The notes under the pieces are model-generated. The model was not told the DNA's origin. It saw only the letters and a program-made list of their open reading frames with translations, and searched no databases. Of a stretch of DNA of 64,000 nt, positions 1-64,000 are shown in pieces. Location: NCBI GenBank assembly GCA_016719755.1, contig JADJYM010000015.1:558001-622000 (forward strand), given 5' to 3'. This DNA is from Novosphingobium sp. Its GTDB lineage: Bacteria; Pseudomonadota; Alphaproteobacteria; Sphingomonadales; Sphingomonadaceae. How positions within the stretch are numbered: the stretch's first letter is position 1; each line of letters opens with the position of its first letter. The translations under genes and the position numbers were made by a program.

Positions 1-1
1 C

Positions 2-1381
2 GCGATCGTCACTGGCCTGCCGGGCGGGGTGATCGAGAAGAACCGCGATGCCGCCCTGCTCTCTCCCGCCGCGCTGTTCCGCGCGTTTCAGGGCCGGGCG
101 ATTACCCTGAAACGAACAAGCCGCGTCACCGGCAAGGCGGTGACCCTGCCCGCGCAGCTGGTTTCCGCCGGACCGGACGGCGTGATCTTCCGCACTGCCG
201 AGGGCGAGGAGGCACTGCGCTGCACGGGCCTGGCCGAAACGTTCAGCTATGACCGCGCCGCAGAGGGGCTTTCCGCCCGCCCGGTGCTTTCGGTCCTGAC
301 AAGCACCAGCCGCCCGGTAACGGCCGAGATCAAGCTGACCTATCTTGCCGAGGGGTTCGACTGGAGCGCCAGCTACACCGCCGATGTCGATCCCGCTGGC
401 AAGTCGCTCAACCTTGGCGGGTGGATCACTCTCGCCAATGGCAATTCCGTCTCGCTGCCCGATGCCCGCACCCAGATCGTCGCGGGCGGCCTCAGGCGCG
501 AGGATGCGCGGCGGCTGCGCGGCGTGGCCCCGCAGGTTTCGCTCAATTGCTGGCCGCAGCAGCGCACCCACCAGATCCCGCGCAAGCCCGAGCGGCCCTA
601 CGCGCTTGTTTCGCCCTACCGTGAGCAACCGGACGGGGAAGACGATGCCTATCTGAGGGACTCGAACATCGTCGTGACCGGCTCACGCGTGATGCGCAGT
701 TACGAAGCCATGCCGGCCCCGGCCATGGTCGCGCCGCCGCCCCCTCCCCCGCCGCCGCAGGCCGAGCAGCTGGGCGATCTCAAGCTCTATCGCCTGCCTG
801 AACGCACCACCATCGCGGCGCGGCAGATGAAGCAGAGCCGCCTGCTCGACCAGCCGGAAGTCACCTTCGAACACGTGCTCGACGTCGAACTTTCAGCCTT
901 TGACAATGGCGCGCCAAGCGAAGTTGGCCGGGTGGAGGAGCCGAACTATTCCACCCCGCGTCCGGTCACGCTGGTGCGTACCCGCAATGACAAGGCGAAC
1001 GGCCTTGGCCTGCCCCTGCCGGCCGGGCAGCTGGTGGTCCGGCAGGGCCATCAGGGCCGGATGCTCCCGGTCGGCCAGCCCGCGCTGCGCGACACGGCGG
1101 AGGATGAGAAGATCGAACTGCGGCTCAACGCCGCCAGTGATATCACGGTCGAACGCCGCACCGTGCGGGTCGCCAGGCGCAAGCAGTGGCAGCACCTGAA
1201 ATTCACCAGCGCGCGCGGCGAGCCTGCGACCATCGAGGTCCGCTTCACCAATTCCGCCGCGATGCGCTTTGATTTCGGCGACAAGGCCGAGACCTTCCGC
1301 CGTGATGGGGAGCAGGTCCTCAGGCTGCAGATCTCTCCCGACAGCACCCACGAGCTGGCCTATACCGTAAGCTGGAACTGA
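2..1381 (+). CDS. DUF4139 domain-containing protein, 5' end outside window
   Basis: The reading frame is open from base 2, so the gene begins before the window; the GTG at 29 is probably internal. The visible part (about 459 residues) has the beta-rich pattern of DUF4139 proteins, including 'LAEGFDWSASYTADV' and a C-terminal 'DITVERR' stretch. A proline run of eight residues lies in the middle, after an 'IVVTGSR' phrase that resembles TonB-plug sequences. The family has no established enzymatic role. I see no C-terminal membrane anchor. Family assignment is by pattern recognition. Confidence 0.75.
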   Translation, partial: AIVTGLPGGVIEKNRDAALLSPAALFRAFQGRAITLKRTSRVTGKAVTLPAQLVSAGPDGVIFRTAEGEEALRCTGLAETFSYDRAAEGLSARPVLSVLTSTSRPVTAEIKLTYLAEGFDWSASYTADVDPAGKSLNLGGWITLANGNSVSLPDARTQIVAGGLRREDARRLRGVAPQVSLNCWPQQRTHQIPRKPERPYALVSPYREQPDGEDDAYLRDSNIVVTGSRVMRSYEAMPAPAMVAPPPPPPPPQAEQLGDLKLYRLPERTTIAARQMKQSRLLDQPEVTFEHVLDVELSAFDNGAPSEVGRVEEPNYSTPRPVTLVRTRNDKANGLGLPLPAGQLVVRQGHQGRMLPVGQPALRDTAEDEKIELRLNAASDITVERRTVRVARRKQWQHLKFTSARGEPATIEVRFTNSAAMRFDFGDKAETFRRDGEQVLRLQISPDSTHELAYTVSWN

Positions 1382-1445
1382 CCGGCCCCGCTTCACTCAA
1401 CTGATCGTTCACAGGCGCCGATTCACCGCTTGATAAACTCAACTC

Positions 1446-1481
1446 ATTCGATAGAGTTTGAACTCTACCGATTCGGTAGAG
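1446..1481. promoter_or_regulatory. Tandem palindromic operator (TetR-type) before the DUF4349 gene
   Basis: A perfect 9-bp inverted repeat with a one-base centre, CTCTACCGATTCGGTAGAG, occupies 1463-1481. It overlaps a second inverted repeat at 1453-1466 (AGAGTT-TG-AACTCT). ATTCGRTAGAG is also directly repeated at 1446 and 1471, a 25-bp period. The cluster ends 18 bases before the lipoprotein start. ACCGA/TCGGT palindromes of this kind are typical TetR-family operators; the cognate regulator is not visible here. Confidence 0.5.
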
Positions 1482-1499
1482 ACTTGTGGGAGAGTCACC

Positions 1500-2384
1500 A
1501 TGCGCCTGCCTCGCACTGCCCTCATTGCCTTTATCGCACCCGCCTTGCTGCTTTCCGCCTGCTCCGCCGAAAAGGCTGAAGATGGCGCGCCAGCCACTTC
1601 CGAAGCGGCTTCCGGCAACGCTGCTGCCAGCGCCCCAGATGCGGCCGGGCCCGGCATTGGCGGCGCGGTCGCACGGGGGGTCGCCTTTACCTATGCCTAT
1701 GCCTTCACTCTTCCGGCCAAGTCCGTATCGACAGTCCAGCGCGAACACGCCGCAGCCTGCGAACGGCTTGGCGCGGCGCGCTGCCGGGTGACGGGGATGA
1801 GCTTTGAGCAGCCGGGATCGGAGGATGTATCCGCCCGGCTTGACCTGCTGCTTGCGCCCGATCTGGCCCACCGCTTCGCCAGCGAGGGCATCGCTGCGGT
1901 CGAACGCGCCAAGGGCAAGCTCGATCATGCTTCGGTCAACGGAGAGAACGCGGGCGATGCGATCAAGGTATCGCAGGCCGACAGCGCAGCGATCCAGGCC
2001 GAGGTCGAGCGGCTCCAGGCGCGGCTCGCGGCCAAGGGCCTGACCGGCGCCGAACGGGTAGAGCTGCAGCAGCAGGTTGCGGGACTCACCGAGCAGCTGC
2101 GCGGGCAGGCAGCCGATCGCAAGGCGAACGAGGCCTCGATCGCCTCCACGCCAGTCAGCTTCAGCTATGCCAGCGAAGGGCTGCTGACGGGCGGAAACAC
2201 CTTTGCCAAGGCCGCCGGAGCCTCGCTCAACTCGATGGAAGCCGCGCTGGCACTGGTCACGCTGGCCGCCGGGGTGGCGCTGCCCTGGATGCTGCTGATC
2301 GCCCTGATCGTTTTGGCCTGGCGCGGCCTGCGCCGCCGCTCTGTCGCCGCTGTCGCTCCCGCGGAGCCCACCTCGCTGTCGTGA
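1500..2384 (+). CDS. DUF4349 domain-containing lipoprotein
   Basis: Encodes 294 residues from an ATG 18 bases after the palindromic operator. An earlier in-frame ATG at 1458 lies inside the operator and would give a poor signal peptide. The N-terminus is a lipoprotein signal with lipobox LLSAC near residue 18. The middle holds a heptad-rich segment (about 160-205, rich in Glu, Gln, Leu and Arg), and a membrane helix near residues 250-275 is followed by basic residues. This layout (lipobox, soluble domain, coiled coil, C-terminal helix) matches DUF4349. Function is unknown; a cell-envelope role is inferred. Confidence 0.75.
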   Translation: MRLPRTALIAFIAPALLLSACSAEKAEDGAPATSEAASGNAAASAPDAAGPGIGGAVARGVAFTYAYAFTLPAKSVSTVQREHAAACERLGAARCRVTGMSFEQPGSEDVSARLDLLLAPDLAHRFASEGIAAVERAKGKLDHASVNGENAGDAIKVSQADSAAIQAEVERLQARLAAKGLTGAERVELQQQVAGLTEQLRGQAADRKANEASIASTPVSFSYASEGLLTGGNTFAKAAGASLNSMEAALALVTLAAGVALPWMLLIALIVLAWRGLRRRSVAAVAPAEPTSLS

Positions 2385-2472
2385 GGCTCCGCCGCCCCCG
2401 CGCCGCCGCTCCACCCCCTCGGTGCGGGGGCACCAATTTCGGCTTGCCAGTAACGGGGCCGCGACTTAACGC

Positions 2473-2488
2473 TTAACCGAACGGTTAA
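2473..2488. promoter_or_regulatory. 16-bp perfect palindrome upstream of the MoxR/VWA pair
   Basis: TTAACCGAACGGTTAA is a perfect palindrome 17 bases before the ATG of the MoxR ATPase gene. Its core (ACCGA/CGGT) resembles the palindrome before the DUF4349 gene, which suggests a TetR-like repressor site over the promoter. The placement favours transcriptional control of the two-gene MoxR-VWA operon. Confidence 0.45.
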
Positions 2489-2505
2489 ATGAACGGGGAG
2501 TTCCC

Positions 2506-3348
2506 ATGCGCTTCGAAGGCACCAGCAATTACGTCGCCACCGACGACCTCAAGGTGGCGGTCAACGCCGCGGTGCTGCTGCGCCGCCCGCTGCTGGTCAA
2601 GGGCGAGCCTGGCACCGGCAAGACCGTGCTGGCCCACGAAATCGCCAAGGCGGTGGGCGCCCCGCTGATCGAATGGCACGTCAAGTCGACCACCAAGGCC
2701 CAGCAGGGCCTGTATGAATACGACGCGGTTGCCCGCCTGCGCGACGGCCAGCTGGGTGACGAGCGGGTTCACGACATTTCGAACTACATCAAGAAGGGCA
2801 AGCTGTGGGAAGCCTTCACCGCCCCCCAGCTGCCGGTGCTGCTGATCGACGAGATCGACAAGGCCGACATCGAGTTTCCGAACGACCTGCTCCAGGAACT
2901 CGACCGGATGAGCTTTGACGTCTACGAAACCCGCGAGCGGGTCGAGGCGAAGGAACGCCCGATCGTAGTCATCACCTCGAACAACGAAAAGGAACTGCCC
3001 GACGCGTTCCTGCGCCGCTGCTTCTTCCACTACATCAAGTTCCCCGACCGCGATACGATGCAGGCGATCATCGACGTCCACTTCCCCGGCATCCAGAAGA
3101 CCCTCGTCTCCAAGGCGATGGACGTGTTCTACGAAGTGCGCGAAGTCCCGGGCCTCAAGAAGAAGCCCAGCACCAGCGAACTGCTCGACTGGCTCAAGCT
3201 GCTGCTCAACGAGGACATGCCGCTCGACGTTCTTCAGCAGAAGGATCCGACCAAGGCGATCCCGCCGCTCCACGGCGCGCTGCTCAAGAACGAGCAGGAC
3301 GTGATGCTGTTCGAACGCCTCGCCTTCATGGCGCGTCGCCAGAACTGA
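2506..3348 (+). CDS. MoxR-family AAA+ ATPase
   Basis: A 280-residue AAA+ ATPase with Walker A GEPGTGKT at residues 33-40, Walker B LLIDE at 112-116, and a sensor-1 'VVITSNNEKELPDAFLRRC' region. MoxR-type ATPases work with VWA-domain partners as chaperones that insert metals or mature protein complexes. The VWA partner follows 36 bases downstream, which supports that pairing. The start ATG has an upstream GGGGAG ribosome-binding site. The substrate of this pair is unknown. Confidence 0.92.
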   Translation: MRFEGTSNYVATDDLKVAVNAAVLLRRPLLVKGEPGTGKTVLAHEIAKAVGAPLIEWHVKSTTKAQQGLYEYDAVARLRDGQLGDERVHDISNYIKKGKLWEAFTAPQLPVLLIDEIDKADIEFPNDLLQELDRMSFDVYETRERVEAKERPIVVITSNNEKELPDAFLRRCFFHYIKFPDRDTMQAIIDVHFPGIQKTLVSKAMDVFYEVREVPGLKKKPSTSELLDWLKLLLNEDMPLDVLQQKDPTKAIPPLHGALLKNEQDVMLFERLAFMARRQN

Positions 3349-3384
3349 TCGCGCGCTGGCAGGCCCTGAAGGAGCGGACGAGCC

Positions 3385-4566
3385 ATGTTTTTCAACTTCG
3401 TCGACGAACTGCGCGCCGCCGGCATCAAGGCCAGCTTCAAGGAGCACCTCGTCCTGCTCGAGGCGCTCGACAAGGACGTGATCGAGCAGACGCCCGAGCA
3501 GTTCTATTACCTCTCGCGCTCGGTCTTCGTGAAGGACGAGGGGCTGCTCGACCGCTTCGACCAGGTCTTCAACAAGGTCTTCAAGGGGCTGCTGACCAAT
3601 TACGGGCAGAACCCGGTCGATATCCCCGAGGATTGGCTGAAGGCCGTCGCGGAAAAGTTCCTGACTCCCGAGGAAATGGAAGCGATCAAGTCGCTCGGTT
3701 CCTGGGAAGAGATCATGGAGACGCTCAAGAAGCGGCTCGAAGAACAGCAGAAGCGTCACGAGGGCGGGAACAAGTGGGTCGGCACGGGGGGCACATCGCC
3801 CTATGGCAACGATGGCTACAACCCCGAAGGGGTCCGCATCGGCGGCGAATCCAAGCACAAGCGCGCGCTGAAAGTTTGGGAAAAGCGCGAGTTCCAGAAC
3901 CTCGACAACACGCGCGAACTGGGCACCCGCAACATCAAGATCGCGCTGCGCCGCCTGCGCCGCTTCGCCCGCGAAGGTTCGCCCGACGAGCTGGACCTTG
4001 AAGGCACGATCGAGGGCACGGCGCGGCAGGGCTGGCTCGACATCCGGATGCGGCCTGAACGCCACAACGCGGTCAAGCTGCTGCTGTTCCTCGACGTCGG
4101 CGGATCGATGGACCCGTTCATCAAGCTGGTCGAGGAGCTGTTCAGCGCGGCGACCAGCGAATTCAAGAACCTGGAATTCTTCTACTTCCACAACTGCCTG
4201 TACGAAGGCGTGTGGAAGGACAACCGGCGGCGCTGGGCGGAACGGACCAACACCTGGGACATCCTCCACAAATACGGGCATGACTACAAGGTGGTGTTCG
4301 TCGGCGATGCGGCGATGAGCCCCTACGAGATCACCCATCCGGGCGGTTCGGTGGAGCATTTCAACGAGGAGGCCGGCACCACCTGGCTGACCCGCGTGGC
4401 CCATGTCTATCCGGCGACCGTCTGGATCAACCCGGTGCCGGAGAAGCAGTGGTCCTATTCGCAATCGACCAAGATGATCAAGGAACTGGTTGGCGGATCG
4501 ATGTTCCCGCTGACCCTTCAGGGTCTGGACGATGCGATGCGCGAGCTGACCCGCAAGAAGCATTGA
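3385..4566 (+). CDS. VWA domain-containing (CoxE-like) protein
   Basis: A 393-residue partner of the MoxR ATPase. The C-terminal half carries a von Willebrand A domain with the MIDAS signature DVGGS at residues 237-241 (DxGxS form). The N-terminal half is helical and charged, and a Gly-rich stretch (about 127-155) links the two. This matches the CoxE-like VWA family that acts with MoxR ATPases in protein or metallocentre maturation. A GGAGCGGACGAGCC ribosome-binding region precedes the ATG. Confidence 0.9.
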   Translation: MFFNFVDELRAAGIKASFKEHLVLLEALDKDVIEQTPEQFYYLSRSVFVKDEGLLDRFDQVFNKVFKGLLTNYGQNPVDIPEDWLKAVAEKFLTPEEMEAIKSLGSWEEIMETLKKRLEEQQKRHEGGNKWVGTGGTSPYGNDGYNPEGVRIGGESKHKRALKVWEKREFQNLDNTRELGTRNIKIALRRLRRFAREGSPDELDLEGTIEGTARQGWLDIRMRPERHNAVKLLLFLDVGGSMDPFIKLVEELFSAATSEFKNLEFFYFHNCLYEGVWKDNRRRWAERTNTWDILHKYGHDYKVVFVGDAAMSPYEITHPGGSVEHFNEEAGTTWLTRVAHVYPATVWINPVPEKQWSYSQSTKMIKELVGGSMFPLTLQGLDDAMRELTRKKH

Positions 4567-4625
4567 TCGGGGCCAGCATTTCCTTGGTTTGACGAGGGCG
4601 CCCACGATCCCGCATAGCGGGGGGC

Positions 4626-5429
4626 ATGACCAGCACCCGCCTGCCAGCCCTGTTCCTTGGCCACGGTTCGCCGATGACGGTCATTTCCGATGTTCCGGAG
4701 CGGCGCACCTGGCAGGCCCTTGGCCCCGCCCTGCCCCGTCCGCGCGCGATACTGGTGGTTTCCGCCCACTGGCAGACGCAGGGCCGCACCCATCTAACCG
4801 GCGGCCCGGCGCCGCGCACGATTCATGATTTCCGGGGCTTTCCGGATGAACTGTTCGCCATACGGTATCCCGCGCCCGGCGCTCCCGAACTGGTCGAGCG
4901 GGTGGCGCAGCTACTTGGCCGCGAACGGGTTCTGGCGGACGAGACCTGGGGCTTCGATCACGGTGCCTGGGGCGTAGTGCAACCCATGTTCCCCGCCGCC
5001 GACATCCCGATGGTGGCGATGAGCCTCGACCGCACGCTCTCCCCGGGCCAGCACGTCGATCTGGGCCGAAAGCTGGCGCCGCTGCGGGATGAAGGCGTGC
5101 TGCTGGTGGCGAGCGGCAACGTGATCCACAATCTGGCGATCTGGCGCCAGTTCGCCGGCACGCAGCCCGACTGGGCGCTGGAGTTCCGCGCCCGGATCAA
5201 TGCGGCGATGGTGGCGGGCGACGAGGCCGCGCTGACCCGTTTTTCGGGCGAGGACCGCGCCGCCGCCCTCGCCATCAACAGCGCCGAACACTATCTGCCG
5301 TTGCTCTATGCGCTGGGTGTGCGGTTGCCGGGCGACGAGGTGGCCGCGTTCAACGATACGCTGGACGGCGCCCTTTCAATGACCAGCTATCTGGTCGGCG
5401 ATACGGCGCTGTTGACGGGCCTCGCCTGA
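4626..5429 (+). CDS. DODA/LigB-type extradiol ring-cleavage dioxygenase
   Basis: A 267-residue protein of the class III extradiol dioxygenase family, related to E. coli YgiD (DOPA 4,5-dioxygenase). Expected metal-binding histidines are visible: 'LGHGSP' (H13), 'SAHWQT' (H48), 'FDHGAWG' in the middle and 'GNVIHN' further on. The enzyme would open catechol-type rings using a non-haem metal. There is no aromatic-degradation cluster around it, so the natural substrate cannot be inferred. Confidence 0.85.
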   Translation: MTSTRLPALFLGHGSPMTVISDVPERRTWQALGPALPRPRAILVVSAHWQTQGRTHLTGGPAPRTIHDFRGFPDELFAIRYPAPGAPELVERVAQLLGRERVLADETWGFDHGAWGVVQPMFPAADIPMVAMSLDRTLSPGQHVDLGRKLAPLRDEGVLLVASGNVIHNLAIWRQFAGTQPDWALEFRARINAAMVAGDEAALTRFSGEDRAAALAINSAEHYLPLLYALGVRLPGDEVAAFNDTLDGALSMTSYLVGDTALLTGLA

Positions 5430-5470
5430 CACTGGCGGCGAAGGCGCGCGGCGGCTAGAGCATCAGGCCG

Positions 5471-6274
5471 ATGGACCGCCAGCTCGTCATCATCTGCCTG
5501 CTGACCATGGCGATCAACCTGATCGGCACCCTGGCCTATGCCGCACGGATCGCGGGAGTGCGCACGCGCCGCATCGCGATGAGTTTCGCCCTGTTCAATA
5601 TCCTGGTGCTGGTCAGCCGGACCTCCAATTCGTTCCTCGGGCCGTTTCTGGCCAAGCGGATCGAAAGCCGGATTGCGGGCGGCGGCGGTGAGGCCTTGCT
5701 CGGTGATTTCCAGCTGGTCCTGGCCTCGGCTTCGCTGGCGGTGCTGGCGGGGATATTCCTGGTGCCAACCGCCCAGCGCCTGTTCGCGGGCGCGATTGGC
5801 CATTTCCAGGAACACCGCTCGACCCTTCGGATGATCCTCCACAGCGCATCGCCCGAAGGGCTGCGCAGCGTACGCGATGCCTGGACGCCGCCGCACGTTT
5901 CACAGCTGCGTCAGCTGGCCAAGCCGAAAGGCGTTGGCTGGGGGGTGCTGCTGGCCAATTGCCTGGCCCAGGCGTTGATCACGGTGGGCGTGCTGGCTTC
6001 GCTCTATGCGGGCTATCTCAATCCCGAATTCCGCGTCACCGCCAGCCAGCTATCGGCGGTGATCAATGGCCTTGCCACGATCCTGCTGTTCGCGCTGATC
6101 GACCCGCAGCTATCGGTGATGACCGATGACGTGATCGAAGGCCGCCTCAGCGAGGCACTGTTCCGCCGCACGATCGTCTGGATCAGCATCAGTCGGCTGG
6201 CCGGAACGCTGCTGGCCCAGGCGGTTTTCCTGCCTGCCGCGCAACTGATTGCCTGGATCGCCAATTACGTGTGA
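5471..6274 (+). CDS. Amj-family lipid II flippase (DUF2837)
   Basis: A 267-residue polytopic membrane protein. The N-terminal 'NLIGTLAYAARIAGVRTRRIA' region and the following 'VSRTSNSFLGPF' segment are the conserved Amj/YdaH (DUF2837) signature. Amj of Bacillus subtilis moves lipid II across the inner membrane as an alternative to MurJ. About six hydrophobic helices are visible. The gene converges on the following minus-strand MFS gene with a 10-base overlap of the coding ends. The flippase role is inferred from family membership. Confidence 0.8.
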   Translation: MDRQLVIICLLTMAINLIGTLAYAARIAGVRTRRIAMSFALFNILVLVSRTSNSFLGPFLAKRIESRIAGGGGEALLGDFQLVLASASLAVLAGIFLVPTAQRLFAGAIGHFQEHRSTLRMILHSASPEGLRSVRDAWTPPHVSQLRQLAKPKGVGWGVLLANCLAQALITVGVLASLYAGYLNPEFRVTASQLSAVINGLATILLFALIDPQLSVMTDDVIEGRLSEALFRRTIVWISISRLAGTLLAQAVFLPAAQLIAWIANYV

Positions 6275-7542
6275 CGATCCAGCTCCGCGTGGAGGCGCGG
6301 GCGCAGCATCCAGAACAGGATCGCCGGAACGAAGCCCAGCAGCGCCGCACCGTACAGCACATAGCGCACCGATTCGTCTCCGAACGCGGGCTTGATGAGA
6401 TCGGACAGCATCCCGAAGAACAGCGGCCCCAGCCCCAGCCCGATAAGGTTCTGGCAGAACAACAGCACCGCACTGGCCATCGCCCGGTGGCGCAGCGCCA
6501 CCAGCCCCTGGGTCGAGGAGAACACGGGCCCGTAATAGAGCGAATTGAGCACGGTCGGCACCATCAGCAGCAGCAGGCCCATGCGCCAGTCCGTGGCGAA
6601 ATAGGCGCTGATCGCGATCGGCACCGCCACGGCCATGCCGATTGCCGGGGCCGTGACGACATGGCGGCGGTCATGCTTGCCGAACTTGTCGGCCAGCCAG
6701 CCGCCCAGCCAGGTGCCAAGCATCCCGGCCAGGCCGCCCCACAGGCCGAACCAGAAGCCGACCTCGCCCGGGGTAAGCCCATGGGTGCGCTGGAAGAAGA
6801 TCGTGGTCCAGGTGGTCTTGCCATAGGACAGGAACGAACACGCCGAAGCCGCCGCCAGCAGGATCAGGAACGTGCGCGAGGAAAGCAGGCTGCGCACCGC
6901 CTGCATCATCGATTCGCCCGCGGCCGCCTCGCTCGCAGCGCTGGCCTTGCGACCGGTGTCGCCGATCAGCAAGACCACGACGAGCGCCAGCACCACGCCC
7001 GGCGCGCCGACGAACAGGAACGCCTTGCGCCAGCCGATCTCGTCCGCAAGGTAGCCGCCGATGACCATGCCCAGCAGCGAACCCAGCGGAATGCCCAGCG
7101 CGTAGAACGCCATGGCGCTCGCCCGCCGTTCGGCGGGAACCCGGTCCGCGATCAGCGAATGTGCGGCAGGGGTACACCCTGCCTCGCCCACCCCCACGCC
7201 GACCCTGGCCAGTAGCAGCTGGACAAAATTCTGCGCGAAGCCGCACAATGCGGTCATCGCCGACCAGACCGCCAGAGCCACGGCAATCAGGCGCCCCCGG
7301 TCGGTCGTCGGCCGGTCGGAATAGCGCGCGATCGGCAGGCCCAGGACGGTGTAGAACAGCGCGAAGGCCAGGCCCGTCATCAGCCCGATCTGGGTGTCCG
7401 ACAGGTCAAGGTCGCGGCGAATTGGCTCGGCCAGAATGTTCACGATCTGCCGGTCGAGGAAATTGAACACGTAGACGATCAGCAGCGTCCACAGCATCAC
7501 CCGGGTCGATTGGCGGGCCTTGGGGAACATTCCGGTTACCAT
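6265..7542 (-). CDS. MFS transporter, spinster-like
   Basis: A 425-residue twelve-helix carrier. The 'VYVFNFLDRQIVNILAEPI' first helix and the 'GEAGCTPAAHSLIAD' motif are typical of the spinster-like MFS family common in sphingomonads. It starts 10 bases after the NamZ stop, with a GAGGGG ribosome-binding site, so it is the third gene of a minus-strand operon after the DOMON-like and NamZ genes. The substrate is not known; the operon suggests a muropeptide or amino-sugar product (inference). Confidence 0.85.
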   Translation of the reverse strand: MVTGMFPKARQSTRVMLWTLLIVYVFNFLDRQIVNILAEPIRRDLDLSDTQIGLMTGLAFALFYTVLGLPIARYSDRPTTDRGRLIAVALAVWSAMTALCGFAQNFVQLLLARVGVGVGEAGCTPAAHSLIADRVPAERRASAMAFYALGIPLGSLLGMVIGGYLADEIGWRKAFLFVGAPGVVLALVVVLLIGDTGRKASAASEAAAGESMMQAVRSLLSSRTFLILLAAASACSFLSYGKTTWTTIFFQRTHGLTPGEVGFWFGLWGGLAGMLGTWLGGWLADKFGKHDRRHVVTAPAIGMAVAVPIAISAYFATDWRMGLLLLMVPTVLNSLYYGPVFSSTQGLVALRHRAMASAVLLFCQNLIGLGLGPLFFGMLSDLIKPAFGDESVRYVLYGAALLGFVPAILFWMLRPRLHAELDRHT

Positions 7543-7552
7543 GTGCAGCCCC

Positions 7553-8752
7553 TCAATAGATCAGCAGCGGGCGAACCCGCTCGCGCCACGTCGCCTCGTC
7601 CGCCGCCGCGATTGTATCGAGGTCACCCGGCTCCGCCCCGGCATCGTCAACCCATTCGCGCAGGGCCGGGCCACCGTTGATCACGTCGATCGCCAGCCGC
7701 TCGAACTCGTACTCGTAGGGAAAATCGCGCCAGATCGGATAGTCCGGATAAAGCCGCCTGATTGCCTTGAAGGTCAGCGCCTGAAGCCGCCAGGGGCGAA
7801 AAGCATGGTGATCGTAAAAGGCGCCCTCGGCATGGATCATCAGCGCCGAACACAGGCTTTTCGCGTGCTTGTGAAAGGTCGGCTCGAAAAAGCATTCGCG
7901 GATCGCGCAGCCCGCCAGCCAGCCGGGGGCAAGTCTGCGCATTTCCGAGTGAATGGCGCGCGCATCCACATCTGGCGCACCCAGCAGCACTTCCAGCGGG
8001 CGGGTCGTGCCGCGTCCTTCGGACAGGGTCGTGCCTTCCAGCATCACCGTCCCCGCATAGGCCCGCGCCATGTTGAGGTTGGCCGCATTCGGGCTGGGGT
8101 TGATCCAGATCCGGTCGTCCGGCCAGCCGAAGCCCGGTGCGGCGTCGGGCGCCCAGCCCTCCATCGCGATCACCCGGTAATCGACGTCGAGCCCGAAGTG
8201 CTCAACGAACCAGTGCCCCATCTCGCCCAGCGTCAGCCCGTGGCGCATCGGCATCGGTCCGGCGCCAACGAAGCTTTCCTGCCCCGGCAGCAGCGTGGTC
8301 CCCTCCACCGGGCGACCGGCGGGGTTGGGCCTGTCAAGCACCCAGACCGCCTTGCCTGTGCCGGATGCAGCCTCCAGCAAGTAGAGCAGCGTGGTCACGA
8401 ATGTGTAGATCCGGCAGCCCAGGTCCTGCAGATCGAACAGGAACACGTCTGCCGTGCTCATCATCTGCCCGCTGGGGCGGCGCACTTCGCCGTAAAGGCT
8501 GAACACCGGGATGTTGTAGAGCGGGTCGAGCTCGTCCGCAGTTTCGACCATGTTGTCCTGCTTGTCGCCCTTCAGCCCGTGCTGCGGACCAAAGGCGGAA
8601 GTCACGTTGATTCCGGCGGCAATCAGGGCGTCGAGCGAATGGGTAAGGTCTCGGGTCACGCTTGCCGGATGGGCGATCAGCGCCACGCGCCTGCCTTCCA
8701 GCGGTTTCCTCAATTGCGGGTCCGCCAGCAGGCGATCGATACCAAACTTCAT
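7553..8752 (-). CDS. namZ: DUF1343 protein, exo-beta-N-acetylmuramidase NamZ type
   Basis: A 399-residue protein of the DUF1343 family. Conserved blocks seen are 'GRRVALIAHPASV', 'AFGPQHGLKGD', 'FDLQDLGCRIYTF' and 'NPSPNAANLNMARAYAG'. NamZ enzymes remove terminal MurNAc from peptidoglycan fragments. The chosen ATG at 8752 starts 11 bases after the stop of the upstream DOMON-like gene; a longer reading frame to 8788 lacks family support. No signal peptide is evident, so action may be cytoplasmic on recycled fragments (inference). Confidence 0.85.
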   Translation of the reverse strand: MKFGIDRLLADPQLRKPLEGRRVALIAHPASVTRDLTHSLDALIAAGINVTSAFGPQHGLKGDKQDNMVETADELDPLYNIPVFSLYGEVRRPSGQMMSTADVFLFDLQDLGCRIYTFVTTLLYLLEAASGTGKAVWVLDRPNPAGRPVEGTTLLPGQESFVGAGPMPMRHGLTLGEMGHWFVEHFGLDVDYRVIAMEGWAPDAAPGFGWPDDRIWINPSPNAANLNMARAYAGTVMLEGTTLSEGRGTTRPLEVLLGAPDVDARAIHSEMRRLAPGWLAGCAIRECFFEPTFHKHAKSLCSALMIHAEGAFYDHHAFRPWRLQALTFKAIRRLYPDYPIWRDFPYEYEFERLAIDVINGGPALREWVDDAGAEPGDLDTIAAADEATWRERVRPLLIY

Positions 8753-8763
8753 GGGCCCAATGC

Positions 8764-9285
8764 TTACGGCACGGGCAGCATGAAGCAAGCCGGGTTGTGG
8801 AAATCAGGCTTCTCGCCGCCATGACGTGCCGCCCAGTATGACAGGCGCCCGCCCTGTTCCTCGATCACCGCGCTCAATCCGGCGAACCGGGCACCTGCGA
8901 ATTCGCTTTCGGGCAGGAAGACAGTGAAGGTTGAGACTGAAAGGCCCCGGTCAACATCGATTCTGGGCGCGCTGACCGGCTCGTACTCGGCCATGCCGGT
9001 GCGATAGCCGCGAAAATCGTAGGCCGCCCACTGGCCGGAGGGTGCGAAGTTGAACTCGCGGTAGCAGCCGCCCTCCAGCGCGAGGAACAATTCGCAGCAG
9101 GTGGTCTGCCACAGCCCGTCCGCCCGCCCTTCAAGCCGCGCACCCGGCAGGACCAGTGCCTCGCACCCGTCGAGCCGGAACCGCAGCATCATCTCTCCGC
9201 CGCGCACCCGCCCCCACCGTACCGCCATTTTCCGGGCCTTCACCGGAGCAAAAGCGGGGTGCGGGATCAGTCTGTCCGTTTTCAA
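8764..9285 (-). CDS. DOMON-like domain protein
   Basis: A 173-residue beta-rich protein recognisable as the DOMON-like family found in sphingomonads ('[13 protein letters not shown]', '[20 protein letters not shown]'). These folds resemble carbohydrate- or haem-binding domains. It is the first gene of a minus-strand operon with NamZ and an MFS carrier, and is divergent from tyrS across a 47-base gap. A binding role for a sugar ligand would fit the operon but is not shown. Confidence 0.75.
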
Positions 9286-9332
9286 GTCTCGCTCCGCATG
9301 CTAGGCGCCCGCCCGAAACCGGGAAAGCACGC

Positions 9333-10562
9333 ATGACCTACACTTCTGCCCTGCTCCGCCTGCTCGACGAGCGTGGCTACCTTCATCAGCTGACCGACGC
9401 CGAGGGGCTCGATGCCCTCGCCGCGAAGCAGGTCGTGCCCGGCTATATCGGCTTCGATGCCACCGCGCCATCGCTGCACGTGGGCAGCCTGGTGCAGATC
9501 ATGCTGCTGCGGCGGCTCCAGCAGACCGGGCACAAGCCGGTTGTGGTGATGGGCGGCGGAACCACGCGGATCGGCGATCCCACGGGCCGCGATGAAAGCC
9601 GCAAGATGCTGAGCGACGAGGCGATCGAGGCCAACATCGCCTCGATCCGCACGATCTTCGAACGGTTCCTGACCTTCGGAGACGGGCCGACAGACGCCGT
9701 GATGGTCAACAACCATGACTGGCTGGGCAAGCTGGGCTATATCGAGCTGCTCCAGCAGGTTGGCACCCACTTCACGATCAACCGGATGCTCAGCTTCGAT
9801 TCGGTCAAGCTGCGGCTCGAACGCGAACAGCCGATGACCTTCCTCGAATTCAACTACATGATCCTGCAGGGCTACGATTTCCGGCACCTGGCGCGCGCGA
9901 TGGGCGTGCGGCTGCAGATGGGTGGATCGGACCAGTGGGGCAACATCGTCAACGGGATCGAGCTGACCCGGCGGATGGACGGCGAGGAAGTCTACGGCGT
10001 CACGACTCCGCTTCTAACCACGGCCGACGGCGCGAAGATGGGCAAGACCGCTGCCGGGGCGGTCTGGCTCAATGACGATGCCCTGCCCGCCTACGACTTC
10101 TGGCAATACTGGCGCAACGCCGACGACCGCGACGTGGGCAAGTTCCTGCGCCTGTTCACCGACCTGCCGCTGGACGAGATCGCCCGGCTCGAAAGCCTTG
10201 AAGGCAGCGAGATCAATGCCGCCAAGGTGGTGCTGGCCAACGAGGTAACGCGCCTGTGTCGCGGCGAGGAAGCCGCCCGCGCCGCCGAGGCGACCGCCGC
10301 AGCCACTTTCGCCGGAGGCGGGGTCGGCAAGGATTTGCCGGAGCTTGACCTGCCCGCCGCAGGCATCGGCCTGATCGAGGCTTTGGTCGGCATCGGCTTT
10401 GCCGCCAGCCGGGGCGAGGCGAAGCGCCTGATTGCGGGCGGCGGAGCGCGGGTCGACGGCGAGGGAATCGCCGATGAGGGCTTTCACATCCCTGGCGGCG
10501 TTGAGGTGCGAATCTCTGCCGGCAAGAAAAAGCACGGCGTCTTGCGGCCGATTCCTGCCTGA
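9333..10562 (+). CDS. tyrS: Tyrosyl-tRNA synthetase
   Basis: A 409-residue class I aminoacyl-tRNA synthetase. The HIGH-equivalent 'HVGS' begins at residue 49, and the KMSKS-equivalent 'KMGKT' follows in the second half. The tyrosine pocket 'GSDQWGNI' is present and a C-terminal S4 RNA-binding domain closes the protein ('[17 protein letters not shown]'). The start at 9333 matches the family N-terminus; the longer open frame upstream runs antisense to the DOMON-like gene. Confidence 0.97.
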
Positions 10563-10654
10563 TAACCTGCAATTTTTTTCCGGTTTACGGTTTGTTCGGC
10601 ATTCAGCCCCATTCTGACCGCCACCGTGATCAAGATTGGAGGCGAGGCCGAACC

Positions 10655-10993
10655 ATGGGTTCTGGGGCTCAACTGACCGTAACCGACCTGCGCCGCGCCG
10701 CGCGCCATCCTGTTGATCACAAGGTCATCGGGGAGCACCGGAGGCTGGGCGACGTCCACCTGCACATCGCCAATCTTTCGGCCCACGGCTTCATGGTCGA
10801 TGGCGCGGTTGACATGTCGCGGGGAGAGCGGGTGATTATCCGCCTGCCGGTTGTCGGCCGGATCGAGGCCCACCTGATCTGGGCCACGGAGGAGCGCGCC
10901 GGTTTCCAGTTCGAACGGATCATCCGGCTCGACAACTTCATGCAATTGATCGATACGCTGCAACTCAATCCGCGCCTGCGCCGTCAGCGTTAA
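10655..10993 (+). CDS. PilZ domain protein
   Basis: A 112-residue single-domain PilZ protein. The c-di-GMP-binding RxxxR motif is visible near the N-terminus ('RRAARH') and the second motif appears as 'NLSAHG'. The ATG at 10655 has a GGAGG ribosome-binding site 12 bases upstream. PilZ proteins transmit c-di-GMP signals to motility or exopolysaccharide machinery; the partner is unknown. The gap after tyrS has no obvious terminator apart from a T-run at 10574-10580. Confidence 0.85.
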   Translation: MGSGAQLTVTDLRRAARHPVDHKVIGEHRRLGDVHLHIANLSAHGFMVDGAVDMSRGERVIIRLPVVGRIEAHLIWATEERAGFQFERIIRLDNFMQLIDTLQLNPRLRRQR

Positions 10994-11062
10994 AGGCGCG
11001 GTTTCCGCCGGAAAAGCAGCCGTAACCTTGGCAAGCGTGCAACGCGCTGCCATGGCTGCTGA

Positions 11063-12346
11063 GTGAGCGTACCAACCCATCCCCTGCAATTCCGCGACTA
11101 TCGCCTGATCTGGCTGACGCGGTTTTTCTCGACCAGCGCAACCACCGCCATGGTCGTGGTGATCGGCGCCCAGGTCTACCAGACCGCGCGCGTCGACTAT
11201 GCGATGGACAAGGCGGAGGCGGCATTCCTGCTGGGCCTGCTTGGTCTGATCCAGTTCATTCCCTTCCTGCTGCTCACTCCCGTCGCCGGACTGCTGGCTG
11301 ACCGGATGGACCGGCGCCATGTCGCCGCTGCCGCAACCGCGGTCGATCTGGTCATTGGCCTGGTACTGGCTGCTGCCAATGCCTGGGACTTCCTGTCGCT
11401 CCCGCTGCTGTTTTCGATGGCTGCGCTGTACGGCGCGGCGCGGGTGTTCATCGGTCCCGCCGTCAGCGCGATCACGCCCAACGTGGTTCCCGCCGAACTG
11501 CTGCCCAAGGCAATCGCGATCAGTTCGATCGCGTGGCAGGCGGGTGCGGTGTTCGGCCCGGCGCTAGGCGGCTTCATGCTCGCTCACGATCCGGCCCTGC
11601 CCTATTGGTACTCGGCCACGATCCTGTTGCTGGCGATCGGCGCGGTGCTGGCGATCCGCCACCGCGCGCCGCCCGCCGCGGCCAAGGAACCGCCGCTCAA
11701 ACTTATGGCCGAAGGGGCGAAATTCGTCTGGCACGAACGCTTCCTGCTGGGCTGCGTCACGCTGGACCTGTTCGCCGTGCTGCTGGGCGGTGCGACCGCG
11801 ATGCTGCCGGCCTTCGCCTACGATGTCCTCCCCCGGGGCTCGCTCGGCCTGTCGCCCGAAGAGATGCTGGGCATCATGCGCGGTGCGCCCGCGCTCGGCG
11901 CCGCACTGGTAGCCCTCTATTTGGGCTTCAGGCCGATCGCCCACAACGTCGGTGCGAAGATGCTGTGGGCGGTCGCGGTCTATGGCCTGGCGACGCTGGT
12001 CTTTGGCCTGTCGACCGATTTCCTGCTGTCGCTTGCCTCCCTGTCGGTGCTGGGCGCGGCAGATGCAATCTCGGTGTTCGTGCGCAACACGCTGATCCAG
12101 CTCAACACGCCGGATGACAAGCGGGGCCGGGTTTCCTCGATCTCGGGCCTGGCCATTTCGGCTTCGAACGAGCTGGGCGAAATGCAGTCAGGCCTCGCCG
12201 CCGCCTTTCTGGGGCCGGTCGCGGCGGTTGCGCTTGGCGGTGCGGGAGCTATCGTGATTACAGCGATCTGGACCGTCCTGTTCCCCGAGCTCAAACGCGC
12301 GAAGACCTTCGCTCCGCAATATCGCAACAAGGAAGAAGTCTCATGA
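11063..12346 (+). CDS. MFS transporter, EntS-like
   Basis: A 427-residue MFS protein with the '[14 protein letters not shown]' N-terminal motif of the enterobactin exporter-like (MFS_3) group and about twelve hydrophobic segments. It starts at a GTG and ends inside the cysK start (ATGA overlap), so the two are translationally coupled. The substrate is unknown. Coupling to cysteine synthase could hint at export of a sulfur metabolite, but that is speculation. Confidence 0.85.
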
Positions 12347-13260
12347 AGGCAGACAGCATCCTCGCCACCATCGGCAACACCCCGCACATCCGCCTTGCCC
12401 GCCTGTTTCCCGATCACGAGGTCTGGGTGAAGGCCGAGCGCGGCAACCCCGGCGGCTCGATCAAGGACCGCATCGGTCTTGCCATGATCGAGGCGGCGGA
12501 AGCCGACGGCAGCCTCAAGCCCGGCGGCACGATCGTCGAGCCGACCAGCGGCAACACCGGCATCGGCCTGGCCATGGTCGCGGCGGTCAAGGGCTACAAG
12601 CTGGTGCTGGTCATGCCTGAATCGATGTCGATCGAGCGCCGCCGCCTGATGCTGGCCTATGGCGCAAGCTTCGACCTGACCCCGCGCGAGAAAGGCATGA
12701 AGGGCGCGATCGAGCGTGCGCACGAACTGGTCGCCAGCACTCCGGGGGCCTGGATGCCCCAGCAGTTCGAGAACCCGGCCAACATCGACGTTCACGTCCG
12801 CACCACCGCCCAGGAAATCCTGGCCGATTTCGCGGACAGCCCGATCGACGTGCTGATCACGGGCGTGGGCACCGGCGGCCACCTGACGGGCTGCGCCGAG
12901 GCCCTCAAGGTCAAGTGGCCGGCGATGAAGGCCTTCGCGGTCGAGCCGACGCTTTCGCCGGTCATTTCAGGCGGACAGCCTGCTCCCCACCCGATTCAGG
13001 GAATCGGGGCCGGTTTCATCCCGGCAAACCTTCACACCCAGGCAATTGACGGCGCGATCCAGGTCGATCCGGCTGATGCCAAGGAAATGGCGCGCCTTTC
13101 GGCAACGAAGGAAGGGATGCTGGTGGGCATCAGCTCGGGCGCAACTCTGGCCGCCATCGCCCAGAAACTGAAAGATCTGCCCGCCGGCAGCCGCGTGCTC
13201 GGCTTCAATTACGATACCGGCGAACGTTACCTTTCGGTGCCGGACTTCCTGCCCGAATGA
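12343..13260 (+). CDS. cysK: Cysteine synthase A
   Basis: A 305-residue PLP enzyme making L-cysteine from O-acetylserine and sulfide. The PLP-binding lysine is K41 in 'NPGGSIKDR', the substrate loop is 'TSGNTG', and the phosphate-binding loop is '[10 protein letters not shown]'. Length matches CysK. It overlaps both neighbours by ATGA junctions (MFS upstream, dienelactone hydrolase downstream), forming a tight three-gene operon. Confidence 0.95.
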
Positions 13261-13961
13261 GCACGCTGGAGCGGGTCGACTATTCCGATCGTGGCACCGC
13301 GCTGACCGGGTGGCTGGCCCGCCCGGCGGGCGCCCCCCGCGCGGCGGTGCTGGTGTTTCCGACCATCGCCAACGTCCTGCCCGCAATCGAGCGCCGCGCG
13401 GGCCTGCTGGCGGAGCGCGGTTATCTCGCCATGATCGCCGACTTTTACGGCCAGCCGGTGGCAAGTTTCGAGGCATCCCGCCCGCTGGCCGAAGCGCTGC
13501 GCGGCGATGTCGATCACTACCGCGCACGGTTGCTGGCCGGGCTGGAAGCGCTGCGCGGCCATCCCTCCGCGGCGGGCCTGCCATTGGCCGCTATCGGCTA
13601 CTGCATGGGCGGACAAGCCGTGCTGGAACTGGCGCGCGAGGGCGCGCCGCTGGCCGCCGTGGTCAGCTATCATGGCCTGCTAAACACCGACCGGCTGGCA
13701 GGGCGCCGGTTCGGCGGACGAATCCTGGTGTGCCACGGCGATGCTGATCCGATGGCCCCGCGCGATCAGGTCCTCGCCTTCTGGGAGGAAATGGACGCCG
13801 TGGGCAACCAGTGGCACTTTCACTCCTACAGCGGCGTGAAGCACGGCTTTACCGACCCGGCGAGCGATGCGCGGGGAATCGCCGCCGTGGCTTATGACAC
13901 AAGCGCGGATCGGCAGAGCTGGGCGGCAACCATGGCGCTGTTTGACGAGCTATTCGTTTAG
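13257..13961 (+). CDS. Dienelactone hydrolase family protein
   Basis: A 234-residue alpha/beta hydrolase of the dienelactone hydrolase family. The nucleophile is a cysteine (C116) in 'GYCMGGQ', the acid is likely the Asp in 'HGDADPMAP', and the histidine is in 'VKHGF'. No chlorocatechol genes are nearby, so a general carboxymethylenebutenolidase-like or esterase role is more likely than aromatic degradation. It is translationally coupled to cysK. Confidence 0.88.
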
Positions 13962-13976
13962 GACGCAAACCTAAGC

Positions 13977-14017
13977 CTTCCGTTCGTGTCGAGCGGGGCG
14001 CTCGACACGAACGGAAG
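13977..14017. repeat. Perfect 18-bp inverted repeat with 5-base loop
   Basis: CTTCCGTTCGTGTCGAGC at 13977-13994 pairs perfectly with 14000-14017 around the loop GGGGC. It lies between the convergent dienelactone hydrolase and acyl-CoA dehydrogenase genes. I recall TTCGTGTCGAGC-type palindromes as common interspersed elements of sphingomonad genomes, so this is probably a REP-like element that may also act as a bidirectional terminator. No T-run follows on either strand. Confidence 0.8.
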
Positions 14018-14054
14018 ATGTGGACGCCCTGTTACGCCCGGGACAGCGCCGGAT

Positions 14055-15857
14055 TCACGCGGTGGCGAAAGCTTCCACCGGCAGGGCCATCACCGCCTCG
14101 CTGCCCGCCTCGATCTTGCGGCGCAGCGCTCCGGCATCGGGGGTGAAGCGCTCGCCATAATAACGGGCCGTGGTCAGCTTGGTCTCGTAAAACGCCTTGT
14201 CGTCGCTGCCCGCCGCCAGCGCTGCCGAAGCCACACTGCCCATCTTGAGCCACATCAGACCCAGCGCGACGATGCCCATCAGGTGCATGTAGTGGTGTGC
14301 GCCAGCGCCGACGTTGTTGGGATTGGCCATGCCGTTGGCCATGAACCACATCGTCGCCGCCTTCAGCTCGCCATTGGCCTTCTCCAGCCGCTCGGCCAAA
14401 CCGGCCAGCGCCGGGTCGGCCTTGCCATCGGTGCAGGCCTTGTCGACCTCGGCGAAGAAGGCCTGGACCGCGCGCCCGCCGTTCAGCGCCAGCTTGCGGC
14501 CAACCAGGTCCATCGCCTGGACGCCATTGGCCCCTTCGTAGATCTGGGCGATGCGCGCGTCGCGGACGAACTGGCTCATCCCCCATTCCTCGATATAGCC
14601 GTGCCCGCCGAACACCTGCTGCATGTTGACGCAGGTGTCGAAACCCTTGTCGGTGCCATAGCCCTTGAGCACCGGGGTGAGCAGGCTGATCATGTCGTCG
14701 GCAAGCTGGCGTTCTTCCTCGGTGGGAGCCTTGTGGCTCAGATCCACCAGCAACCCGCCCCACAGGTAAAATGCGCGCATTGCCTCGCTAAAGGCCTTTG
14801 CATCCATCAGCATGCGCCGCACATCCGGGTGGACGAACAGCATATCGGCCTTTTCGGCCGGCTCCTGCGCTCCGGTCAGGGCGCGGCCCTGACGGCGCTC
14901 CTGCGCATATTTGACCGCGTTCTGATAGGCAACCTCGGCCTGGGCGAGGCCCTGGATGCCAACGCCCAGGCGTGCCGCGTTCATCATGATGAACATGGCG
15001 GCCAGGCCCTTGTTCTCCTCGCCGACCATCCAGCCCTTCGCGCCGTCGTAGTTCATCACGCAGGTGGCATTGCCGTGGATGCCCATTTTGTGTTCCAGCG
15101 CCCCGCAGGACACCGCGTTGCGCTCTCCCAGCGAGCCATCGTCGTTCACCAGCACCTTGGGGACGATGAACAGAGAGATGCCCTTGCTGCTTTCCGGCGC
15201 GTCAGGCGTCTTGGCGAGGACCAGGTGGATGATATTCTCGGTCAGGTCGTGCTCGCCCGCCGAAATGAAGATCTTGGTGCCGGTGATGCTGTAGGTCCCA
15301 TCCGCCTGCGGCACGGCGCGGGTGCGGATCAGGCCAAGGTCCGTTCCGCAATGCGGCTCGGTCAGGTTCATCGTGCCCAGCCACTCATTCGTGACCATCT
15401 TCGGCAGGTACTTCTGCTGCAGTTCCGGCGAGGCCTTGGCGAGAATTGCCGAAACCGCCCCGTTGGTCAGGCCCGGATACATCCCGAAGGCGTGGTTGGC
15501 CGTGGCGACGAATTCCTCCACCACGAAGCCCAGCACGTGCGGCAAGCCCTGCCCGCCGAACTCGACCGGCGAGGACAGCGTACCCCAGCCGGATTCGCGG
15601 TAGAGCGCAAAGGCCTCCTTGAAACCGTCCGGCGTGGTGACCGAGCCGTCGGCGTTACGAACGCACCCCTGCTTGTCGCCCACGGGGTTCAACGGGGCGA
15701 GCACTTCGGCGGCAAACTTGCCGCATTCCTCGACCACGGTATCGACCATGTCGGCGCTGGCGTTCTCGAAAGTCGGCAGCGCGGCGTAGGATTCGATTTT
15801 CAGCACTTCGTTGAGCACGAAGCGGGTGTCGCGGGTCGGCGCCTTGTAGACGGGCAT
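14055..15857 (-). CDS. Acyl-CoA dehydrogenase, long DmdC-like form with C-terminal domain
   Basis: A 600-residue flavoprotein dehydrogenase. The N-terminal, middle ('MNLTEPHCGTDLG', 'ITGTKIFISAGEHD') and C-terminal helical domains of acyl-CoA dehydrogenase are followed by the extra C-terminal domain of the DmdC-like group. It would oxidise an acyl-CoA to the enoyl-CoA and pass electrons to ETF. The MerR regulator lies 24 bases upstream in the same direction, with a LiuR-like site in front, which fits branched-chain or fatty acyl-CoA catabolism. Confidence 0.9.
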   Translation of the reverse strand: MPVYKAPTRDTRFVLNEVLKIESYAALPTFENASADMVDTVVEECGKFAAEVLAPLNPVGDKQGCVRNADGSVTTPDGFKEAFALYRESGWGTLSSPVEFGGQGLPHVLGFVVEEFVATANHAFGMYPGLTNGAVSAILAKASPELQQKYLPKMVTNEWLGTMNLTEPHCGTDLGLIRTRAVPQADGTYSITGTKIFISAGEHDLTENIIHLVLAKTPDAPESSKGISLFIVPKVLVNDDGSLGERNAVSCGALEHKMGIHGNATCVMNYDGAKGWMVGEENKGLAAMFIMMNAARLGVGIQGLAQAEVAYQNAVKYAQERRQGRALTGAQEPAEKADMLFVHPDVRRMLMDAKAFSEAMRAFYLWGGLLVDLSHKAPTEEERQLADDMISLLTPVLKGYGTDKGFDTCVNMQQVFGGHGYIEEWGMSQFVRDARIAQIYEGANGVQAMDLVGRKLALNGGRAVQAFFAEVDKACTDGKADPALAGLAERLEKANGELKAATMWFMANGMANPNNVGAGAHHYMHLMGIVALGLMWLKMGSVASAALAAGSDDKAFYETKLTTARYYGERFTPDAGALRRKIEAGSEAVMALPVEAFATA

Positions 15858-15881
15858 GAACTTTTCCTCAGGTTCTGGCGA

Positions 15882-16331
15882 TCAGGCGCGCGGCGCGGCC
15901 GGATCAAGGTTCTCGATCATCTTGATGAAGCCGGTCAGTTCGGCGATCGCGGCATCGATATCGTCGCGCTGCGCGGTCAGCCGGGCCACTTTTTCGCGGC
16001 AGCGCGCGATGGTCACGCGGCGCTGCTGGGCGCGGCCATCGCCCAGATCGTAGAGATCGATCATCTCCTTGATCTCTGTCAGGCTGAAGCCGACGTTCTT
16101 GGCGCGCATGATCCAGGCCAGCCGGGCCCGGTCGCGCTTGGAATAAACGCGGGAAAGCCCGACCCGGGTTGGCGAGATCAGCCCTTCATCCTCGTAGAAG
16201 CGCAGCGCGCGCGCGGTCACCGCGAACTCGGCGGTAAGGTCGGATATGGTGAAGGTTTCGCGCTGGAGCGCGTCCGGGCGGTCGAGGTGCGCACCCTCGT
16301 GCGCGGCAGGATTGGCGGTGAGCAGTTCCAT
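15882..16331 (-). CDS. MerR-family regulator, LiuR-like
   Basis: A 149-residue regulator with an N-terminal MerR winged helix ('TARALRFYEDEGLISPTR', 'YSKRDRARL') and a coiled-coil dimerisation helix. It lacks the cysteines of metal-sensing MerR proteins, as expected for LiuR-type sensors of acyl-CoA metabolites. It precedes an acyl-CoA dehydrogenase, and a site matching 14 of 16 positions of the LiuR motif as I recall it lies 20 bases upstream. About 25 extra residues precede the HTH, so the true start may be internal. Confidence 0.85.
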   Translation of the reverse strand: MELLTANPAAHEGAHLDRPDALQRETFTISDLTAEFAVTARALRFYEDEGLISPTRVGLSRVYSKRDRARLAWIMRAKNVGFSLTEIKEMIDLYDLGDGRAQQRRVTIARCREKVARLTAQRDDIDAAIAELTGFIKMIENLDPAAPRA

Positions 16332-16351
16332 GCCTCGCCGTATATCTTCCC

Positions 16352-16367
16352 TTTACGTAAGCGTCAA
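16352..16367. promoter_or_regulatory. Candidate LiuR operator
   Basis: TTTACGTAAGCGTCAA matches 14 of 16 positions of TTTACGTAAACGTAAA, the motif I recall for proteobacterial LiuR. It sits 20 bases upstream of the merR start and overlaps the last codons of hisI. The position fits autoregulation of the merR / acyl-CoA dehydrogenase operon. Confidence 0.55.
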
Positions 16368-16744
16368 ATGTCGGTCCGCATGAGCGAGTCGCCTTCGAGT
16401 CGCCGGTAGAAACAACTTGGCGCTCCGGTATGGCAGGCCGGACCTGCCGGGGAGACGCGCAGGACAAGCGCGTCCTGATCGCAATCGACCAGGATCTCCT
16501 CGACCTTGAGCACGTGGCCGGACGATTCGCCCTTCATCCACAGCCGTCCGCGCGAACGCGAATGGAAGTGGGCCAGCCCGGTCTCGCGAGTCCTGTCCAG
16601 CGCTTCGGCATCCATATGCGCCAGCATCAGCACGGTGCCGCTTTGCGCATCGACGGCAACTGCGGTCAGCAGGCCGCTGGAATCGAACTTGGGCTGGAAC
16701 AGGCTTCCCTGTTCGCGGTCGGAGGCGGGATCGGTCGGCGTCAT
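16364..16744 (-). CDS. hisI: Phosphoribosyl-AMP cyclohydrolase
   Basis: A 126-residue enzyme of histidine biosynthesis that opens the purine ring of phosphoribosyl-AMP. Family motifs are clear: 'SRGRLWMKGESSGH', the Mg-binding 'DCDQDAL', and the zinc cysteines in 'PACHTGAPSCFYR'. There is no fused HisE domain. The ATG at 16744 is preferred over one nine codons upstream because it matches the family start. Confidence 0.93.
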   Translation of the reverse strand: MTPTDPASDREQGSLFQPKFDSSGLLTAVAVDAQSGTVLMLAHMDAEALDRTRETGLAHFHSRSRGRLWMKGESSGHVLKVEEILVDCDQDALVLRVSPAGPACHTGAPSCFYRRLEGDSLMRTDI

Positions 16745-16889
16745 GGCGCGTGCTTGTTGCAGGATAACCACATGTGTCGAGCAAAATCTGGCCCGATCCG
16801 CCTTCGCCCTTCCAATTGAACGTGCTTTCGCGGAAATGCGGTCGCGCGGTCACACCGCCTGCCAGACCAGCAGCGTAAAAGCGCAATGG

Positions 16890-17035
16890 CCAGGTTCAGG
16901 GAACGATCAAAGCCCGCAAAGGGCAACCGCATGAGGGTTCGGGCGCGGCAACCTAAGGGGGGTTGCCATCTGCGAAAGCAGCGCCCCGCAAGTTTCGTCA
17001 CGCGAACGCCCGGACCATTTGGTCCGGGCGTTTCC
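16890..17035 (+). ncRNA. Candidate structured small RNA
   Basis: This intergenic stretch between hisI and comF folds well on the plus strand. GGGCG and CGCCC close a junction holding two hairpins: GGCAACC/GGTTGCC with a G-rich loop, and CTGC-GAAA-GCAG with a GNRA tetraloop. A strong 12-bp hairpin follows at 17005-17032. No protein-coding frame is convincing. I do not recognise an Rfam family; it is not SRP RNA, since the conserved GGAAG/AGCAGC loop is absent. The 5' end is a guess. Confidence 0.35.
17005..17032. terminator. 12-bp GC-rich hairpin terminator
   Basis: AACGCCCGGACC pairs with GGTCCGGGCGTT around ATTT. On the plus strand it is followed by TTCCGTTTG, a weak T-rich tail, so it may end the candidate small RNA. 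It also lies just after the comF stop, so it may terminate comF on the minus strand, where no T tail is present. Confidence 0.6.
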
Positions 17036-17043
17036 GTTTGTCC

Positions 17044-17787
17044 TCAGACCAGATCGAGCGCTTCGTCGAGAACCCGGGCAAAGCAGGCAATCACCACCTT
17101 CTCCGCCCCGGCGCGCTTCAGCATGGAAACGCAGGCCTGGCTGGTTGCTCCGCTGGTCAGCACGTCATCAACCAGCACCAGCTTTGCACCCCTGATCCTG
17201 TCCGCGCGAGTCGGATTGACAGCGATGGCGCCGCTGAGGGCACGGGCACGAGCAGCTTTGCCCAAGCCCCCAAGCGAAGGCGTCTGCTTGCGCCGGACCA
17301 GTCCGTCAACCAGCAGGTCCGCCCCCCGCAGCCGGGCCAGTTCCCCCGCCAGCAGCGCCGCCTGGTTGAAGCCGCGCCGCCACAGCCGCCAGCGATGCAG
17401 CGGCACCGGCACCATGGTCCAGCCCGATCCAACCTCGGGGGGCAGCCGTGCAGCGATCAGCCGGGCCAGCATCGGCGCCATGGCGATGCGGCGGCCGTGC
17501 TTGAAGGCCAGCACCAGCTTGCGCGAAGCCTCGTTATAAAGCGTCCCGGCCGCCACCCCATCATGCCGCGGCGGATCGGCAAGACAGGGGGCGCACAGGG
17601 ATTCCTGCCCGATGTCATCCGGAAATGGCCGTTGGCAGGCTGCGCAGCACGGCTCTCCGGGGATCGCGAGCTCACCCCAGCAGGCGGTGCAAAGCCCCGT
17701 CTGGGCCGCGATCGCCGCGCCGCACAGCGGGCAGCGCGGCGGATAAACAAGGTCGGCTATGGGCGCGAGGAGCGGGTGAACCTGCAT
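17044..17787 (-). CDS. comF: ComF-family phosphoribosyltransferase-like protein
   Basis: A 247-residue ComF protein. The N-terminus is a double zinc ribbon with CxxC pairs ('RCPLCGAAI', 'CTACW', 'CAAC', 'CAPC'), and the C-terminus is a type I phosphoribosyltransferase fold with the PRPP loop 'LVLVDDVLTSGAT'. ComF proteins take part in DNA uptake or related nucleotide salvage. The gene is divergent from a methyltransferase, an arrangement I associate with alphaproteobacteria. Confidence 0.9.
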   Translation of the reverse strand: MQVHPLLAPIADLVYPPRCPLCGAAIAAQTGLCTACWGELAIPGEPCCAACQRPFPDDIGQESLCAPCLADPPRHDGVAAGTLYNEASRKLVLAFKHGRRIAMAPMLARLIAARLPPEVGSGWTMVPVPLHRWRLWRRGFNQAALLAGELARLRGADLLVDGLVRRKQTPSLGGLGKAARARALSGAIAVNPTRADRIRGAKLVLVDDVLTSGATSQACVSMLKRAGAEKVVIACFARVLDEALDLV

Positions 17788-17843
17788 CGTGTGCCCGGTA
17801 TCGCTTGCGCCGCGCCGCCGCGCAAGGCAGGTGCGCGGACGTC

Positions 17844-18584
17844 ATGGCCTCTACCCCGCCCCGGATATTCGACCCCGCCCGCCGATTGGCCGCCCGCCGC
17901 CGGGCGATGGCGCGCCGGTCCTGCGCCGATGCGGCGCGCTACCTGCTGGATGACATGGTGGAGGATGTGCTCGAACGTATCGCTTTCCTGCGCCACACGC
18001 CTTCCCGCGCGCTGGTGATCGGGGACCGTACCGGAGATCTGGCCACCGCGCTGAATTTGCAGGGCTGCATCGTCGAGAGCGCCGATCCCGCGCTGGGCTT
18101 AGACGAGGAAAGCCCTTGTCCGGCCAGCGGCTTTGACCTGATCGCCAGTCTTGGCACGCTCGACACGGTCGATGACCTGCCGGGCGCGCTGATCCATCTG
18201 AATCGCGCACTGGCTCCGGGGGGGCTGGCGCTTGCCAGCTTCATGGGCGCGGGCAGCCTGCCCGTGCTGCGCGCGGCGATGCTGGAAGCGGACGGGGACC
18301 GCCCCGCCCCGCGCCTCCATCCGGCGGTCGACGTGCGCGCGGGCGGGCAATTGCTCCAGCGCGCCGGCTGGGCCGATCCGGTGGTGGACAGCCGGACTCT
18401 GGAGGTGCGCTTCTCAAGCCTCGACCGGCTGGTGTCAGACCTGCGCGACCAGGCGCTGGGCAATGTCCTCGCCCGCCGCGGCCCGCCGCTGACCCGCGCC
18501 GCGCGTGATCGCGCGGCACGGGCCTTTGGCACCGGAACTGTCGAGCGTTTCGAGATACTGACGCTCAGCGGCTGGCGCCGGTAA
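17844..18584 (+). CDS. SAM-dependent methyltransferase (NDUFAF5/BioC-like)
   Basis: A 246-residue class I methyltransferase. The glycine-rich SAM motif is 'ALVIGDRTGDLA' with the acidic 'VESADPA' strand after it; 'FDLIASLGTLDTVDDLPGAL' matches the NDUFAF5/BioC-like group. It begins at the ATG preceded by GTGCGCGGACGTC; the longer upstream frame runs into comF antisense. The substrate is unknown. The gene converges on ppdK with a 3-base gap. Confidence 0.8.
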   Translation: MASTPPRIFDPARRLAARRRAMARRSCADAARYLLDDMVEDVLERIAFLRHTPSRALVIGDRTGDLATALNLQGCIVESADPALGLDEESPCPASGFDLIASLGTLDTVDDLPGALIHLNRALAPGGLALASFMGAGSLPVLRAAMLEADGDRPAPRLHPAVDVRAGGQLLQRAGWADPVVDSRTLEVRFSSLDRLVSDLRDQALGNVLARRGPPLTRAARDRAARAFGTGTVERFEILTLSGWRR

Positions 18585-18587
18585 GCC

Positions 18588-21254
18588 TTACTTCCCCAGC
18601 GCCGCCTGCGCCGCCGCCAGCCGCGCAATCGGCACGCGGAACGGCGAGGCGCTGACATAGTCCAGCCCGACCTGCTCGCAGAAGGCAATCGAGGCCGGAT
18701 CGCCGCCATGCTCGCCGCAGATGCCCAGCTTGATGTCGGGGCGGGTCTTGCGCCCGCGCTCTGAAGCCATTTCGACCAGCTGGCCGACGCCTTCGATATC
18801 CAGGCTGACGAACGGATCGCGCGCGAAGATGCCCTGTTCCACGTAGGGAACCAGGAACTTCGCCGCATCGTCGCGGCTGACCCCCAGGGTGGTCTGCGTA
18901 AGGTCGTTCGTGCCGAACGAGAAGAACTCGCCCACTTCCGCGATCTCGCCCGCCATCAGCGCGGCGCGGGGCAGCTCGATCATCGTGCCGACATGGTACT
19001 GCAGCGTCCGCCCCTTCTCGGCGAAGACCTCCTGAGCGGTGCGGTCGATCAGGGTCTTGAGGATTTCAAGCTCGCGCCGGGTGGCGACCAGCGGGACCAT
19101 CACTTCGGGCACCGGAGCCTCACCGCCCTGCGCGGCAACGTCGCAGGCCGCCTCGAAGATCGCGCGGGCCTGCATTTCGTAGATTTCCGGGAAGGTGATC
19201 CCCAGGCGGCAGCCACGATGGCCCAGCATCGGGTTGAATTCATGCAGTTCAGCCGCCCGACGCTTGAGGTGTTCGATGCCGACGCCGATCGTCTCGGACA
19301 GTTCGGCGAACTCTTCCTCGCCCTGCGGCAGGAATTCGTGAAGCGGCGGATCGAGCAGGCGGATCGTCACCGGCAGGCCCGCCATGACCTCGAAGATCGC
19401 ATGAAAATCGGCGCGCTGTTCGGGCAGCAGCTTGGCAAGTGCGGCGCGGCGCCCGGCGCTGTCATCGGCCAGGATCATCTGACGCACGGCGGCGATCCGG
19501 CTTGCGTCAAAGAACATGTGCTCGGTCCGGCACAGGCCCACGCCTTCGGCTCCGAACTGGCGCGCGGTGCGGCAGTCCTCGGGGGTTTCGGCATTGGTGC
19601 GCACCTTCATGCGGCGGTGCTTGTCGGCCCATTCCATCAGGGTGCCGAAATCGCCGACCAGTTCCGGCTCGATTGTGGGCACCAGCCCCGCCATCACTTC
19701 CCCGCTGGCACCGTCGAGGGTGATGAGATCGCCCTCTTTCAGCTCGCGGGTGCCGATCTTCAGGGTGCGGGCGTTCATGTCGATCGACAGCGCCGAAGCG
19801 CCAGAAACGCAGGGGCGGCCCATGCCACGCGCAACCACGGCGGCGTGGCTGGTCATGCCCCCGCGCGCGGTGAGGATGCCCTTGGCGGCGTGCATCCCGT
19901 GAATGTCCTCAGGGCTGGTCTCGACGCGCACCAGGATCACTGCCTCGCCAATCGCGGCGCGGCGTTCGGCCGTATCGGCATCGAGAGCGATCGCGCCCGA
20001 AGCGGCACCCGGGGAGGCGGGCAGGCCGCGCGCCAGCACGTCGCGCGCCGCCTCAGGATCGAGCGTGGGGTGGAGCAGCTGGTCAAGCGCCATGGGATCA
20101 ACCCGGCGGATCGCGGTCGCCTCGTCGATCAGCCCTTCGCCCACCATGTCGATCGCCATGCGCAGCGCGGCCTTGGCCGTGCGCTTGCCGGTGCGGGTCT
20201 GGAGCATCCACAGCTTGCCGCGTTCCACGGTGAACTCGATGTCCTGCATCTCGCGGTAATGCTTTTCCAGCAGGTCGAACACCGCCGCCAATTCGCTGTA
20301 GGCCGCAGGCATGGCCTCTTCCATCGACAGCGGCTTGGCATTGGCCCGCTCGCGCGCGGCCTTGGTCAGGTACTGGGGGGTGCGGATACCCGCGACCACG
20401 TCCTCGCCCTGGGCGTTGATCAGCCATTCGCCATAATAGGCGCGCTCGCCAGTGGCGGGATCGCGGGTGAAGGCAACGCCGGTGGCCGAAGTATCGCCCA
20501 TGTTGCCGAACACCATGGCCTGGACGTTGACCGCCGTGCCCCAGTCACCCGGAATGTCGTTGAGCCGGCGGTAGACCTTGGCCCGGTCCGAATCCCACGA
20601 ATCGAACACCGCGCGGATCGCGCCCCACAGCTGTTCGTTCACATCCTGCGGAAACTCGCGGCCCAGGCCCTGTAGGACGATGGACTTGTATTCCGCCACC
20701 AGCGCGCGCCAGTGCTCCTCGCCCATTTCAACGTCGGCGTAGAATCCGTTGTCTTCCTTGGCGATTTCCAGCGCGTCCTCGAACAGGTGGTGGTCAAGCC
20801 CCAGCACCACGTCCGAATACATCTGGATGAAGCGGCGGTAGCTGTCCCAGGCGAAGCGCGCGTCGCCGGAGGAGGCGGCCAGCCCCTCCACCGTCACGTC
20901 GTTGAGCCCCAGGTTGAGCACCGTGTCCATCATGCCGGGCATCGAAACCCGCGCGCCTGAGCGGACCGAGACCAGCAGCGGGTTGGCCGGATCGCCGAAA
21001 TTCTTGCCGACCGCGCGCTCAATATGGGTCAACGCAGTGGCGACTTCGGCGCGCAGGCTCTCCGAAAAATCGCCGCCTTCCGCCAGATAGCGCACGCATT
21101 CCTCGGTGGTGATCGTGAAGCCCGGGGGCACCGGCAGGCCGATCCCCGCCATCTCCGCCAGGTTCGCGCCCTTGCCGCCGACAACCGTCTTGTCGCGGCT
21201 GCGCGGATCATCATTCGAAGCGTCACCACCGAAAGTGAATACGTATGCAGTCAT
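18588..21254 (-). CDS. ppdK: Pyruvate, phosphate dikinase
   Basis: An 888-residue enzyme interconverting pyruvate, ATP and Pi with PEP, AMP and PPi. It has an N-terminal ATP-grasp domain ('GGKGANLAEM'), a swivelling phospho-histidine domain ('ARGGMTSHAAVVARGMG') and a C-terminal PEP barrel with the catalytic cysteine in 'GICGEHGGDP'. The start at 21254 gives the usual family length; an ATG four codons earlier is the alternative. It lies 62 bases downstream of glyS and may be co-transcribed. Confidence 0.96.
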   Translation of the reverse strand: MTAYVFTFGGDASNDDPRSRDKTVVGGKGANLAEMAGIGLPVPPGFTITTEECVRYLAEGGDFSESLRAEVATALTHIERAVGKNFGDPANPLLVSVRSGARVSMPGMMDTVLNLGLNDVTVEGLAASSGDARFAWDSYRRFIQMYSDVVLGLDHHLFEDALEIAKEDNGFYADVEMGEEHWRALVAEYKSIVLQGLGREFPQDVNEQLWGAIRAVFDSWDSDRAKVYRRLNDIPGDWGTAVNVQAMVFGNMGDTSATGVAFTRDPATGERAYYGEWLINAQGEDVVAGIRTPQYLTKAARERANAKPLSMEEAMPAAYSELAAVFDLLEKHYREMQDIEFTVERGKLWMLQTRTGKRTAKAALRMAIDMVGEGLIDEATAIRRVDPMALDQLLHPTLDPEAARDVLARGLPASPGAASGAIALDADTAERRAAIGEAVILVRVETSPEDIHGMHAAKGILTARGGMTSHAAVVARGMGRPCVSGASALSIDMNARTLKIGTRELKEGDLITLDGASGEVMAGLVPTIEPELVGDFGTLMEWADKHRRMKVRTNAETPEDCRTARQFGAEGVGLCRTEHMFFDASRIAAVRQMILADDSAGRRAALAKLLPEQRADFHAIFEVMAGLPVTIRLLDPPLHEFLPQGEEEFAELSETIGVGIEHLKRRAAELHEFNPMLGHRGCRLGITFPEIYEMQARAIFEAACDVAAQGGEAPVPEVMVPLVATRRELEILKTLIDRTAQEVFAEKGRTLQYHVGTMIELPRAALMAGEIAEVGEFFSFGTNDLTQTTLGVSRDDAAKFLVPYVEQGIFARDPFVSLDIEGVGQLVEMASERGRKTRPDIKLGICGEHGGDPASIAFCEQVGLDYVSASPFRVPIARLAAAQAALGK

Positions 21255-21316
21255 GGGTAGATTCATCCCTGAAAGGCCGAGTCGATGCCGGTGCCGCCCC
21301 GGTCCGGGGGCGGTTC

Positions 21317-23644
21317 CTAGCCTTCGATGCGCGAGAAGTCAGCCACTTTGTGCACTGCAGCACGGAAGCGAGCGAGGAGGCCCAGCCGCGCGGCGCGCTT
21401 CACCGGATCGGCATCGTTGACCGTCACGGTTTCAAAGAACGCGTCGACGCCCGTGCGCAGCGTGGCAAGCGCGGCCATCGCGCCGGTAAAGTCCTCCGCC
21501 TCTATGGCGGCGGCAGCGCGCGGCTCGGCCGCATTGAGCGCGGCGATCAGCGCGGCTTCGGCGGGTTCGGGTTCGGGATTGGAAACCCCCTCCTCGAACT
21601 CCTCCCTCTTGAGGATGTTGGCGGCGCGCTTGTACCCGGCGAGCAGGTTGATGCCGTCCTCGGTCCCGACAAACGCCTGAAGCGCTTCGCTTAGAGCCAA
21701 AATCCTTACAACATCATCATTGGTTTTTAGGTCGTGAAGTTTGACAAGTTCTCGACCAATCCCGAGTCCGTTAAGAACGTCAACTACGTTTCTCGGCATC
21801 ACAGCGGACACGATGTCGTAGCGCCGCCCAAATCGCTTCTCGCGGTCGCGCAGGCGGTCGAAACAAAACTCTGTGAGATCACTAACACATTCGATCAGGG
21901 CCCGCGCATTAAAGTCTCTCAAACCACGCTGGGTTAGATCATCGACATTCCAAACTTGCTTGCCTCCGGCGTCAAACTCCGATTGCAACATGGAAGGCTC
22001 CCCGGCGAGTATCAGGAACTCTCCGAAGCCGTCGGCATACGCCGCGTCTTCAGCAAGAAGACGACTCCAGCGAGGTCCATCCTCAAAACTCTCCCAAAGG
22101 ACAAAGCGACGATCTGATAGATCGACGGCAAATCCACGGAACGCCTCGCGAGCCAAATCGCGGAAATTGGAGCGGATATCTCCTGCTACAATGATTTCGA
22201 TGCAACCAAGGATTGCCCTTCGCAAAGCATACGGGTCTTTTGAACCGGTCGGCTTCTCGCCAATCGCGAAAAAACCAACCAAGGTATCCAGCTTGTCCGC
22301 CAGCGCCACGGCCACGGTCACGGGCGCGGTGGGGACTTCATCTCCCTGCCCGACCGGCTTGTAGTGATCGCGGATCGCGTCGGCGACGGCATCGCTGAGG
22401 CCTTCGGCGCGGGCGTAGTAGCCGCCCATCAGGCCTTGCAGTTCGGGGAACTCGCCGACCATTTCGGTGACGAGATCAGCCTTGCACAGCCGCGCGGCCT
22501 GTTCGGCCTCGTCGGCATTGGCGCCCTTGACGATACCTTCTTCCACCAGCCAGCGGGCGAGCTTCGCCACCCGCTCGACCTTGTCGGCCACGGTGCCGAG
22601 CTTTTCGTGGAAAGTGATCCGCTTCAACCCCTCGGCGTGCTGCGATAGCGTCTTCCGGCGGTCCTGCTGCCAGAAGAAGCTGGCGTCCGACAGGCGCGCG
22701 GCAAGGACCTTGCGGTTGCCCGCGACAATCGCCGCCCCGCCATCGGCCGCCGTGATGTTGGCGGTGCAGACAAAGGCGTTGGCAAGCTTGCCATCCTTCT
22801 CGCAGACGAAATACTTCTGGTTGGTCCGCGCGGTCAGCTGGATCGTTTCGGGCGGGACTTCGAGATAGGTCTCGTCGAACCGGCCAAGCAGCGGCACCGG
22901 CCATTCGGTGAGCCCGGCATTCTCGATCACCAGCCCCTCGTCCTCGATCAGGGTCAGACCTTCGGCGGCAGCGGCACCACGCGCGGCCTCGCGGATCAGA
23001 TTCTGGCGTTCCTCATGATCGACGATCACGTGGCAGGCGCGCAGCTTGTCCTGATAGTCGGCGGCGCTGCCGATGGTGATCTCGCCCGGGCAGTGGAAGC
23101 GGTGGCCGCGCGTGGCATAGCCCGACGCGATCCCCCCAACCTCGCACTCGACCAGGTCTTCGCCCAGCAGCGCGATGATGCCCGACAGCGGGCGGACCCA
23201 GCGCAGGCTTTCGCTGCTGAGCGAGGCGGCGCCCCAGCGCTGCGACTTGGGCCAGGAAAAGCCGCGCACGATTGCCGGGATCGCTTCGGCCAGCACTTCG
23301 CTGGTCGGGCGGCCCGGCTTGTTGGTCACCGCGAACAACACCCCGTCGCGCTCGACCAGTTGGTCTTCGGTCAGGCCTGTCTTGCGCAGGAAGCCTTCGA
23401 GCGCCTGCGGCGGCGCGCCGACGCGCGGCCCCTTGACCTCTTCCGATACGGCGGCGGTCGCCAGCGGCAGATCGCGGGCGATCAGCGCCAGACGGCGCGG
23501 GGTCGACCAGACGGTCAGCGCGCCCAGCGCCACGCCGGCATCGTCCATCGCCTTGCGGAACAGCTTTTCAAGCTCGGCGCGCGCGCCAGCCTGCATCCGC
23601 GCCGGGATTTCCTCGGAGCGCAGTTCGAGAAGGAAATCGCTCAC
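21317..23644 (-). CDS. glyS: Glycyl-tRNA synthetase beta subunit, with an atypical internal segment
   Basis: A 775-residue beta subunit that pairs with GlyQ to charge tRNA-Gly. The start is a GTG overlapping the glyQ stop (GTGA), giving '[18 protein letters not shown]'. N-terminal and C-terminal parts look like a normal alphaproteobacterial GlyS. Residues about 450-650, encoded by 21690-22290, have clearly lower G+C (45-58% in seven lines I counted, against roughly 65% outside) and unusual codons, and the protein there is longer and less familiar than usual. This suggests intragenic recombination. The frame is intact. Confidence 0.92.
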
Positions 23645-24543
23645 AGGCTCCACTCCGGATACTTGGCTGCCCATTCGTCCTTGTTCTTCTCGATCCAGGC
23701 CTGGCAGCTGCCCTTGGCGAGATCGCGGACCCGGCCGATGTAGCTGGCGCGTTCCTGCACCGAGATCACGCCGCGGGCCTGGAGCAGGTTGAACAGGTGG
23801 CTGGCCTCGATCGCCTGGTCATAGGCGGCAAGCGGCACCTGCGCCTCGATGCAGCGCTGGCATTCCAGCTCGGCATTGCGGAAGCCCTGGAACAGCTGCT
23901 CGGTATCAGCGACCTCGAAGTTGTATTTCGAATGCTCCTGCTCGTTCTTCAGGAACACGTCGCCATAGGACACGCCGTGGTCGTTGAAGCGTAGGTCATA
24001 GACGCGGTCGACGCCCTGAATATACATCGCGAGGCGTTCCAGCCCATAGGTCAGTTCGCCCGCCACCGGCTTGCAATCGAACCCGCCCACCTGCTGGAAA
24101 TAGGTGAACTGGGTGACTTCCATCCCGTCGCACCACACTTCCCAGCCCAGTCCCCAGGCGCCCAGCGTGGGGCTTTCCCAGTCGTCCTCGACAAAGCGGA
24201 TGTCATGCGCCAGCGGATCGACGCCAATCGCGGCGAGGCTTTCGAGGTACATTTCCTGCAGGTTCGCCGGGTTGGGCTTCAGGATCACCTGATACTGGTA
24301 GTAATGCTGCAGACGGTTCGGGTTTTCGCCATAGCGGCCGTCGGTCGGGCGGCGGCTGGGCTGGACATAGGCCGCGCTCCATGGCTCGGGCCCCAGCGCG
24401 CGCAGCGTGGTCGCGGGGTGGAACGTGCCCGCCCCCATGCGCATGTCATAGGGTTGCAGGATCAGGCAGCCCCGCGCGCTCCAGAAAGCGTGGAGGCGCA
24501 GGATCATGTCCTGAAAGGACAGGGGCGTGGCAGTCTCGCTCAT
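23641..24543 (-). CDS. glyQ: Glycyl-tRNA synthetase alpha subunit
   Basis: A 300-residue catalytic alpha subunit of the bacterial heterotetrameric glycyl-tRNA synthetase (class II). The family signature '[19 protein letters not shown]' and '[20 protein letters not shown]' are intact. It overlaps glyS by four bases, so the two subunits are translationally coupled. It is divergent from the TraB/GumN genes. Confidence 0.97.
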
Positions 24544-24651
24544 GGCGGGGGCCTTTGCGGCAAAGGGGCGCGCAAATCAACCGCCAGAGGGGTCGCACGG
24601 CAGCCAATTCGTTCATCGACTGTCAGCATTTGCACCGATAGACAGGCGGGC

Positions 24652-25578
24652 ATGAAGCCGATCCGCCGTTTTGCCGCCCTGCTCGCCGCCCTCTCGGGCC
24701 TTGCGCTAGCCCTGCCCGCACCCGCCCAGGAGCGCGCGCCCACTTCCCCGCCACTCGAGACCGCGCCAGCGCCCGGGGTCGGCCGTCCAGCGCTGTGGAA
24801 GGTCGCGGATGCCGATACCACCATCTACATCTTCGGCACGATCCACCTGCTGCCCAAGGGCATCGCATGGTACGATGGCGCGCTGGCCAGCGCCTTCGAA
24901 CAATCGAGCGAACTGGTGACCGAAATTCCCGAGCTTGAGGAATCCGCCGCCGGTTCAGCCGTGCTCAAGCACGGTATGCTGCCTGCGGGGCAGGCATTGC
25001 GGGGCCTGATGACGGTGAAGGAAAAAGCGAAATTCGAGGCCGCGATGCGGGCCAACGGCCTGCCACCCGCCTCGTTCGACCGCTTCAAGCCGTGGTATGC
25101 GGCGGTGGTCCTCACCACGGTGCCGCTTCAGCGCAAGGGTTTCGACATCGAACACGGGGTGGAAAGCGAACTGGCTGAGCGCAACAAGGCCGTCGGCCGT
25201 CCGCGCACCGGGCTTGAGACGATCGATTACCAGCTTGGCCTGTTCAACACCTTGCCGATGAAGGCGCAGAAGAAGTACCTGATGGACGTGATTGACGCCC
25301 TGCCGACGCTGGAAAAGGACGTGAACGAAATGGTCGCAGCCTGGCAAAAGGGTGACGAATCCCACCTCGCCAGTCTGCTCAATGCCGAACAGGACGATCC
25401 GGCGCTCGCCAAGGTACTGCTGATTGACCGCAACAAGGCGTGGGCCAACTGGATCAGGGGGCGGCTGGATCGTCCGGGCGTCGTGTTCATGGCCGTGGGC
25501 GCCGGGCATCTGGGCGGCAAGGGCAGCGTGCAGGACCAGCTGGTCAAGGCCGGCATCCCGACCAGCCGTGTTCAGTAA
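24652..25578 (+). CDS. TraB/GumN (TIKI-like) family protein 1
   Basis: A 308-residue exported protein. The signal peptide is 'RRFAALLAALSGLALALPAPAQA'-like, running to about residue 25. The family motif 'IFGTIHLLPKG' and the C-terminal 'VGAGHLGGKGS' histidine motif are present; TraB/GumN/TIKI proteins are putative metalloproteases using paired His/Glu residues. It overlaps the next gene, a paralogue, by 11 bases. Open frame extends upstream but lacks a signal peptide, so this start is preferred. Confidence 0.88.
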   Translation: MKPIRRFAALLAALSGLALALPAPAQERAPTSPPLETAPAPGVGRPALWKVADADTTIYIFGTIHLLPKGIAWYDGALASAFEQSSELVTEIPELEESAAGSAVLKHGMLPAGQALRGLMTVKEKAKFEAAMRANGLPPASFDRFKPWYAAVVLTTVPLQRKGFDIEHGVESELAERNKAVGRPRTGLETIDYQLGLFNTLPMKAQKKYLMDVIDALPTLEKDVNEMVAAWQKGDESHLASLLNAEQDDPALAKVLLIDRNKAWANWIRGRLDRPGVVFMAVGAGHLGGKGSVQDQLVKAGIPTSRVQ

Positions 25579-26437
25579 AGGCCTGTTCGCGCTGCTGATG
25601 GCGCTTGTGCTGGGCGCCTGTGCGCGCCCGGCCGAAGTCACTCCGGCGCTGTGGCAGGTCGAGGGGCCGCAAGGGCAAAAGGCCTGGCTATTTGGAACGA
25701 TCCACGCCCTGCCCGCCCCGGTCGACTGGCGCTCACCTAAAATCGACGCGGCCCTGACCGCATCCGACCGGCTGGTGATGGAGATCGCCGCAATCGAGGA
25801 CCGCGCAGCCATCGCCAAGGCCTTTGCGCAGCTCGACGCGACCCCCGGCCTTCCGCCGCTCGCGGAGCGCGTGCCTGCGGATCAGCGACCAGGCCTTGCC
25901 GCTCTGCTGAAGCGCGAGGGCGTCGAGGCGGACAAGCTTGACCGCTCTGAAAGCTGGGCCGCGGCGCTGATCCTGGCGCAGATGATCCAGACCCGGCATG
26001 GCTCCGACAGCGATAATGGCATTGATCGGGCCGTGGCCCGGGCGATGCGCGGGAAGCCGGTCGAAGAACTGGAAGGCGCGGCGCGGCAACTGGCCCTGTT
26101 CGATGCCCTGCCAGAGGAGGACCAGCGGCAGTTGCTGGGCTTTGCCCTCGCCGGAGCGGATACTGCGCAAACCGAGACGGCCCGGCTCGCCCGGGCATGG
26201 GGCAGCGGCGACATGGCCGCGCTTGAGGCCGAGTCACGCACCGGCATGCTCGCTGATCCGGAACTGTATGAAGCGCTGCTTGCAGGCCGCAATCGGGCCT
26301 GGTCAGAGCGGCTCGATTCGATGCTGCGCGGCGGCGCGCGGCCCTTTGTGGCAGTTGGAGCGATGCATCTCGCCGGGCCGCAGGGTTTGCCCGCCCTGCT
26401 CGACGCGCGTGGCTGGAAGGTCACTCGCATCCAGTGA
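25568..26437 (+). CDS. TraB/GumN (TIKI-like) family lipoprotein 2
   Basis: A 289-residue paralogue of the preceding gene. The GTG at 25568 gives a lipoprotein signal with lipobox LVLGAC, whereas the first copy has an ordinary signal peptide. Motifs 'LFGTIHALPA' and 'VGAMHLAGPQG' are conserved. The 11-base overlap implies translational coupling. The pair probably acts together in the periplasm or outer membrane; substrates are unknown. Confidence 0.85.
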   Translation: MFSKGLFALLMALVLGACARPAEVTPALWQVEGPQGQKAWLFGTIHALPAPVDWRSPKIDAALTASDRLVMEIAAIEDRAAIAKAFAQLDATPGLPPLAERVPADQRPGLAALLKREGVEADKLDRSESWAAALILAQMIQTRHGSDSDNGIDRAVARAMRGKPVEELEGAARQLALFDALPEEDQRQLLGFALAGADTAQTETARLARAWGSGDMAALEAESRTGMLADPELYEALLAGRNRAWSERLDSMLRGGARPFVAVGAMHLAGPQGLPALLDARGWKVTRIQ

Positions 26438-26600
26438 TCAGGCCGGGCAACGCCCCATGGTCGGTCCGGGGCCGCGAACTGCTCTCAGTCCTTGCATTTC
26501 CTGCACTTTGCCGCTAACGGCCCGCGCTTCCCGTCATGGTCATCCCTGGAGGCGTGGCGGCGAAAATGACTGAAACATCCGTATTCGAAAGGCAAATGCT

Positions 26601-27206
26601 ATGAGCGACACTCTGCACCTGCCGGCCGAGACGCGCGATCGGGCAGGCAAGGGAGCCTCCCGTGCACTGCGTCGTGAAGGCCGCGTCCCCGCCGTAATCT
26701 ATGGTGGCAATGAAGAGCCGCTGGCGATCCATGTCGAGGAAAAGCTCCTCGTCCGTCAGCTTGGCACCGGCCACTTCTTCAACTCGATCGTCGAGCTGGA
26801 AGTTGGCGGCAAGACCCTGCGGACCCTGCCCAAGGACGTTGCCTTCCACCCCGTGACCGACCGCCCGCTCCACGCCGACTTCCTGCGCCTGTCCAAGGAT
26901 TCGCAGGTTCACGTCGAAGTGCCGGTGGTTTTCGTCAACGAAGCCGCTTCGCCGGGCCTCAAGCGCGGCGCGGTGCTTAACATCGTGCGCCACGAACTCG
27001 AACTGGTATGCGCCGCTGACAAGATCCCCGACGAGATCGCGATCGACGTGACCGGCCTCGACGTGGGCGCTTCGATCCACATCAGCCACGTGAAGCTGCC
27101 GGAAGGCGTCGCCAGCGCGATCACCGACCGCGACTTCACCATCGCCACCATCGTTGCTCCCTCGGGCCTGCGCAGCGAAGAAGGCGACAACAGCAAGGCC
27201 GATTGA
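26601..27206 (+). CDS. rplY: 50S ribosomal protein L25/general stress protein Ctc
   Basis: A 201-residue long-form L25 (Ctc/TL5). The N-terminal 5S-rRNA-binding domain carries '[13 protein letters not shown]', followed by the beta-rich TL5 domain ('[12 protein letters not shown]'). The start follows an AAAGGCAAATGCT ribosome-binding region. A factor-independent terminator sits at 27281-27308. pth lies two genes downstream, matching the common rplY-pth pairing. Confidence 0.96.
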
Positions 27207-27280
27207 TCGCCTTGTGCTCGGCTGCGCGGCGACGCGCGCGGGGCGGTTGACCAGAAGGGGCTTCATGGCCCATTCACGAG

Positions 27281-27308
27281 CCGGGCCGCAGCGATGCGGC
27301 CCGGTTTT
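27281..27308 (+). terminator. Factor-independent terminator after rplY
   Basis: CCGGGCCGCA and TGCGGCCCGG form a perfect 10-bp stem with loop GCGA, followed by TTTT. It lies 75 bases after the rplY stop and separates rplY from the next secreted-protein gene and pth. Confidence 0.85.
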
Positions 27309-27337
27309 CGTTTGCCCGGATTTTTCTGGAGATTTCG

Positions 27338-27769
27338 ATGAACAAATTTACGGCCCTGGCCTTGGCTGCCACCGCACTAATCGCACAGCCAGCCATGGCG
27401 CAATCCCCGGGCGCGAAGGCTGCTCCTTTGGCCGCGCCCGCGCCGACCTTCAAGATCGAGGACCTAGGCTGCACGATCCGGCTGTCGATGACCAGGAATC
27501 TGCTGATGAAGCGCGCAGCCGATCCTGCGCTTACTCCTGAACAGCGCACAAGGCTGTCCGGATCCACGATCGCTGCGGATCGTGCGCTTGCCTATTACTT
27601 TGGGCGCTTGTCGATGGGAGCGAACGACCCTTATCGCGGACGCCGGGGTGAAGCGATTTTCAATGCCATGAAGGCCGCCCCCCGCGACAAGACCGCCGGA
27701 GAAAGCTTGGCCTGCATGACCAATGCCGACAATCAGCTCAAGGCATTGCAAGACACCCTTAAGCCCTGA
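27338..27769 (+). CDS. Small secreted protein of unknown function
   Basis: A 143-residue protein with a clear Sec signal peptide ending at 'QPAMAQ' (about residue 22) and a GGAGATTTCG ribosome-binding site before the ATG. The mature part has two cysteines, in 'LGCTIR' and 'LACMTN', which could form a disulfide. I do not recognise the family. It sits between rplY and pth, 13 bases before pth, and may be co-transcribed with it. Confidence 0.7.
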   Translation: MNKFTALALAATALIAQPAMAQSPGAKAAPLAAPAPTFKIEDLGCTIRLSMTRNLLMKRAADPALTPEQRTRLSGSTIAADRALAYYFGRLSMGANDPYRGRRGEAIFNAMKAAPRDKTAGESLACMTNADNQLKALQDTLKP

Positions 27770-27782
27770 TTGTCTGCGCGAA

Positions 27783-28352
27783 ATGCAAGTCTGGGTCGGC
27801 CTCGGCAATCCGGGAACGCAATACGCCATGAACCGGCACAATGTCGGGTTCATGGCGCTTGATGCCATGGCCGAAATCCACGGCTTTGGACCGGTTCAGA
27901 AGAAGTTTTCGGGCTGGCTGCAGGAAGGTCGGATCGGGCCGGAGAAGATACTCCTGCTCAAGCCCGCGACCTACATGAACGAAAGCGGCCGCTCCGTGGG
28001 CGAGGCGCTGCGTTTCTACAAGCTGGGCCTCGATGCCCTGACCGTGTTCCACGACGAGCTCGACCTGCCGCCCTTCAAGGTCAAGGTAAAGCGCGGTGGT
28101 GGAACAGCGGGCCACAACGGGTTACGCTCGATCGACCAGCATCTGGGGCCGGATTTCCGCCGGGTGCGGATCGGCATCGGCCACCCCGGCCACAAGGACC
28201 GGGTGACCGGCCATGTCCTGGGCAACTATGCCAAGAACGAGATCGATGATCTGGCCGACACGCTCGGCGCGGTCGCTGCCGAAGCCGATTGGCTGGCGCG
28301 CGGCGATGACACCCGCTTCATGAACGAGATTGCCCTGCGCCTGCAGGATTGA
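27783..28352 (+). CDS. pth: Peptidyl-tRNA hydrolase
   Basis: A 189-residue enzyme that releases peptides from stalled peptidyl-tRNA. Catalytic and binding motifs are visible: 'GLGNPG', H19 in 'NRHNVGF', 'TYMNESG' and 'HDELDLP'. The chosen ATG matches the family N-terminus 'MQVWVGLGNPG'; the frame extends 20 codons upstream into the preceding gene. Confidence 0.97.
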   Translation: MQVWVGLGNPGTQYAMNRHNVGFMALDAMAEIHGFGPVQKKFSGWLQEGRIGPEKILLLKPATYMNESGRSVGEALRFYKLGLDALTVFHDELDLPPFKVKVKRGGGTAGHNGLRSIDQHLGPDFRRVRIGIGHPGHKDRVTGHVLGNYAKNEIDDLADTLGAVAAEADWLARGDDTRFMNEIALRLQD

Positions 28353-28414
28353 AGCGCTTCCCTTCGTGGCCCTGGCGCGGCAAACTCCCCTCCATAGAAC
28401 AACGGGAGAATGCC

Positions 28415-29389
28415 ATGATCGATCGCCGCGAACTGCTTGCCGGCAGTGCCGCCCTTGCCGCAGCAGTTGCCGCAACGCCCGCATCGGCTGCGGGTGAGCC
28501 AGACCTCAAAGGCAAGGCGATCCTGATTACCGGGTGTTCTTCCGGCTTCGGCTATCACGGAGCGCTGCATTATGCGCGGCTGGGCGCCAGGGTCTTTGCC
28601 ACCATGCGCAACCTGCCCCGCCCCGAAGCGGAAGAACTGCGCAAGGAAGCCCGCGCCGGGAATCTCGATCTGACCGTGCTCGAACTCGATGTCCTGTCAG
28701 AGGAGCAGGTGGGCCGCGCGGTTGCCGAGGCCGAGCGGCTGGCGGGCGGCGCGCTCGATGTGGTCATCAATAATGCAGGCATCGGCATGACCGGCCCGGT
28801 CGAGGTGCAGGATCTGACCGCGACGCGGATCGCCTTCGATACCAATGTCTTTGGTCCGCAGCGCGTGATCCGTGCGGCGCTGCCCGCGATGCGCAGGCGC
28901 AAGGCCGGGCTGGTGGTCAACATCTCTTCCCAGCTTGGCCGGGTGATCGCCCCGTCGGGCGGGCATTACAGCGCCACCAAGTTCGCGCTCGAGGCGCTCA
29001 GCGAGCAGCTTGCTTACGAACTGGCCCCATACGGGGTCGAAGTGGCGATCATTCAGCCTGGCGGCTACCCGACCAAGGTCTGGGTTAACCGCAACCGCTA
29101 CAACCTCGAGCTCAAGGGACGGATCGATGCCGAGCGCAAGGCGGGATACGGCGCATTGGTCGAACGGATGGGCACTGAAACCGGTGGGGGCCGCACCGCC
29201 GACGTGCTCGATGTGCCGCGCGCCATCGCCGAGATCGCCGCGCTTCCGCCCGGTAGCCGCCCGCTGCGCCGCGCCGTCCATCCCGGCCCCAAGCCGCAGG
29301 AAGCAATCAACCGCGTCGCGGCGCAGACCCAGCTTGAATGGCTCGGCCAGTCGCCGTTCGGGCCATGGGTCCGCGCGGTACTCGATTGA
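28415..29389 (+). CDS. SDR-family oxidoreductase with Tat signal
   Basis: A 324-residue short-chain dehydrogenase. The cofactor motif 'TGCSSGFG' spans residues 39-46, 'NNAG' 119-122, and the catalytic pair is Y185/K189 in 'YSATK'. The N-terminus is a twin-arginine-like signal ('DRRELLAGSAALAAAVAA', cleavage after 'ASAAG'). Export of a folded, cofactor-loaded SDR by Tat is unusual. The ATG has a GGGAGA ribosome-binding site. The substrate is unknown. Confidence 0.88.
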   Translation: MIDRRELLAGSAALAAAVAATPASAAGEPDLKGKAILITGCSSGFGYHGALHYARLGARVFATMRNLPRPEAEELRKEARAGNLDLTVLELDVLSEEQVGRAVAEAERLAGGALDVVINNAGIGMTGPVEVQDLTATRIAFDTNVFGPQRVIRAALPAMRRRKAGLVVNISSQLGRVIAPSGGHYSATKFALEALSEQLAYELAPYGVEVAIIQPGGYPTKVWVNRNRYNLELKGRIDAERKAGYGALVERMGTETGGGRTADVLDVPRAIAEIAALPPGSRPLRRAVHPGPKPQEAINRVAAQTQLEWLGQSPFGPWVRAVLD

Positions 29390-29468
29390 ACCGCTTCGCG
29401 TCGGGTATTCTTACAGATTAGCATGGCTGGAATCCGCGTTAACCAGCGTGTCGCACGGCTTTCCTGAA

Positions 29469-29485
29469 CTGGCACGCAGTTTGCG
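29469..29485 (+). promoter_or_regulatory. Sigma-54 (RpoN) promoter
   Basis: CTGGCACGCAGTTTGCG contains the -24 GG and -12 GC elements with exactly ten bases between them and matches YTGGCACGRNNNTTGCW at all but two positions. Transcription would start about 12 bases after the GC, giving a leader of roughly 30 bases before the PEP-CTERM gene at 29530. Confidence 0.8.
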
Positions 29486-29529
29486 TTGCTTGGCGTCAAC
29501 CACATCTATGGGATTTGGGGGACTAGGTC

Positions 29530-29868
29530 ATGAAGTTCAAATCGATCATCGCTGCCTCGTTTGTCACGGGCGCCGCACTTGTTACTTCCACCCCGGCGCT
29601 GGCCGGCGGCTGGTTCAAGCACACGCACTATTGCAACTGCGGCCACAGCGGCGGCAGCGGACAGTGCGGGGGAACCACCACGACCACCTCGGGGGGCACC
29701 ACCACCTCTGGCGGGACCACGACTTCGGGCGGGACCACCACCTCTGGCGGAACCACCACCACCACTTCGGGCGGAACGGCCGTTCCCGAACCCGGCATGG
29801 TCGGTATCATGGGCCTGGGCGTGCTTGGTCTTGCTCTTGCCCGTCGCCGCCGTCGCCCGCACGACTGA
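29530..29868 (+). CDS. PEP-CTERM protein with GGTTTS repeats
   Basis: A 112-residue exported protein. A signal peptide (cleavage after 'TPALA') is followed by a short Cys/His region ('HTHYCNCGHS'). Next comes a low-complexity Thr/Gly/Ser stretch (residues 48-84) built of GGTTTS-like repeats, then a PEP-CTERM sorting signal: VPEP at 85-88, a hydrophobic helix and a run of arginines. Exosortase would remove the tail and deliver the Thr-rich, probably glycosylated protein to the envelope. A sigma-54 promoter lies upstream. Confidence 0.88.
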   Translation: MKFKSIIAASFVTGAALVTSTPALAGGWFKHTHYCNCGHSGGSGQCGGTTTTTSGGTTTSGGTTTSGGTTTSGGTTTTTSGGTAVPEPGMVGIMGLGVLGLALARRRRRPHD

Positions 29869-29890
29869 GAGCATTGCATCCGAAGTTGGC

Positions 29891-29927
29891 CAACGGCCGC
29901 CTTCCGTTCAGCGGGCGGCGGCCGTTG
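29891..29927. terminator. Bidirectional hairpin between convergent genes
   Basis: CAACGGCCGCC at 29891-29901 pairs with GGCGGCCGTTG at 29917-29927. It lies just after the PEP-CTERM gene and over the last codons of the minus-strand TPR gene. No clear T-run is present, so termination strength is uncertain. Confidence 0.5.
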
Positions 29928-31419
29928 CCAGTTCGAGGCTGCGACGGAAGCGCGGATTTTCGGGTTCCGCGGCGACCGCCTGATTCACAAGTTCCCTGCC
30001 GCGCCCCACGTCGCGGCCCGCGTTGATCCGTGCGAGCCCCGCCAGGTGGAGTGCATCGGCGCTGGCTGGCATGATCTTCAAGGCGCGATCGGCATAGTCT
30101 ATGGCCTCGTCGTGCCGTCCGGCATTGGTCGCCGCCCAGGCCAGCCGCTTCAACACTTCGCCATCTTCTCCGGCAGCAAGCAACGGCTGGTAAGCCGCGA
30201 TTGCCGCGTTCCAGTCACTCCTCATCAGTGCGGCCATTCCCTGCGTGGCCATGGCCTGGCGCTGTTTGAGGTCCGCTGAGCCCAGCCGGGCGCGCAGCAC
30301 ATCTGCCTCCGGCTGGCCAGCCGCCCGGGCCGCCCTTTCCGCCAGTTCCAGCTCACGCGTACCGGCCAGCGTCGATTCGGCAAGCGGACGGATGGTAGCA
30401 AACGCGGCTTCCGCATCGCCCGTAGCCAGTTGGGCCTCGGCCAGCATCAACCGGGCAAAGGGGTTCTGAGGCATCGCCAGTAGCGAGCGGTTGAACAGTG
30501 CCCGCGCCTGTTCGGGCTTGCCCAGTCGGATCAGCGCTTCGCCATAGGTCATCGCCTCCGGGGATCGTGGATCGAGATCGGCCTCAACCGGCTGCAGTGC
30601 CGAACGAACCTTTTCCCACTCGCCGCGCACCGCCCAGAGGGTAAGTCGCATCGCGTTGACGCAGCGCTGACCGGGCAGAATTTTTTCGGCCCGGTCGAGC
30701 GCCGCCATGGCCTCGTCCGGCTTGCCATCGGCATCGAGCTGCGCCGCGAGGCCGCAGAGCGGCTCGACCCGGTGCGGATAGGCCTGTCCAGCCGCTGCAT
30801 AGCTGCGGGCCGCGGTAGCAGTGTCCCCACCGGCCAGTGCCAGCCTGCCAGCGTCCAGAAGGGTTTCGAGAGCCTCAGGCTCCTTGCGATTCATCTCTGC
30901 AAGCAGGCCGCGCGCCGCAGCAGGATCGCCGGCATCCAGCAGGAAATTCAGATAGGCACTTGCCAGCCGCACATTCCAGCCCGCAGTCAGGCCCTGCCTG
31001 AACGCGGCGCCCGCACCGGCGCGATCGTTGGCCGCAATCAACGCGGCAGCACGGATCCGGCTGGCTTCCGGACCAGCGGCACTGCCAAGCATCGCCAGTG
31101 CTTCGTCGGCCCTGCCCTTCAGCAGTATGACCTCTGCCTGCCACAGCGTCATAGCTGCCTCGTCCCCGCCCGCGCGGCGCAGTCGGTCAAGTGCGCTCTC
31201 TGCGGCATCGGCATCCTGCTGCCGCAAATGAACCTGAACCAGCAGTTCAAGGGCAGCCCGGTTGCCAGGATCGTCTTTCAGGACCGCGGTGAGCGCAGTT
31301 CTGGCGGCGATGTAATCCTGACGGGCGAAGCTCGCCTGCGCGGCGGGCAGGGTTTCCTCGGCACCGGACCCGCAAGCGGTCAGGGCAAGCAACAGGGGCA
31401 AGACAAACGAGCGTTTCAT
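29908..31419 (-). CDS. TPR-repeat lipoprotein (PrsT-like in layout)
   Basis: A 503-residue protein with lipobox LALTAC near residue 14 and tetratricopeptide-like helical repeats through its length. The region after the lipobox ('ASFARQDYIAARTALTAVLKDDP') resembles the start of PrsT, the TPR lipoprotein of PEP-CTERM systems. It faces a PEP-CTERM gene, which makes that link attractive, but the protein is shorter than PrsT (about 900 residues) and no exosortase is in the window. The longer upstream frame overlaps ychF antisense and is rejected. Confidence 0.8.
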   Translation of the reverse strand: MKRSFVLPLLLALTACGSGAEETLPAAQASFARQDYIAARTALTAVLKDDPGNRAALELLVQVHLRQQDADAAESALDRLRRAGGDEAAMTLWQAEVILLKGRADEALAMLGSAAGPEASRIRAAALIAANDRAGAGAAFRQGLTAGWNVRLASAYLNFLLDAGDPAAARGLLAEMNRKEPEALETLLDAGRLALAGGDTATAARSYAAAGQAYPHRVEPLCGLAAQLDADGKPDEAMAALDRAEKILPGQRCVNAMRLTLWAVRGEWEKVRSALQPVEADLDPRSPEAMTYGEALIRLGKPEQARALFNRSLLAMPQNPFARLMLAEAQLATGDAEAAFATIRPLAESTLAGTRELELAERAARAAGQPEADVLRARLGSADLKQRQAMATQGMAALMRSDWNAAIAAYQPLLAAGEDGEVLKRLAWAATNAGRHDEAIDYADRALKIMPASADALHLAGLARINAGRDVGRGRELVNQAVAAEPENPRFRRSLELATAAAR

Positions 31420-31537
31420 GAGCGGCAGGTTACCCCCAAGCCCTGAAATTTCCGTGAAACCGGCTCTTGTCGCGCGCAACTGGCCAAACGTGCGCTTCGC
31501 CGCTATGGCGCCGCGCACAGGATTGCCGGAGATTGAA

Positions 31538-32638
31538 ATGGGATTTCGTTGCGGGATTGTCGGGTTGCCCAATGTCGGCAAGTCGACGCTGTTCAATGCG
31601 CTGACCGAGACGCAGGCGGCGCAGGCGGCCAACTATCCGTTCTGCACGATCGAGCCGAACGTGGGTAACGTTGGTGTACCCGATCCCCGGCTCGACAAGC
31701 TGGCCGAGATCGCGGGCAGCCAGAAGATCATCCCGACCCAGCTCGGCTTCGTCGACATCGCCGGCCTTGTGCGCGGTGCCAGCAAGGGCGAAGGACTGGG
31801 CAACCAGTTCCTGGGCAACATCCGCGAGGTGGACGCGATCGTCCACGTGCTGCGCTGCTTCGAGAACGACGACATCCAGCACGTCGACAACCGCGTCGAT
31901 CCGGTGTCGGATGCCGACACGGTCGAGACGGAACTGATGCTCTCCGATCTTGAAAGCCTGGAAAAGCGGGTTCCCGCCGCCCAGAAAAAGGCCGCGCAGG
32001 GTGACAAGGAAGCCAAACTGGTCGCCGCAGTCCTCCAGCCTGCGCTCGAACTGCTGCGCGAAGGAAAGCCAGCGCGGCTCGCCCGCCCCAGCGACGAGGA
32101 AGAGCTACGGGTGTTCAACCAGGCACAGCTGCTCACCGCGAAACCCGTCCTCTACGTTTGCAATGTCGAGGAAGAAAGCGCCGCCAACGGCAATGCGTTT
32201 TCAGCCCGCGTGTTCGAGAAGGCCAAGGCCGAGGGCGCCAATGCGGTGATCGTTTCGGCCGCCATCGAAAGCGAACTGGTCGGCATGGACCCGGAGGAGC
32301 GGCTGGTCTTCCTTGAGGAAATGGGCCTGCATGAAACCGGCCTGGCCCGTGTGATCCGCTCGGGCTATGATCTTCTGCACCTCATCACCTTCTTCACCGT
32401 CGGCCCCAAGGAGGCCCGCGCCTGGACGGTGCATCAGGGTGCCAAGGCCCCCGAGGCGGCGGGCGAAATCCATTCCGACATGCAGCGCGGCTTCATCCGT
32501 GCCGAAACCATCGCCTTTGACGATTTCGTGTCGCTGGGCGGTGAGAACGCCGCGAAAGAAGCCGGCAAGCTGAGGCAGGAAGGCAAGGAATACGTCGTGC
32601 AGGACGGAGACGTCATGCACTTCAAGTTCAACGTCTGA
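31538..32638 (+). CDS. ychF: Redox-regulated ATPase YchF
   Basis: A 366-residue OBG-family P-loop protein. Walker A is 'GLPNVGKST' near the N-terminus, and the base-specificity motif is NVEE instead of NKxD, explaining the ATP preference of YchF. The C-terminal TGS domain is present ('TFFTVGPKEARAWTV'). The ATG at 31538 matches the family start 'MGFRCGIVGLPN'. Confidence 0.96.
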   Translation: MGFRCGIVGLPNVGKSTLFNALTETQAAQAANYPFCTIEPNVGNVGVPDPRLDKLAEIAGSQKIIPTQLGFVDIAGLVRGASKGEGLGNQFLGNIREVDAIVHVLRCFENDDIQHVDNRVDPVSDADTVETELMLSDLESLEKRVPAAQKKAAQGDKEAKLVAAVLQPALELLREGKPARLARPSDEEELRVFNQAQLLTAKPVLYVCNVEEESAANGNAFSARVFEKAKAEGANAVIVSAAIESELVGMDPEERLVFLEEMGLHETGLARVIRSGYDLLHLITFFTVGPKEARAWTVHQGAKAPEAAGEIHSDMQRGFIRAETIAFDDFVSLGGENAAKEAGKLRQEGKEYVVQDGDVMHFKFNV

Positions 32639-32769
32639 TCGGCCGCTAGCCGCCGTTCCGGGCGGGTCGTGTTTCCGCCAGTGCCGCGCCCGCCGCGCTT
32701 GACGCCGCCCATGGCTGCAAACCATGGAAGAAAGCGCCGCTGGCGCGAATAAACCTGGAGAACCGAGGC

Positions 32770-33231
32770 ATGAGTGAGGAAGGGCTGATCTATTTCGAGG
32801 ATCTTGAGGTCGGCACCGCCGCAGCGTTCGGTCGCTACGAGGTTACACGCGAGGAAGTGATCGACTTCGCATCTAAATACGATCCGCAGCCCTTTCACCT
32901 GTCAGACGAGGCGGCGGCACAGACCCACTTCGGGCGCATATCCGCCAGCGGCTGGCATACCTGCGCCATGGTCATGCGGATGCTGGTCGACAATATCACC
33001 GAACGCCGCCAGGCTGGGCTCGGCTCGCCAGGGCTGGATGAACTGCGCTGGCTGAAGCCGGTCTATCCCGGCGACACGCTGCGGGTGGAGAGCGAACTGC
33101 TTTCCAAGAAGCAAAGCCAGTCGCGCCCGGAAATGGGCAGCTTCCAGTCCATCGTGCGGGTCTATAATCAGGACGATGTGCTGGTGATGACAATGAAATC
33201 GATCGGCCTGATCCGGGTTCGCGGGGACTGA
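32770..33231 (+). CDS. MaoC-family dehydratase
   Basis: A 153-residue hot-dog fold protein. The hydratase-like pattern is visible as 'DPQPFHLSDEAA' and 'ASGWHTCAMVMRML'. MaoC-type enzymes hydrate enoyl-CoA substrates. The ribosome-binding site GAGAACCGAGG precedes the ATG. The gene converges on mutL with a 3-base gap. The substrate is unknown. Confidence 0.88.
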   Translation: MSEEGLIYFEDLEVGTAAAFGRYEVTREEVIDFASKYDPQPFHLSDEAAAQTHFGRISASGWHTCAMVMRMLVDNITERRQAGLGSPGLDELRWLKPVYPGDTLRVESELLSKKQSQSRPEMGSFQSIVRVYNQDDVLVMTMKSIGLIRVRGD

Positions 33232-33234
33232 GCG

Positions 33235-35022
33235 CTACTTTCGTCCGAACAGCTTCTCGATATCGCCGTGCGCCAGCTTGATCCAGGTCGGGCGGCCATG
33301 GTTGCACTGGCCCGAACGGGGCGTGTTTTCCATTTCCCGCAAGAGGGCGTTCATCTCAGCGACGGACAAGGTTCGGCCCGCCCTGACGCTCCCATGGCAG
33401 GCCATCGTCGCCAGAACATGGTCGATGCGTTCACCCAGCAGCAGGGCATCGCCGTTCTGGGCAAGGTCATCGGCAACGTCACGGATCAATGCCTGGACGC
33501 CTCCCTTCGCCAGGACCGCCGGAACGGCACGCACCAGCATCGCCGCTGGCCCGAAGCGTTCGAGCGAAAGCCCGAAGGAGGCAAGCGCCGTGGCCGCGTT
33601 CTCTAGCCGGTCGCAATCCGGTTCGTCGAGTTCAACCACTTCCGGGATCAGGAGCGCCTGGCTGGCGGCAGCCGCGCCCTGCGCGCCCGCTGCCTTGAGC
33701 CGCTCCAGCACAAGCCGCTCGTGCGCCGCGTGCTGGTCCACGATCACCAGACCGTCCTGGGCTTCCGCGACAATATAGGTTTGAGCCACCTGCCCGCGAG
33801 CCACGCCCAGCGGATGCGCCGCCGCGGATGCCGGTGCCTGTTCGGCCGCTTCGGCGCGCGCTTCGGGGGGTGCAAGAACAGCCGCTTCGTACCCCCGCCA
33901 GATCTGCGCGGCATCGCGCAGCGCGGGAGCGGAGCCGAACAACGATCCCGATGCCGCGGGCGGTGCGCTGCGTGAGATCGGCTCGACCTGCCAGTTGCCC
34001 ATGGCGGGCGCGGCAGGCGCCTGCGCGGTCCGCCGTCCTTCGCTGTCCAGGGCATGACGCAGGCCGGAAACGATGAAGCCCCGGATGAACGCCGGATCGC
34101 GGAAGCGCACCTCTGTCTTCGCGGGATGGACGTTGACGTCCACTTCCTCGGGCGGAACTTCCAGGAACAACGCCAGCACCGCGTGGCGATCACGCGCCAG
34201 CATGTCGGCATAGGCACCGCGCACCGCACCCACCAGCAAGCGGTCCTTCACCGGGCGGCCATTGACGAACAGATACTGGTGATCGGCCACGCCGCGGTTG
34301 AAGGTCGGCAGCCCGGCCACCCCGGTCAACCGTGCCGATCCCCGCTCCAGCTCGATCGCCACACCGTCATCGGCCAGTTCGCGCGCCACCAGTTGGGCGA
34401 CCCGGCTGGCCAGCGCTTCGCCCGGCTGGACCGCAAGAGTGCGCCGCCCGTCATGTTCCAGCACAAAGCCCACGTCGGGCCGCGACATGGCAAGACGGCG
34501 GACCACATCGAGGCAGGCGGCATATTCGCTGCGGGGCGAGCGCAGGAACTTGCGCCGGGCGGGCACCTTGCCGAACAGGTCCTCGACCCGGACCCGGGTG
34601 CCCGGCGGGAGCGCGGCCGGGCCTTCCGCCGCCAGTACCCCGTGGTCGACGACGCGCCGCCAGCCCTCACCCGCACCGCGCACCCGGCTTTCGATCGTCA
34701 GCCGGGCAACCGACCCGATCGAGGGCAGCGCCTCGCCTCTGAAGCCCAGGGTCGCGACCAGCTCGATATGCTCGTCGGGCAGCTTGGAGGTGGCATGGCG
34801 TTCCATCGCCAGGGCCATCTCATCACGGCTCATCCCGCAACCGTCGTCGCTCACCTCGATCCCGTCGAGCCCACCCCCGGCCAGCCGGACTGCGATATTG
34901 GCCGCACCGGCATCAAGCGCATTCTCGACCAGTTCCTTGAGCGCCGAAGCGGGCCGCTCGACAACTTCGCCCGCCGCGATGCGGTTGACGAGCGTTTCGG
35001 GCAGGCGGCGGATCGTCGGCAT
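33235..35022 (-). CDS. mutL: DNA mismatch repair protein MutL
   Basis: A 595-residue MutL. The N-terminal GHKL ATPase motifs are 'LVENALDAGA', 'SDDGCGM' and 'GFRGEALPSI'. The C-terminal domain carries the endonuclease motif DQHAxxExxxxE ('DQHAAHERLVLE') and 'CNHGRP', so this is a nicking MutL, as expected for bacteria without MutH. An Ala/Pro-rich linker joins the domains. The gene is divergent from mreB. Confidence 0.96.
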   Translation of the reverse strand: MPTIRRLPETLVNRIAAGEVVERPASALKELVENALDAGAANIAVRLAGGGLDGIEVSDDGCGMSRDEMALAMERHATSKLPDEHIELVATLGFRGEALPSIGSVARLTIESRVRGAGEGWRRVVDHGVLAAEGPAALPPGTRVRVEDLFGKVPARRKFLRSPRSEYAACLDVVRRLAMSRPDVGFVLEHDGRRTLAVQPGEALASRVAQLVARELADDGVAIELERGSARLTGVAGLPTFNRGVADHQYLFVNGRPVKDRLLVGAVRGAYADMLARDRHAVLALFLEVPPEEVDVNVHPAKTEVRFRDPAFIRGFIVSGLRHALDSEGRRTAQAPAAPAMGNWQVEPISRSAPPAASGSLFGSAPALRDAAQIWRGYEAAVLAPPEARAEAAEQAPASAAAHPLGVARGQVAQTYIVAEAQDGLVIVDQHAAHERLVLERLKAAGAQGAAAASQALLIPEVVELDEPDCDRLENAATALASFGLSLERFGPAAMLVRAVPAVLAKGGVQALIRDVADDLAQNGDALLLGERIDHVLATMACHGSVRAGRTLSVAEMNALLREMENTPRSGQCNHGRPTWIKLAHGDIEKLFGRK

Positions 35023-35035
35023 GAACCGTTCCTAG

Positions 35036-36256
<1,221 letters not shown>

Positions 36257-36302
36257 GCCAGGCCCGGCGGGCCAAGCGTCCGCCGAACAGGAGACGAAGT
36301 GC

Positions 36303-37187
36303 ATGGCGCCGACGGGGAGCCGGCGCCCGGGGCATTCCCGCAGGGCGCAATACGGCACCTTTCTGAACTATCTGCTGGCGGTTGCAGGTGCGGCCGCTGG
36401 CGGCGCGCTGCTGATCGCCGCGTCAAGCGATGCGACGGTGTTTTCCGGTATCCGGGGCACCGCGACCGACCTTGCCGCTCCAGCCGGCGAGGCGGGGGCC
36501 GGGGCGCGAACCGAAAGCCAGGGCCTGCTGCGAGCGCTGGGCGCCTTCTTCACCAAAGGCAGCCGGGTTGCAAAGCTCGAACGCGAGGTCGCGGAGGCGC
36601 GAGTCAGACTGGTCGAAGCCCAGGCGCTGCATGAGGAAAACCGCGAACTGCGCGCCCTGCTCAAACTCGCGCAGTCCGAGCCGAAGCCGGTGGCGTCAGC
36701 CCGGCTGATCGGATCGACCGCATCGAGCACCCGGCGCTTCGCGCTTCTCGGCGTCGGTTCGTCGCAAGGTGTGGCGCCGGGAATGCCGGTGATCTCTCCG
36801 CTCGGACTGATCGGCCGCGTGCTGGAAGTGGGCCGGAGCAGCGCCCGCGTCTTGCTGATCACCGACAGCCAGAGCATCATTCCGGTCCGGCGCGCCAGTG
36901 ACGGTATCGTCGCCCTTGCCGTCGGCAATCCCGACGGGACGGTGCATTTGAAGCTGCAGAGCCTTGGGCTGAACCCTCTCAAGGCGGGGGATGCATTCGT
37001 CACCTCCGGATCAGGCGGACTGTTCCGCCCCGGCATTCCCTTCGCGGTTGTCGCAAAGCCGACCCGCGATGGCGCGATTGCCCGCCCGCTGAGCAATCCC
37101 GCCTCGACTGATTTCGTCATCGTTGAGCCGCAATGGGACGAAGCCGGCGGCGATCCCACCCTGCCCGCTCCTGCCGGAGCGCAATAG
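36303..37187 (+). CDS. mreC: Rod shape-determining protein MreC
   Basis: A 294-residue bitopic protein. One membrane helix lies at about residues 19-42, a coiled coil at about 75-110 ('KLEREVAEARVRLVEAQALHEEN' region), and two periplasmic beta domains follow ('VSPLGLIGRV'-like). It links MreB/RodZ to PBP2. Its TAG stop shares one base with the GTG start of mreD. Confidence 0.94.
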   Translation: MAPTGSRRPGHSRRAQYGTFLNYLLAVAGAAAGGALLIAASSDATVFSGIRGTATDLAAPAGEAGAGARTESQGLLRALGAFFTKGSRVAKLEREVAEARVRLVEAQALHEENRELRALLKLAQSEPKPVASARLIGSTASSTRRFALLGVGSSQGVAPGMPVISPLGLIGRVLEVGRSSARVLLITDSQSIIPVRRASDGIVALAVGNPDGTVHLKLQSLGLNPLKAGDAFVTSGSGGLFRPGIPFAVVAKPTRDGAIARPLSNPASTDFVIVEPQWDEAGGDPTLPAPAGAQ

Positions 37188-37735
37188 TGGCGCTGCCCCT
37201 GCCCAAACCCATCCGCGAGATCGGCCGTAAGCGGATCAACCGGGCGCCCTCGCCCTTGCTCGCGATCGCTGTGCCATGGCTTGTCGTCATGGGGGGCAGC
37301 CTCAGCCCGGTCTGGCCGGTGATCGCATCGGCGCCGGTCCTGCCGCCGATCGGCTTTCTGCTGCTGGTCGCGTGGGAGCAGCTCCGGCCGGGGATCTTCC
37401 CGGTCTGGGCCGGACTGCCGCTGGGCCTGTTCGACGATCTCTACAGCGGCCAGCCGTTCGGCTCGGCAATCCTGCTGTGGTCAGTTGCGGTGATCCTGCT
37501 CGATTTCGTTGAAACGCGCTTTCCTTGGCGCGGGTTTGCGCTCAACTGGCTGTTCGCGGCGGCGGTCATTGCCGCCTATCTGTTTCTTGCCCAGGCCCTT
37601 GCGCAGCCCGGGCTTCTGGCCGAACCGCTCGCGATCCTTCCGCAACTTGGTCTTTCCATCCTGCTGTATCCGCTCATTGCCCGGCTCGTCGCGCTGTTTG
37701 ACCGCTTCCGGCTGATTCCGGTGCGGGAGGTCTGA
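37187..37735 (+). CDS. mreD: Rod shape-determining protein MreD
   Basis: A 182-residue inner-membrane protein with about five hydrophobic helices. The MreD motif 'GLPLGLFDDLYSGQPFG' is clear. The start is the GTG overlapping the mreC stop, and the TGA stop overlaps the ATG of mrdA, so the gene is coupled on both sides. Confidence 0.9.
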   Translation: MALPLPKPIREIGRKRINRAPSPLLAIAVPWLVVMGGSLSPVWPVIASAPVLPPIGFLLLVAWEQLRPGIFPVWAGLPLGLFDDLYSGQPFGSAILLWSVAVILLDFVETRFPWRGFALNWLFAAAVIAAYLFLAQALAQPGLLAEPLAILPQLGLSILLYPLIARLVALFDRFRLIPVREV

Positions 37736-39833
37736 TGCTGGGCGAACAGCAGCATGTCAGTTCCGGCACGCTGAAGAACAGTTTCGAGCGCCGGGCCCTC
37801 CTGATCGGCGGATTGCAGGCCGGGATCGGCATGCTGCTGGCTGGCCGGATGGCCTGGATCAGCCTTGCCCAGAATGACAAGTACGCGACCCTTGCCGAAA
37901 GCAACCGCGTCAACCTCTCGCTGATTCCGCCCCGGCGCGGCGCGATCCTTGATCGCAACAATGCTCCACTCGCCGCCAACAAGATGGAATACCGGGTTGA
38001 CATCATTCCTGAACGGATGGTCGATTCCGATGCCACCGTGGCCGAACTGGGCCGCCTGCTGGCGTTCGACCCGATCCAGCTCCAGGACTTGCGCGACAAG
38101 CTGGAAAAGGCGCGCGGGTTTCAGCCGGTCGGCGTCGCCCGGGGCATCCCCGGGAAAAGTTCAACCGGGTTCTCGTTCGCCTGCCTGGTCTGCCGGGGGT
38201 TATCGCGCAGCAGGGCTTTACCCGCTGGTACCCCACCGGTCCCTCGGTCGGGCACCTGATCGGCTATGTCGGCCCTGCCTCGCGCGAGGAATACCAGAAA
38301 GAGCGCAATCCGCTGCTGGTCACGCCGGGCTTCAAGATCGGTAAGGACGGCCTGGAAAAGCAGTTCGAGGCCGCGCTGCGGGGCACGCCAGGCGCACGGC
38401 GCGCCGAAGTGACCGCCAGCGGAAAAGTGGTGCGCGATCTCGACATGCGCGAGGATGTTCCGGGCGCGCCGCTGCGCCTTACGATCGACGCCCCCCTGCA
38501 GGATTATGCGGCGCGCCGGCTCGGACCGGAATCAGGCGCGGTCGTGGTGATGGACTGCCATTCCGGCGATCTGCTCGCGATGGCTTCGATGCCCAGCTAC
38601 GATCCGAACAATTTCTCGGACGGGATCGGCCGCATCGAATGGAAGATGCTGTCAGACGATGACCACGTCCCGCTGCGCAACAAGGTGCTGCGCGGGCTCT
38701 ATCCGCCGGGGTCAACCGTCAAGCCGATGGTAGCGCTGGCCTTCCTGGAAGCGGGGCTCGACCCCAAGGCCAGCGTCGGGTGCGGCGGCGGGCTGCGTGT
38801 TGGCAACCGGGTGTTTCACTGCTGGAACCGGCGCGGGCATGGCTCGGTCGACATGGCCAAGGCCATTTATCAAAGCTGCGACGTCTATTTCTATCATTTC
38901 GCCCAGAAGATCGGGATGGACCGGATCGCGGCCATGGCCCGGCGGCTGGGACTGGGGGCTGAGTTCGATCTGCCAGTGTCGGGACAGTCCTATGGCACCG
39001 TGCCCGATCCGGCCTGGAAGCAGAAGAAGTACGGCAAGCCGTGGGCCGTATTCGACACCGTGAACGCAACGATTGGTCAGGGTTACATGCTGGTCAATCC
39101 GCTGCAGCAGGCGGTGATGGCGGCCCGCATCGCCAGCGGCCGAATCCTCCAACCGCGCCTCCTGCTGGACCAGCGGATGCCCGATGCCCCCTCGCTCGGC
39201 TTCAGTCAGGAACACCTCGATTTCGTCCACAAGGCGATGAGCGACGTGGTCAACGGACCCGGTACTGCCGGACGCGCCAAGCTGCCGATCGAGAACGTGC
39301 TGATGGCCGGCAAGACCGGCACCGCGCAGGTGGTTGGCCTGCACATTTCCAGCGGCAAGACCGGACCCTGGAAATACCGCGACCATGGCCACTTCATCGC
39401 CTTCGCGCCATTCGACAAGCCGCGTTATGCCTGTGCCGTGATAGTCGAGCATGGCGGCGGTTCGGGTGCCGCATATCCCATCGCGCGCGATGTGATGACC
39501 TTTCTGTTCGATCCCGCAAAGGCAATGGACGCCCTGCTGGGCTTCGAAGCCGGCTGGGGCGGAACGCCGCAGCAGCGCCAGGCCACGCGCTATGCCGCCT
39601 ATGCAGCGCAGTACGGGGTAAAGGCCCCCACCAAGCCCGAGAATGCCGAAGAAGTGCTTTCCCAGGCAAACGAGCGCGAGGCGCGCGGGCAGGCCTCGCC
39701 GCAGCCTGAACAGACCGCCGCTGCCGCACCCCGGCCTGAAGAAGACATTACGCCTGCACCAGTGGCAACTCCTGGTGCGTCTGTGCCATCACCCTCGTCC
39801 ACACCGGCCGCCACGCCAGGAGCCGGACAGTGA
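37735..39833 (+). pseudogene. mrdA: Penicillin-binding protein 2, interrupted by a one-base frameshift
   Basis: PBP2 is the elongasome transpeptidase. The first frame encodes the N-terminal membrane helix and dimerisation domain up to about residue 140 ('FQPVGVARGI'). At about 38149-38154 the frame shifts: read in the other frame, the sequence continues with PBP2 ('EKFNRV', 'GFTRWYPTGPSVGHLIGYVGP'), through the catalytic serine 'PPGSTVKP' and 'GKTGTAQV'. One base seems missing between CCC and GGG, where family members usually have a Trp codon. Inserting it restores a protein of about 699 residues with a Pro/Ala-rich tail. As PBP2 is usually essential, a sequencing error is as likely as a real lesion. 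Confidence 0.85.
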
Positions 39834-40945
39834 GGGCCGGCATTATTCCGGCCCCCATCGCCCGCCAGCCCTGGCAGGTGATTTTGCCGCTAACCGCACT
39901 TGTGCTGTTCGGCACGGCGGTTCTCTATTCGGCGGCGGCAGGAAACATCCGCCCCTGGGCGCTCACCCACCTGATCCGCTTTGGCGTGTTTCTGGTGATG
40001 GCCCTGATGATCGCCCGGTTGCCGCGCGATCTGTTCAAGTGGTCGGCCTATCCCGTCTATGTCGGACTGGTCGTGCTGCTGGTGCTGGTCGATCTGATCG
40101 GCGGGATCGGCGGCGGCAGCCAGCGCTGGCTCAACCTGGGCTTCATGACCTTGCAGCCATCCGAATTGATGAAGCCGGGGATCGTCCTCGCCTTTGCAAG
40201 GTTCTACGCCGATCTTCCGCCAGCGCTGACCCCCAACTGGCGCTCGCTGCTGCCAGCGGCGGGATTGCTTGCCGTGCCCGCTGGACTGGTCATGCTCCAG
40301 CCCGACCTTGGTACCGGACTGGCCATCACTTTCGGAGCGGCGGCGGTGATGTTCATGGCCGGCCTGCCGCTGCGCTGGTTCATTGGCGCAGGCGCGGCCG
40401 CAGCGGTGGTTGCTCCTATCGCATTCTTCACCCTGCTCCACGATTACCAGCGCAACCGCGTACTGGTGTTCCTAGATCCGGAAAGCGATCCGCTGGGCAC
40501 GGGTTATCACATCACCCAGTCGAAGATTGCGATCGGATCGGGCGGACTGCTCGGCAAAGGCTTCGGGCAGGGAAGCCAGAGCCATCTTGACTACCTGCCC
40601 GAAGCGCACACCGACTTCGTCTTCGCGACCATGGCCGAGGAATGGGGCCTGCTGGGCGGGTTGTTCGTTCTGGCGATCTTCGCCCTCATCCTGCGCTGGG
40701 GCTTTGCCACCGCGCGCAATGCGCCTGATCGATTCTCCAGCCTGCTGGCAGCAGGGATGACCTGCACGGTGTTTTTCTACATCGCGATTAACCTGATGAT
40801 GGTCATGGGCCTTGCCCCGGTGGTGGGAATTCCGCTGCCCTTCATGAGCCACGGCGGATCGTCGATGATGACCAACATGATCTGCCTGGGCACGATCATG
40901 GCGGTCGACCGGTGGAGCCGGAAGGGCGGCCTGCAGGGTTCGTGA
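39830..40945 (+). CDS. rodA: Rod shape-determining SEDS glycosyltransferase RodA
   Basis: A 371-residue SEDS protein that polymerises lipid II with PBP2. About ten membrane helices are visible, with family motifs 'GSQRWLNLGFMTLQPSELMK', 'LQPDLGTGLAI' and 'GIPLPFMSHGGSS'. It begins at a GTG overlapping the mrdA stop (GTGA) and ends the mre operon, about 100 bases before tRNA-Lys. Confidence 0.95.
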   Translation: MRAGIIPAPIARQPWQVILPLTALVLFGTAVLYSAAAGNIRPWALTHLIRFGVFLVMALMIARLPRDLFKWSAYPVYVGLVVLLVLVDLIGGIGGGSQRWLNLGFMTLQPSELMKPGIVLAFARFYADLPPALTPNWRSLLPAAGLLAVPAGLVMLQPDLGTGLAITFGAAAVMFMAGLPLRWFIGAGAAAAVVAPIAFFTLLHDYQRNRVLVFLDPESDPLGTGYHITQSKIAIGSGGLLGKGFGQGSQSHLDYLPEAHTDFVFATMAEEWGLLGGLFVLAIFALILRWGFATARNAPDRFSSLLAAGMTCTVFFYIAINLMMVMGLAPVVGIPLPFMSHGGSSMMTNMICLGTIMAVDRWSRKGGLQGS

Positions 40946-41047
40946 CTTTTCTCGCAAGAAACCCCTTCCCACGGGAAAACTTCCGGCTATAGGGAGCGCT
41001 CCCGACGAATCGGGGCAGCGGTTCGCCGCAAAGCCGGTTGTCAGTGT

Positions 41048-41127
<80 letters not shown>

Positions 41128-41247
41128 TTTTCAAAGACTTAGGCGGCAAACATCACACTCGCGAAAGCGGTCTCGATGGCCGCTAGTAAGCGATCCGTAA
41201 GATTCATTTTCCCGTGCACGCTGGCGCCCATCTCTGACTTGGGATAG

Positions 41248-41270
41248 CCTCTTTTCGTTGGAAAAAGAGG
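41248..41270 (+). promoter_or_regulatory. Hairpin covering the ribosome-binding site of the nuclease gene
   Basis: CCTCTTTT at 41248-41255 pairs with AAAAGAGG at 41263-41270 across a 7-base loop. The 3' arm overlaps the purine-rich Shine-Dalgarno sequence just before the ATG at 41279, so folding would restrict translation. Whether this is regulatory or incidental cannot be told from sequence alone. Confidence 0.4.
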
Positions 41271-41278
41271 GGGATGCC

Positions 41279-42046
41279 ATGAAGATCGCCAAGAAGACCC
41301 AGGACCGTCTGGTTGCAGGGCTCAAGAAGTATCAACCGATCGTCCGAAAGCTGGCGGAGCGGGACATTTCCGAGGCCGACACGGTGACGGTGATCAAGGA
41401 CATGCTCTGCGATATTTTCGGGTACGACAAGTACACGGAGCTCACGAGCGAGCAGCAAATCCGAGGCACGTTCTGCGACCTGGCAATCAGGGTCGACGGC
41501 AAGATCCACTATCTCGCCGAAGTGAAATCGGCCGGCACCACGCTCAACGAGAACCACCTTCGCCAAGCGGTCAACTATGGCGCCCATCATGGGATCGAGT
41601 GGATCCTGCTCACAAACGGGATCATCTGGAAAGTCTATCGCATCAAGTTCGGGCAGCCGATCGACTGGACCGAGGTCTACTGTTTCGACATGGGCGCGCT
41701 ATCGTCACGATCGGCAGATGATCTGGGCAAACTGGCGATGCTCTGCCGCGAGAGCATTTCGACCGATGCACTGGAGGCCTTCCACAAGCAGGCTCAGATT
41801 CTCAACCGCTTCGTGATCGCCGAACTTCTTCAGAGCGATGCCGTGGTCGGCGCCCTACGCAAGGAAATGCGCCGCCTGTTCGATGGCGTGAAGACGCACG
41901 ACGACGAGCTGCGCATCCTACTGAGCAATGACGTGATCAAGAGGGACGCGATCGACGGCGATGCACCGAAGGCCGCCAAGGCCCAGGTAAAGAAGGCCCA
42001 TGCCGCGCTCGCAAAGAAGGCCGCAAAAGCTGCGGCATCTGAGTAG
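41279..42046 (+). CDS. Stand-alone HsdR N-terminal-type nuclease domain protein
   Basis: A 255-residue protein matching the N-terminal nuclease domain of type I restriction HsdR subunits. The PD-(D/E)xK motif appears as D67 ('CDLAI') and E81-x-K83 ('LAEVK'). There is no helicase motor, methylase or specificity subunit nearby. A Lys/Ala-rich tail ends the protein. It is the first gene inside the island after tRNA-Lys, a position often used by accessory or defence genes. A defence role is inferred. Confidence 0.8.
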   Translation: MKIAKKTQDRLVAGLKKYQPIVRKLAERDISEADTVTVIKDMLCDIFGYDKYTELTSEQQIRGTFCDLAIRVDGKIHYLAEVKSAGTTLNENHLRQAVNYGAHHGIEWILLTNGIIWKVYRIKFGQPIDWTEVYCFDMGALSSRSADDLGKLAMLCRESISTDALEAFHKQAQILNRFVIAELLQSDAVVGALRKEMRRLFDGVKTHDDELRILLSNDVIKRDAIDGDAPKAAKAQVKKAHAALAKKAAKAAASE

Positions 42047-42053
42047 AGCGGTT

Positions 42054-42317
42054 TCATAGCCCCGCGAACTCCCGAACCGCCGCAACGTGGCTGATCAGCA
42101 ACGCCGAGTAGATCTCGGCTGCTTCTTGCCGATCGGGCGTTGAAAGGAGCGCCAGTTGCCAAGCTGCAGCCAATAGCGGAGTGACGCCGCTCAGCGCGTC
42201 CTGCGGCCGGACCTCCCTGCCCTCGAGCTCTGCCTGCGCGTTGATGTTCGCGGCGACGATCCCGGCAAGGTCGCCAGCATCGGCGATCAGCCGCTCCATG
42301 CTGATTGCATCGATCAC
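42054..42317 (-). CDS. Small phage protein downstream of tape measure
   Basis: An 87-residue helical protein starting at a GTG that overlaps the tape-measure stop (GTGA). I do not recognise its family. Its place directly after the tape-measure gene suggests a minor tail component. It ends 7 bases from the convergent nuclease gene. Confidence 0.55.
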   Translation of the reverse strand: MIDAISMERLIADAGDLAGIVAANINAQAELEGREVRPQDALSGVTPLLAAAWQLALLSTPDRQEAAEIYSALLISHVAAVREFAGL

Positions 42318-42678
42318 AGTTTGGGCCTCCGCATCTGGGCAATGTCGCGGGTGGCCAGCGCATGACCACCGCGCGCGCCTGCCTCGGCTGCGCGCTGGCC
42401 CATGCTGTTGATCTGGTTCACGAGGTCTTGCGTCAGGACCGCGCCGCGCGCGTCGAGGTGGAAGTGCTGGACGACGCTCGCGCCGGTGCCCGCCACACCC
42501 ATGTTGCCGATGGCATGGTTCGGGATGACCTGCTCGCCGCCATTGAAGCGAACCAGCTCGGGGCCACGCTCGCCGACCACTGCCAGCCCGCGCGGGGCAT
42601 TGTTGGTGCCGGTCGCAAAGCCGGGGATGGCCGCAATGGTCTTGATGATGTTGTTCAGGCCGAGGATGCCGCCGCCGC
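42314..42678 (-). pseudogene. Tail tape-measure protein, C-terminal fragment
   Basis: The last 121 codons or so of a lambda-type tape-measure protein. The typical tail 'LAVVGERGPELVRFNGGEQV' is followed by a stop at 42314. Upstream, the gene is cut at 42678 by an inserted block; the body resumes at 45410 after a 206-bp duplication. Fusing the two across the repeat would restore one continuous frame here. Confidence 0.85.
42473..42678. repeat. 206-bp direct repeat, copy 1
   Basis: Identical on base-by-base reading to 45410-45615, in the same orientation, 2,937 bp apart. It is a piece of the tape-measure gene. The flanking bases differ on both sides of both copies, which fixes the limits exactly. 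Confidence 0.95.
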
Positions 42679-43414
42679 CCATGGGCCGATTGCCAGCTTT
42701 GGCGTGGCCAGCTTTGGGCCCATCGATATCGATCCGGCGTCGCCTGCTTACGGCACTTTTACCAGCACGCCCAAGCCGGGCTGGGCCGGTGCACGGTTTC
42801 ACGATGTGCTGGGTCAGTTTGGTGTGCCCATTGCCGTGGATACTGACGTGAATGGCGCGGCCCTGGGCGAATGGCTGAAGGGCGCGGGGCAGGGTTGCAC
42901 CACCTTGGCGTACACTACAGTGGGGACCGGCATTGGCACGGGCGTGGTGCGGATGGGCAAGCCCCTGATGGGCTTTTCGCATTACGAAAGCGGTCATATC
43001 CGGCCGCCGCGTGACCATGCGGCTGATCCGTTCGAGGGTTCTTGTCCCTATCATGGCGACTGCCTGGAGGGGCTGGCAGCCGGACCGGCGATCATCGCGC
43101 GTTGGGGGCAGAGCCTGTCGGAGCTGGGCAGTCCGTCCGACAAGATCGAACTGATCGCCGATTACATCGCGCACCTCGCTGCAAATCTTGTGCTGTTGCA
43201 CATGCCGGATCGCTTGATCTTCGGTGGCGGCGTCATGAAGGCGCCGGGTCTGCTGCAGGCCGTGCGGCGGCTGACCGAAGTGAAGCTGGGCGGCTATGTC
43301 CGTGCGCCGCAACTCGATCCCGGACTGGAGCAGTTCATCGTCGCGCCCGCCCTGGGTGATCATGCCGGAATTACGGGCGCGATCGAGCTGGGCCGCATGG
43401 CGGCGGGTCAATAG
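42679..43414 (+). pseudogene. ROK-family sugar kinase, 5'-truncated
   Basis: The plus-strand frame reads as a fructokinase-like ROK protein from about the family's residue 60 onward ('IASFGPIDIDPASP', 'DTDVNGAALGEW', 'TVGTGIGTGVV', zinc motif 'ESGHIRPPRDH...CPYHGDCLEG', 'IFGGGVMK'). The N-terminal phosphate-binding region is missing: the gene starts abruptly at the end of the 206-bp repeat. Any start codon in the repeat would add unrelated residues. Confidence 0.88.
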
Positions 43415-43468
43415 TCGGTCCAGTTGGGCCGACCACTTGGCGTTGCGACCATACGGTCCGGTCAGACG

Positions 43469-44080
43469 CTAATCGCTGATCAGATTTTCAATCGCGTCAA
43501 GCAGGGCGGTCTTTGCATCCTGGTCGGCCAGCCCCGGCCAGGCGGGGCGTGATTTCCCAACCGTGATCCACGCGCCGATGCTCATGGACAGGATGGCAAG
43601 GGCGCGCGCCTGACGGGTCGTTTCGTCAAGCTCTGGCCGGATTGCGCCCAGCAGGGCGGCATAGTGCCCGGCGATCCAATGATACCACGAACTCTGCCGG
43701 GACAGGAGGTCGGGGTTGTAAAGATAGTGGGCGAAGGACTGGAGCGCGACGCGGTCGCTCTCGGTCAGCGTATAGGTGACATGGAGCGTGCACAGTTTCA
43801 TCAGGCGCTGGCGGGGCTCGCTGCCCGGTTCGAGCAGCACCTTTTCAGCCGATCGATAGAACCCGCTGAAGGCATGGTCGAAAATCGCGTCGAACAGGCT
43901 TTCCCGGGTCGGGAAATGGTGCCGTAATGCGCTTTGGGTGATGCCCACCTTTTTGGCGACGGCATCCTGAGAAATCGCATCCATGCCCACTTCGTCGATC
44001 ATGGCCAGAGCTTCGGCCATGATTCGCCGCCGCGTTCGCTCACCTTTGGTCTCGCGCTCGGATAATTCTGCTTTCGTCAC
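43469..44080 (-). CDS. TetR-family regulator
   Basis: A 203-residue regulator with an N-terminal HTH ('VAKKVGITQSALRHHFPTRESL') and a helical ligand domain. The GTG at 44080 gives a normal TetR length; a longer frame to 44572 is antisense to the dioxygenase gene. It is divergent from the TauD-like dioxygenase across 138 bases, so it probably controls that gene and itself. Confidence 0.85.
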   Translation of the reverse strand: MTKAELSERETKGERTRRRIMAEALAMIDEVGMDAISQDAVAKKVGITQSALRHHFPTRESLFDAIFDHAFSGFYRSAEKVLLEPGSEPRQRLMKLCTLHVTYTLTESDRVALQSFAHYLYNPDLLSRQSSWYHWIAGHYAALLGAIRPELDETTRQARALAILSMSIGAWITVGKSRPAWPGLADQDAKTALLDAIENLISD

Positions 44081-44158
44081 ACTTCCATCTCCGCACGAGG
44101 CGTCTTGAATCCGCTGATTTCCTAACCTTCCCGGCATCAACCTGTCACGCAAAATAAA

Positions 44159-44175
44159 ACCACTTGTTAAATGGT
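44159..44175. promoter_or_regulatory. Possible TetR operator between tetR and tauD-like genes
   Basis: ACCACTTGTTAAATGGT is an imperfect inverted repeat (ACCA...TGGT) lying between the divergent regulator and dioxygenase genes, 44 bases before the dioxygenase ATG. The symmetry is weak. Confidence 0.25.
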
Positions 44176-44218
44176 AAATTGCGCGTAGTCTGTTTCCAAA
44201 GCAAAAGTGGAGAGAGCG

Positions 44219-45049
44219 ATGTCCCTTTCGGTACAAAACATCACGCCGGTCATTGGTGCGGAAGTATCCGGGGTCGATCTGGGCCAGATCGACGATGTCA
44301 CGGCAGCGGCGTTGCGGCGCCTGCTGGCGGACCGCGGAGTCCTGGTATTCCGCGACCAGCATCTCGATCACGAAGCGCACAAGCGCGCGGCCGCCTGTTT
44401 CGGCAACGGTCAGCTCCATTGTCACCCACTCGCCGCAATCTCGGGCAGTGCCGATCCCGCCGTGCTGACGATCAAGGCTACGGCCAATTCCGCCTTCGTC
44501 GCAGGCGATGGCTGGCATACCGACGTGTCGTGCGATCCCGCACCGATCCGCGCGTCTCTGCTCTATATGCACGAGGTGCCGGAGAATGGCGGAGGCGACA
44601 CCGTCTTTGCCAGCATGACCGAAGCCTATGCCCTGCTATCAGAACCCGTGCGCGACCTGATCGGAAACCTGCGCGCCGTTCATGACGGTGCCGTGCCGTG
44701 GCGCCAGGGTTACGGCAAGGAACCGCCTGCGGGAACCGAGTACAACCGGACCGCCCACCCGCTGGTCATTGCCCATCCCGATAACGGCAAGCCGCTGCTG
44801 TGGGTCAACCGTGGCTTCACCACCCATATCGAAGGCGTGAGCCGCCTGGAAAGCCGGCACCTTCTGGAAATGCTGTTCCACCACATCGAGGCCACGCCCC
44901 GGGTGCAGTGCCGCGTGCGCTGGGACAAGAACACGCTGGTGATCTGGGACAATATCGCCACCCAGCACCATGCCGTTTGGGACTATTTCCCGCACACCCG
45001 CCATGCCGAACGTGTCTCGGTTGTCGGTGGAGAGTTGCAAGCCGCCTGA
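44219..45049 (+). CDS. TauD/TfdA-family 2-oxoglutarate dioxygenase
   Basis: A 276-residue Fe(II)/2-oxoglutarate oxygenase. The iron ligands are H100 and D102 in 'GWHTDVSC' and a distal His in 'TQHHAVWDY'; the co-substrate Arg is in the 'HTRHAERV' tail. These enzymes hydroxylate taurine, alkylsulfates, phenoxyacids or carnitine-like compounds. A TetR gene is divergent and a truncated MFS gene follows, as in a small catabolic cluster. The start has a GGAGAGAG ribosome-binding site. Confidence 0.9.
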   Translation: MSLSVQNITPVIGAEVSGVDLGQIDDVTAAALRRLLADRGVLVFRDQHLDHEAHKRAAACFGNGQLHCHPLAAISGSADPAVLTIKATANSAFVAGDGWHTDVSCDPAPIRASLLYMHEVPENGGGDTVFASMTEAYALLSEPVRDLIGNLRAVHDGAVPWRQGYGKEPPAGTEYNRTAHPLVIAHPDNGKPLLWVNRGFTTHIEGVSRLESRHLLEMLFHHIEATPRVQCRVRWDKNTLVIWDNIATQHHAVWDYFPHTRHAERVSVVGGELQAA

Positions 45050-45059
45050 TTGCTTCTCG

Positions 45060-45093
45060 GCTCGTGGGCGATAGTCTGCCCACGAGCTTTGTT
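45060..45093 (+). terminator. Terminator after the dioxygenase gene
   Basis: GCTCGTGGGC at 45060-45069 pairs with GCCCACGAGC at 45078-45087, followed by TTTGTT. It lies 10 bases after the dioxygenase stop and would separate it from the MFS fragment. Confidence 0.75.
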
Positions 45094-45107
45094 ATCAGGA
45101 GGTGTCC

Positions 45108-45409
45108 ATGACGGAAGCCCGCCCTTGGCGCCCATTCGGCCTGCTTTTGTTGTTCCTGCTGCTCCACGTCCTAAACCAGGTCGACCGAAGCCTGATTGCC
45201 AGCTTCGGACCTGAAATCGTTGCCGAACTCGATCTTACCCGGACGCAGTTCAGCATCGTGAGCGGGCTGGCCTTTACGGTGCCCTATGCCCTCACCGCGC
45301 TGACCGCAGGTGTCCTGGCCGACAAATATGGCCGGACCCGGATCATGGCGGCGGGCCTGGCCACCTGGAGTGCCTTTACAGCACTTTCCGGCTTGGCGCG
45401 TTCCTTCCT
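45108..45409 (+). pseudogene. MFS transporter, 5' fragment only
   Basis: About 100 codons of an MFS N-terminus ('HVLNQVDRSLIASFG', 'GLAFTVPYALTALTAGVLADKYGRTR'), with an ideal AGGAGG ribosome-binding site before the ATG at 45108. Homology stops exactly where the second 206-bp repeat begins. The frame stays open to 45860, but the added residues are antisense tape-measure sequence. Confidence 0.88.
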
Positions 45410-45615
45410 GACGCTCGCGCCGGTGCCCGCCACACCCATGTTGCCGATGGCATGGTTCGGGATGACCTGCTCGCCGCCATTGAAGCGAACCAGCTCGGGG
45501 CCACGCTCGCCGACCACTGCCAGCCCGCGCGGGGCATTGTTGGTGCCGGTCGCAAAGCCGGGGATGGCCGCAATGGTCTTGATGATGTTGTTCAGGCCGA
45601 GGATGCCGCCGCCGC
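45410..45615. repeat. 206-bp direct repeat, copy 2
   Basis: Second identical copy of the tape-measure segment at 42473-42678. This copy is joined to the tape-measure body on its right and to the truncated MFS gene on its left. Confidence 0.95.
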
Positions 45616-46557
45616 TCGACTTGCTGGATCCACCACCAAAGAGCGCTTCCGCGATCGGGCGCACAATCGCCTGTTGCACGGCGATCCTGATCAGGTCGGC
45701 GATGATCTGGTTGGCCACGCCCTTGAACACGTCTCCCAGCGACTTGGTGCCCATGATCGCCTCGGTGATCCCGTCGTTGAGCGCATTGAGGCCCCGGACC
45801 TCGATGCTCTCAATCGCCTCGTTGATGTTGTCCGCCGACTCCTTGAGGTCGTCGGCATAGACCTGCCCGGGGGAGCGCTGCGATCGGGCCAGTTTGAGCT
45901 TCTCGAGCTTCTGCTGAGCGATCAGTTCGGCGCGCGCCGATTCGGCGATGCCCTCGGTCGCAATGGCCTCGTCCAGCCGGGCGCGCTCGATCTTCTGTTG
46001 CAGGTCGAGGGCGCGGCGCTCGGGTCGTTGCGCTTGCCCTTGGTCTCAAGGTCGACTTGCGCCTCGAGGGTGGCCTGCTGGGCTTCAAGGGCGGAAAGGG
46101 CAATCGCGTTCTGGCGGAATTCGAGATCGCGGTTGACCTGCTGAGGCAGAAGGCCAGGACGTCCCTCCGCAATGATCTCGCCGTTCTTGCCCACCTGCGC
46201 AGGCTTGCCATAGAGCCGATTGATCGCCGCGATCTGGGCGTCCTTCTGCTCCCGGGTGTAGGCGGTCTCGTTCTCGATCTGCGCTATACGCTGGGCGCGC
46301 TCGGATTCGAGCATCTGCTTCGCCAGGTCGGCGCGCTCTGCGGCATTCGTGCTCAGGTCGGACCGGGCGCGCAGCTCTTCCTGGGCAAGCCGGGCCATTT
46401 CCTCGGCGAAGCGGTTCTCGCCGCTGGCGGCGCCGGTGCCCTTGCCCCCCTTGGTGCCCTTGGAGCCGCCACCGGCGGGCGCGAGAGCAATGGGGCGGGT
46501 TGCACCTGCGATGGCCCGATTGAGCCCCTCGAGCGCTCCCATGCCTGCCGCGTAGAG
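45410..46557 (-). pseudogene. Tail tape-measure protein body, deleted and frameshifted
   Basis: Minus-strand remnant of the tape-measure gene. The part from about 46557 to 46023 ('AAGMGALEGLNRAIAGATRPI', then a long Gln/Glu/Ala-rich helix) is in one frame. A one-base shift at about 46022 ('KGKRNDP') moves the continuation ('RALDLQQKIERARLDEAIATE' and onward to 'GTKSLGDVFKGVANQIIADL') to another. The N-terminal portion is absent, the sequence being joined directly to the tail-assembly chaperone remnant. The 3' end is separated by the inserted block. Confidence 0.8.
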
Positions 46558-46712
46558 CCGTCCAGCGTCAGGCCGATGCTCTCGCGCAGCCGGAACTCGA
46601 GAGAGCACATGGTATGCCCGACGCGTTCGAGTTCGATCATCTGCGGGATCGGCAGGAAGAAGCGGTAATCGCCATCGGCGAAGGGCATGGTGATTTCGGT
46701 CGGATAGGTCAT
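46557..46712 (-). pseudogene. Tail assembly chaperone-like (GTA gp10 type), 3'-truncated
   Basis: About 52 codons ('MTYPTEITMPFADGDYRF', 'PIPQMIELERVGH') resembling the GTA family protein / phage tail-assembly chaperone that normally precedes the tape measure. The sequence breaks off at about 46557 into internal tape-measure sequence, marking a deletion junction. Its ATG overlaps the stop of the HK97-gp10-like gene. Confidence 0.65.
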
Positions 46713-47134
46713 TTGCGGTACCTCTTGATTGCCTGGTTGACGCGGGCGACGAGCAGGCGCTCGGCGCGGGGTTTCATCTTGTCCCGTGCGGGTTTGAGAA
46801 ATGGCCGAGCCTCGATCGTGCTGCTCCCGAACTCGAGCGGGGCGCTGTAGGGCGCGCTGCTCTCGACGGTGGCCACCATCTCCTTGCCGGGCGCGTATGG
46901 TTGCCGGATGACCTCGATATGAGCTTGCAAGACCCCGCTATCCCGGTTCGGCGGTTGCCCCGGGGCGCTGGGCTTGTGCTTCTTGCCCGATACGGAGCCC
47001 GCTGAGATCGATCGGAAGGCTTCTGAGCGCACGAGGTCGGCAGCCTCGTAGAGCGCCGCCTGGACGGCCCTGAGGAGCTGCTGAGAGCGGAAGGCATCGA
47101 GCCGCTTGCGGACCTGGTCGCGGGGGCTGCTCAT
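46709..47134 (-). CDS. HK97 gp10-like tail-completion protein
   Basis: A 141-residue protein with the pattern of HK97 gp10-family head-tail joining or tail-completion proteins: an N-terminal helix, 'LVRSEAFRSIS', 'GQPPNRDSGVLQAHI', 'SSAPYSAPLEFGSSTIEARPFLKPA'. It overlaps terL by four bases (ATGA), although portal, capsid and other head genes usually lie between them. Confidence 0.8.
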   Translation of the reverse strand: MSSPRDQVRKRLDAFRSQQLLRAVQAALYEAADLVRSEAFRSISAGSVSGKKHKPSAPGQPPNRDSGVLQAHIEVIRQPYAPGKEMVATVESSAPYSAPLEFGSSTIEARPFLKPARDKMKPRAERLLVARVNQAIKRYRK

Positions 47135-48429
47135 ACGAGGTTATCCAGAGTGTAGCGGTAGCCGGTATAGTTGAGCTCGCTCATTGCCCAGACCAGCGCG
47201 TCGGCCCGGTCGGGCGAGCCCTCGCCGACATATCCAGCGCCGGTCATCGCGCACATCTGGTCCTCGAGCGCATTGAACACGCCGCAGTGCGAGACCTTGC
47301 CCTGCTCATAGAGCGCCGCCACCGGCTCGGCCCGGGCGATCTTGCCCCGGCTCGCCGTCACCATGGTGATCGGCAGGTTCTTCGACGCGGTGCGCAGCAC
47401 GGCCTCGACCATCGCGCCGCCAAAGTTCTTCTCTGCCACGACGCGATCAGCGCCCCACTTCTGGAACGTGTCGACGACGCGGCGCGCCCAGCCATCGGGC
47501 GACAGATTGCAGCTCGCGTCCTCGAGGACGTAGAACCGCTCGTCGCGCCCAGCGCCAGCGACGACGATGCCGACGTCGTCGCCCTGCCCGCCGCCCGAGG
47601 TGCCGGACGGGTCGACTGCCACCACGATACGGCGCAGTTCCGACGGCGCGGCGCGCAGCCGGTGGGAATCGATCATGCCCGCCGTCCAGAGGGCGCCCTG
47701 CACGTCCTCGAGCAGCTCGGCATAGAGCTCCTGCCGGCCAAGCCGGGTGCCCTCGTACCGCTCGCGCAGACGCGCAATCGCGCCAGCGGGCAGGTTGGCC
47801 GAATTGTCGAACGTCGAGCCGCGCGTGATCATTGCGCCGGGCGTAGCTATGATGCGCTTGATCAGTGGTTCCGGCCTAGGGGTGGTGGTTACAACGACTT
47901 GCGGGTTCTCGCCTAGACGCATGCCGAACATGAGCTGATCCCATGTATCGGGCTCAGGCCATGCCGCGACCTCGTCGCCCCATGCGCGATGATGCTGCGG
48001 CCCGCGCAGACGTTCCGGCTCAGAGGCGGAATAGGTGGAGAATCGGCTGCCGTTCCAGAGAACGACCTCGCACATACCGAGGCTGCGGTTGTACGTCTGG
48101 ACGCAAGCCTTGGGCAGAACGGCGAGCAGGCCGCTCTCGCCCTCGATGCAGGTGTTGCGCGCGTCCAGAGCCGTCGGCGCGACGATCGCGATGCGTGAGC
48201 CCGGATTGCTGCAGGCGAACCATGCGACGTCCTCAGCCCCCGTCCGGGTCTTCCCCCAGCCCCGGCCCGCCAGAGCCACCCAGATCGGCCAGTTGCCTTC
48301 CGGCGTCAGCTGGTCGGGCCTCGCCCTCGATAACCACTGCGCTCGTGCTGTTGCTGCCGCTCGAAATTGCGGCGGCAGCCCGGTCAAGCGCTCCGGCGAT
48401 AGCTGCGAAGGCGTCGTCCCGGTCGACAT
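47131..48429 (-). CDS. terL: Phage terminase large subunit
   Basis: A 432-residue packaging motor. Walker A is 'GRGWGKT' at residues 55-61; 'WGDEVAAW' is the Walker B region; the C-terminal nuclease domain has 'VAVDPSG', 'VVAEKNFGG' and 'PDRADALVWAMSEL'. This is the DNA-packaging form found in GTA-like and many alphaproteobacterial phages. It looks complete. It overlaps terS by 197 bases, more than usual, so its true start may be later. Confidence 0.92.
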   Translation of the reverse strand: MSTGTTPSQLSPERLTGLPPQFRAAATARAQWLSRARPDQLTPEGNWPIWVALAGRGWGKTRTGAEDVAWFACSNPGSRIAIVAPTALDARNTCIEGESGLLAVLPKACVQTYNRSLGMCEVVLWNGSRFSTYSASEPERLRGPQHHRAWGDEVAAWPEPDTWDQLMFGMRLGENPQVVVTTTPRPEPLIKRIIATPGAMITRGSTFDNSANLPAGAIARLRERYEGTRLGRQELYAELLEDVQGALWTAGMIDSHRLRAAPSELRRIVVAVDPSGTSGGGQGDDVGIVVAGAGRDERFYVLEDASCNLSPDGWARRVVDTFQKWGADRVVAEKNFGGAMVEAVLRTASKNLPITMVTASRGKIARAEPVAALYEQGKVSHCGVFNALEDQMCAMTGAGYVGEGSPDRADALVWAMSELNYTGYRYTLDNLV

Positions 48430-48763
48430 TTACCGAGACCCCGACTGCAAGCGGCTTTTCGCGGAAGGCGTTGCTGAGCTTGCCCAGGTACCAGCGCTCG
48501 GCATCGAACGCGAGGCGCCCGGCGATCGGGTCCTTGGCGCTCTTTGCCGCTGCGACGGCCATTTCAGCGCGGAGATGGAAGCCGACCTCGCGCGCTTCAT
48601 AAAGGCGCTGAGCAAGGTCGGAATCGCTGCGCATCCACTCGTAGACGACGCCGCGCGCGGGCATGCCGTCCTGCTTGCAGATGACCACGAGCGATTTGCC
48701 CTCGGCCAGTTGCTCAGCGATCGAATCAATGACCTCAGGGCCGTAGCGGGTCGGAACGGACAT
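48233..48763 (-). CDS. terS: Terminase small subunit-like protein
   Basis: A 176-residue protein with an N-terminal helix-turn-helix ('GKSLVVICKQDGMPARGVVYEWMRSD') and a following helical region ('REVGFHLRAEMAVAAAKSAKDP'), as in small terminases that recognise phage DNA. It directly precedes terL. The last 60 or so residues overlap the terL frame and are Gly/Asp-rich, so they may not be functional. Confidence 0.82.
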   Translation of the reverse strand: MSVPTRYGPEVIDSIAEQLAEGKSLVVICKQDGMPARGVVYEWMRSDSDLAQRLYEAREVGFHLRAEMAVAAAKSAKDPIAGRLAFDAERWYLGKLSNAFREKPLAVGVSVNVDRDDAFAAIAGALDRAAAAISSGSNSTSAVVIEGEARPADAGRQLADLGGSGGPGLGEDPDGG

Positions 48764-48998
48764 GGCTCATGCTCGACTGAAAAAGGGGTGCTGGGCCCGC
48801 CCCGGCTCTGGTGGACGGGGCGAACCAGGACGAGCCCAGCGGGGGATTGGCGCTGCCCGGGGGTGGGTGAGCAGGCGCCAAAAGAAAGGTGCGGGACCGG
48901 GCAACAAGGAGCGAAAACCCGGCCCCGCGTTGCGCTGGCCAACAACCGGGCTTGAACCACGATACCCGGGCCAGCCAGCCCAATGGAAGAAAGCGGCA

Positions 48999-49886
48999 TC
49001 ATGCCGCGCGCTCGATCTTGTCGAGCGGCTCGACCATGAAACCCGAACGCTCGATCGCTTCGGCCACCTCAGCCTTGAGGTAGAGCTCGCGCGGCGGCGG
49101 CTCCGTGCCAGTCTCATTGTAGATATCGATGAGGTCCGGTCGCACCTGGTCGGGCGAGGCCTTCGCGCTGAGCTGGGTCCAGAACGGGACGCGGTTCGTC
49201 GGCTGAATGCGGTAAGGGCGCCACGACGCCCGCTCTGCAGCCTGGGCCCGATCCTCCCGGTCAACGCCCTCGCGGCGAATCTCGCCATAGCTGGCCGCGA
49301 TCACCTGGTGGATGTTCGCCACCGGCCAGGCGCTGCGCATGCCATCGGAGAAGCTGGGCAGCTTGATCCCCGTCAGCCGCTTGAGTTGGCCGTGCTGGAA
49401 GAAATTTCCGGGCAGGCCGCGCGCCACCGCTTCCGCGCTGGCATCGGACATGCGGGCGCCCACCATCGCGGCATCATTGGCCTCAATCTGGGTCAGGAGC
49501 TCGACCATGCGCCGCTCGATCGCGGGCCATTCGGTGCGCAGCGCTTCGGCTAGCCGGTCCCGCTCGGCGAGAATGGCGGCCTTGTGTTCCTCGGCGGCCT
49601 TCGCTGCCTCTCTGTTGCGCCGCTCGTCAAGGATCTCGCTCAGCCGGTCAACGGCGGCATTGAGGGCCTTCGCGCTCCGGCCATGACGCTCGGCGCGCGC
49701 GGCAGCGGCCTCGCGATCCTCTTCGCAGAGGGTGAAGTCGAGGCTATCGGAAACGGCCTTTGCAGCCGCCGCCGAAAGGCTCTCGATCTCGGCCCGGGCC
49801 TCGCCGATCAGGTCCTCGATATCGGTCAGCCGGGCGCGGCTGTTCGCCATCGCCGCAGCGATGCGATCGTTCAGGGGCTTGGCCAT
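48999..49886 (-). CDS. Phage protein of unknown function with coiled coil
   Basis: A 295-residue protein. Residues about 15-140 are strongly helical and charged (Glu/Ala/Arg heptads), and a globular C-terminal part follows ('GNFFQHGQLKRLTGIKLPSF'). I do not recognise a family. It sits upstream of the terminase genes and its start overlaps the preceding gene by 16 bases, so it belongs to the same phage transcription unit. The 235 bases between it and terS hold no gene I can support. Confidence 0.65.
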   Translation of the reverse strand: MAKPLNDRIAAAMANSRARLTDIEDLIGEARAEIESLSAAAAKAVSDSLDFTLCEEDREAAAARAERHGRSAKALNAAVDRLSEILDERRNREAAKAAEEHKAAILAERDRLAEALRTEWPAIERRMVELLTQIEANDAAMVGARMSDASAEAVARGLPGNFFQHGQLKRLTGIKLPSFSDGMRSAWPVANIHQVIAASYGEIRREGVDREDRAQAAERASWRPYRIQPTNRVPFWTQLSAKASPDQVRPDLIDIYNETGTEPPPRELYLKAEVAEAIERSGFMVEPLDKIERAA

Positions 49887-50350
49887 GGTTCAGACCCCGT
49901 AACGGGCGCGGGAAAGGGCGCGGCGGTCGTAGTTCTGGGCGTCGGTGCTGGCCGGTTCGGTCCGGGCATCGGTCGCCAGAGTGGCAAGGCCGCTCCGCCG
50001 CTGCGCTCGGCGCGCATGGCATTCTCGAGGCCCTTGCCGCCATCAGTGACCTTGCAGCGGGCGACGAGGAAAGCGTTGGCCGCGTCAAAGACGGGAGCCC
50101 GATCGCCCAGGAACGCGAACTTGCGATCATGCGCCGCGCGCATCTGGGCCACCTCGGCTTCGATGCGGGTAAGGACGTCGGCCTGGTTGTCGCGGAAGTA
50201 CATGGTCCCGCTCGTTGCGGACGCATTGTCCATGAACGCGAGGTCGAAGCCGACGTAATCGCCATCCTTCACCGTGCGGCCTTTCTGCATCCGGAGGCGG
50301 CGCTCTTCGTCGGTCACGTGCGGCGAATTGAGGGGGGCAACGAATTCCAT
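49871..50350 (-). CDS. Phage protein of unknown function
   Basis: A 159-residue protein beginning 'MEFVAPLNSPHVTDEERRLR' after an AGGAGAG ribosome-binding site. The N-terminal 100 residues look globular; the tail is Pro/Ala/Thr-rich. Its ATG follows the stop of a 47-residue reading frame by one base, suggesting coupling. No family recognised. Confidence 0.6.
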   Translation of the reverse strand: MEFVAPLNSPHVTDEERRLRMQKGRTVKDGDYVGFDLAFMDNASATSGTMYFRDNQADVLTRIEAEVAQMRAAHDRKFAFLGDRAPVFDAANAFLVARCKVTDGGKGLENAMRAERSGGAALPLWRPMPGPNRPAPTPRTTTAAPFPAPVTGSEPWPSP

Positions 50351-50351
50351 A

Positions 50352-50495
50352 TCAGCTCTCCTTTGCCAGCTGCGCCGACGAGCGCGCGGCATGCACGGGC
50401 GGACGGCAGGAGGGCTGCCGAGCGGTGAGATAACGGTTCTGGGGGGTGGCCTGCGGATGGCCGAGGTGGCAGTGCTGTTTGATGTACTGCGGCAT
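50352..50495 (-). CDS. Candidate 47-residue phage protein
   Basis: A short frame starting 'MPQYIKQHCHLGHPQATPQN' with a good GAGGGAG ribosome-binding site. Its TGA is one base from the next gene's ATG, typical of coupled phage genes. His/Cys residues near the start could bind metal. Support is positional only. Confidence 0.4.
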   Translation of the reverse strand: MPQYIKQHCHLGHPQATPQNRYLTARQPSCRPPVHAARSSAQLAKES

Positions 50496-50597
50496 TTCGC
50501 TCGCTCCCTCTAGGTGGGCCCGGGATTGATGGCGGGCGGCCGGAAGGGCTCCGGTTGAGGGTGACTTTGCCGGGCGCGGGGAAATCCGTTACCGCCG

Positions 50598-50879
50598 TCA
50601 AGCGGACTGTCGCGAGCCTCGGCCCTTGATTTCGACCGGGATCAAATGAAGCATGCGGCGACCGTTGCGGATGACGTATTCGGACCGCGCCGCCTTGAGC
50701 TCATCCCGCCCGCATTCATCGATCCACCGGGCAATCACCGGCCAGCCAGCGCGGTAGTGTTCCTGAATGCTTTCCCAGCCCAGCTCGATGTAGCGATCGC
50801 GGAAGTCGCGGGGACATGGGCGCTGGGGGCGCTTGCGGCCTGGCAGTGCTTCGCGGGGATATCGCAGGGGCTTTGCCAT
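50598..50879 (-). CDS. Small phage protein, RWIDECG family, copy A
   Basis: A 93-residue basic protein. It shares the pattern 'PCPxDFRxxYIxxGW', 'RWIDECGxxELxAARxEY' with the gene immediately upstream, so the two are tandem paralogues. The 'VIARWIDECGRDELKAAR' segment looks like a helix-turn-helix. A DNA-binding role is plausible; no family recognised. The 100 bases between it and the 47-residue frame hold no gene I can support. Confidence 0.6.
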   Translation of the reverse strand: MAKPLRYPREALPGRKRPQRPCPRDFRDRYIELGWESIQEHYRAGWPVIARWIDECGRDELKAARSEYVIRNGRRMLHLIPVEIKGRGSRQSA

Positions 50880-50930
50880 GCGCCGGGTATGTTCCGGGCA
50901 GGCTTGCGCCCTTACCGCCGACACTGCGCC

Positions 50931-51266
50931 CTAGCGATCACGATCAGCCATGGCGCGATGATGCTCCTCGAGCTTCTCCGCCGACCAGCCTTTGACGTGC
51001 TTTGCTCGAGCGCGCGACTTGCCCAATCGAACCTTGACGAAATACTCCCGGCGCGCGGCGACCAGCTCGGCCCCGCCGCATTCGTCAATCCATCGCCGGA
51101 TAACCTCTGAGCGCGCGCCGTAGACGTACTCGCAGGCCCAGCCCTCTTTGATGTACGTTTCGCGGAAGTCCGGCGGACAAGGGCGCCAGGCAGAGGGGCG
51201 GTTGGGCCTCTGCAAGTAACGGGGCACCTCGGCCCGACCGCCCCACCATCCGTCTTTTGCTGCCAT
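50931..51266 (-). CDS. Small phage protein, RWIDECG family, copy B
   Basis: A 111-residue paralogue of the next gene downstream, with a longer N-terminus ('MAAKDGWWGGRAEVPRYLQR') and a charged C-terminal tail. The shared core is 'RPCPPDFRETYIKEGW' and 'RRWIDECGGAELVAARREY'. This is the first gene of the minus-strand phage unit. Function unknown. Confidence 0.6.
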   Translation of the reverse strand: MAAKDGWWGGRAEVPRYLQRPNRPSAWRPCPPDFRETYIKEGWACEYVYGARSEVIRRWIDECGGAELVAARREYFVKVRLGKSRARAKHVKGWSAEKLEEHHRAMADRDR

Positions 51267-51637
51267 GGCCGCGAAAGTGCCGTGGCGCCGGTTCGGGATT
51301 ACCGCCGTCGGGAAGAGACTCGACTCCGCGCCTCAGCGCGGCCAGACTGGGGATAGTCCTGCGATGCACTCCGGTTGATCCCCGGAACAAGCGGAGCGGG
51401 GCGCGCCGATGCCACCAACGGCGGGGGAATGCGCGGACAGGCTGCGCCTGCAAACCGATTGGTTAGGCTGATCGGGCCGCCGCTTTCCACGACGAGTGGA
51501 GATCACTTCGGCACTGGCAGGAGCGGACCATGGCCGCGAGCGCCAGGGTGATTGCTCGCAACCTGCCTCAACGGTTGCACCAGGACGTTTTCGACAACTC
51601 TTTGGGGTTGTTGGCCAACGCCCCGGAGTTTTCAGCA
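51267..51637. other. Island right-end non-coding stretch
   Basis: No reading frame here has convincing codon use, ribosome-binding site or family resemblance on either strand. An integrase gene would be expected between the phage genes and attR but is absent. The stretch should hold the promoter of the minus-strand phage unit. Confidence 0.5.
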
Positions 51638-51733
51638 ATGAAGCCCCGGAAGACTGTTGCCTGGACGATCGACGTCAAGGTCCACCTTTGCCTCTGGCCG
51701 ATCGTGGCGCTGATCTCGATGTTCATCCGGTAG
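51638..51733 (+). CDS. Candidate 31-residue membrane peptide
   Basis: A small plus-strand frame 'MKPRKTVAWTIDVKVHLCLW' ending in a hydrophobic segment, with GGAG nine bases before the ATG and a terminator-like hairpin three bases after the stop. The frame is open to 51530, giving 67 residues if an earlier ATG is used. No family recognised. Confidence 0.4.
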   Translation: MKPRKTVAWTIDVKVHLCLWPIVALISMFIR

Positions 51734-51736
51734 CCA

Positions 51737-51764
51737 GCATGGGGCGGGCGCAAGCCTGCCCCAT
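51737..51764 (+). terminator. Terminator-like hairpin near attR
   Basis: CATGGGGCGGGC pairs with GCCTGCCCCATG (one G-T pair) around GCAA and is followed by TTT. It directly follows the 31-residue frame, supporting a plus-strand transcript there. Confidence 0.65.
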
Positions 51765-51875
51765 GTTTGCAGCACTTCAACGTACCAGTGCCTTACCGGT
51801 TCGCTTGATCGCCAGATATCGGCTAGAAATACCGCGCTTTTCCGCCACTCCTGCGATAATGGCCCGCTAACTACA

Positions 51876-51919
51876 AATCAGCGGGTCCTAGGTTCGAGCC
51901 CTAGTGCGTCCACCAAACC
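51876..51919. repeat. attR, duplicated 3' half of tRNA-Lys
   Basis: Exact 44-base copy of 41084-41127, containing the T arm, acceptor 3' strand and CCA but no 5' half or anticodon, so it is not a tRNA gene. It marks the right end of the island. Confidence 0.92.
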
Positions 51920-52272
51920 CTTCATAAACATGATGGAATATCCAGTCACCCCTCATGGGTGGCTTGTCTTCCGGCAACCTAACAGCAATCAGGACGCTCG
52001 AATTCCGGCAATCCAATGCCGCCCAAGGTCTGCCGGGTTCCCCCCATATCACCTGAAAGCAGGCCGATTGTCCATCTGTGCTCCCGTGCGGGTACGGCGT
52101 GGCCGCGCTACCTCACTTGACCGCGCCTTTTTTCCTGAGCCCCCGCAAACGGCAGCCCTTTGCGTGCAGCCCTAAGACCTCATGCAGAACGGACTGTTGA
52201 CGGCGGGCCATGTCCGCGCAATCCTGTTGCATTGCCAAGTGCAACTGTTCTGGCAAACGGAGGGGATCAGGG
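51920..52272. other. Intergenic region between attR and the DUF3604 genes
   Basis: No gene is supported. Near its right end GTTGCA at 52226-52231 and TGCAAC at 52240-52245 form an inverted repeat with an 8-base spacer, 27 bases before the lipoprotein ATG. It could be an operator for the DUF3604 operon. A T-run at 52130-52134 is not preceded by a clear stem. Confidence 0.4.
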
Positions 52273-54159
52273 ATGCGAAAGACCGCACTGTTTGCGGCGA
52301 CCATGCTGATGGGCTCGATGCTTGTCGCGGGTTGTGAGCGGGTGGATCAGGCAATGCGCGGCGATACGAAAGTCGCCGAGACAGCCTATCCCGAACGGGT
52401 CTACTGGGGCGACACGCATCTCCACACCAGCAATTCTGTCGACGCTTTCGGGTTTGGCAATCGGCTCGATCCGGAAGCCGCGCTGCGCTTTGCCCGGGGC
52501 GAGGAAGTGGCATCGACCACCGGAACCAAGGCCAAGCTTGCCCGCCCGCTTGATTTCCTGGTGATTGCCGACCACGCCGAAGGCCTGGGCGCCACCAAGG
52601 CCCTTTACGAGGCGCCGCGCCTGCTCATCACCGATCCCACCATGCGCCGCTGGTACGACATGATGCATGAAGGGCCGGAAGGTTCGCAGCGCGCCATGGC
52701 GGAAATCCTCGATGCGCGCGGCCGCAATGCCCTCCCCGAAGCCATGCTCAACCAGGCCGATGCGGCCAAGCGCACGAAGTCGGTCTGGAACGATCACATC
52801 GACACGGTCGAGCGGTACAACGAGCCGGGCAAGTTTACCGCCTTCCTGGGCTTTGAATACACCCTGATGCAGGGGGGTAACAACCTTCACCGCAATGTCA
52901 TCTTCCGGGATGGTCCGGACCGGGTGAAAACCGTCACGCCGATCGATCCGACCTACAAGGCGACCCCTGACGAGATCTGGGCCTACATGGAAGCCTACGA
53001 GAAGGCGACCGGGGGCAAGGTGCTTGCCATTCCGCACAATTCGAACCTGTCCAATGGCCTGATGTTCGAGCTGACCCAGCCCGGCGGCGGGCCGATGACC
53101 GCGGACTATGCCAGGCGCCGCGCGCGGCTGGAACCGGTGGTGGAGGTCACCCAGATCAAGGGCGACAGCGAATCCCATCCCTTCCTTTCCCCCAACGACG
53201 AATTTTCGGGCTATGGCACTGCCGGTTGGGAGCTCAACAACCTGATTGGCAACCAGCCCAAGGTCCCGGGCATGTACGCGGGTGAATATGTCCGCGAGGC
53301 GCTGAAGCGCGGGCTGCTGATCGAGCAGCGCACCGGAGTGAACCCCTACAAATTCGGCATGATCGGATCGACGGATAGCCATACCTCGCTCGCCACAGCC
53401 GATGATAACCAGTTCTTCGGCAAGCACTCCGGCAACGAACCCAAGGCCGAGCGTGCCACCCAGCAGCAGAACCTGGGGACCAATCGCAACCGCTTCGGCT
53501 GGCAGTACCTGGCAAGCGGCTATGCCGGGGTCTGGGCCAAAGCCAACACGCGCGGCGCGATTTTCGACGCACTGATGCGCAAGGAGGTCTACGCCACCAC
53601 CGGTCCGCGCATGACGGTGCGGGTTTTCGGTGGGTGGGATTTCACGGCTGGCGACCTCACGGGTGACTGGGTCAAGGCTGGCTACGCGCGGGGCGTGCCG
53701 ATGGGCGGCGAACTCAAGGCAGGCGGCAAGGGTGCCCCCAGCTTCATCCTTTCAGCGCTCAAGGACCCGATCGGAGCCAATCTTGACCGCGTCCAGGTGG
53801 TCAAGGGCTGGATCGACAGGGCCGGGGTCGCGCGCGAGAAGGTGTTCGACGTCGTGTGGAGCGACATGGACCGGCGCAAGCCCGCGGGTGGCAAGGTGCC
53901 GACGGTGGGCGACACGGTCGACGTGATGAAGGCGACCTACGCCAATTCGATCGGTGCGCCCAGCCTTGCCACGGTTTGGCGCGATCCGGAATTCGATCCC
54001 TCCGTCCGGGCGTTCTACTACGTCCGCGTGATCGAGATCCCGACGCCGAGCTGGGTCGCCTATGACCGGCTTCGCTTCAACCTGACCCTGCCGCCTGAGA
54101 TCCCGCTCAAGCAGCAGGAACGTGCCTATACCTCGCCAATCTGGTACACACCCGGCTGA
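52273..54159 (+). CDS. DUF3604 lipoprotein, copy 1
   Basis: A 628-residue protein with lipobox MLVAGC. The DUF3604 blocks are clear: 'YWGDTHLHTSNSVDAFGFG' (PHP-like metal-binding GDTHLHT), 'DFLVIADHAEGLGATK', 'GKFTAFLGFEYTLMQ', 'AIPHNSNLSNG' and 'GSTDSHTSL'. The His/Asp pattern implies a metal-dependent hydrolase related to PHP phosphoesterases, acting at the envelope. The substrate is unknown. A near-identical paralogue follows after 35 bases. Confidence 0.9.
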   Translation: MRKTALFAATMLMGSMLVAGCERVDQAMRGDTKVAETAYPERVYWGDTHLHTSNSVDAFGFGNRLDPEAALRFARGEEVASTTGTKAKLARPLDFLVIADHAEGLGATKALYEAPRLLITDPTMRRWYDMMHEGPEGSQRAMAEILDARGRNALPEAMLNQADAAKRTKSVWNDHIDTVERYNEPGKFTAFLGFEYTLMQGGNNLHRNVIFRDGPDRVKTVTPIDPTYKATPDEIWAYMEAYEKATGGKVLAIPHNSNLSNGLMFELTQPGGGPMTADYARRRARLEPVVEVTQIKGDSESHPFLSPNDEFSGYGTAGWELNNLIGNQPKVPGMYAGEYVREALKRGLLIEQRTGVNPYKFGMIGSTDSHTSLATADDNQFFGKHSGNEPKAERATQQQNLGTNRNRFGWQYLASGYAGVWAKANTRGAIFDALMRKEVYATTGPRMTVRVFGGWDFTAGDLTGDWVKAGYARGVPMGGELKAGGKGAPSFILSALKDPIGANLDRVQVVKGWIDRAGVAREKVFDVVWSDMDRRKPAGGKVPTVGDTVDVMKATYANSIGAPSLATVWRDPEFDPSVRAFYYVRVIEIPTPSWVAYDRLRFNLTLPPEIPLKQQERAYTSPIWYTPG

Positions 54160-54194
54160 CAAGGGATAACGGAAATTTTTTGAGGGGGATACCG

Positions 54195-56081
54195 ATGCGC
54201 AAGGCCATGCTGACAGCTGCGCTGCTGATGACGACAACCGCCCTGGTTTCGGGCTGCGACGGCCCGCGCGGCGGTTTCGGCGGCAAGTCGGGAGTCAAGG
54301 ACACTGCCTATCCGGAACAGGTGTTCTGGGGCGATACCCACCTTCATACCGGCAATTCAGTCGATGCCTTCGGCTTCGGCGCCCGCCTGACACCGGAGGA
54401 CGCGCTCCGCTTCGCCCGTGGCGAAGAGGTCAAGTCTTCCACCGGGCTTGCGGCCAAGCTTGAGCGCCCGCTCGACTTTCTGGTGATTGCCGACCACGCC
54501 GAAGGAATCGGCGCAACCAAGGCGCTTTATGATGCGCCGCGCATGCTGATCAGCGATCCCACCCTGCTCCGCTGGCACGATCTGATGCATGAAGGACCGG
54601 CAGGTTCGCTCAAGGCCACTGGCGAGATCCTTCAGGCCCGGGGCCAGAACAAGCTGCCCCCCGGGCTCAACGATCCGGTCAAGGGCGCCGAGCGCACCCG
54701 CAAGATCTGGGACGAAAACATCGACACGGTCGAACGCTATAACGAGCCCGGCAAGTTCACCGCCTTCATTGGCTTCGAATACACGCTGATGCAGGGCGGC
54801 AACAACCTGCACCGCAATGTGATCTTCCGTGATGGCAAGGACAAGGCCAGCAAGGTCGTCCCCCTCGATCCCAGCAGCGCCGCCTGGCCAGAGCACCTGT
54901 GGGATTACATGGAGGCCTACGAGAAGAGCACCGGCGGCAAGGTGCTGGCCATCCCCCACAATTCCAACGTCTCCAACGGGCTGATGTTCATGCTGACCGA
55001 GCCGAACGGTGGTCCGATCAGCGCAGCCTATGCCCGCCGCCGCGCTGCGCGCGAACCGGTGGTGGAGATCACCCAGATCAAGGGGGACAGCGAAGCCCAT
55101 CCCTTCATGTCGCCCAACGACGAGTTCGCCGGTTATGGCACGGTCGGCTGGGACACCAACAACCTGATCTTCAACCAGCCCACCAAGCAGAGCGAACTGC
55201 CCGGCAGCTATGTGCGCGAGGCGCTTAAGCGCGGCCTGCTGATCGAGCAGCGCACTGGCGTGAACCCTTACAAGGTCGGCGTGATTGGATCGAGCGACAG
55301 CCATACCGGTCTCGCCACGGTTGATGAGAACAATTTCTTCGGCAAGCATTCCGGCGTGGAACCCAGCCCGCAGCGCGCCACGGCCGGTTTCGTTCCCGGC
55401 ATGAACAGCGGTCGGATGAACTGGCAGGCGCTTGCCAGCGGCTATGCGGCGGTCTGGGCAACGTCCAACAGCCGCGAGGCAATCTTCGACGCGATGATGC
55501 GGCGCGAAGTCTATGCCACCACCGGTCCGCGCATGACAGTGCGGGTGTTCGGCGGCTGGGACTTCAAGGCCGACGACCTCAAGGGCGACTGGGTCAAGGC
55601 CGGTTATGCGCGCGGCGTGCCGATGGGCGGCAGCCTGAAGCCGGGAGGAGCGGGCGCACCAAGCTTCATCCTCTCGGCGCTCAAGGATCCGGTGGGTGCC
55701 AATCTCGACCGGGTGCAGGTCGTCAAGGGCTGGGTCGACAAGGCAGGCGTCAGCCACGAACAGGTCTTCGACGTGGTCTGGAGCGACATGGACAAGCGCA
55801 AGGCCGCCGGCGGCAAGGTGCCATCGGTTGGCGATACGGTCGATACGACCCGCGCCACCTATGAGAATTCGATTGGCGCGCCGAGCCTGGCCACGGTCTG
55901 GACCGATCCCGCCTTCGATCCGAAGGTCCGCGCGTTCTACTATGTTCGCGTGCTGGAAATTCCGACCCCGACCTGGCTCAATTACGACATGGTCAAGTAC
56001 AAGCTGAAGTTCGGCCCGGAAATCCCGCTCAAGCAGCAGGAGCGCGCCTATACCTCGGCAATCTGGTATACGCCGACCTGA
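54195..56081 (+). CDS. DUF3604 lipoprotein, copy 2
   Basis: Also 628 residues, with lipobox ALVSGC and the same motifs ('FWGDTHLHTGNSVDAFGFG', 'IADHAEGIGATK', 'GSSDSHTGL'). Most of the alignment with copy 1 is identical by eye; differences cluster in the signal, near residues 140-150 and 330-420. It ends one base before the next gene's ATG, so it is operonic with the parvulin-like gene. Confidence 0.9.
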   Translation: MRKAMLTAALLMTTTALVSGCDGPRGGFGGKSGVKDTAYPEQVFWGDTHLHTGNSVDAFGFGARLTPEDALRFARGEEVKSSTGLAAKLERPLDFLVIADHAEGIGATKALYDAPRMLISDPTLLRWHDLMHEGPAGSLKATGEILQARGQNKLPPGLNDPVKGAERTRKIWDENIDTVERYNEPGKFTAFIGFEYTLMQGGNNLHRNVIFRDGKDKASKVVPLDPSSAAWPEHLWDYMEAYEKSTGGKVLAIPHNSNVSNGLMFMLTEPNGGPISAAYARRRAAREPVVEITQIKGDSEAHPFMSPNDEFAGYGTVGWDTNNLIFNQPTKQSELPGSYVREALKRGLLIEQRTGVNPYKVGVIGSSDSHTGLATVDENNFFGKHSGVEPSPQRATAGFVPGMNSGRMNWQALASGYAAVWATSNSREAIFDAMMRREVYATTGPRMTVRVFGGWDFKADDLKGDWVKAGYARGVPMGGSLKPGGAGAPSFILSALKDPVGANLDRVQVVKGWVDKAGVSHEQVFDVVWSDMDKRKAAGGKVPSVGDTVDTTRATYENSIGAPSLATVWTDPAFDPKVRAFYYVRVLEIPTPTWLNYDMVKYKLKFGPEIPLKQQERAYTSAIWYTPT

Positions 56082-56082
56082 C

Positions 56083-56910
56083 ATGAACCTTGCCCAGCCG
56101 GGACGGCAGCTCCTGCGGGAGCCGCTGGTCCATTTCCTCATCGCCGGTGCGGCGGTTTTCTGGCTGCTGTCGGGCCGCGCGCCGGACCTTGGCGAGCGCC
56201 GGATCGTGGTCAACGAACAGGTCGTTTCCGGCCTCGTCCAGCGCTGGACCGATACCTTTCGTCGTCCGCCCAGTCAGGACGAGATCGACGGCCTGATCCG
56301 CGACTATGTGCAGGACCAGGTCTATTACCGCGAGGCCCTGAGCCTGGGGCTGGACCAGGAGGACGAGGTCGTGGTGCGGCGGATGCGCCGCAAGATGGAA
56401 TCGCTCGCCGTCGCCGAGGCGGAAAGCGCCGAGCCGGGCGATGCTGTGCTGCAGGCCATGATCGACAAGGACCCGGCGCGTTACTCTGACGATGCCCGCA
56501 CCAGCTTCGACCAGATCTACCTCGGCGCGGACAATCCCGCCAACCGCGCCGCCGCCGATGCCGCGCTAACCCGCTTGCGCAAGGGAGAACAGGTGGCGGG
56601 GGTTGCCGCCCCCCTCCCGTCGCATCAGGACGAGGCTTCGGACGAGGCTATCGCGGGCACCTATGGCGACGAATTCGTGCTGGCTTTGCGCCGCACGCCG
56701 CCGGGGCAATGGGCCGGTCCAGTGGCCTCGGGTCTTGGTCTGCATCTCGTCCGGATTGCTGCCCGGACCGCCCCGACAAAGCCCAGCCTAGACAAGGTCC
56801 GCCAGCGCGTGACCAACGACTGGCGAGCCGCTGCTATAGCCAGGGCGCGCGACGAATCCTATCGCCGGATTCTGGAAGGCTACGACGTGGTGATCGTGCG
56901 GCCAAAATGA
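56083..56910 (+). CDS. Membrane-anchored parvulin-like peptidyl-prolyl isomerase
   Basis: A 275-residue protein with an N-terminal membrane anchor (about residues 17-33), a SurA-like helical region and a weak PpiC-type domain ('DDARTSFDQIYLG', 'GPVASGLGLHLVRIAAR'). It is a likely periplasmic folding helper. It lies between the DUF3604 genes and a HupE/UreJ-like gene, a grouping I recall from other proteobacteria, so it may chaperone those products. Its TGA overlaps the next ATG (ATGA). Confidence 0.8.
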   Translation: MNLAQPGRQLLREPLVHFLIAGAAVFWLLSGRAPDLGERRIVVNEQVVSGLVQRWTDTFRRPPSQDEIDGLIRDYVQDQVYYREALSLGLDQEDEVVVRRMRRKMESLAVAEAESAEPGDAVLQAMIDKDPARYSDDARTSFDQIYLGADNPANRAAADAALTRLRKGEQVAGVAAPLPSHQDEASDEAIAGTYGDEFVLALRRTPPGQWAGPVASGLGLHLVRIAARTAPTKPSLDKVRQRVTNDWRAAAIARARDESYRRILEGYDVVIVRPK

Positions 56911-57890
56911 CCCTGCTGCTGCGCCTGCTGCTTATGCTGGTGGCCTGTTGCGCCGCCCTGCCCGCCCACGCTGACGAACTGCGGCCGGGCTACCTGGAAC
57001 TGACCCAGAAGGACGCGCAGCACTGGCGCATGGTCTGGAAGGCCCCGGTGCTGGGTGGGTTGGCTACCCGCGCCCGTCCGGCTTTCCCGGAATTCTGCAC
57101 CCAGTCCCCGCCGGTCGCCCGATTGGAAGGTGCCGCGCTGGTGGCGGAGTCCACCCTCACCTGCAGCCGTGATCTGGCCGGTGCGCAAGTCGGTCTGGCC
57201 GGGATGGAGGCAACCTTTACCGACGCGCTGGTGCGGATCGCGCCGCTGGACCGGGCGATGCAGGCCGAGCGCCTGACCCGATCCAACACCATGGTCACCG
57301 TGGCCACAGTGCCCGATCGCTGGGAAGTTGCCCGCAGCTATACCGCACTGGGCGTGATCCACATTCTTGAAGGCTACGACCACCTGCTGTTCGTGATTGC
57401 ACTGGTCCTGCTGATCGGCAGACCGGTTGCCGTAATCAAGGCGGCAACCGCGTTCACCCTAGCCCACTCGATCACGCTGGCGGGAACGACGCTAGGCCTG
57501 TTCGGGCTTGCCCAGGCCCCGGTCGAGGCGCTGATCGCCCTCTCCATCGTGTTCCTCGCGGTCGAAATCGTGAAGCAGAAGCCCGGCGAACCGCGCCTCT
57601 CAGAGCGGGTGCCGTGGATGATCGCCTTCCTGTTCGGTCTGCTCCACGGTTTCGGCTTCGCGGGCGCCCTGCGCGAGATCGGCCTGCCGGACGGCGATGT
57701 GCCGGTGGCGCTGCTGACCTTCAATATCGGTGTCGAACTGGGGCAACTGGTCATCATCGCCGCGTGCCTCACCCTTCTGGCGCTGATACGTCGCCTGAAA
57801 CCGACCGCGCTGCGTCCCGCCACTCTGGCAGCGACCTATCTGATCGGTATCACCGCCAGCTTCTGGTTCATCGAACGGGTAACTGGCTGA
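56907..57890 (+). CDS. HupE/UreJ-family membrane protein
   Basis: A 327-residue protein: signal peptide (cleavage near 'AHADELRPG'), a periplasmic beta domain of about 120 residues, then about six helices carrying 'GVIHILEGYDHLLFV' and 'FGLLHGFGFAGAL', the HupE/UreJ_2 signatures. HupE/UreJ proteins are nickel or cobalt permeases, but this subgroup with an N-terminal domain is of unknown substrate. The histidine pairs could bind metal. Confidence 0.85.
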   Translation: MTLLLRLLLMLVACCAALPAHADELRPGYLELTQKDAQHWRMVWKAPVLGGLATRARPAFPEFCTQSPPVARLEGAALVAESTLTCSRDLAGAQVGLAGMEATFTDALVRIAPLDRAMQAERLTRSNTMVTVATVPDRWEVARSYTALGVIHILEGYDHLLFVIALVLLIGRPVAVIKAATAFTLAHSITLAGTTLGLFGLAQAPVEALIALSIVFLAVEIVKQKPGEPRLSERVPWMIAFLFGLLHGFGFAGALREIGLPDGDVPVALLTFNIGVELGQLVIIAACLTLLALIRRLKPTALRPATLAATYLIGITASFWFIERVTG

Positions 57891-57892
57891 CC

Positions 57893-58873
57893 GTGGCTGC
57901 GCCGTCCCGACTCTACGGGCTGGACGCGCTTCGCGGAATCGCCGCGCTGTGCGTAGTGGGGCTGCATGCCCACGCGATCTTCCCGTATTTCCCCGACGTG
58001 CTGGGCAAGGGCTACCTTGGCGTCGATTTCTTCCTGATGCTGTCCGGCTACCTGATGGCGCGCATCACCGAGCCACGGCTTGCCGCCGGGCTTACCGCAA
58101 CAAACTTCCTCAAGGCCCGTTACAAGCGGTTCTGGCCAACCGTCGCGTTTGGCTCGCTGATCGGCATTCCGTTCCTGTGGGTCCGGACCCAGGGCGATCC
58201 GCTGTGGTTCGGCGCGGCGCTGGGCGCAAACATGGCGCTCCTGCCCTTCCCCGCCGATCACCTGCTGTTCCCGCTGAACGTGCCGGCATGGACGATCTTC
58301 GCCGAGCTCGCCGCCAATGCCGTCCATGTGCTGTGGCTGCGCAGGGTGGGACTGCGCACGCTTGCCATCATCGGGCTGGCGCTCCTTGCGGCGACCTTGT
58401 GGAGCGGCATCGCCTATGGCTCGCTCGATTCAGGTGCGCGGCCATCGAACGCAGTCTACGGCTTGCCGCGCGTGTTCTTCGCCTATGTCCTTGGGATGCT
58501 GCTGTGGCGGTGCCGGGGTCTGCCGGAGCGTTTGCCGATGCCGGCCTGGCTGGCCCTGCCGGCAATGCCCATCGCCATGCTGCTGGCCTGGGCCATGGGA
58601 TGGCGCGGCTGGCCGTTTGATCTGATCTTCGTCACCGCGCTCTGCCCCTTGGTCATCGCCGGTGCGCTGCGGATCGCGCGCGATACCGCCCCTGCGCGTT
58701 TTTCGGCCGAGTTCTCGTTCCCGCTGTTTGCCGTGCACGTTCCCGTGCTTGAGGCTGTGCGAATGGCCGGATACGGGGTGCTGGTGGGCGTTCCGGCCGC
58801 TTTCGCCGTCACGCTCGCCTACCTGTGGTGGACAAACTGGCGCCGCCCGATAAGGCAGGCCGCATCAACCTGA
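57893..58873 (+). CDS. Acyltransferase 3-family membrane protein
   Basis: A 326-residue polytopic protein starting at GTG. 'YGLDALRGIAALCVVGLHAH' and 'GYLGVDFFLMLSGYLMAR' are the conserved acyltransferase-3 motifs (catalytic-type His in the first helix). Such proteins O-acylate envelope sugars. It follows the HupE/UreJ gene by two bases and precedes the hydratase by 11, so it seems part of the same transcript. Confidence 0.85.
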   Translation: MAAPSRLYGLDALRGIAALCVVGLHAHAIFPYFPDVLGKGYLGVDFFLMLSGYLMARITEPRLAAGLTATNFLKARYKRFWPTVAFGSLIGIPFLWVRTQGDPLWFGAALGANMALLPFPADHLLFPLNVPAWTIFAELAANAVHVLWLRRVGLRTLAIIGLALLAATLWSGIAYGSLDSGARPSNAVYGLPRVFFAYVLGMLLWRCRGLPERLPMPAWLALPAMPIAMLLAWAMGWRGWPFDLIFVTALCPLVIAGALRIARDTAPARFSAEFSFPLFAVHVPVLEAVRMAGYGVLVGVPAAFAVTLAYLWWTNWRRPIRQAAST

Positions 58874-58884
58874 GGAGAACCGCC

Positions 58885-59691
58885 GTGGACAGCCCCGTGC
58901 TCTACGAAGTCGACGCCCAGGGCATTGCCCTGCTGACCATCAACCGCCCCGAACTGCGCAACCCGATCTCTGACAGCGAAGTCGTCGAAGGTGTGCTTCA
59001 AGCGCTGGACCGGATCGAGGGTGATCCATCCGTGCGCGTTGCGATCCTGACCGGTGCGGGCAAGGCCTTCTCCTCTGGCGGCAACATCAACGCGATGAAG
59101 CCGGGCGGCGGCGGCCTGAACGATGGCCTGCCGGCGCGCACGCGCGGCAACTACAAGCGCGGCATTCAGCGGCTGCCGCTGGCCTTCGCGGCACTGGAAG
59201 TACCAGTCATCGCCGCTGTCAACGGCCCGGCGATCGGCGCGGGCCTTGACCTGGCCTGCATGTGCGATCTGCGGATCGCGGGTGAAAGCGCCAAGTTCGC
59301 GGAAAGCTTCGTCAAGCTGGGGATCATTCCCGGTGACGGCGGAGCCTGGCTGCTGCAACGCGTGATCGGCTTCTCCAAGGCGGCGGAACTTTCGCTGACC
59401 GGCGATACGATCGGTGCTGCCGAAGCCCTCGCCTGCGGCCTCGTCTCGCGCGTGGTTCCAGATGATCAACTGCTCGACGCGGCGCGCGAGCTGGCGGCGA
59501 AGATCGCTTCGAACCCGCCCTTCGCGGTGCGGATGACCAAGCGCCTGCTATGGGAAGCCCGCCGCGCGGACCTTGCCACCGTGCTGGAAATGTCAGCCGC
59601 GATGCAGGCCGTTTCGCACGCCACACAGGACCATGACGAGGCGGTTAACGCCTTCCTGGAAAAGAGAAATCCTGTCTTCAAGGGGGACTGA
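58885..59691 (+). CDS. Enoyl-CoA hydratase/isomerase family protein
   Basis: A 268-residue crotonase. Oxyanion-hole motifs are 'GAGKAFSSGGNI' and 'NGPAIGAGLDLACMCD', and the acidic residue region is 'KLGIIPGDGGAWLL'. The GTG start has an ideal TGAGGAGAAC ribosome-binding site. The exact substrate cannot be told. It ends 23 bases before the palindrome that precedes the riboflavin operon. Confidence 0.9.
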   Translation: MDSPVLYEVDAQGIALLTINRPELRNPISDSEVVEGVLQALDRIEGDPSVRVAILTGAGKAFSSGGNINAMKPGGGGLNDGLPARTRGNYKRGIQRLPLAFAALEVPVIAAVNGPAIGAGLDLACMCDLRIAGESAKFAESFVKLGIIPGDGGAWLLQRVIGFSKAAELSLTGDTIGAAEALACGLVSRVVPDDQLLDAARELAAKIASNPPFAVRMTKRLLWEARRADLATVLEMSAAMQAVSHATQDHDEAVNAFLEKRNPVFKGD

Positions 59692-59699
59692 ACACACCC

Positions 59700-59742
59700 G
59701 ATGTGATTCGCGTTGGAGTATCACATTATAATGTGATACTCC
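59700..59742. promoter_or_regulatory. 28-bp perfect palindrome and extra half-site before the riboflavin operon
   Basis: Bases 59715-59742 are a perfect 28-bp palindrome: GGAGTATCACATTA followed by its reverse complement, core TCACATT-AT-AATGTGA. A further half-site GATGTGAT lies at 59700-59707. The palindrome ends 7 bases before the ATG of the HTH-RibBX gene, so a bound protein would block transcription or initiation. The 58-base gap leaves no room for an FMN riboswitch. Confidence 0.85.
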
Positions 59743-59749
59743 CCGAATC

Positions 59750-61015
59750 ATGGATAAAAACATCATTGAGCGGGTTCGTCGGCTGGTTACCGATGGGGGC
59801 ATGTCGCGGTCGGGGCTGGCGCGGGCAGCGGGGCTGCATGCGAACACGCTGCGCGACTGCACGGACGAGGCCTGGAACCCTACTGCGGAAACTCTGCGCA
59901 AGCTCGAGCAGTTCCTGTGGGACAGCGACGAGGAGCCGGTCCTCGTCCCCATCGAGGAGATCATTGACGAGGCCCGCAATGGCCGGATGTTCATCCTGGT
60001 CGACGACGAGGACCGCGAGAACGAGGGCGATCTGGTGATCCCCGCACAGATGGCCACGCCCGACGCGGTCAACTTCATGGCCACCCATGGCCGAGGGCTG
60101 ATCTGCCTGACTCTGACCCGCCAGCGCACCGAACAACTCGGGCTGGAACTGATGAGCCGCAACAACGGCACCCGCCACGAAACCGCCTTCACCGTCTCGA
60201 TCGAGGCGCGCGAGGGGGTGACCACCGGCATTTCGGCCGGCGACCGCGCCCGCACCGTTGCCGTGGCGATCGATGCCGCCAAGGGCCGCGACGATATCGT
60301 CACACCCGGCCACGTCTTTCCGCTGATCGCCCGCGATGGCGGCGTGCTGGTCCGCGCCGGGCATACCGAGGCCTCGGTCGACATCTCCCGCCTCGCCGGC
60401 CTCAATCCCTCGGGCGTGATCTGCGAGATCATGAACGAGGACGGGACCATGGCGCGGATGGACGACCTCATCCCCTTCGCCCGCCGCCACGGCCTGAAGA
60501 TGGGCACGATCCGCGACCTGATCGAATACCGCCGCAAGCACGACCACCTGGTCGAGCGCGTGGCCGAAGTGCCGTTCGTTTCCGACTACGGCGGCGACTG
60601 GCGGCTGATTACCTATCGCAACAAGGTCGATGGCGCGAACAGCTTCGTGCTGCAAAAGGGCCAGATCGTCCCGGGTGAGGCGACCCTGGCGCGGGTCCAC
60701 ACGATCTCGATCCTCGATGACATGCTGGGCCAGCCTGGCCCGCGCAAGCGCACGCTCCAGCGCGCCATGGCCGAGATCGGGCGCGAGGGCAGCGGGCTGA
60801 TCGTCCTGCTGATCAACCCGACCGAGGCTGGCAGCAACGCGGGCAGTTCCACGGCCCCCGACATGGACCTGCGCTCCTATGGCATCGGCGCTCAGATCCT
60901 GGCGGACCTTGGCGTCCACGCGATGATCCTGCTGACCAATTCGCATCGCAACGTCGTCGCCATCGAAGGCTACGGCATCAACATCCTCGGCGAACGCGCC
61001 ATTCCTGCGGAGTAA
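59750..61015 (+). CDS. ribBX: XRE-type HTH fused to RibBX (DHBP synthase plus degenerate RibA domain)
   Basis: A 421-residue three-part protein. Residues about 18-55 are a helix-turn-helix ('MSRSGLARAAGLHANTL', 'WNPTAETLRKLEQFL'). Residues about 65-270 are 3,4-dihydroxy-2-butanone 4-phosphate synthase with the Mg/acidic motif DDEDRENEGD (85-94) and 'GHTEASVD'. The rest is GTP cyclohydrolase II-like ('YGIGAQILADLGV', 'LLTNS') but lacks the zinc cysteines and the 'QEGRxIGL' region, as in the RibBX variant. It should make the four-carbon precursor of riboflavin and may bind its own palindromic promoter. Confidence 0.9.
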   Translation: MDKNIIERVRRLVTDGGMSRSGLARAAGLHANTLRDCTDEAWNPTAETLRKLEQFLWDSDEEPVLVPIEEIIDEARNGRMFILVDDEDRENEGDLVIPAQMATPDAVNFMATHGRGLICLTLTRQRTEQLGLELMSRNNGTRHETAFTVSIEAREGVTTGISAGDRARTVAVAIDAAKGRDDIVTPGHVFPLIARDGGVLVRAGHTEASVDISRLAGLNPSGVICEIMNEDGTMARMDDLIPFARRHGLKMGTIRDLIEYRRKHDHLVERVAEVPFVSDYGGDWRLITYRNKVDGANSFVLQKGQIVPGEATLARVHTISILDDMLGQPGPRKRTLQRAMAEIGREGSGLIVLLINPTEAGSNAGSSTAPDMDLRSYGIGAQILADLGVHAMILLTNSHRNVVAIEGYGINILGERAIPAE

Positions 61016-61021
61016 GCCCAC

Positions 61022-61441
61022 ATGGCCCGTTTCCTTATCGTCGAAGCCCGGTTCTATGACCACCTCAACGACATGCTGGTCGAAGGCGCGCGCGCGGCGC
61101 TGAAAGCCGCCGGACACCAGGTGGACGTCATCACCGTCCCCGGCGCGCTCGAAATCCCTGGCGCCATCGCCCTGGCCGATCAGGCGCAGCTTTATGATGG
61201 CTATGTCGGCATCGGCGTGGTGATCCGGGGCGAAACCTATCATTTCGAGATCGTCGCTGGCGAAAGCGCGCGCGGGATCATGGCGCTGACCATGGATGGC
61301 ATCGCCATCGGCAACGGCATCCTGACAGTCGAAAACGAGGCTCAGGCCCTGGTCCGCGCCGACCCTGGCCAGAAGGACAAGGGCGGCGAAGCGGCCAAGG
61401 CGGCCATGGCCCTGCTCGCCCTGCGCGAGAAGTTCGCGTGA
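61022..61441 (+). CDS. ribH: 6,7-dimethyl-8-ribityllumazine synthase
   Basis: A 139-residue enzyme joining the RibB product to the pyrimidine to form lumazine. Motifs: '[11 protein letters not shown]', '[14 protein letters not shown]' (catalytic His), and '[13 protein letters not shown]'. The start is six bases after ribBX, and the stop overlaps the next gene's GTG. Confidence 0.95.
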
Positions 61442-62361
61442 GCGGCCATCCGGCCATCGCCGGCCTGCGGCTGGTGCTGGGCGGAAACGTGTTCGGCATG
61501 ACCGCCGACCGCGACGCCAGCTTCGCCGTGCTCGACACGTTCTACGAGCTTGGCGGGCGGATGATCGACACCGCCGAAGGGTATTCGGCATGGGTTCCCG
61601 GCCACAAGGGCGGGGAATCCGAAACGATGATCGGGCTGTGGCTCGATGCCCGGGGCGTGCGCGCGGATATGCGGATCGCCACCAAGACCAACATGTACGG
61701 CAAGCCGGGGATGCTGGCGCCCGGCAAGCTGGCCGCGGCCCTCGACGGCTCGCTTGAGCGGCTGCGCACGGATTACGTCGATCTGTTCTATGCCCACCGC
61801 GATGATCCGCAGACCCCGCTGGATGAGGTGGCCGAAGGCTTCGACGCACTGGTCAAGGCAGGGAAAATCCGCTCCAGCGGGGCTTCGAACTTCACTGCGG
61901 AGCGTCTGGCAGCCTCACTCGATGCCGCCGCGCGGGTCGGCGCGACGCCCTACACCGCACTTCAGAACGAATATAACCTTGTGGCCCGCGATCAGTACGA
62001 AGGCGCGGTTCAGGACCTGTGCGTCAAGCGCGGTGTCATCATGCTGCCCTACTACGGACTGGCCTCGGGCTTCCTGACCGGCAAGTACCGCAGCGAGGCC
62101 GATCTTGCGGGCCGAGCGCGGGGCGAAAGCGTGCGGCGCTATCTGCAAACCGGTCAGGCCGCGCTGGCCACGCTCGATGCGGTGGCGGCGGAAACCGGGG
62201 CAACCCAGGCCCAGGTCGCGCTTGCATGGATCAATGCGAAGCCCGGAATCGGCGCGCCAATTGCCAGCGCGACCAGCGCGGAGCAGGTGCGCGAACTTTG
62301 CGGCGCGGCATCACTTGTCCTTCAACCCGAACAGGTTGCCCGGCTAGACGCCGCCCGTTGA
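61438..62361 (+). CDS. Aldo/keto reductase
   Basis: A 307-residue TIM-barrel NADPH oxidoreductase. The catalytic Asp-Tyr pair appears in '[11 protein letters not shown]', the Lys in 'IATKTNMYG', and the His in 'LFYAHRDDP'. It is coupled to ribH by a GTGA overlap, so its placement in the riboflavin operon is firm, but no riboflavin role is known for this family. Confidence 0.88.
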
Positions 62362-62371
62362 GCGCCGTCTG

Positions 62372-63202
62372 GTGATCGATATTGCCGCCCTGCTGATGGT
62401 CGCCTCGGGGGCGATCCATGCGGTGGTCAATGCAGTATTGAAGTCCGGCGGCGACAAGATGTCGGGCCGGGCGCTGATCGATGGATTCAGTGCGCTGATC
62501 GTCGTCCCGCTGCTGTTCTTCGTGCCTTTTCCGCGCGAATCCCTGCCCTGGCTGGCGGGATCGATGCTGACCCACCTGTTCTACCTGCTGTGCCTGATCA
62601 AGGCCTTCGAGGCGGCGGACATGAGCGCGGTCTACCCGGTGATGCGCGGCAGCGCGCCGGTGATTGCCGCGCTTGTGGCGGTGCTGGCGTTTGGCGAGCC
62701 GATCACCTGGCCGGTGGCGGCGGGGGTGTTGCTGGTCAGCCTGGGCACGGTGGCGGTGGCCTGGTGGCATACCCCGGGCAGGCGCGCGCTGGGCTGGGCA
62801 CTGGCGACCGGGGCGATGACCGCGCTTTATACTGTGATCGACGCGCAAGGGGTGCGCGCCGCGCCTTCTGCGCTGTCCTATTTCGCGTGGTTTTTCTTTA
62901 CCTTGGGGCTGACCATCTCGGCCCTGTTCGCGGTCTGGCGCGGCCCCCGGTTCGTGCTGGCGGCGCGCTCGCAGTGGAAGCCCGGGCTGTTCGCGGGGGT
63001 GCTTTCGCTGGTCACTTACGGGATCGCGCTGCTCGCCTACCGGCTGGGCGACGTGCCGCGCCTTGCGGCGCTGCGCGAGACGTCGATCCTGTTCGGCGTG
63101 GCCATCGCGGCGCTCGTCCTGAAGGAGCGGGTCGGCCCGGCGCGACTGGCCGGTGCGGGCCTGATCGCCGTCGGCGCGGCGGTGCTTTTGACCGTGCATT
63201 GA
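62372..63202 (+). CDS. EamA-family (DMT) transporter
   Basis: A 276-residue membrane protein with about ten helices in two EamA repeats ('FEAADMSAVYPVMRGSAPVIAAL', 'RLGDVPRLAALRETSILFGV'). It starts with GTG 10 bases after the aldo/keto reductase. RibN-type riboflavin carriers of alphaproteobacteria are also EamA proteins, so a flavin transport role is a reasonable guess from operon context. Confidence 0.85.
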   Translation: MIDIAALLMVASGAIHAVVNAVLKSGGDKMSGRALIDGFSALIVVPLLFFVPFPRESLPWLAGSMLTHLFYLLCLIKAFEAADMSAVYPVMRGSAPVIAALVAVLAFGEPITWPVAAGVLLVSLGTVAVAWWHTPGRRALGWALATGAMTALYTVIDAQGVRAAPSALSYFAWFFFTLGLTISALFAVWRGPRFVLAARSQWKPGLFAGVLSLVTYGIALLAYRLGDVPRLAALRETSILFGVAIAALVLKERVGPARLAGAGLIAVGAAVLLTVH

Positions 63203-63333
63203 ACGGCATCAAGCGCCACCAAGCGGCTCACAGCGCCACCGAGCGGTGGAGTTAGGCAGGCAGACCACAGCCGAAAACGGCATCGATTCCGGTTCCCGAA
63301 CCTTTCCCATACCCAGATACAGGTTGGATTTCG

Positions 63334-63359
63334 ATCACATCGATCACATTGAAATGTGA
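63334..63359. promoter_or_regulatory. Second copy of the riboflavin-operon palindrome core
   Basis: TCACATT-GA-AATGTGA at 63344-63359 repeats the core of the palindrome at 59721-59736 with the same 2-base spacer. A neighbouring ATCACATC half-site lies at 63334-63341, as the upstream site also has. It lies between convergent genes, 141 bases after the transporter stop, so direct promoter control is not obvious. Confidence 0.55.
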
Positions 63360-63428
63360 AATTTGTTGGATTCGCTTCCGTTTTCCAACATTTGGCGCCC
63401 CCTCCCAGCGGGTGCGGAAAGACCTTTC

Positions 63429-63950
63429 CTACAGCGGTTTGCAGATGTTGGAACGCCGCGCCTGATCCGCAACCGCGAACAGCTCCGCCGTGGGTGCAAG
63501 CCGCCGGTCGAGGATCACGCCCCTGGCGAACTTCGCCCGGACCACCTGCTCACCGACCGGAACCGCCTGCCCCTCCTTCGCCAGGACAAAGCGGATGCCT
63601 TGCGGGTACTGGGCGGTGTCGAACACGGCGATATTGTCAGTCCGGGCGTCGAACACCGAGATCGAGACATAGCCCTGATCCGGCGATGGCGCGGCGCTGA
63701 CCAGCACCGGCCCGCGTGACAGGTCGTAGACGCAGCTGGCATAGGCCAGATCGGGCGACGGGCGAACCACGCCGCGCGATTTTTCGGTGGTGCGCGGGCC
63801 GAACTGGAAGCCGTTCACGATCTTGCCGTCCTGCGACATCTTGGTCAGCGCGACGTGCATGATCAGGCGCGGCGCGGCAACGATCGCGCCAAGGTGCCCG
63901 GCGGCGACCGCCAGCACAAAGGCCAGGGCGTACTTGACTGGCGCCTTCAT
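63429..63950 (-). CDS. DUF1254 domain-containing protein
   Basis: A 173-residue protein with an N-terminal membrane helix ('YALAFVLAVAAGHLGAIVAA') and a beta-rich periplasmic domain matching the short DUF1254 form ('RPSPDLAYASCVYDLSRGPV', 'YVSISVFDARTDNIAVFD'). In sphingomonads it often lies beside a DUF1214 gene, which would be just outside the window. The start at 63950 matches the family; five more codons are open upstream. Function unknown. Confidence 0.78.
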   Translation of the reverse strand: MKAPVKYALAFVLAVAAGHLGAIVAAPRLIMHVALTKMSQDGKIVNGFQFGPRTTEKSRGVVRPSPDLAYASCVYDLSRGPVLVSAAPSPDQGYVSISVFDARTDNIAVFDTAQYPQGIRFVLAKEGQAVPVGEQVVRAKFARGVILDRRLAPTAELFAVADQARRSNICKPL

Positions 63951-64000
63951 GCCCGGCCTCCGCAATCGAGCCGGCTGATCTTCGGCATCGGGATCGATCC

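Follow-up and report, generated by a model that had tools for sequence, protein, structure and literature searches.

HTH-RibBX, an enzyme of riboflavin synthesis with an XRE-type DNA-binding domain, probably controls its own production in most of the genomes examined in the family of Novosphingobium sp.

Introduction

Metabolic enzymes which also regulate the genes of their own pathway, such as BirA, PutA and NadR, are known as trigger enzymes. To our knowledge, the control of vitamin B2 synthesis in bacteria without an FMN riboswitch on the ribB operon is still mostly an open question. A locus of Novosphingobium sp. raises this question in a particular form, namely whether an enzyme of riboflavin synthesis may serve as the regulator of its own gene. 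The locus lies in a stretch of 64,000 nucleotides (contig JADJYM010000015.1, positions 558,001 to 622,000 of the forward strand), which is called the window here. A reading of the letters of this stretch, made without database searches (the sequence-only reading), drew attention to it. We have now analysed the protein, its upstream DNA and their counterparts in related genomes.

Results

The HTH-RibBX gene (59750..61015, + strand) starts with ATG and encodes a protein of 421 aa, as assigned from the open reading frame, Pfam matches and alignments. The three-part fusion described in the sequence-only reading was thus confirmed: an XRE-type helix-turn-helix (HTH) domain (residues about 2-58, HTH core 19-38) is followed by a RibB/DHBP synthase domain (residues 69-260; Pfam DHBP_synthase, E 8e-84) and a degenerate GTP cyclohydrolase II (RibA) domain, RibX (residues 269-414; Pfam GTP_cyclohydro2, E 2e-30). 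The RibB domain is complete, and the residues E87, R89, E90, E92, D94, T159, H188 and E207, which we take to belong to the RibB active site, are unchanged in 43 aligned sequences (the window protein and 42 of at least 80 listed loci). The AlphaFold model of HTH-RibBX (mean pLDDT 84.9, pTM 0.67) contains HTH helices at residues 2-14, 20-26 and 46-58; no helix is assigned in it at the expected recognition helix (27-45), a block with pLDDT 81-89. The same genome carries a second DHBP-synthase-like ORF (L319, C16:608335-608901, - strand) with the altered active-site motif DAETRKNEGH, next to which lie genes that by eye resemble those for acyl-CoA dehydrogenase and CoA-transferase.

The RibX domain lacks the EGRGIGL loop of true RibA, and a separate true RibA is encoded elsewhere in the genome. 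At the three zinc-cysteine positions, cysteine was found in 0, 0 and 2 of 146 HTH proteins and in none of 34 HTH-less RibBX proteins (this comparison excluded the canonical RibBA of genome G164 as well as any translation that was short or interrupted). The sequence-only reading had suggested that this domain could sense a flavin or GTP and thereby switch DNA binding. The degenerate RibA domain was rejected as a hallmark of a regulatory version of the enzyme: it is equally degenerate in the proteins without HTH and is, by itself, no evidence of sensing.

The HTH domain of the window protein scores under the Pfam cut-offs (HTH_31, E 0.09), as does the best HTH_3 match among 12 aligned HTH members (E 0.00076), and a comparison with PDB sequences gave insignificant matches only. 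When run against 385 Alphaproteobacteria genomes, the profile built from the 12 members led to regulators of the XRE/Cro-CI kind which themselves score above the HTH_3 cut-off, namely a repressor of the S24 type and an XRE regulator with a cupin partner. Residues G28, L29, H30, N32, L34, R35, W42, N43, P44 and T48 are invariant in 148/148 aligned HTH proteins. The highest covariation between HTH residues and operator bases was that of residue 23 with operator position 17, by a statistic which ignores kinship.

HTH-RibB fusions were confined to the window's family among the matches listed for 385 Alphaproteobacteria and 118 order genomes, with up to 15 candidates per genome scored in the class and up to 50 in the order. 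The top-scoring non-RibB relatives of the HTH among the matches from the class are short open frames of 78 and 110 aa from other Alphaproteobacteria (L288 and L289), for which Pfam gave no match with an E-value of 0.01 or lower. Another family of the same order provided two genomes (G607 and G646) in which CoaBC, an enzyme of coenzyme A synthesis with Flavoprotein and DFP domains, bears at its N-terminus an HTH that this profile also matches (L312:988-2481 and L313:806-2290, both on the - strand). These genes sit behind a UbiB-like gene (by eye), and no operator at ≥10/12 was found in the DNA upstream of them.

A perfect 28-bp palindrome, GGAGTATCACATTATAATGTGATACTCC, occupies positions 59715..59742, and 7 bases (59743-59749) separate its end from the ATG, just as the sequence-only reading had it. 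Within the window, the palindrome is the sole match with up to three mismatches (mean of 100 shuffles 0), and its 22-bp core matches itself alone in the 3.7-Mb genome at the same tolerance. The complete 28-bp symmetry is a property of the window's genome (1/147 sites). The element conserved among the relatives is the shorter (A)TCACAT-N4-ATGTGA(T) of 16-18 bp, represented in the window by operator O1, TCACAT-TATA-ATGTGA (59721..59736), inside the palindrome.

A match is present in 193/199 family genomes. The main set consisted of one gene per genome from 184 genomes, 149 with HTH (72 genera) and 35 without, and eight more genomes were placed in an additional set; G176, in which the gene is split across contigs, was left out of both. 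The 35 HTH-less genes include the canonical RibBA gene of G164, so that HTH-less RibBX occurs in 34/184 genomes. Operators were scored as the best TCACAT-N4-ATGTGA over 12 positions, within 130 bp upstream of HTH genes and over a longer stretch of 330 bp upstream of HTH-less genes.

The sequence-only reading would have been contradicted by relatives that carry the HTH without the palindrome. An operator of at least 10/12 was found in 147/149 HTH genomes (79 at 12/12, 51 at 11, 17 at 10), with the two others (L096 and L210) at 9, versus 0/35 HTH-less genes, among which two reached 9 (G024 and G170) and none scored higher. All 12 additional HTH genes (eight belonging to the additional set of the family, four obtained by searching the order) reached at least 10/12, and so did all 11 named loci with HTH (L002-L012) versus none of the six without it (L013-L018) among the matches listed. 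By chance, shuffled upstream stretches reached 10/12 in 151/8940 trials, and the operator was found in 1/151 far-upstream control stretches.

Gene order is the obvious confounder of this association since ribE mostly precedes the HTH-less genes. Among genes that have ribE no more than 400 bp upstream, the operator accompanied 50/50 with HTH versus 0/31 without; where there was no such ribE, the counts were 97/99 versus 0/4. Three genera (g6, g9 and g92) hold both states and all obey the HTH-operator rule. In a tree of the RibBX domains with the HTH left out, there were six independent contrasts in HTH on supported branches, and in all six the operator changed along with the HTH (median p 0.03, with values from 0.03 to 0.06; the tree included the canonical RibBA of G164). 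Without G164, four supported pairs were obtained, again all in the same direction (p 0.125), and hence the direction is consistent, while the tree test by itself is not decisive. The history of HTH gain and loss comprised nine changes of uncertain direction on a FastTree tree whose outgroup is not a single clade. As HTH and operator occur together, self-regulation through O1 is likely, and the autoregulation proposed in the sequence-only reading gains support from these counts, including those within the same gene context.

Across the 199 genomes, the exact pattern TCACAT-N4-ATGTGA occurs at 90 sites in 85 genomes, and a backwards control pattern occurs at none. The HTH-ribBX genes account for 82/90 of these sites, so the site is mostly used once, at ribBX. 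The eight exceptions are the second site of G000, those in G101:C21, G104:C10, G165:C12 and G103, a site inside ribBX of G152, G197:C1:212394 and G017:C1:215372. No riboflavin promoter was seen among the genes around five of the eight, and the ribDE and ribA loci of the window's genome (4-5 kb each) contain no site of at least 10/12. A wider regulon was rejected on the grounds that only 8/90 exact sites lie away from HTH-ribBX promoters. The window itself holds a second exact site, TCACATTGAAATGTGA (63344..63359), outside the gene cluster, after its last gene and between convergent genes. A similar element lies behind ribBX-ribH-akr in G103, and G111 and L002 are without it.

The sequence logo of 119 sites (named and genome loci mixed, at least three genomes entering twice; conclusions are drawn from the one-gene-per-genome set) reads A-TCACAT-T-N-Y-R-ATGTGA-TA and has two unmirrored additions, TTG 5-8 bases before the operator and TA directly after it. 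TTG was found at 73/102 near-ATG sites versus 3/102 for its mirror image CAA (83/147 of all sites), and TA at 67/102 versus 14 for the mirrored TA (78/147 of all sites). In the window, these correspond to a putative −35 element TTGGAG (59713..59718, + strand) and a putative weak −10 element TACTCC (59737..59742, + strand). The distance from operator start to start codon is 27-30 bp in 99/148 genes. O1 would accordingly fill the 17-18 bp spacer of the ribBX-ribH promoter, and transcription is predicted to begin in a near-leaderless manner, at the ATG itself or in its immediate vicinity. A consensus scan called no σ70 promoter at O1, which keeps the promoter placement at the level of an inference.

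Secondary operators (≥9/12) accompany the 147 sites in 73 cases versus five in the control zone, and 57 of the 73 lie at a distance of 30-33 bp, about three helical turns. An exact half-site was present in this O2 zone in 67/147 genomes and never in the control zone. In the window, the right half of O2 alone is visible, the half-site ATGTGA (59701..59706, + strand), which starts 20 bp before O1 and may be a remnant of O2.

The gene ribH for lumazine synthase (61022..61441, + strand; Pfam) starts 6 bases past the ribBX stop codon and is probably in the same transcription unit; it lies downstream in 112/149 HTH loci. The cluster continues with genes for an aldo/keto reductase and an EamA-family transporter (62372-63202, + strand), which stands at the cluster end and may move riboflavin. 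A crotonase gene lies upstream, and the gap between it and the ATG is 58 bp. The absence of an FMN riboswitch, deduced earlier from the short gap, was borne out by the Rfam search: no FMN riboswitch (RF00050) was found upstream of ribBX and no Rfam family exceeded the threshold in 56000-64000, where the two matches with E up to 1 are under the gathering scores and neither is an FMN riboswitch.

With strict filters, an FMN riboswitch was detected in 1/199 family genomes, G164 (L181). Downstream of the riboswitch are an ORF that looks RibD-like by eye and the canonical RibBA, in which the cysteines are intact and which has neither HTH nor operator. The congeners G008 and G102, the two further members sampled in this genus, carry HTH-RibBX with 12/12 operators. 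In this genus, one flavin control has apparently been swapped for another.

Discussion

In most genomes examined in the window's family, the HTH-carrying RibBX enzyme probably controls its own production. The explanation that we favour with good confidence is that HTH-RibBX is a bifunctional autorepressor, i.e. a trigger enzyme. RibB forms a dimer, and the N-terminal XRE-type HTH domains of the dimer would bind the dyad TCACAT-N4-ATGTGA of O1. As O1 would fill the −35/−10 spacer of the ribBX-ribH promoter, the bound enzyme would block RNA polymerase, and O2, about three helical turns off, would strengthen the binding through a second dimer. The rising level of the enzyme, perhaps together with a bound metabolite, would thus shut off its own synthesis. 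We infer repression from the position of O1 and cooperativity from the spacing of the operators.

The same contacts could have the opposite outcome, with the HTH bound to O1 activating transcription or merely recruiting the enzyme. The putative −10 element is weak and no consensus promoter is called, and O2 lies upstream of the −35 element as activator sites do. Moreover, in the available part of the source, the Wolbachia proteins wBmxR1 and wBmxR2 bind a riboflavin-gene promoter and are reported as activators, and stand-alone regulators activate ribA there (PMC3518464). Nevertheless, we consider this outcome unlikely, since O1 would occupy the spacer as far as the putative −10 element, a position that is typical of repression.

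It is still less probable that a separate regulator binds the palindrome and that the HTH of RibBX has another role or none. Many regulator families bind palindromes; however, the presence of the operator correlates with the HTH rather than with RibBX as such or with the neighbouring genes, the exact sites are concentrated at HTH-ribBX in the 199 genomes and the HTH residues are invariant. The idea that the palindrome works at the RNA level, folded into an attenuator or terminator hairpin, draws on its perfect 28-bp symmetry beside the start codon in the window's genome. Deviations from the consensus affect 79/882 operator base pairs at the 147 sites; 5 of them stay Watson-Crick and 24 become G-U in RNA, but 50 break the pairing and only 6 pairs are changed on both sides, which points to protein-bound DNA rather than to a hairpin. 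In addition, the full symmetry is restricted to one genome, the predicted transcription start lies downstream of the palindrome, no Rfam match exceeds the threshold and no terminator-like site was found. The hairpin was rejected on the pair-deviation counts, and we give it hardly any credence.

A more far-reaching proposal, which we regard as speculative and rather doubtful, extends autorepression by HTH-RibBX to a protein that takes the place of the FMN riboswitch. The two operators, three helical turns from each other, would be bridged by RibB dimers, which would let go of the DNA or hold it more tightly once RibX binds a flavin or a metabolite of the pathway. The combination of an XRE-type HTH with a coenzyme-making enzyme (RibB and, in two genomes of another family, the flavoprotein CoaBC) might then be a recurring self-counting design in the order.

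Among known systems, the nearest precedent in kind is archaeal RbkR, described in the accessible part of its source as a riboflavin kinase with an N-terminal HTH which is both gene regulator and enzyme, and of which an HTH-less enzyme homologue exists (PMC8305020). The two share the combination of a riboflavin-pathway enzyme with an N-terminal HTH, as far as that part of the source goes, but differ in the enzyme and in the domain of life. HTH-RibBX consists of RibB and a degenerate RibA with an XRE-type HTH, its operator is almost confined to its own gene, and the riboflavin kinase domain that marks RbkR is absent from its Pfam matches. The HTH of RbkR is also of another type than the XRE-type HTH.

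RibBX, reportedly described by Brutinel et al. in 2013, is said to combine RibB with a RibA-like domain without cyclohydrolase residues and to have no HTH; HTH-RibBX shares the two enzyme domains and differs from it in the HTH. Compared with BirA, PutA and NadR, HTH-RibBX is a candidate regulator, as judged from genome comparison, and its regulon would essentially be its own operon. In Proteobacteria, the ribB step is under feedback control by the FMN riboswitch, according to the part of the source at hand (PMC3766115). Control of the same step is proposed for HTH-RibBX, but the riboswitch was detected, with strict filters, in a single genome of this family. Like HTH-RibBX, the wBmxR proteins are riboflavin-gene regulators in an alphaproteobacterium; unlike it, they are, on the portion available, separate proteins, activators and directed to other targets.

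No description of an HTH-RibB fusion or of its operator was found in searches aimed at it in an open-licence library, most subscription papers being outside its scope. The kind of system, an enzyme that is also a regulator, is known from RbkR and the trigger enzymes; the combination of the RibB enzyme, the XRE-type HTH and the operator did not come up in those searches. The operator is precise enough for a test by one gel shift, and genomes of the same genus with and without HTH and operator provide natural controls. In a related family, two genomes carry an HTH of the same kind on CoaBC, which hints at a possible general design. In much of the window's family, control of vitamin B2 synthesis seems to have become part of the enzyme itself.
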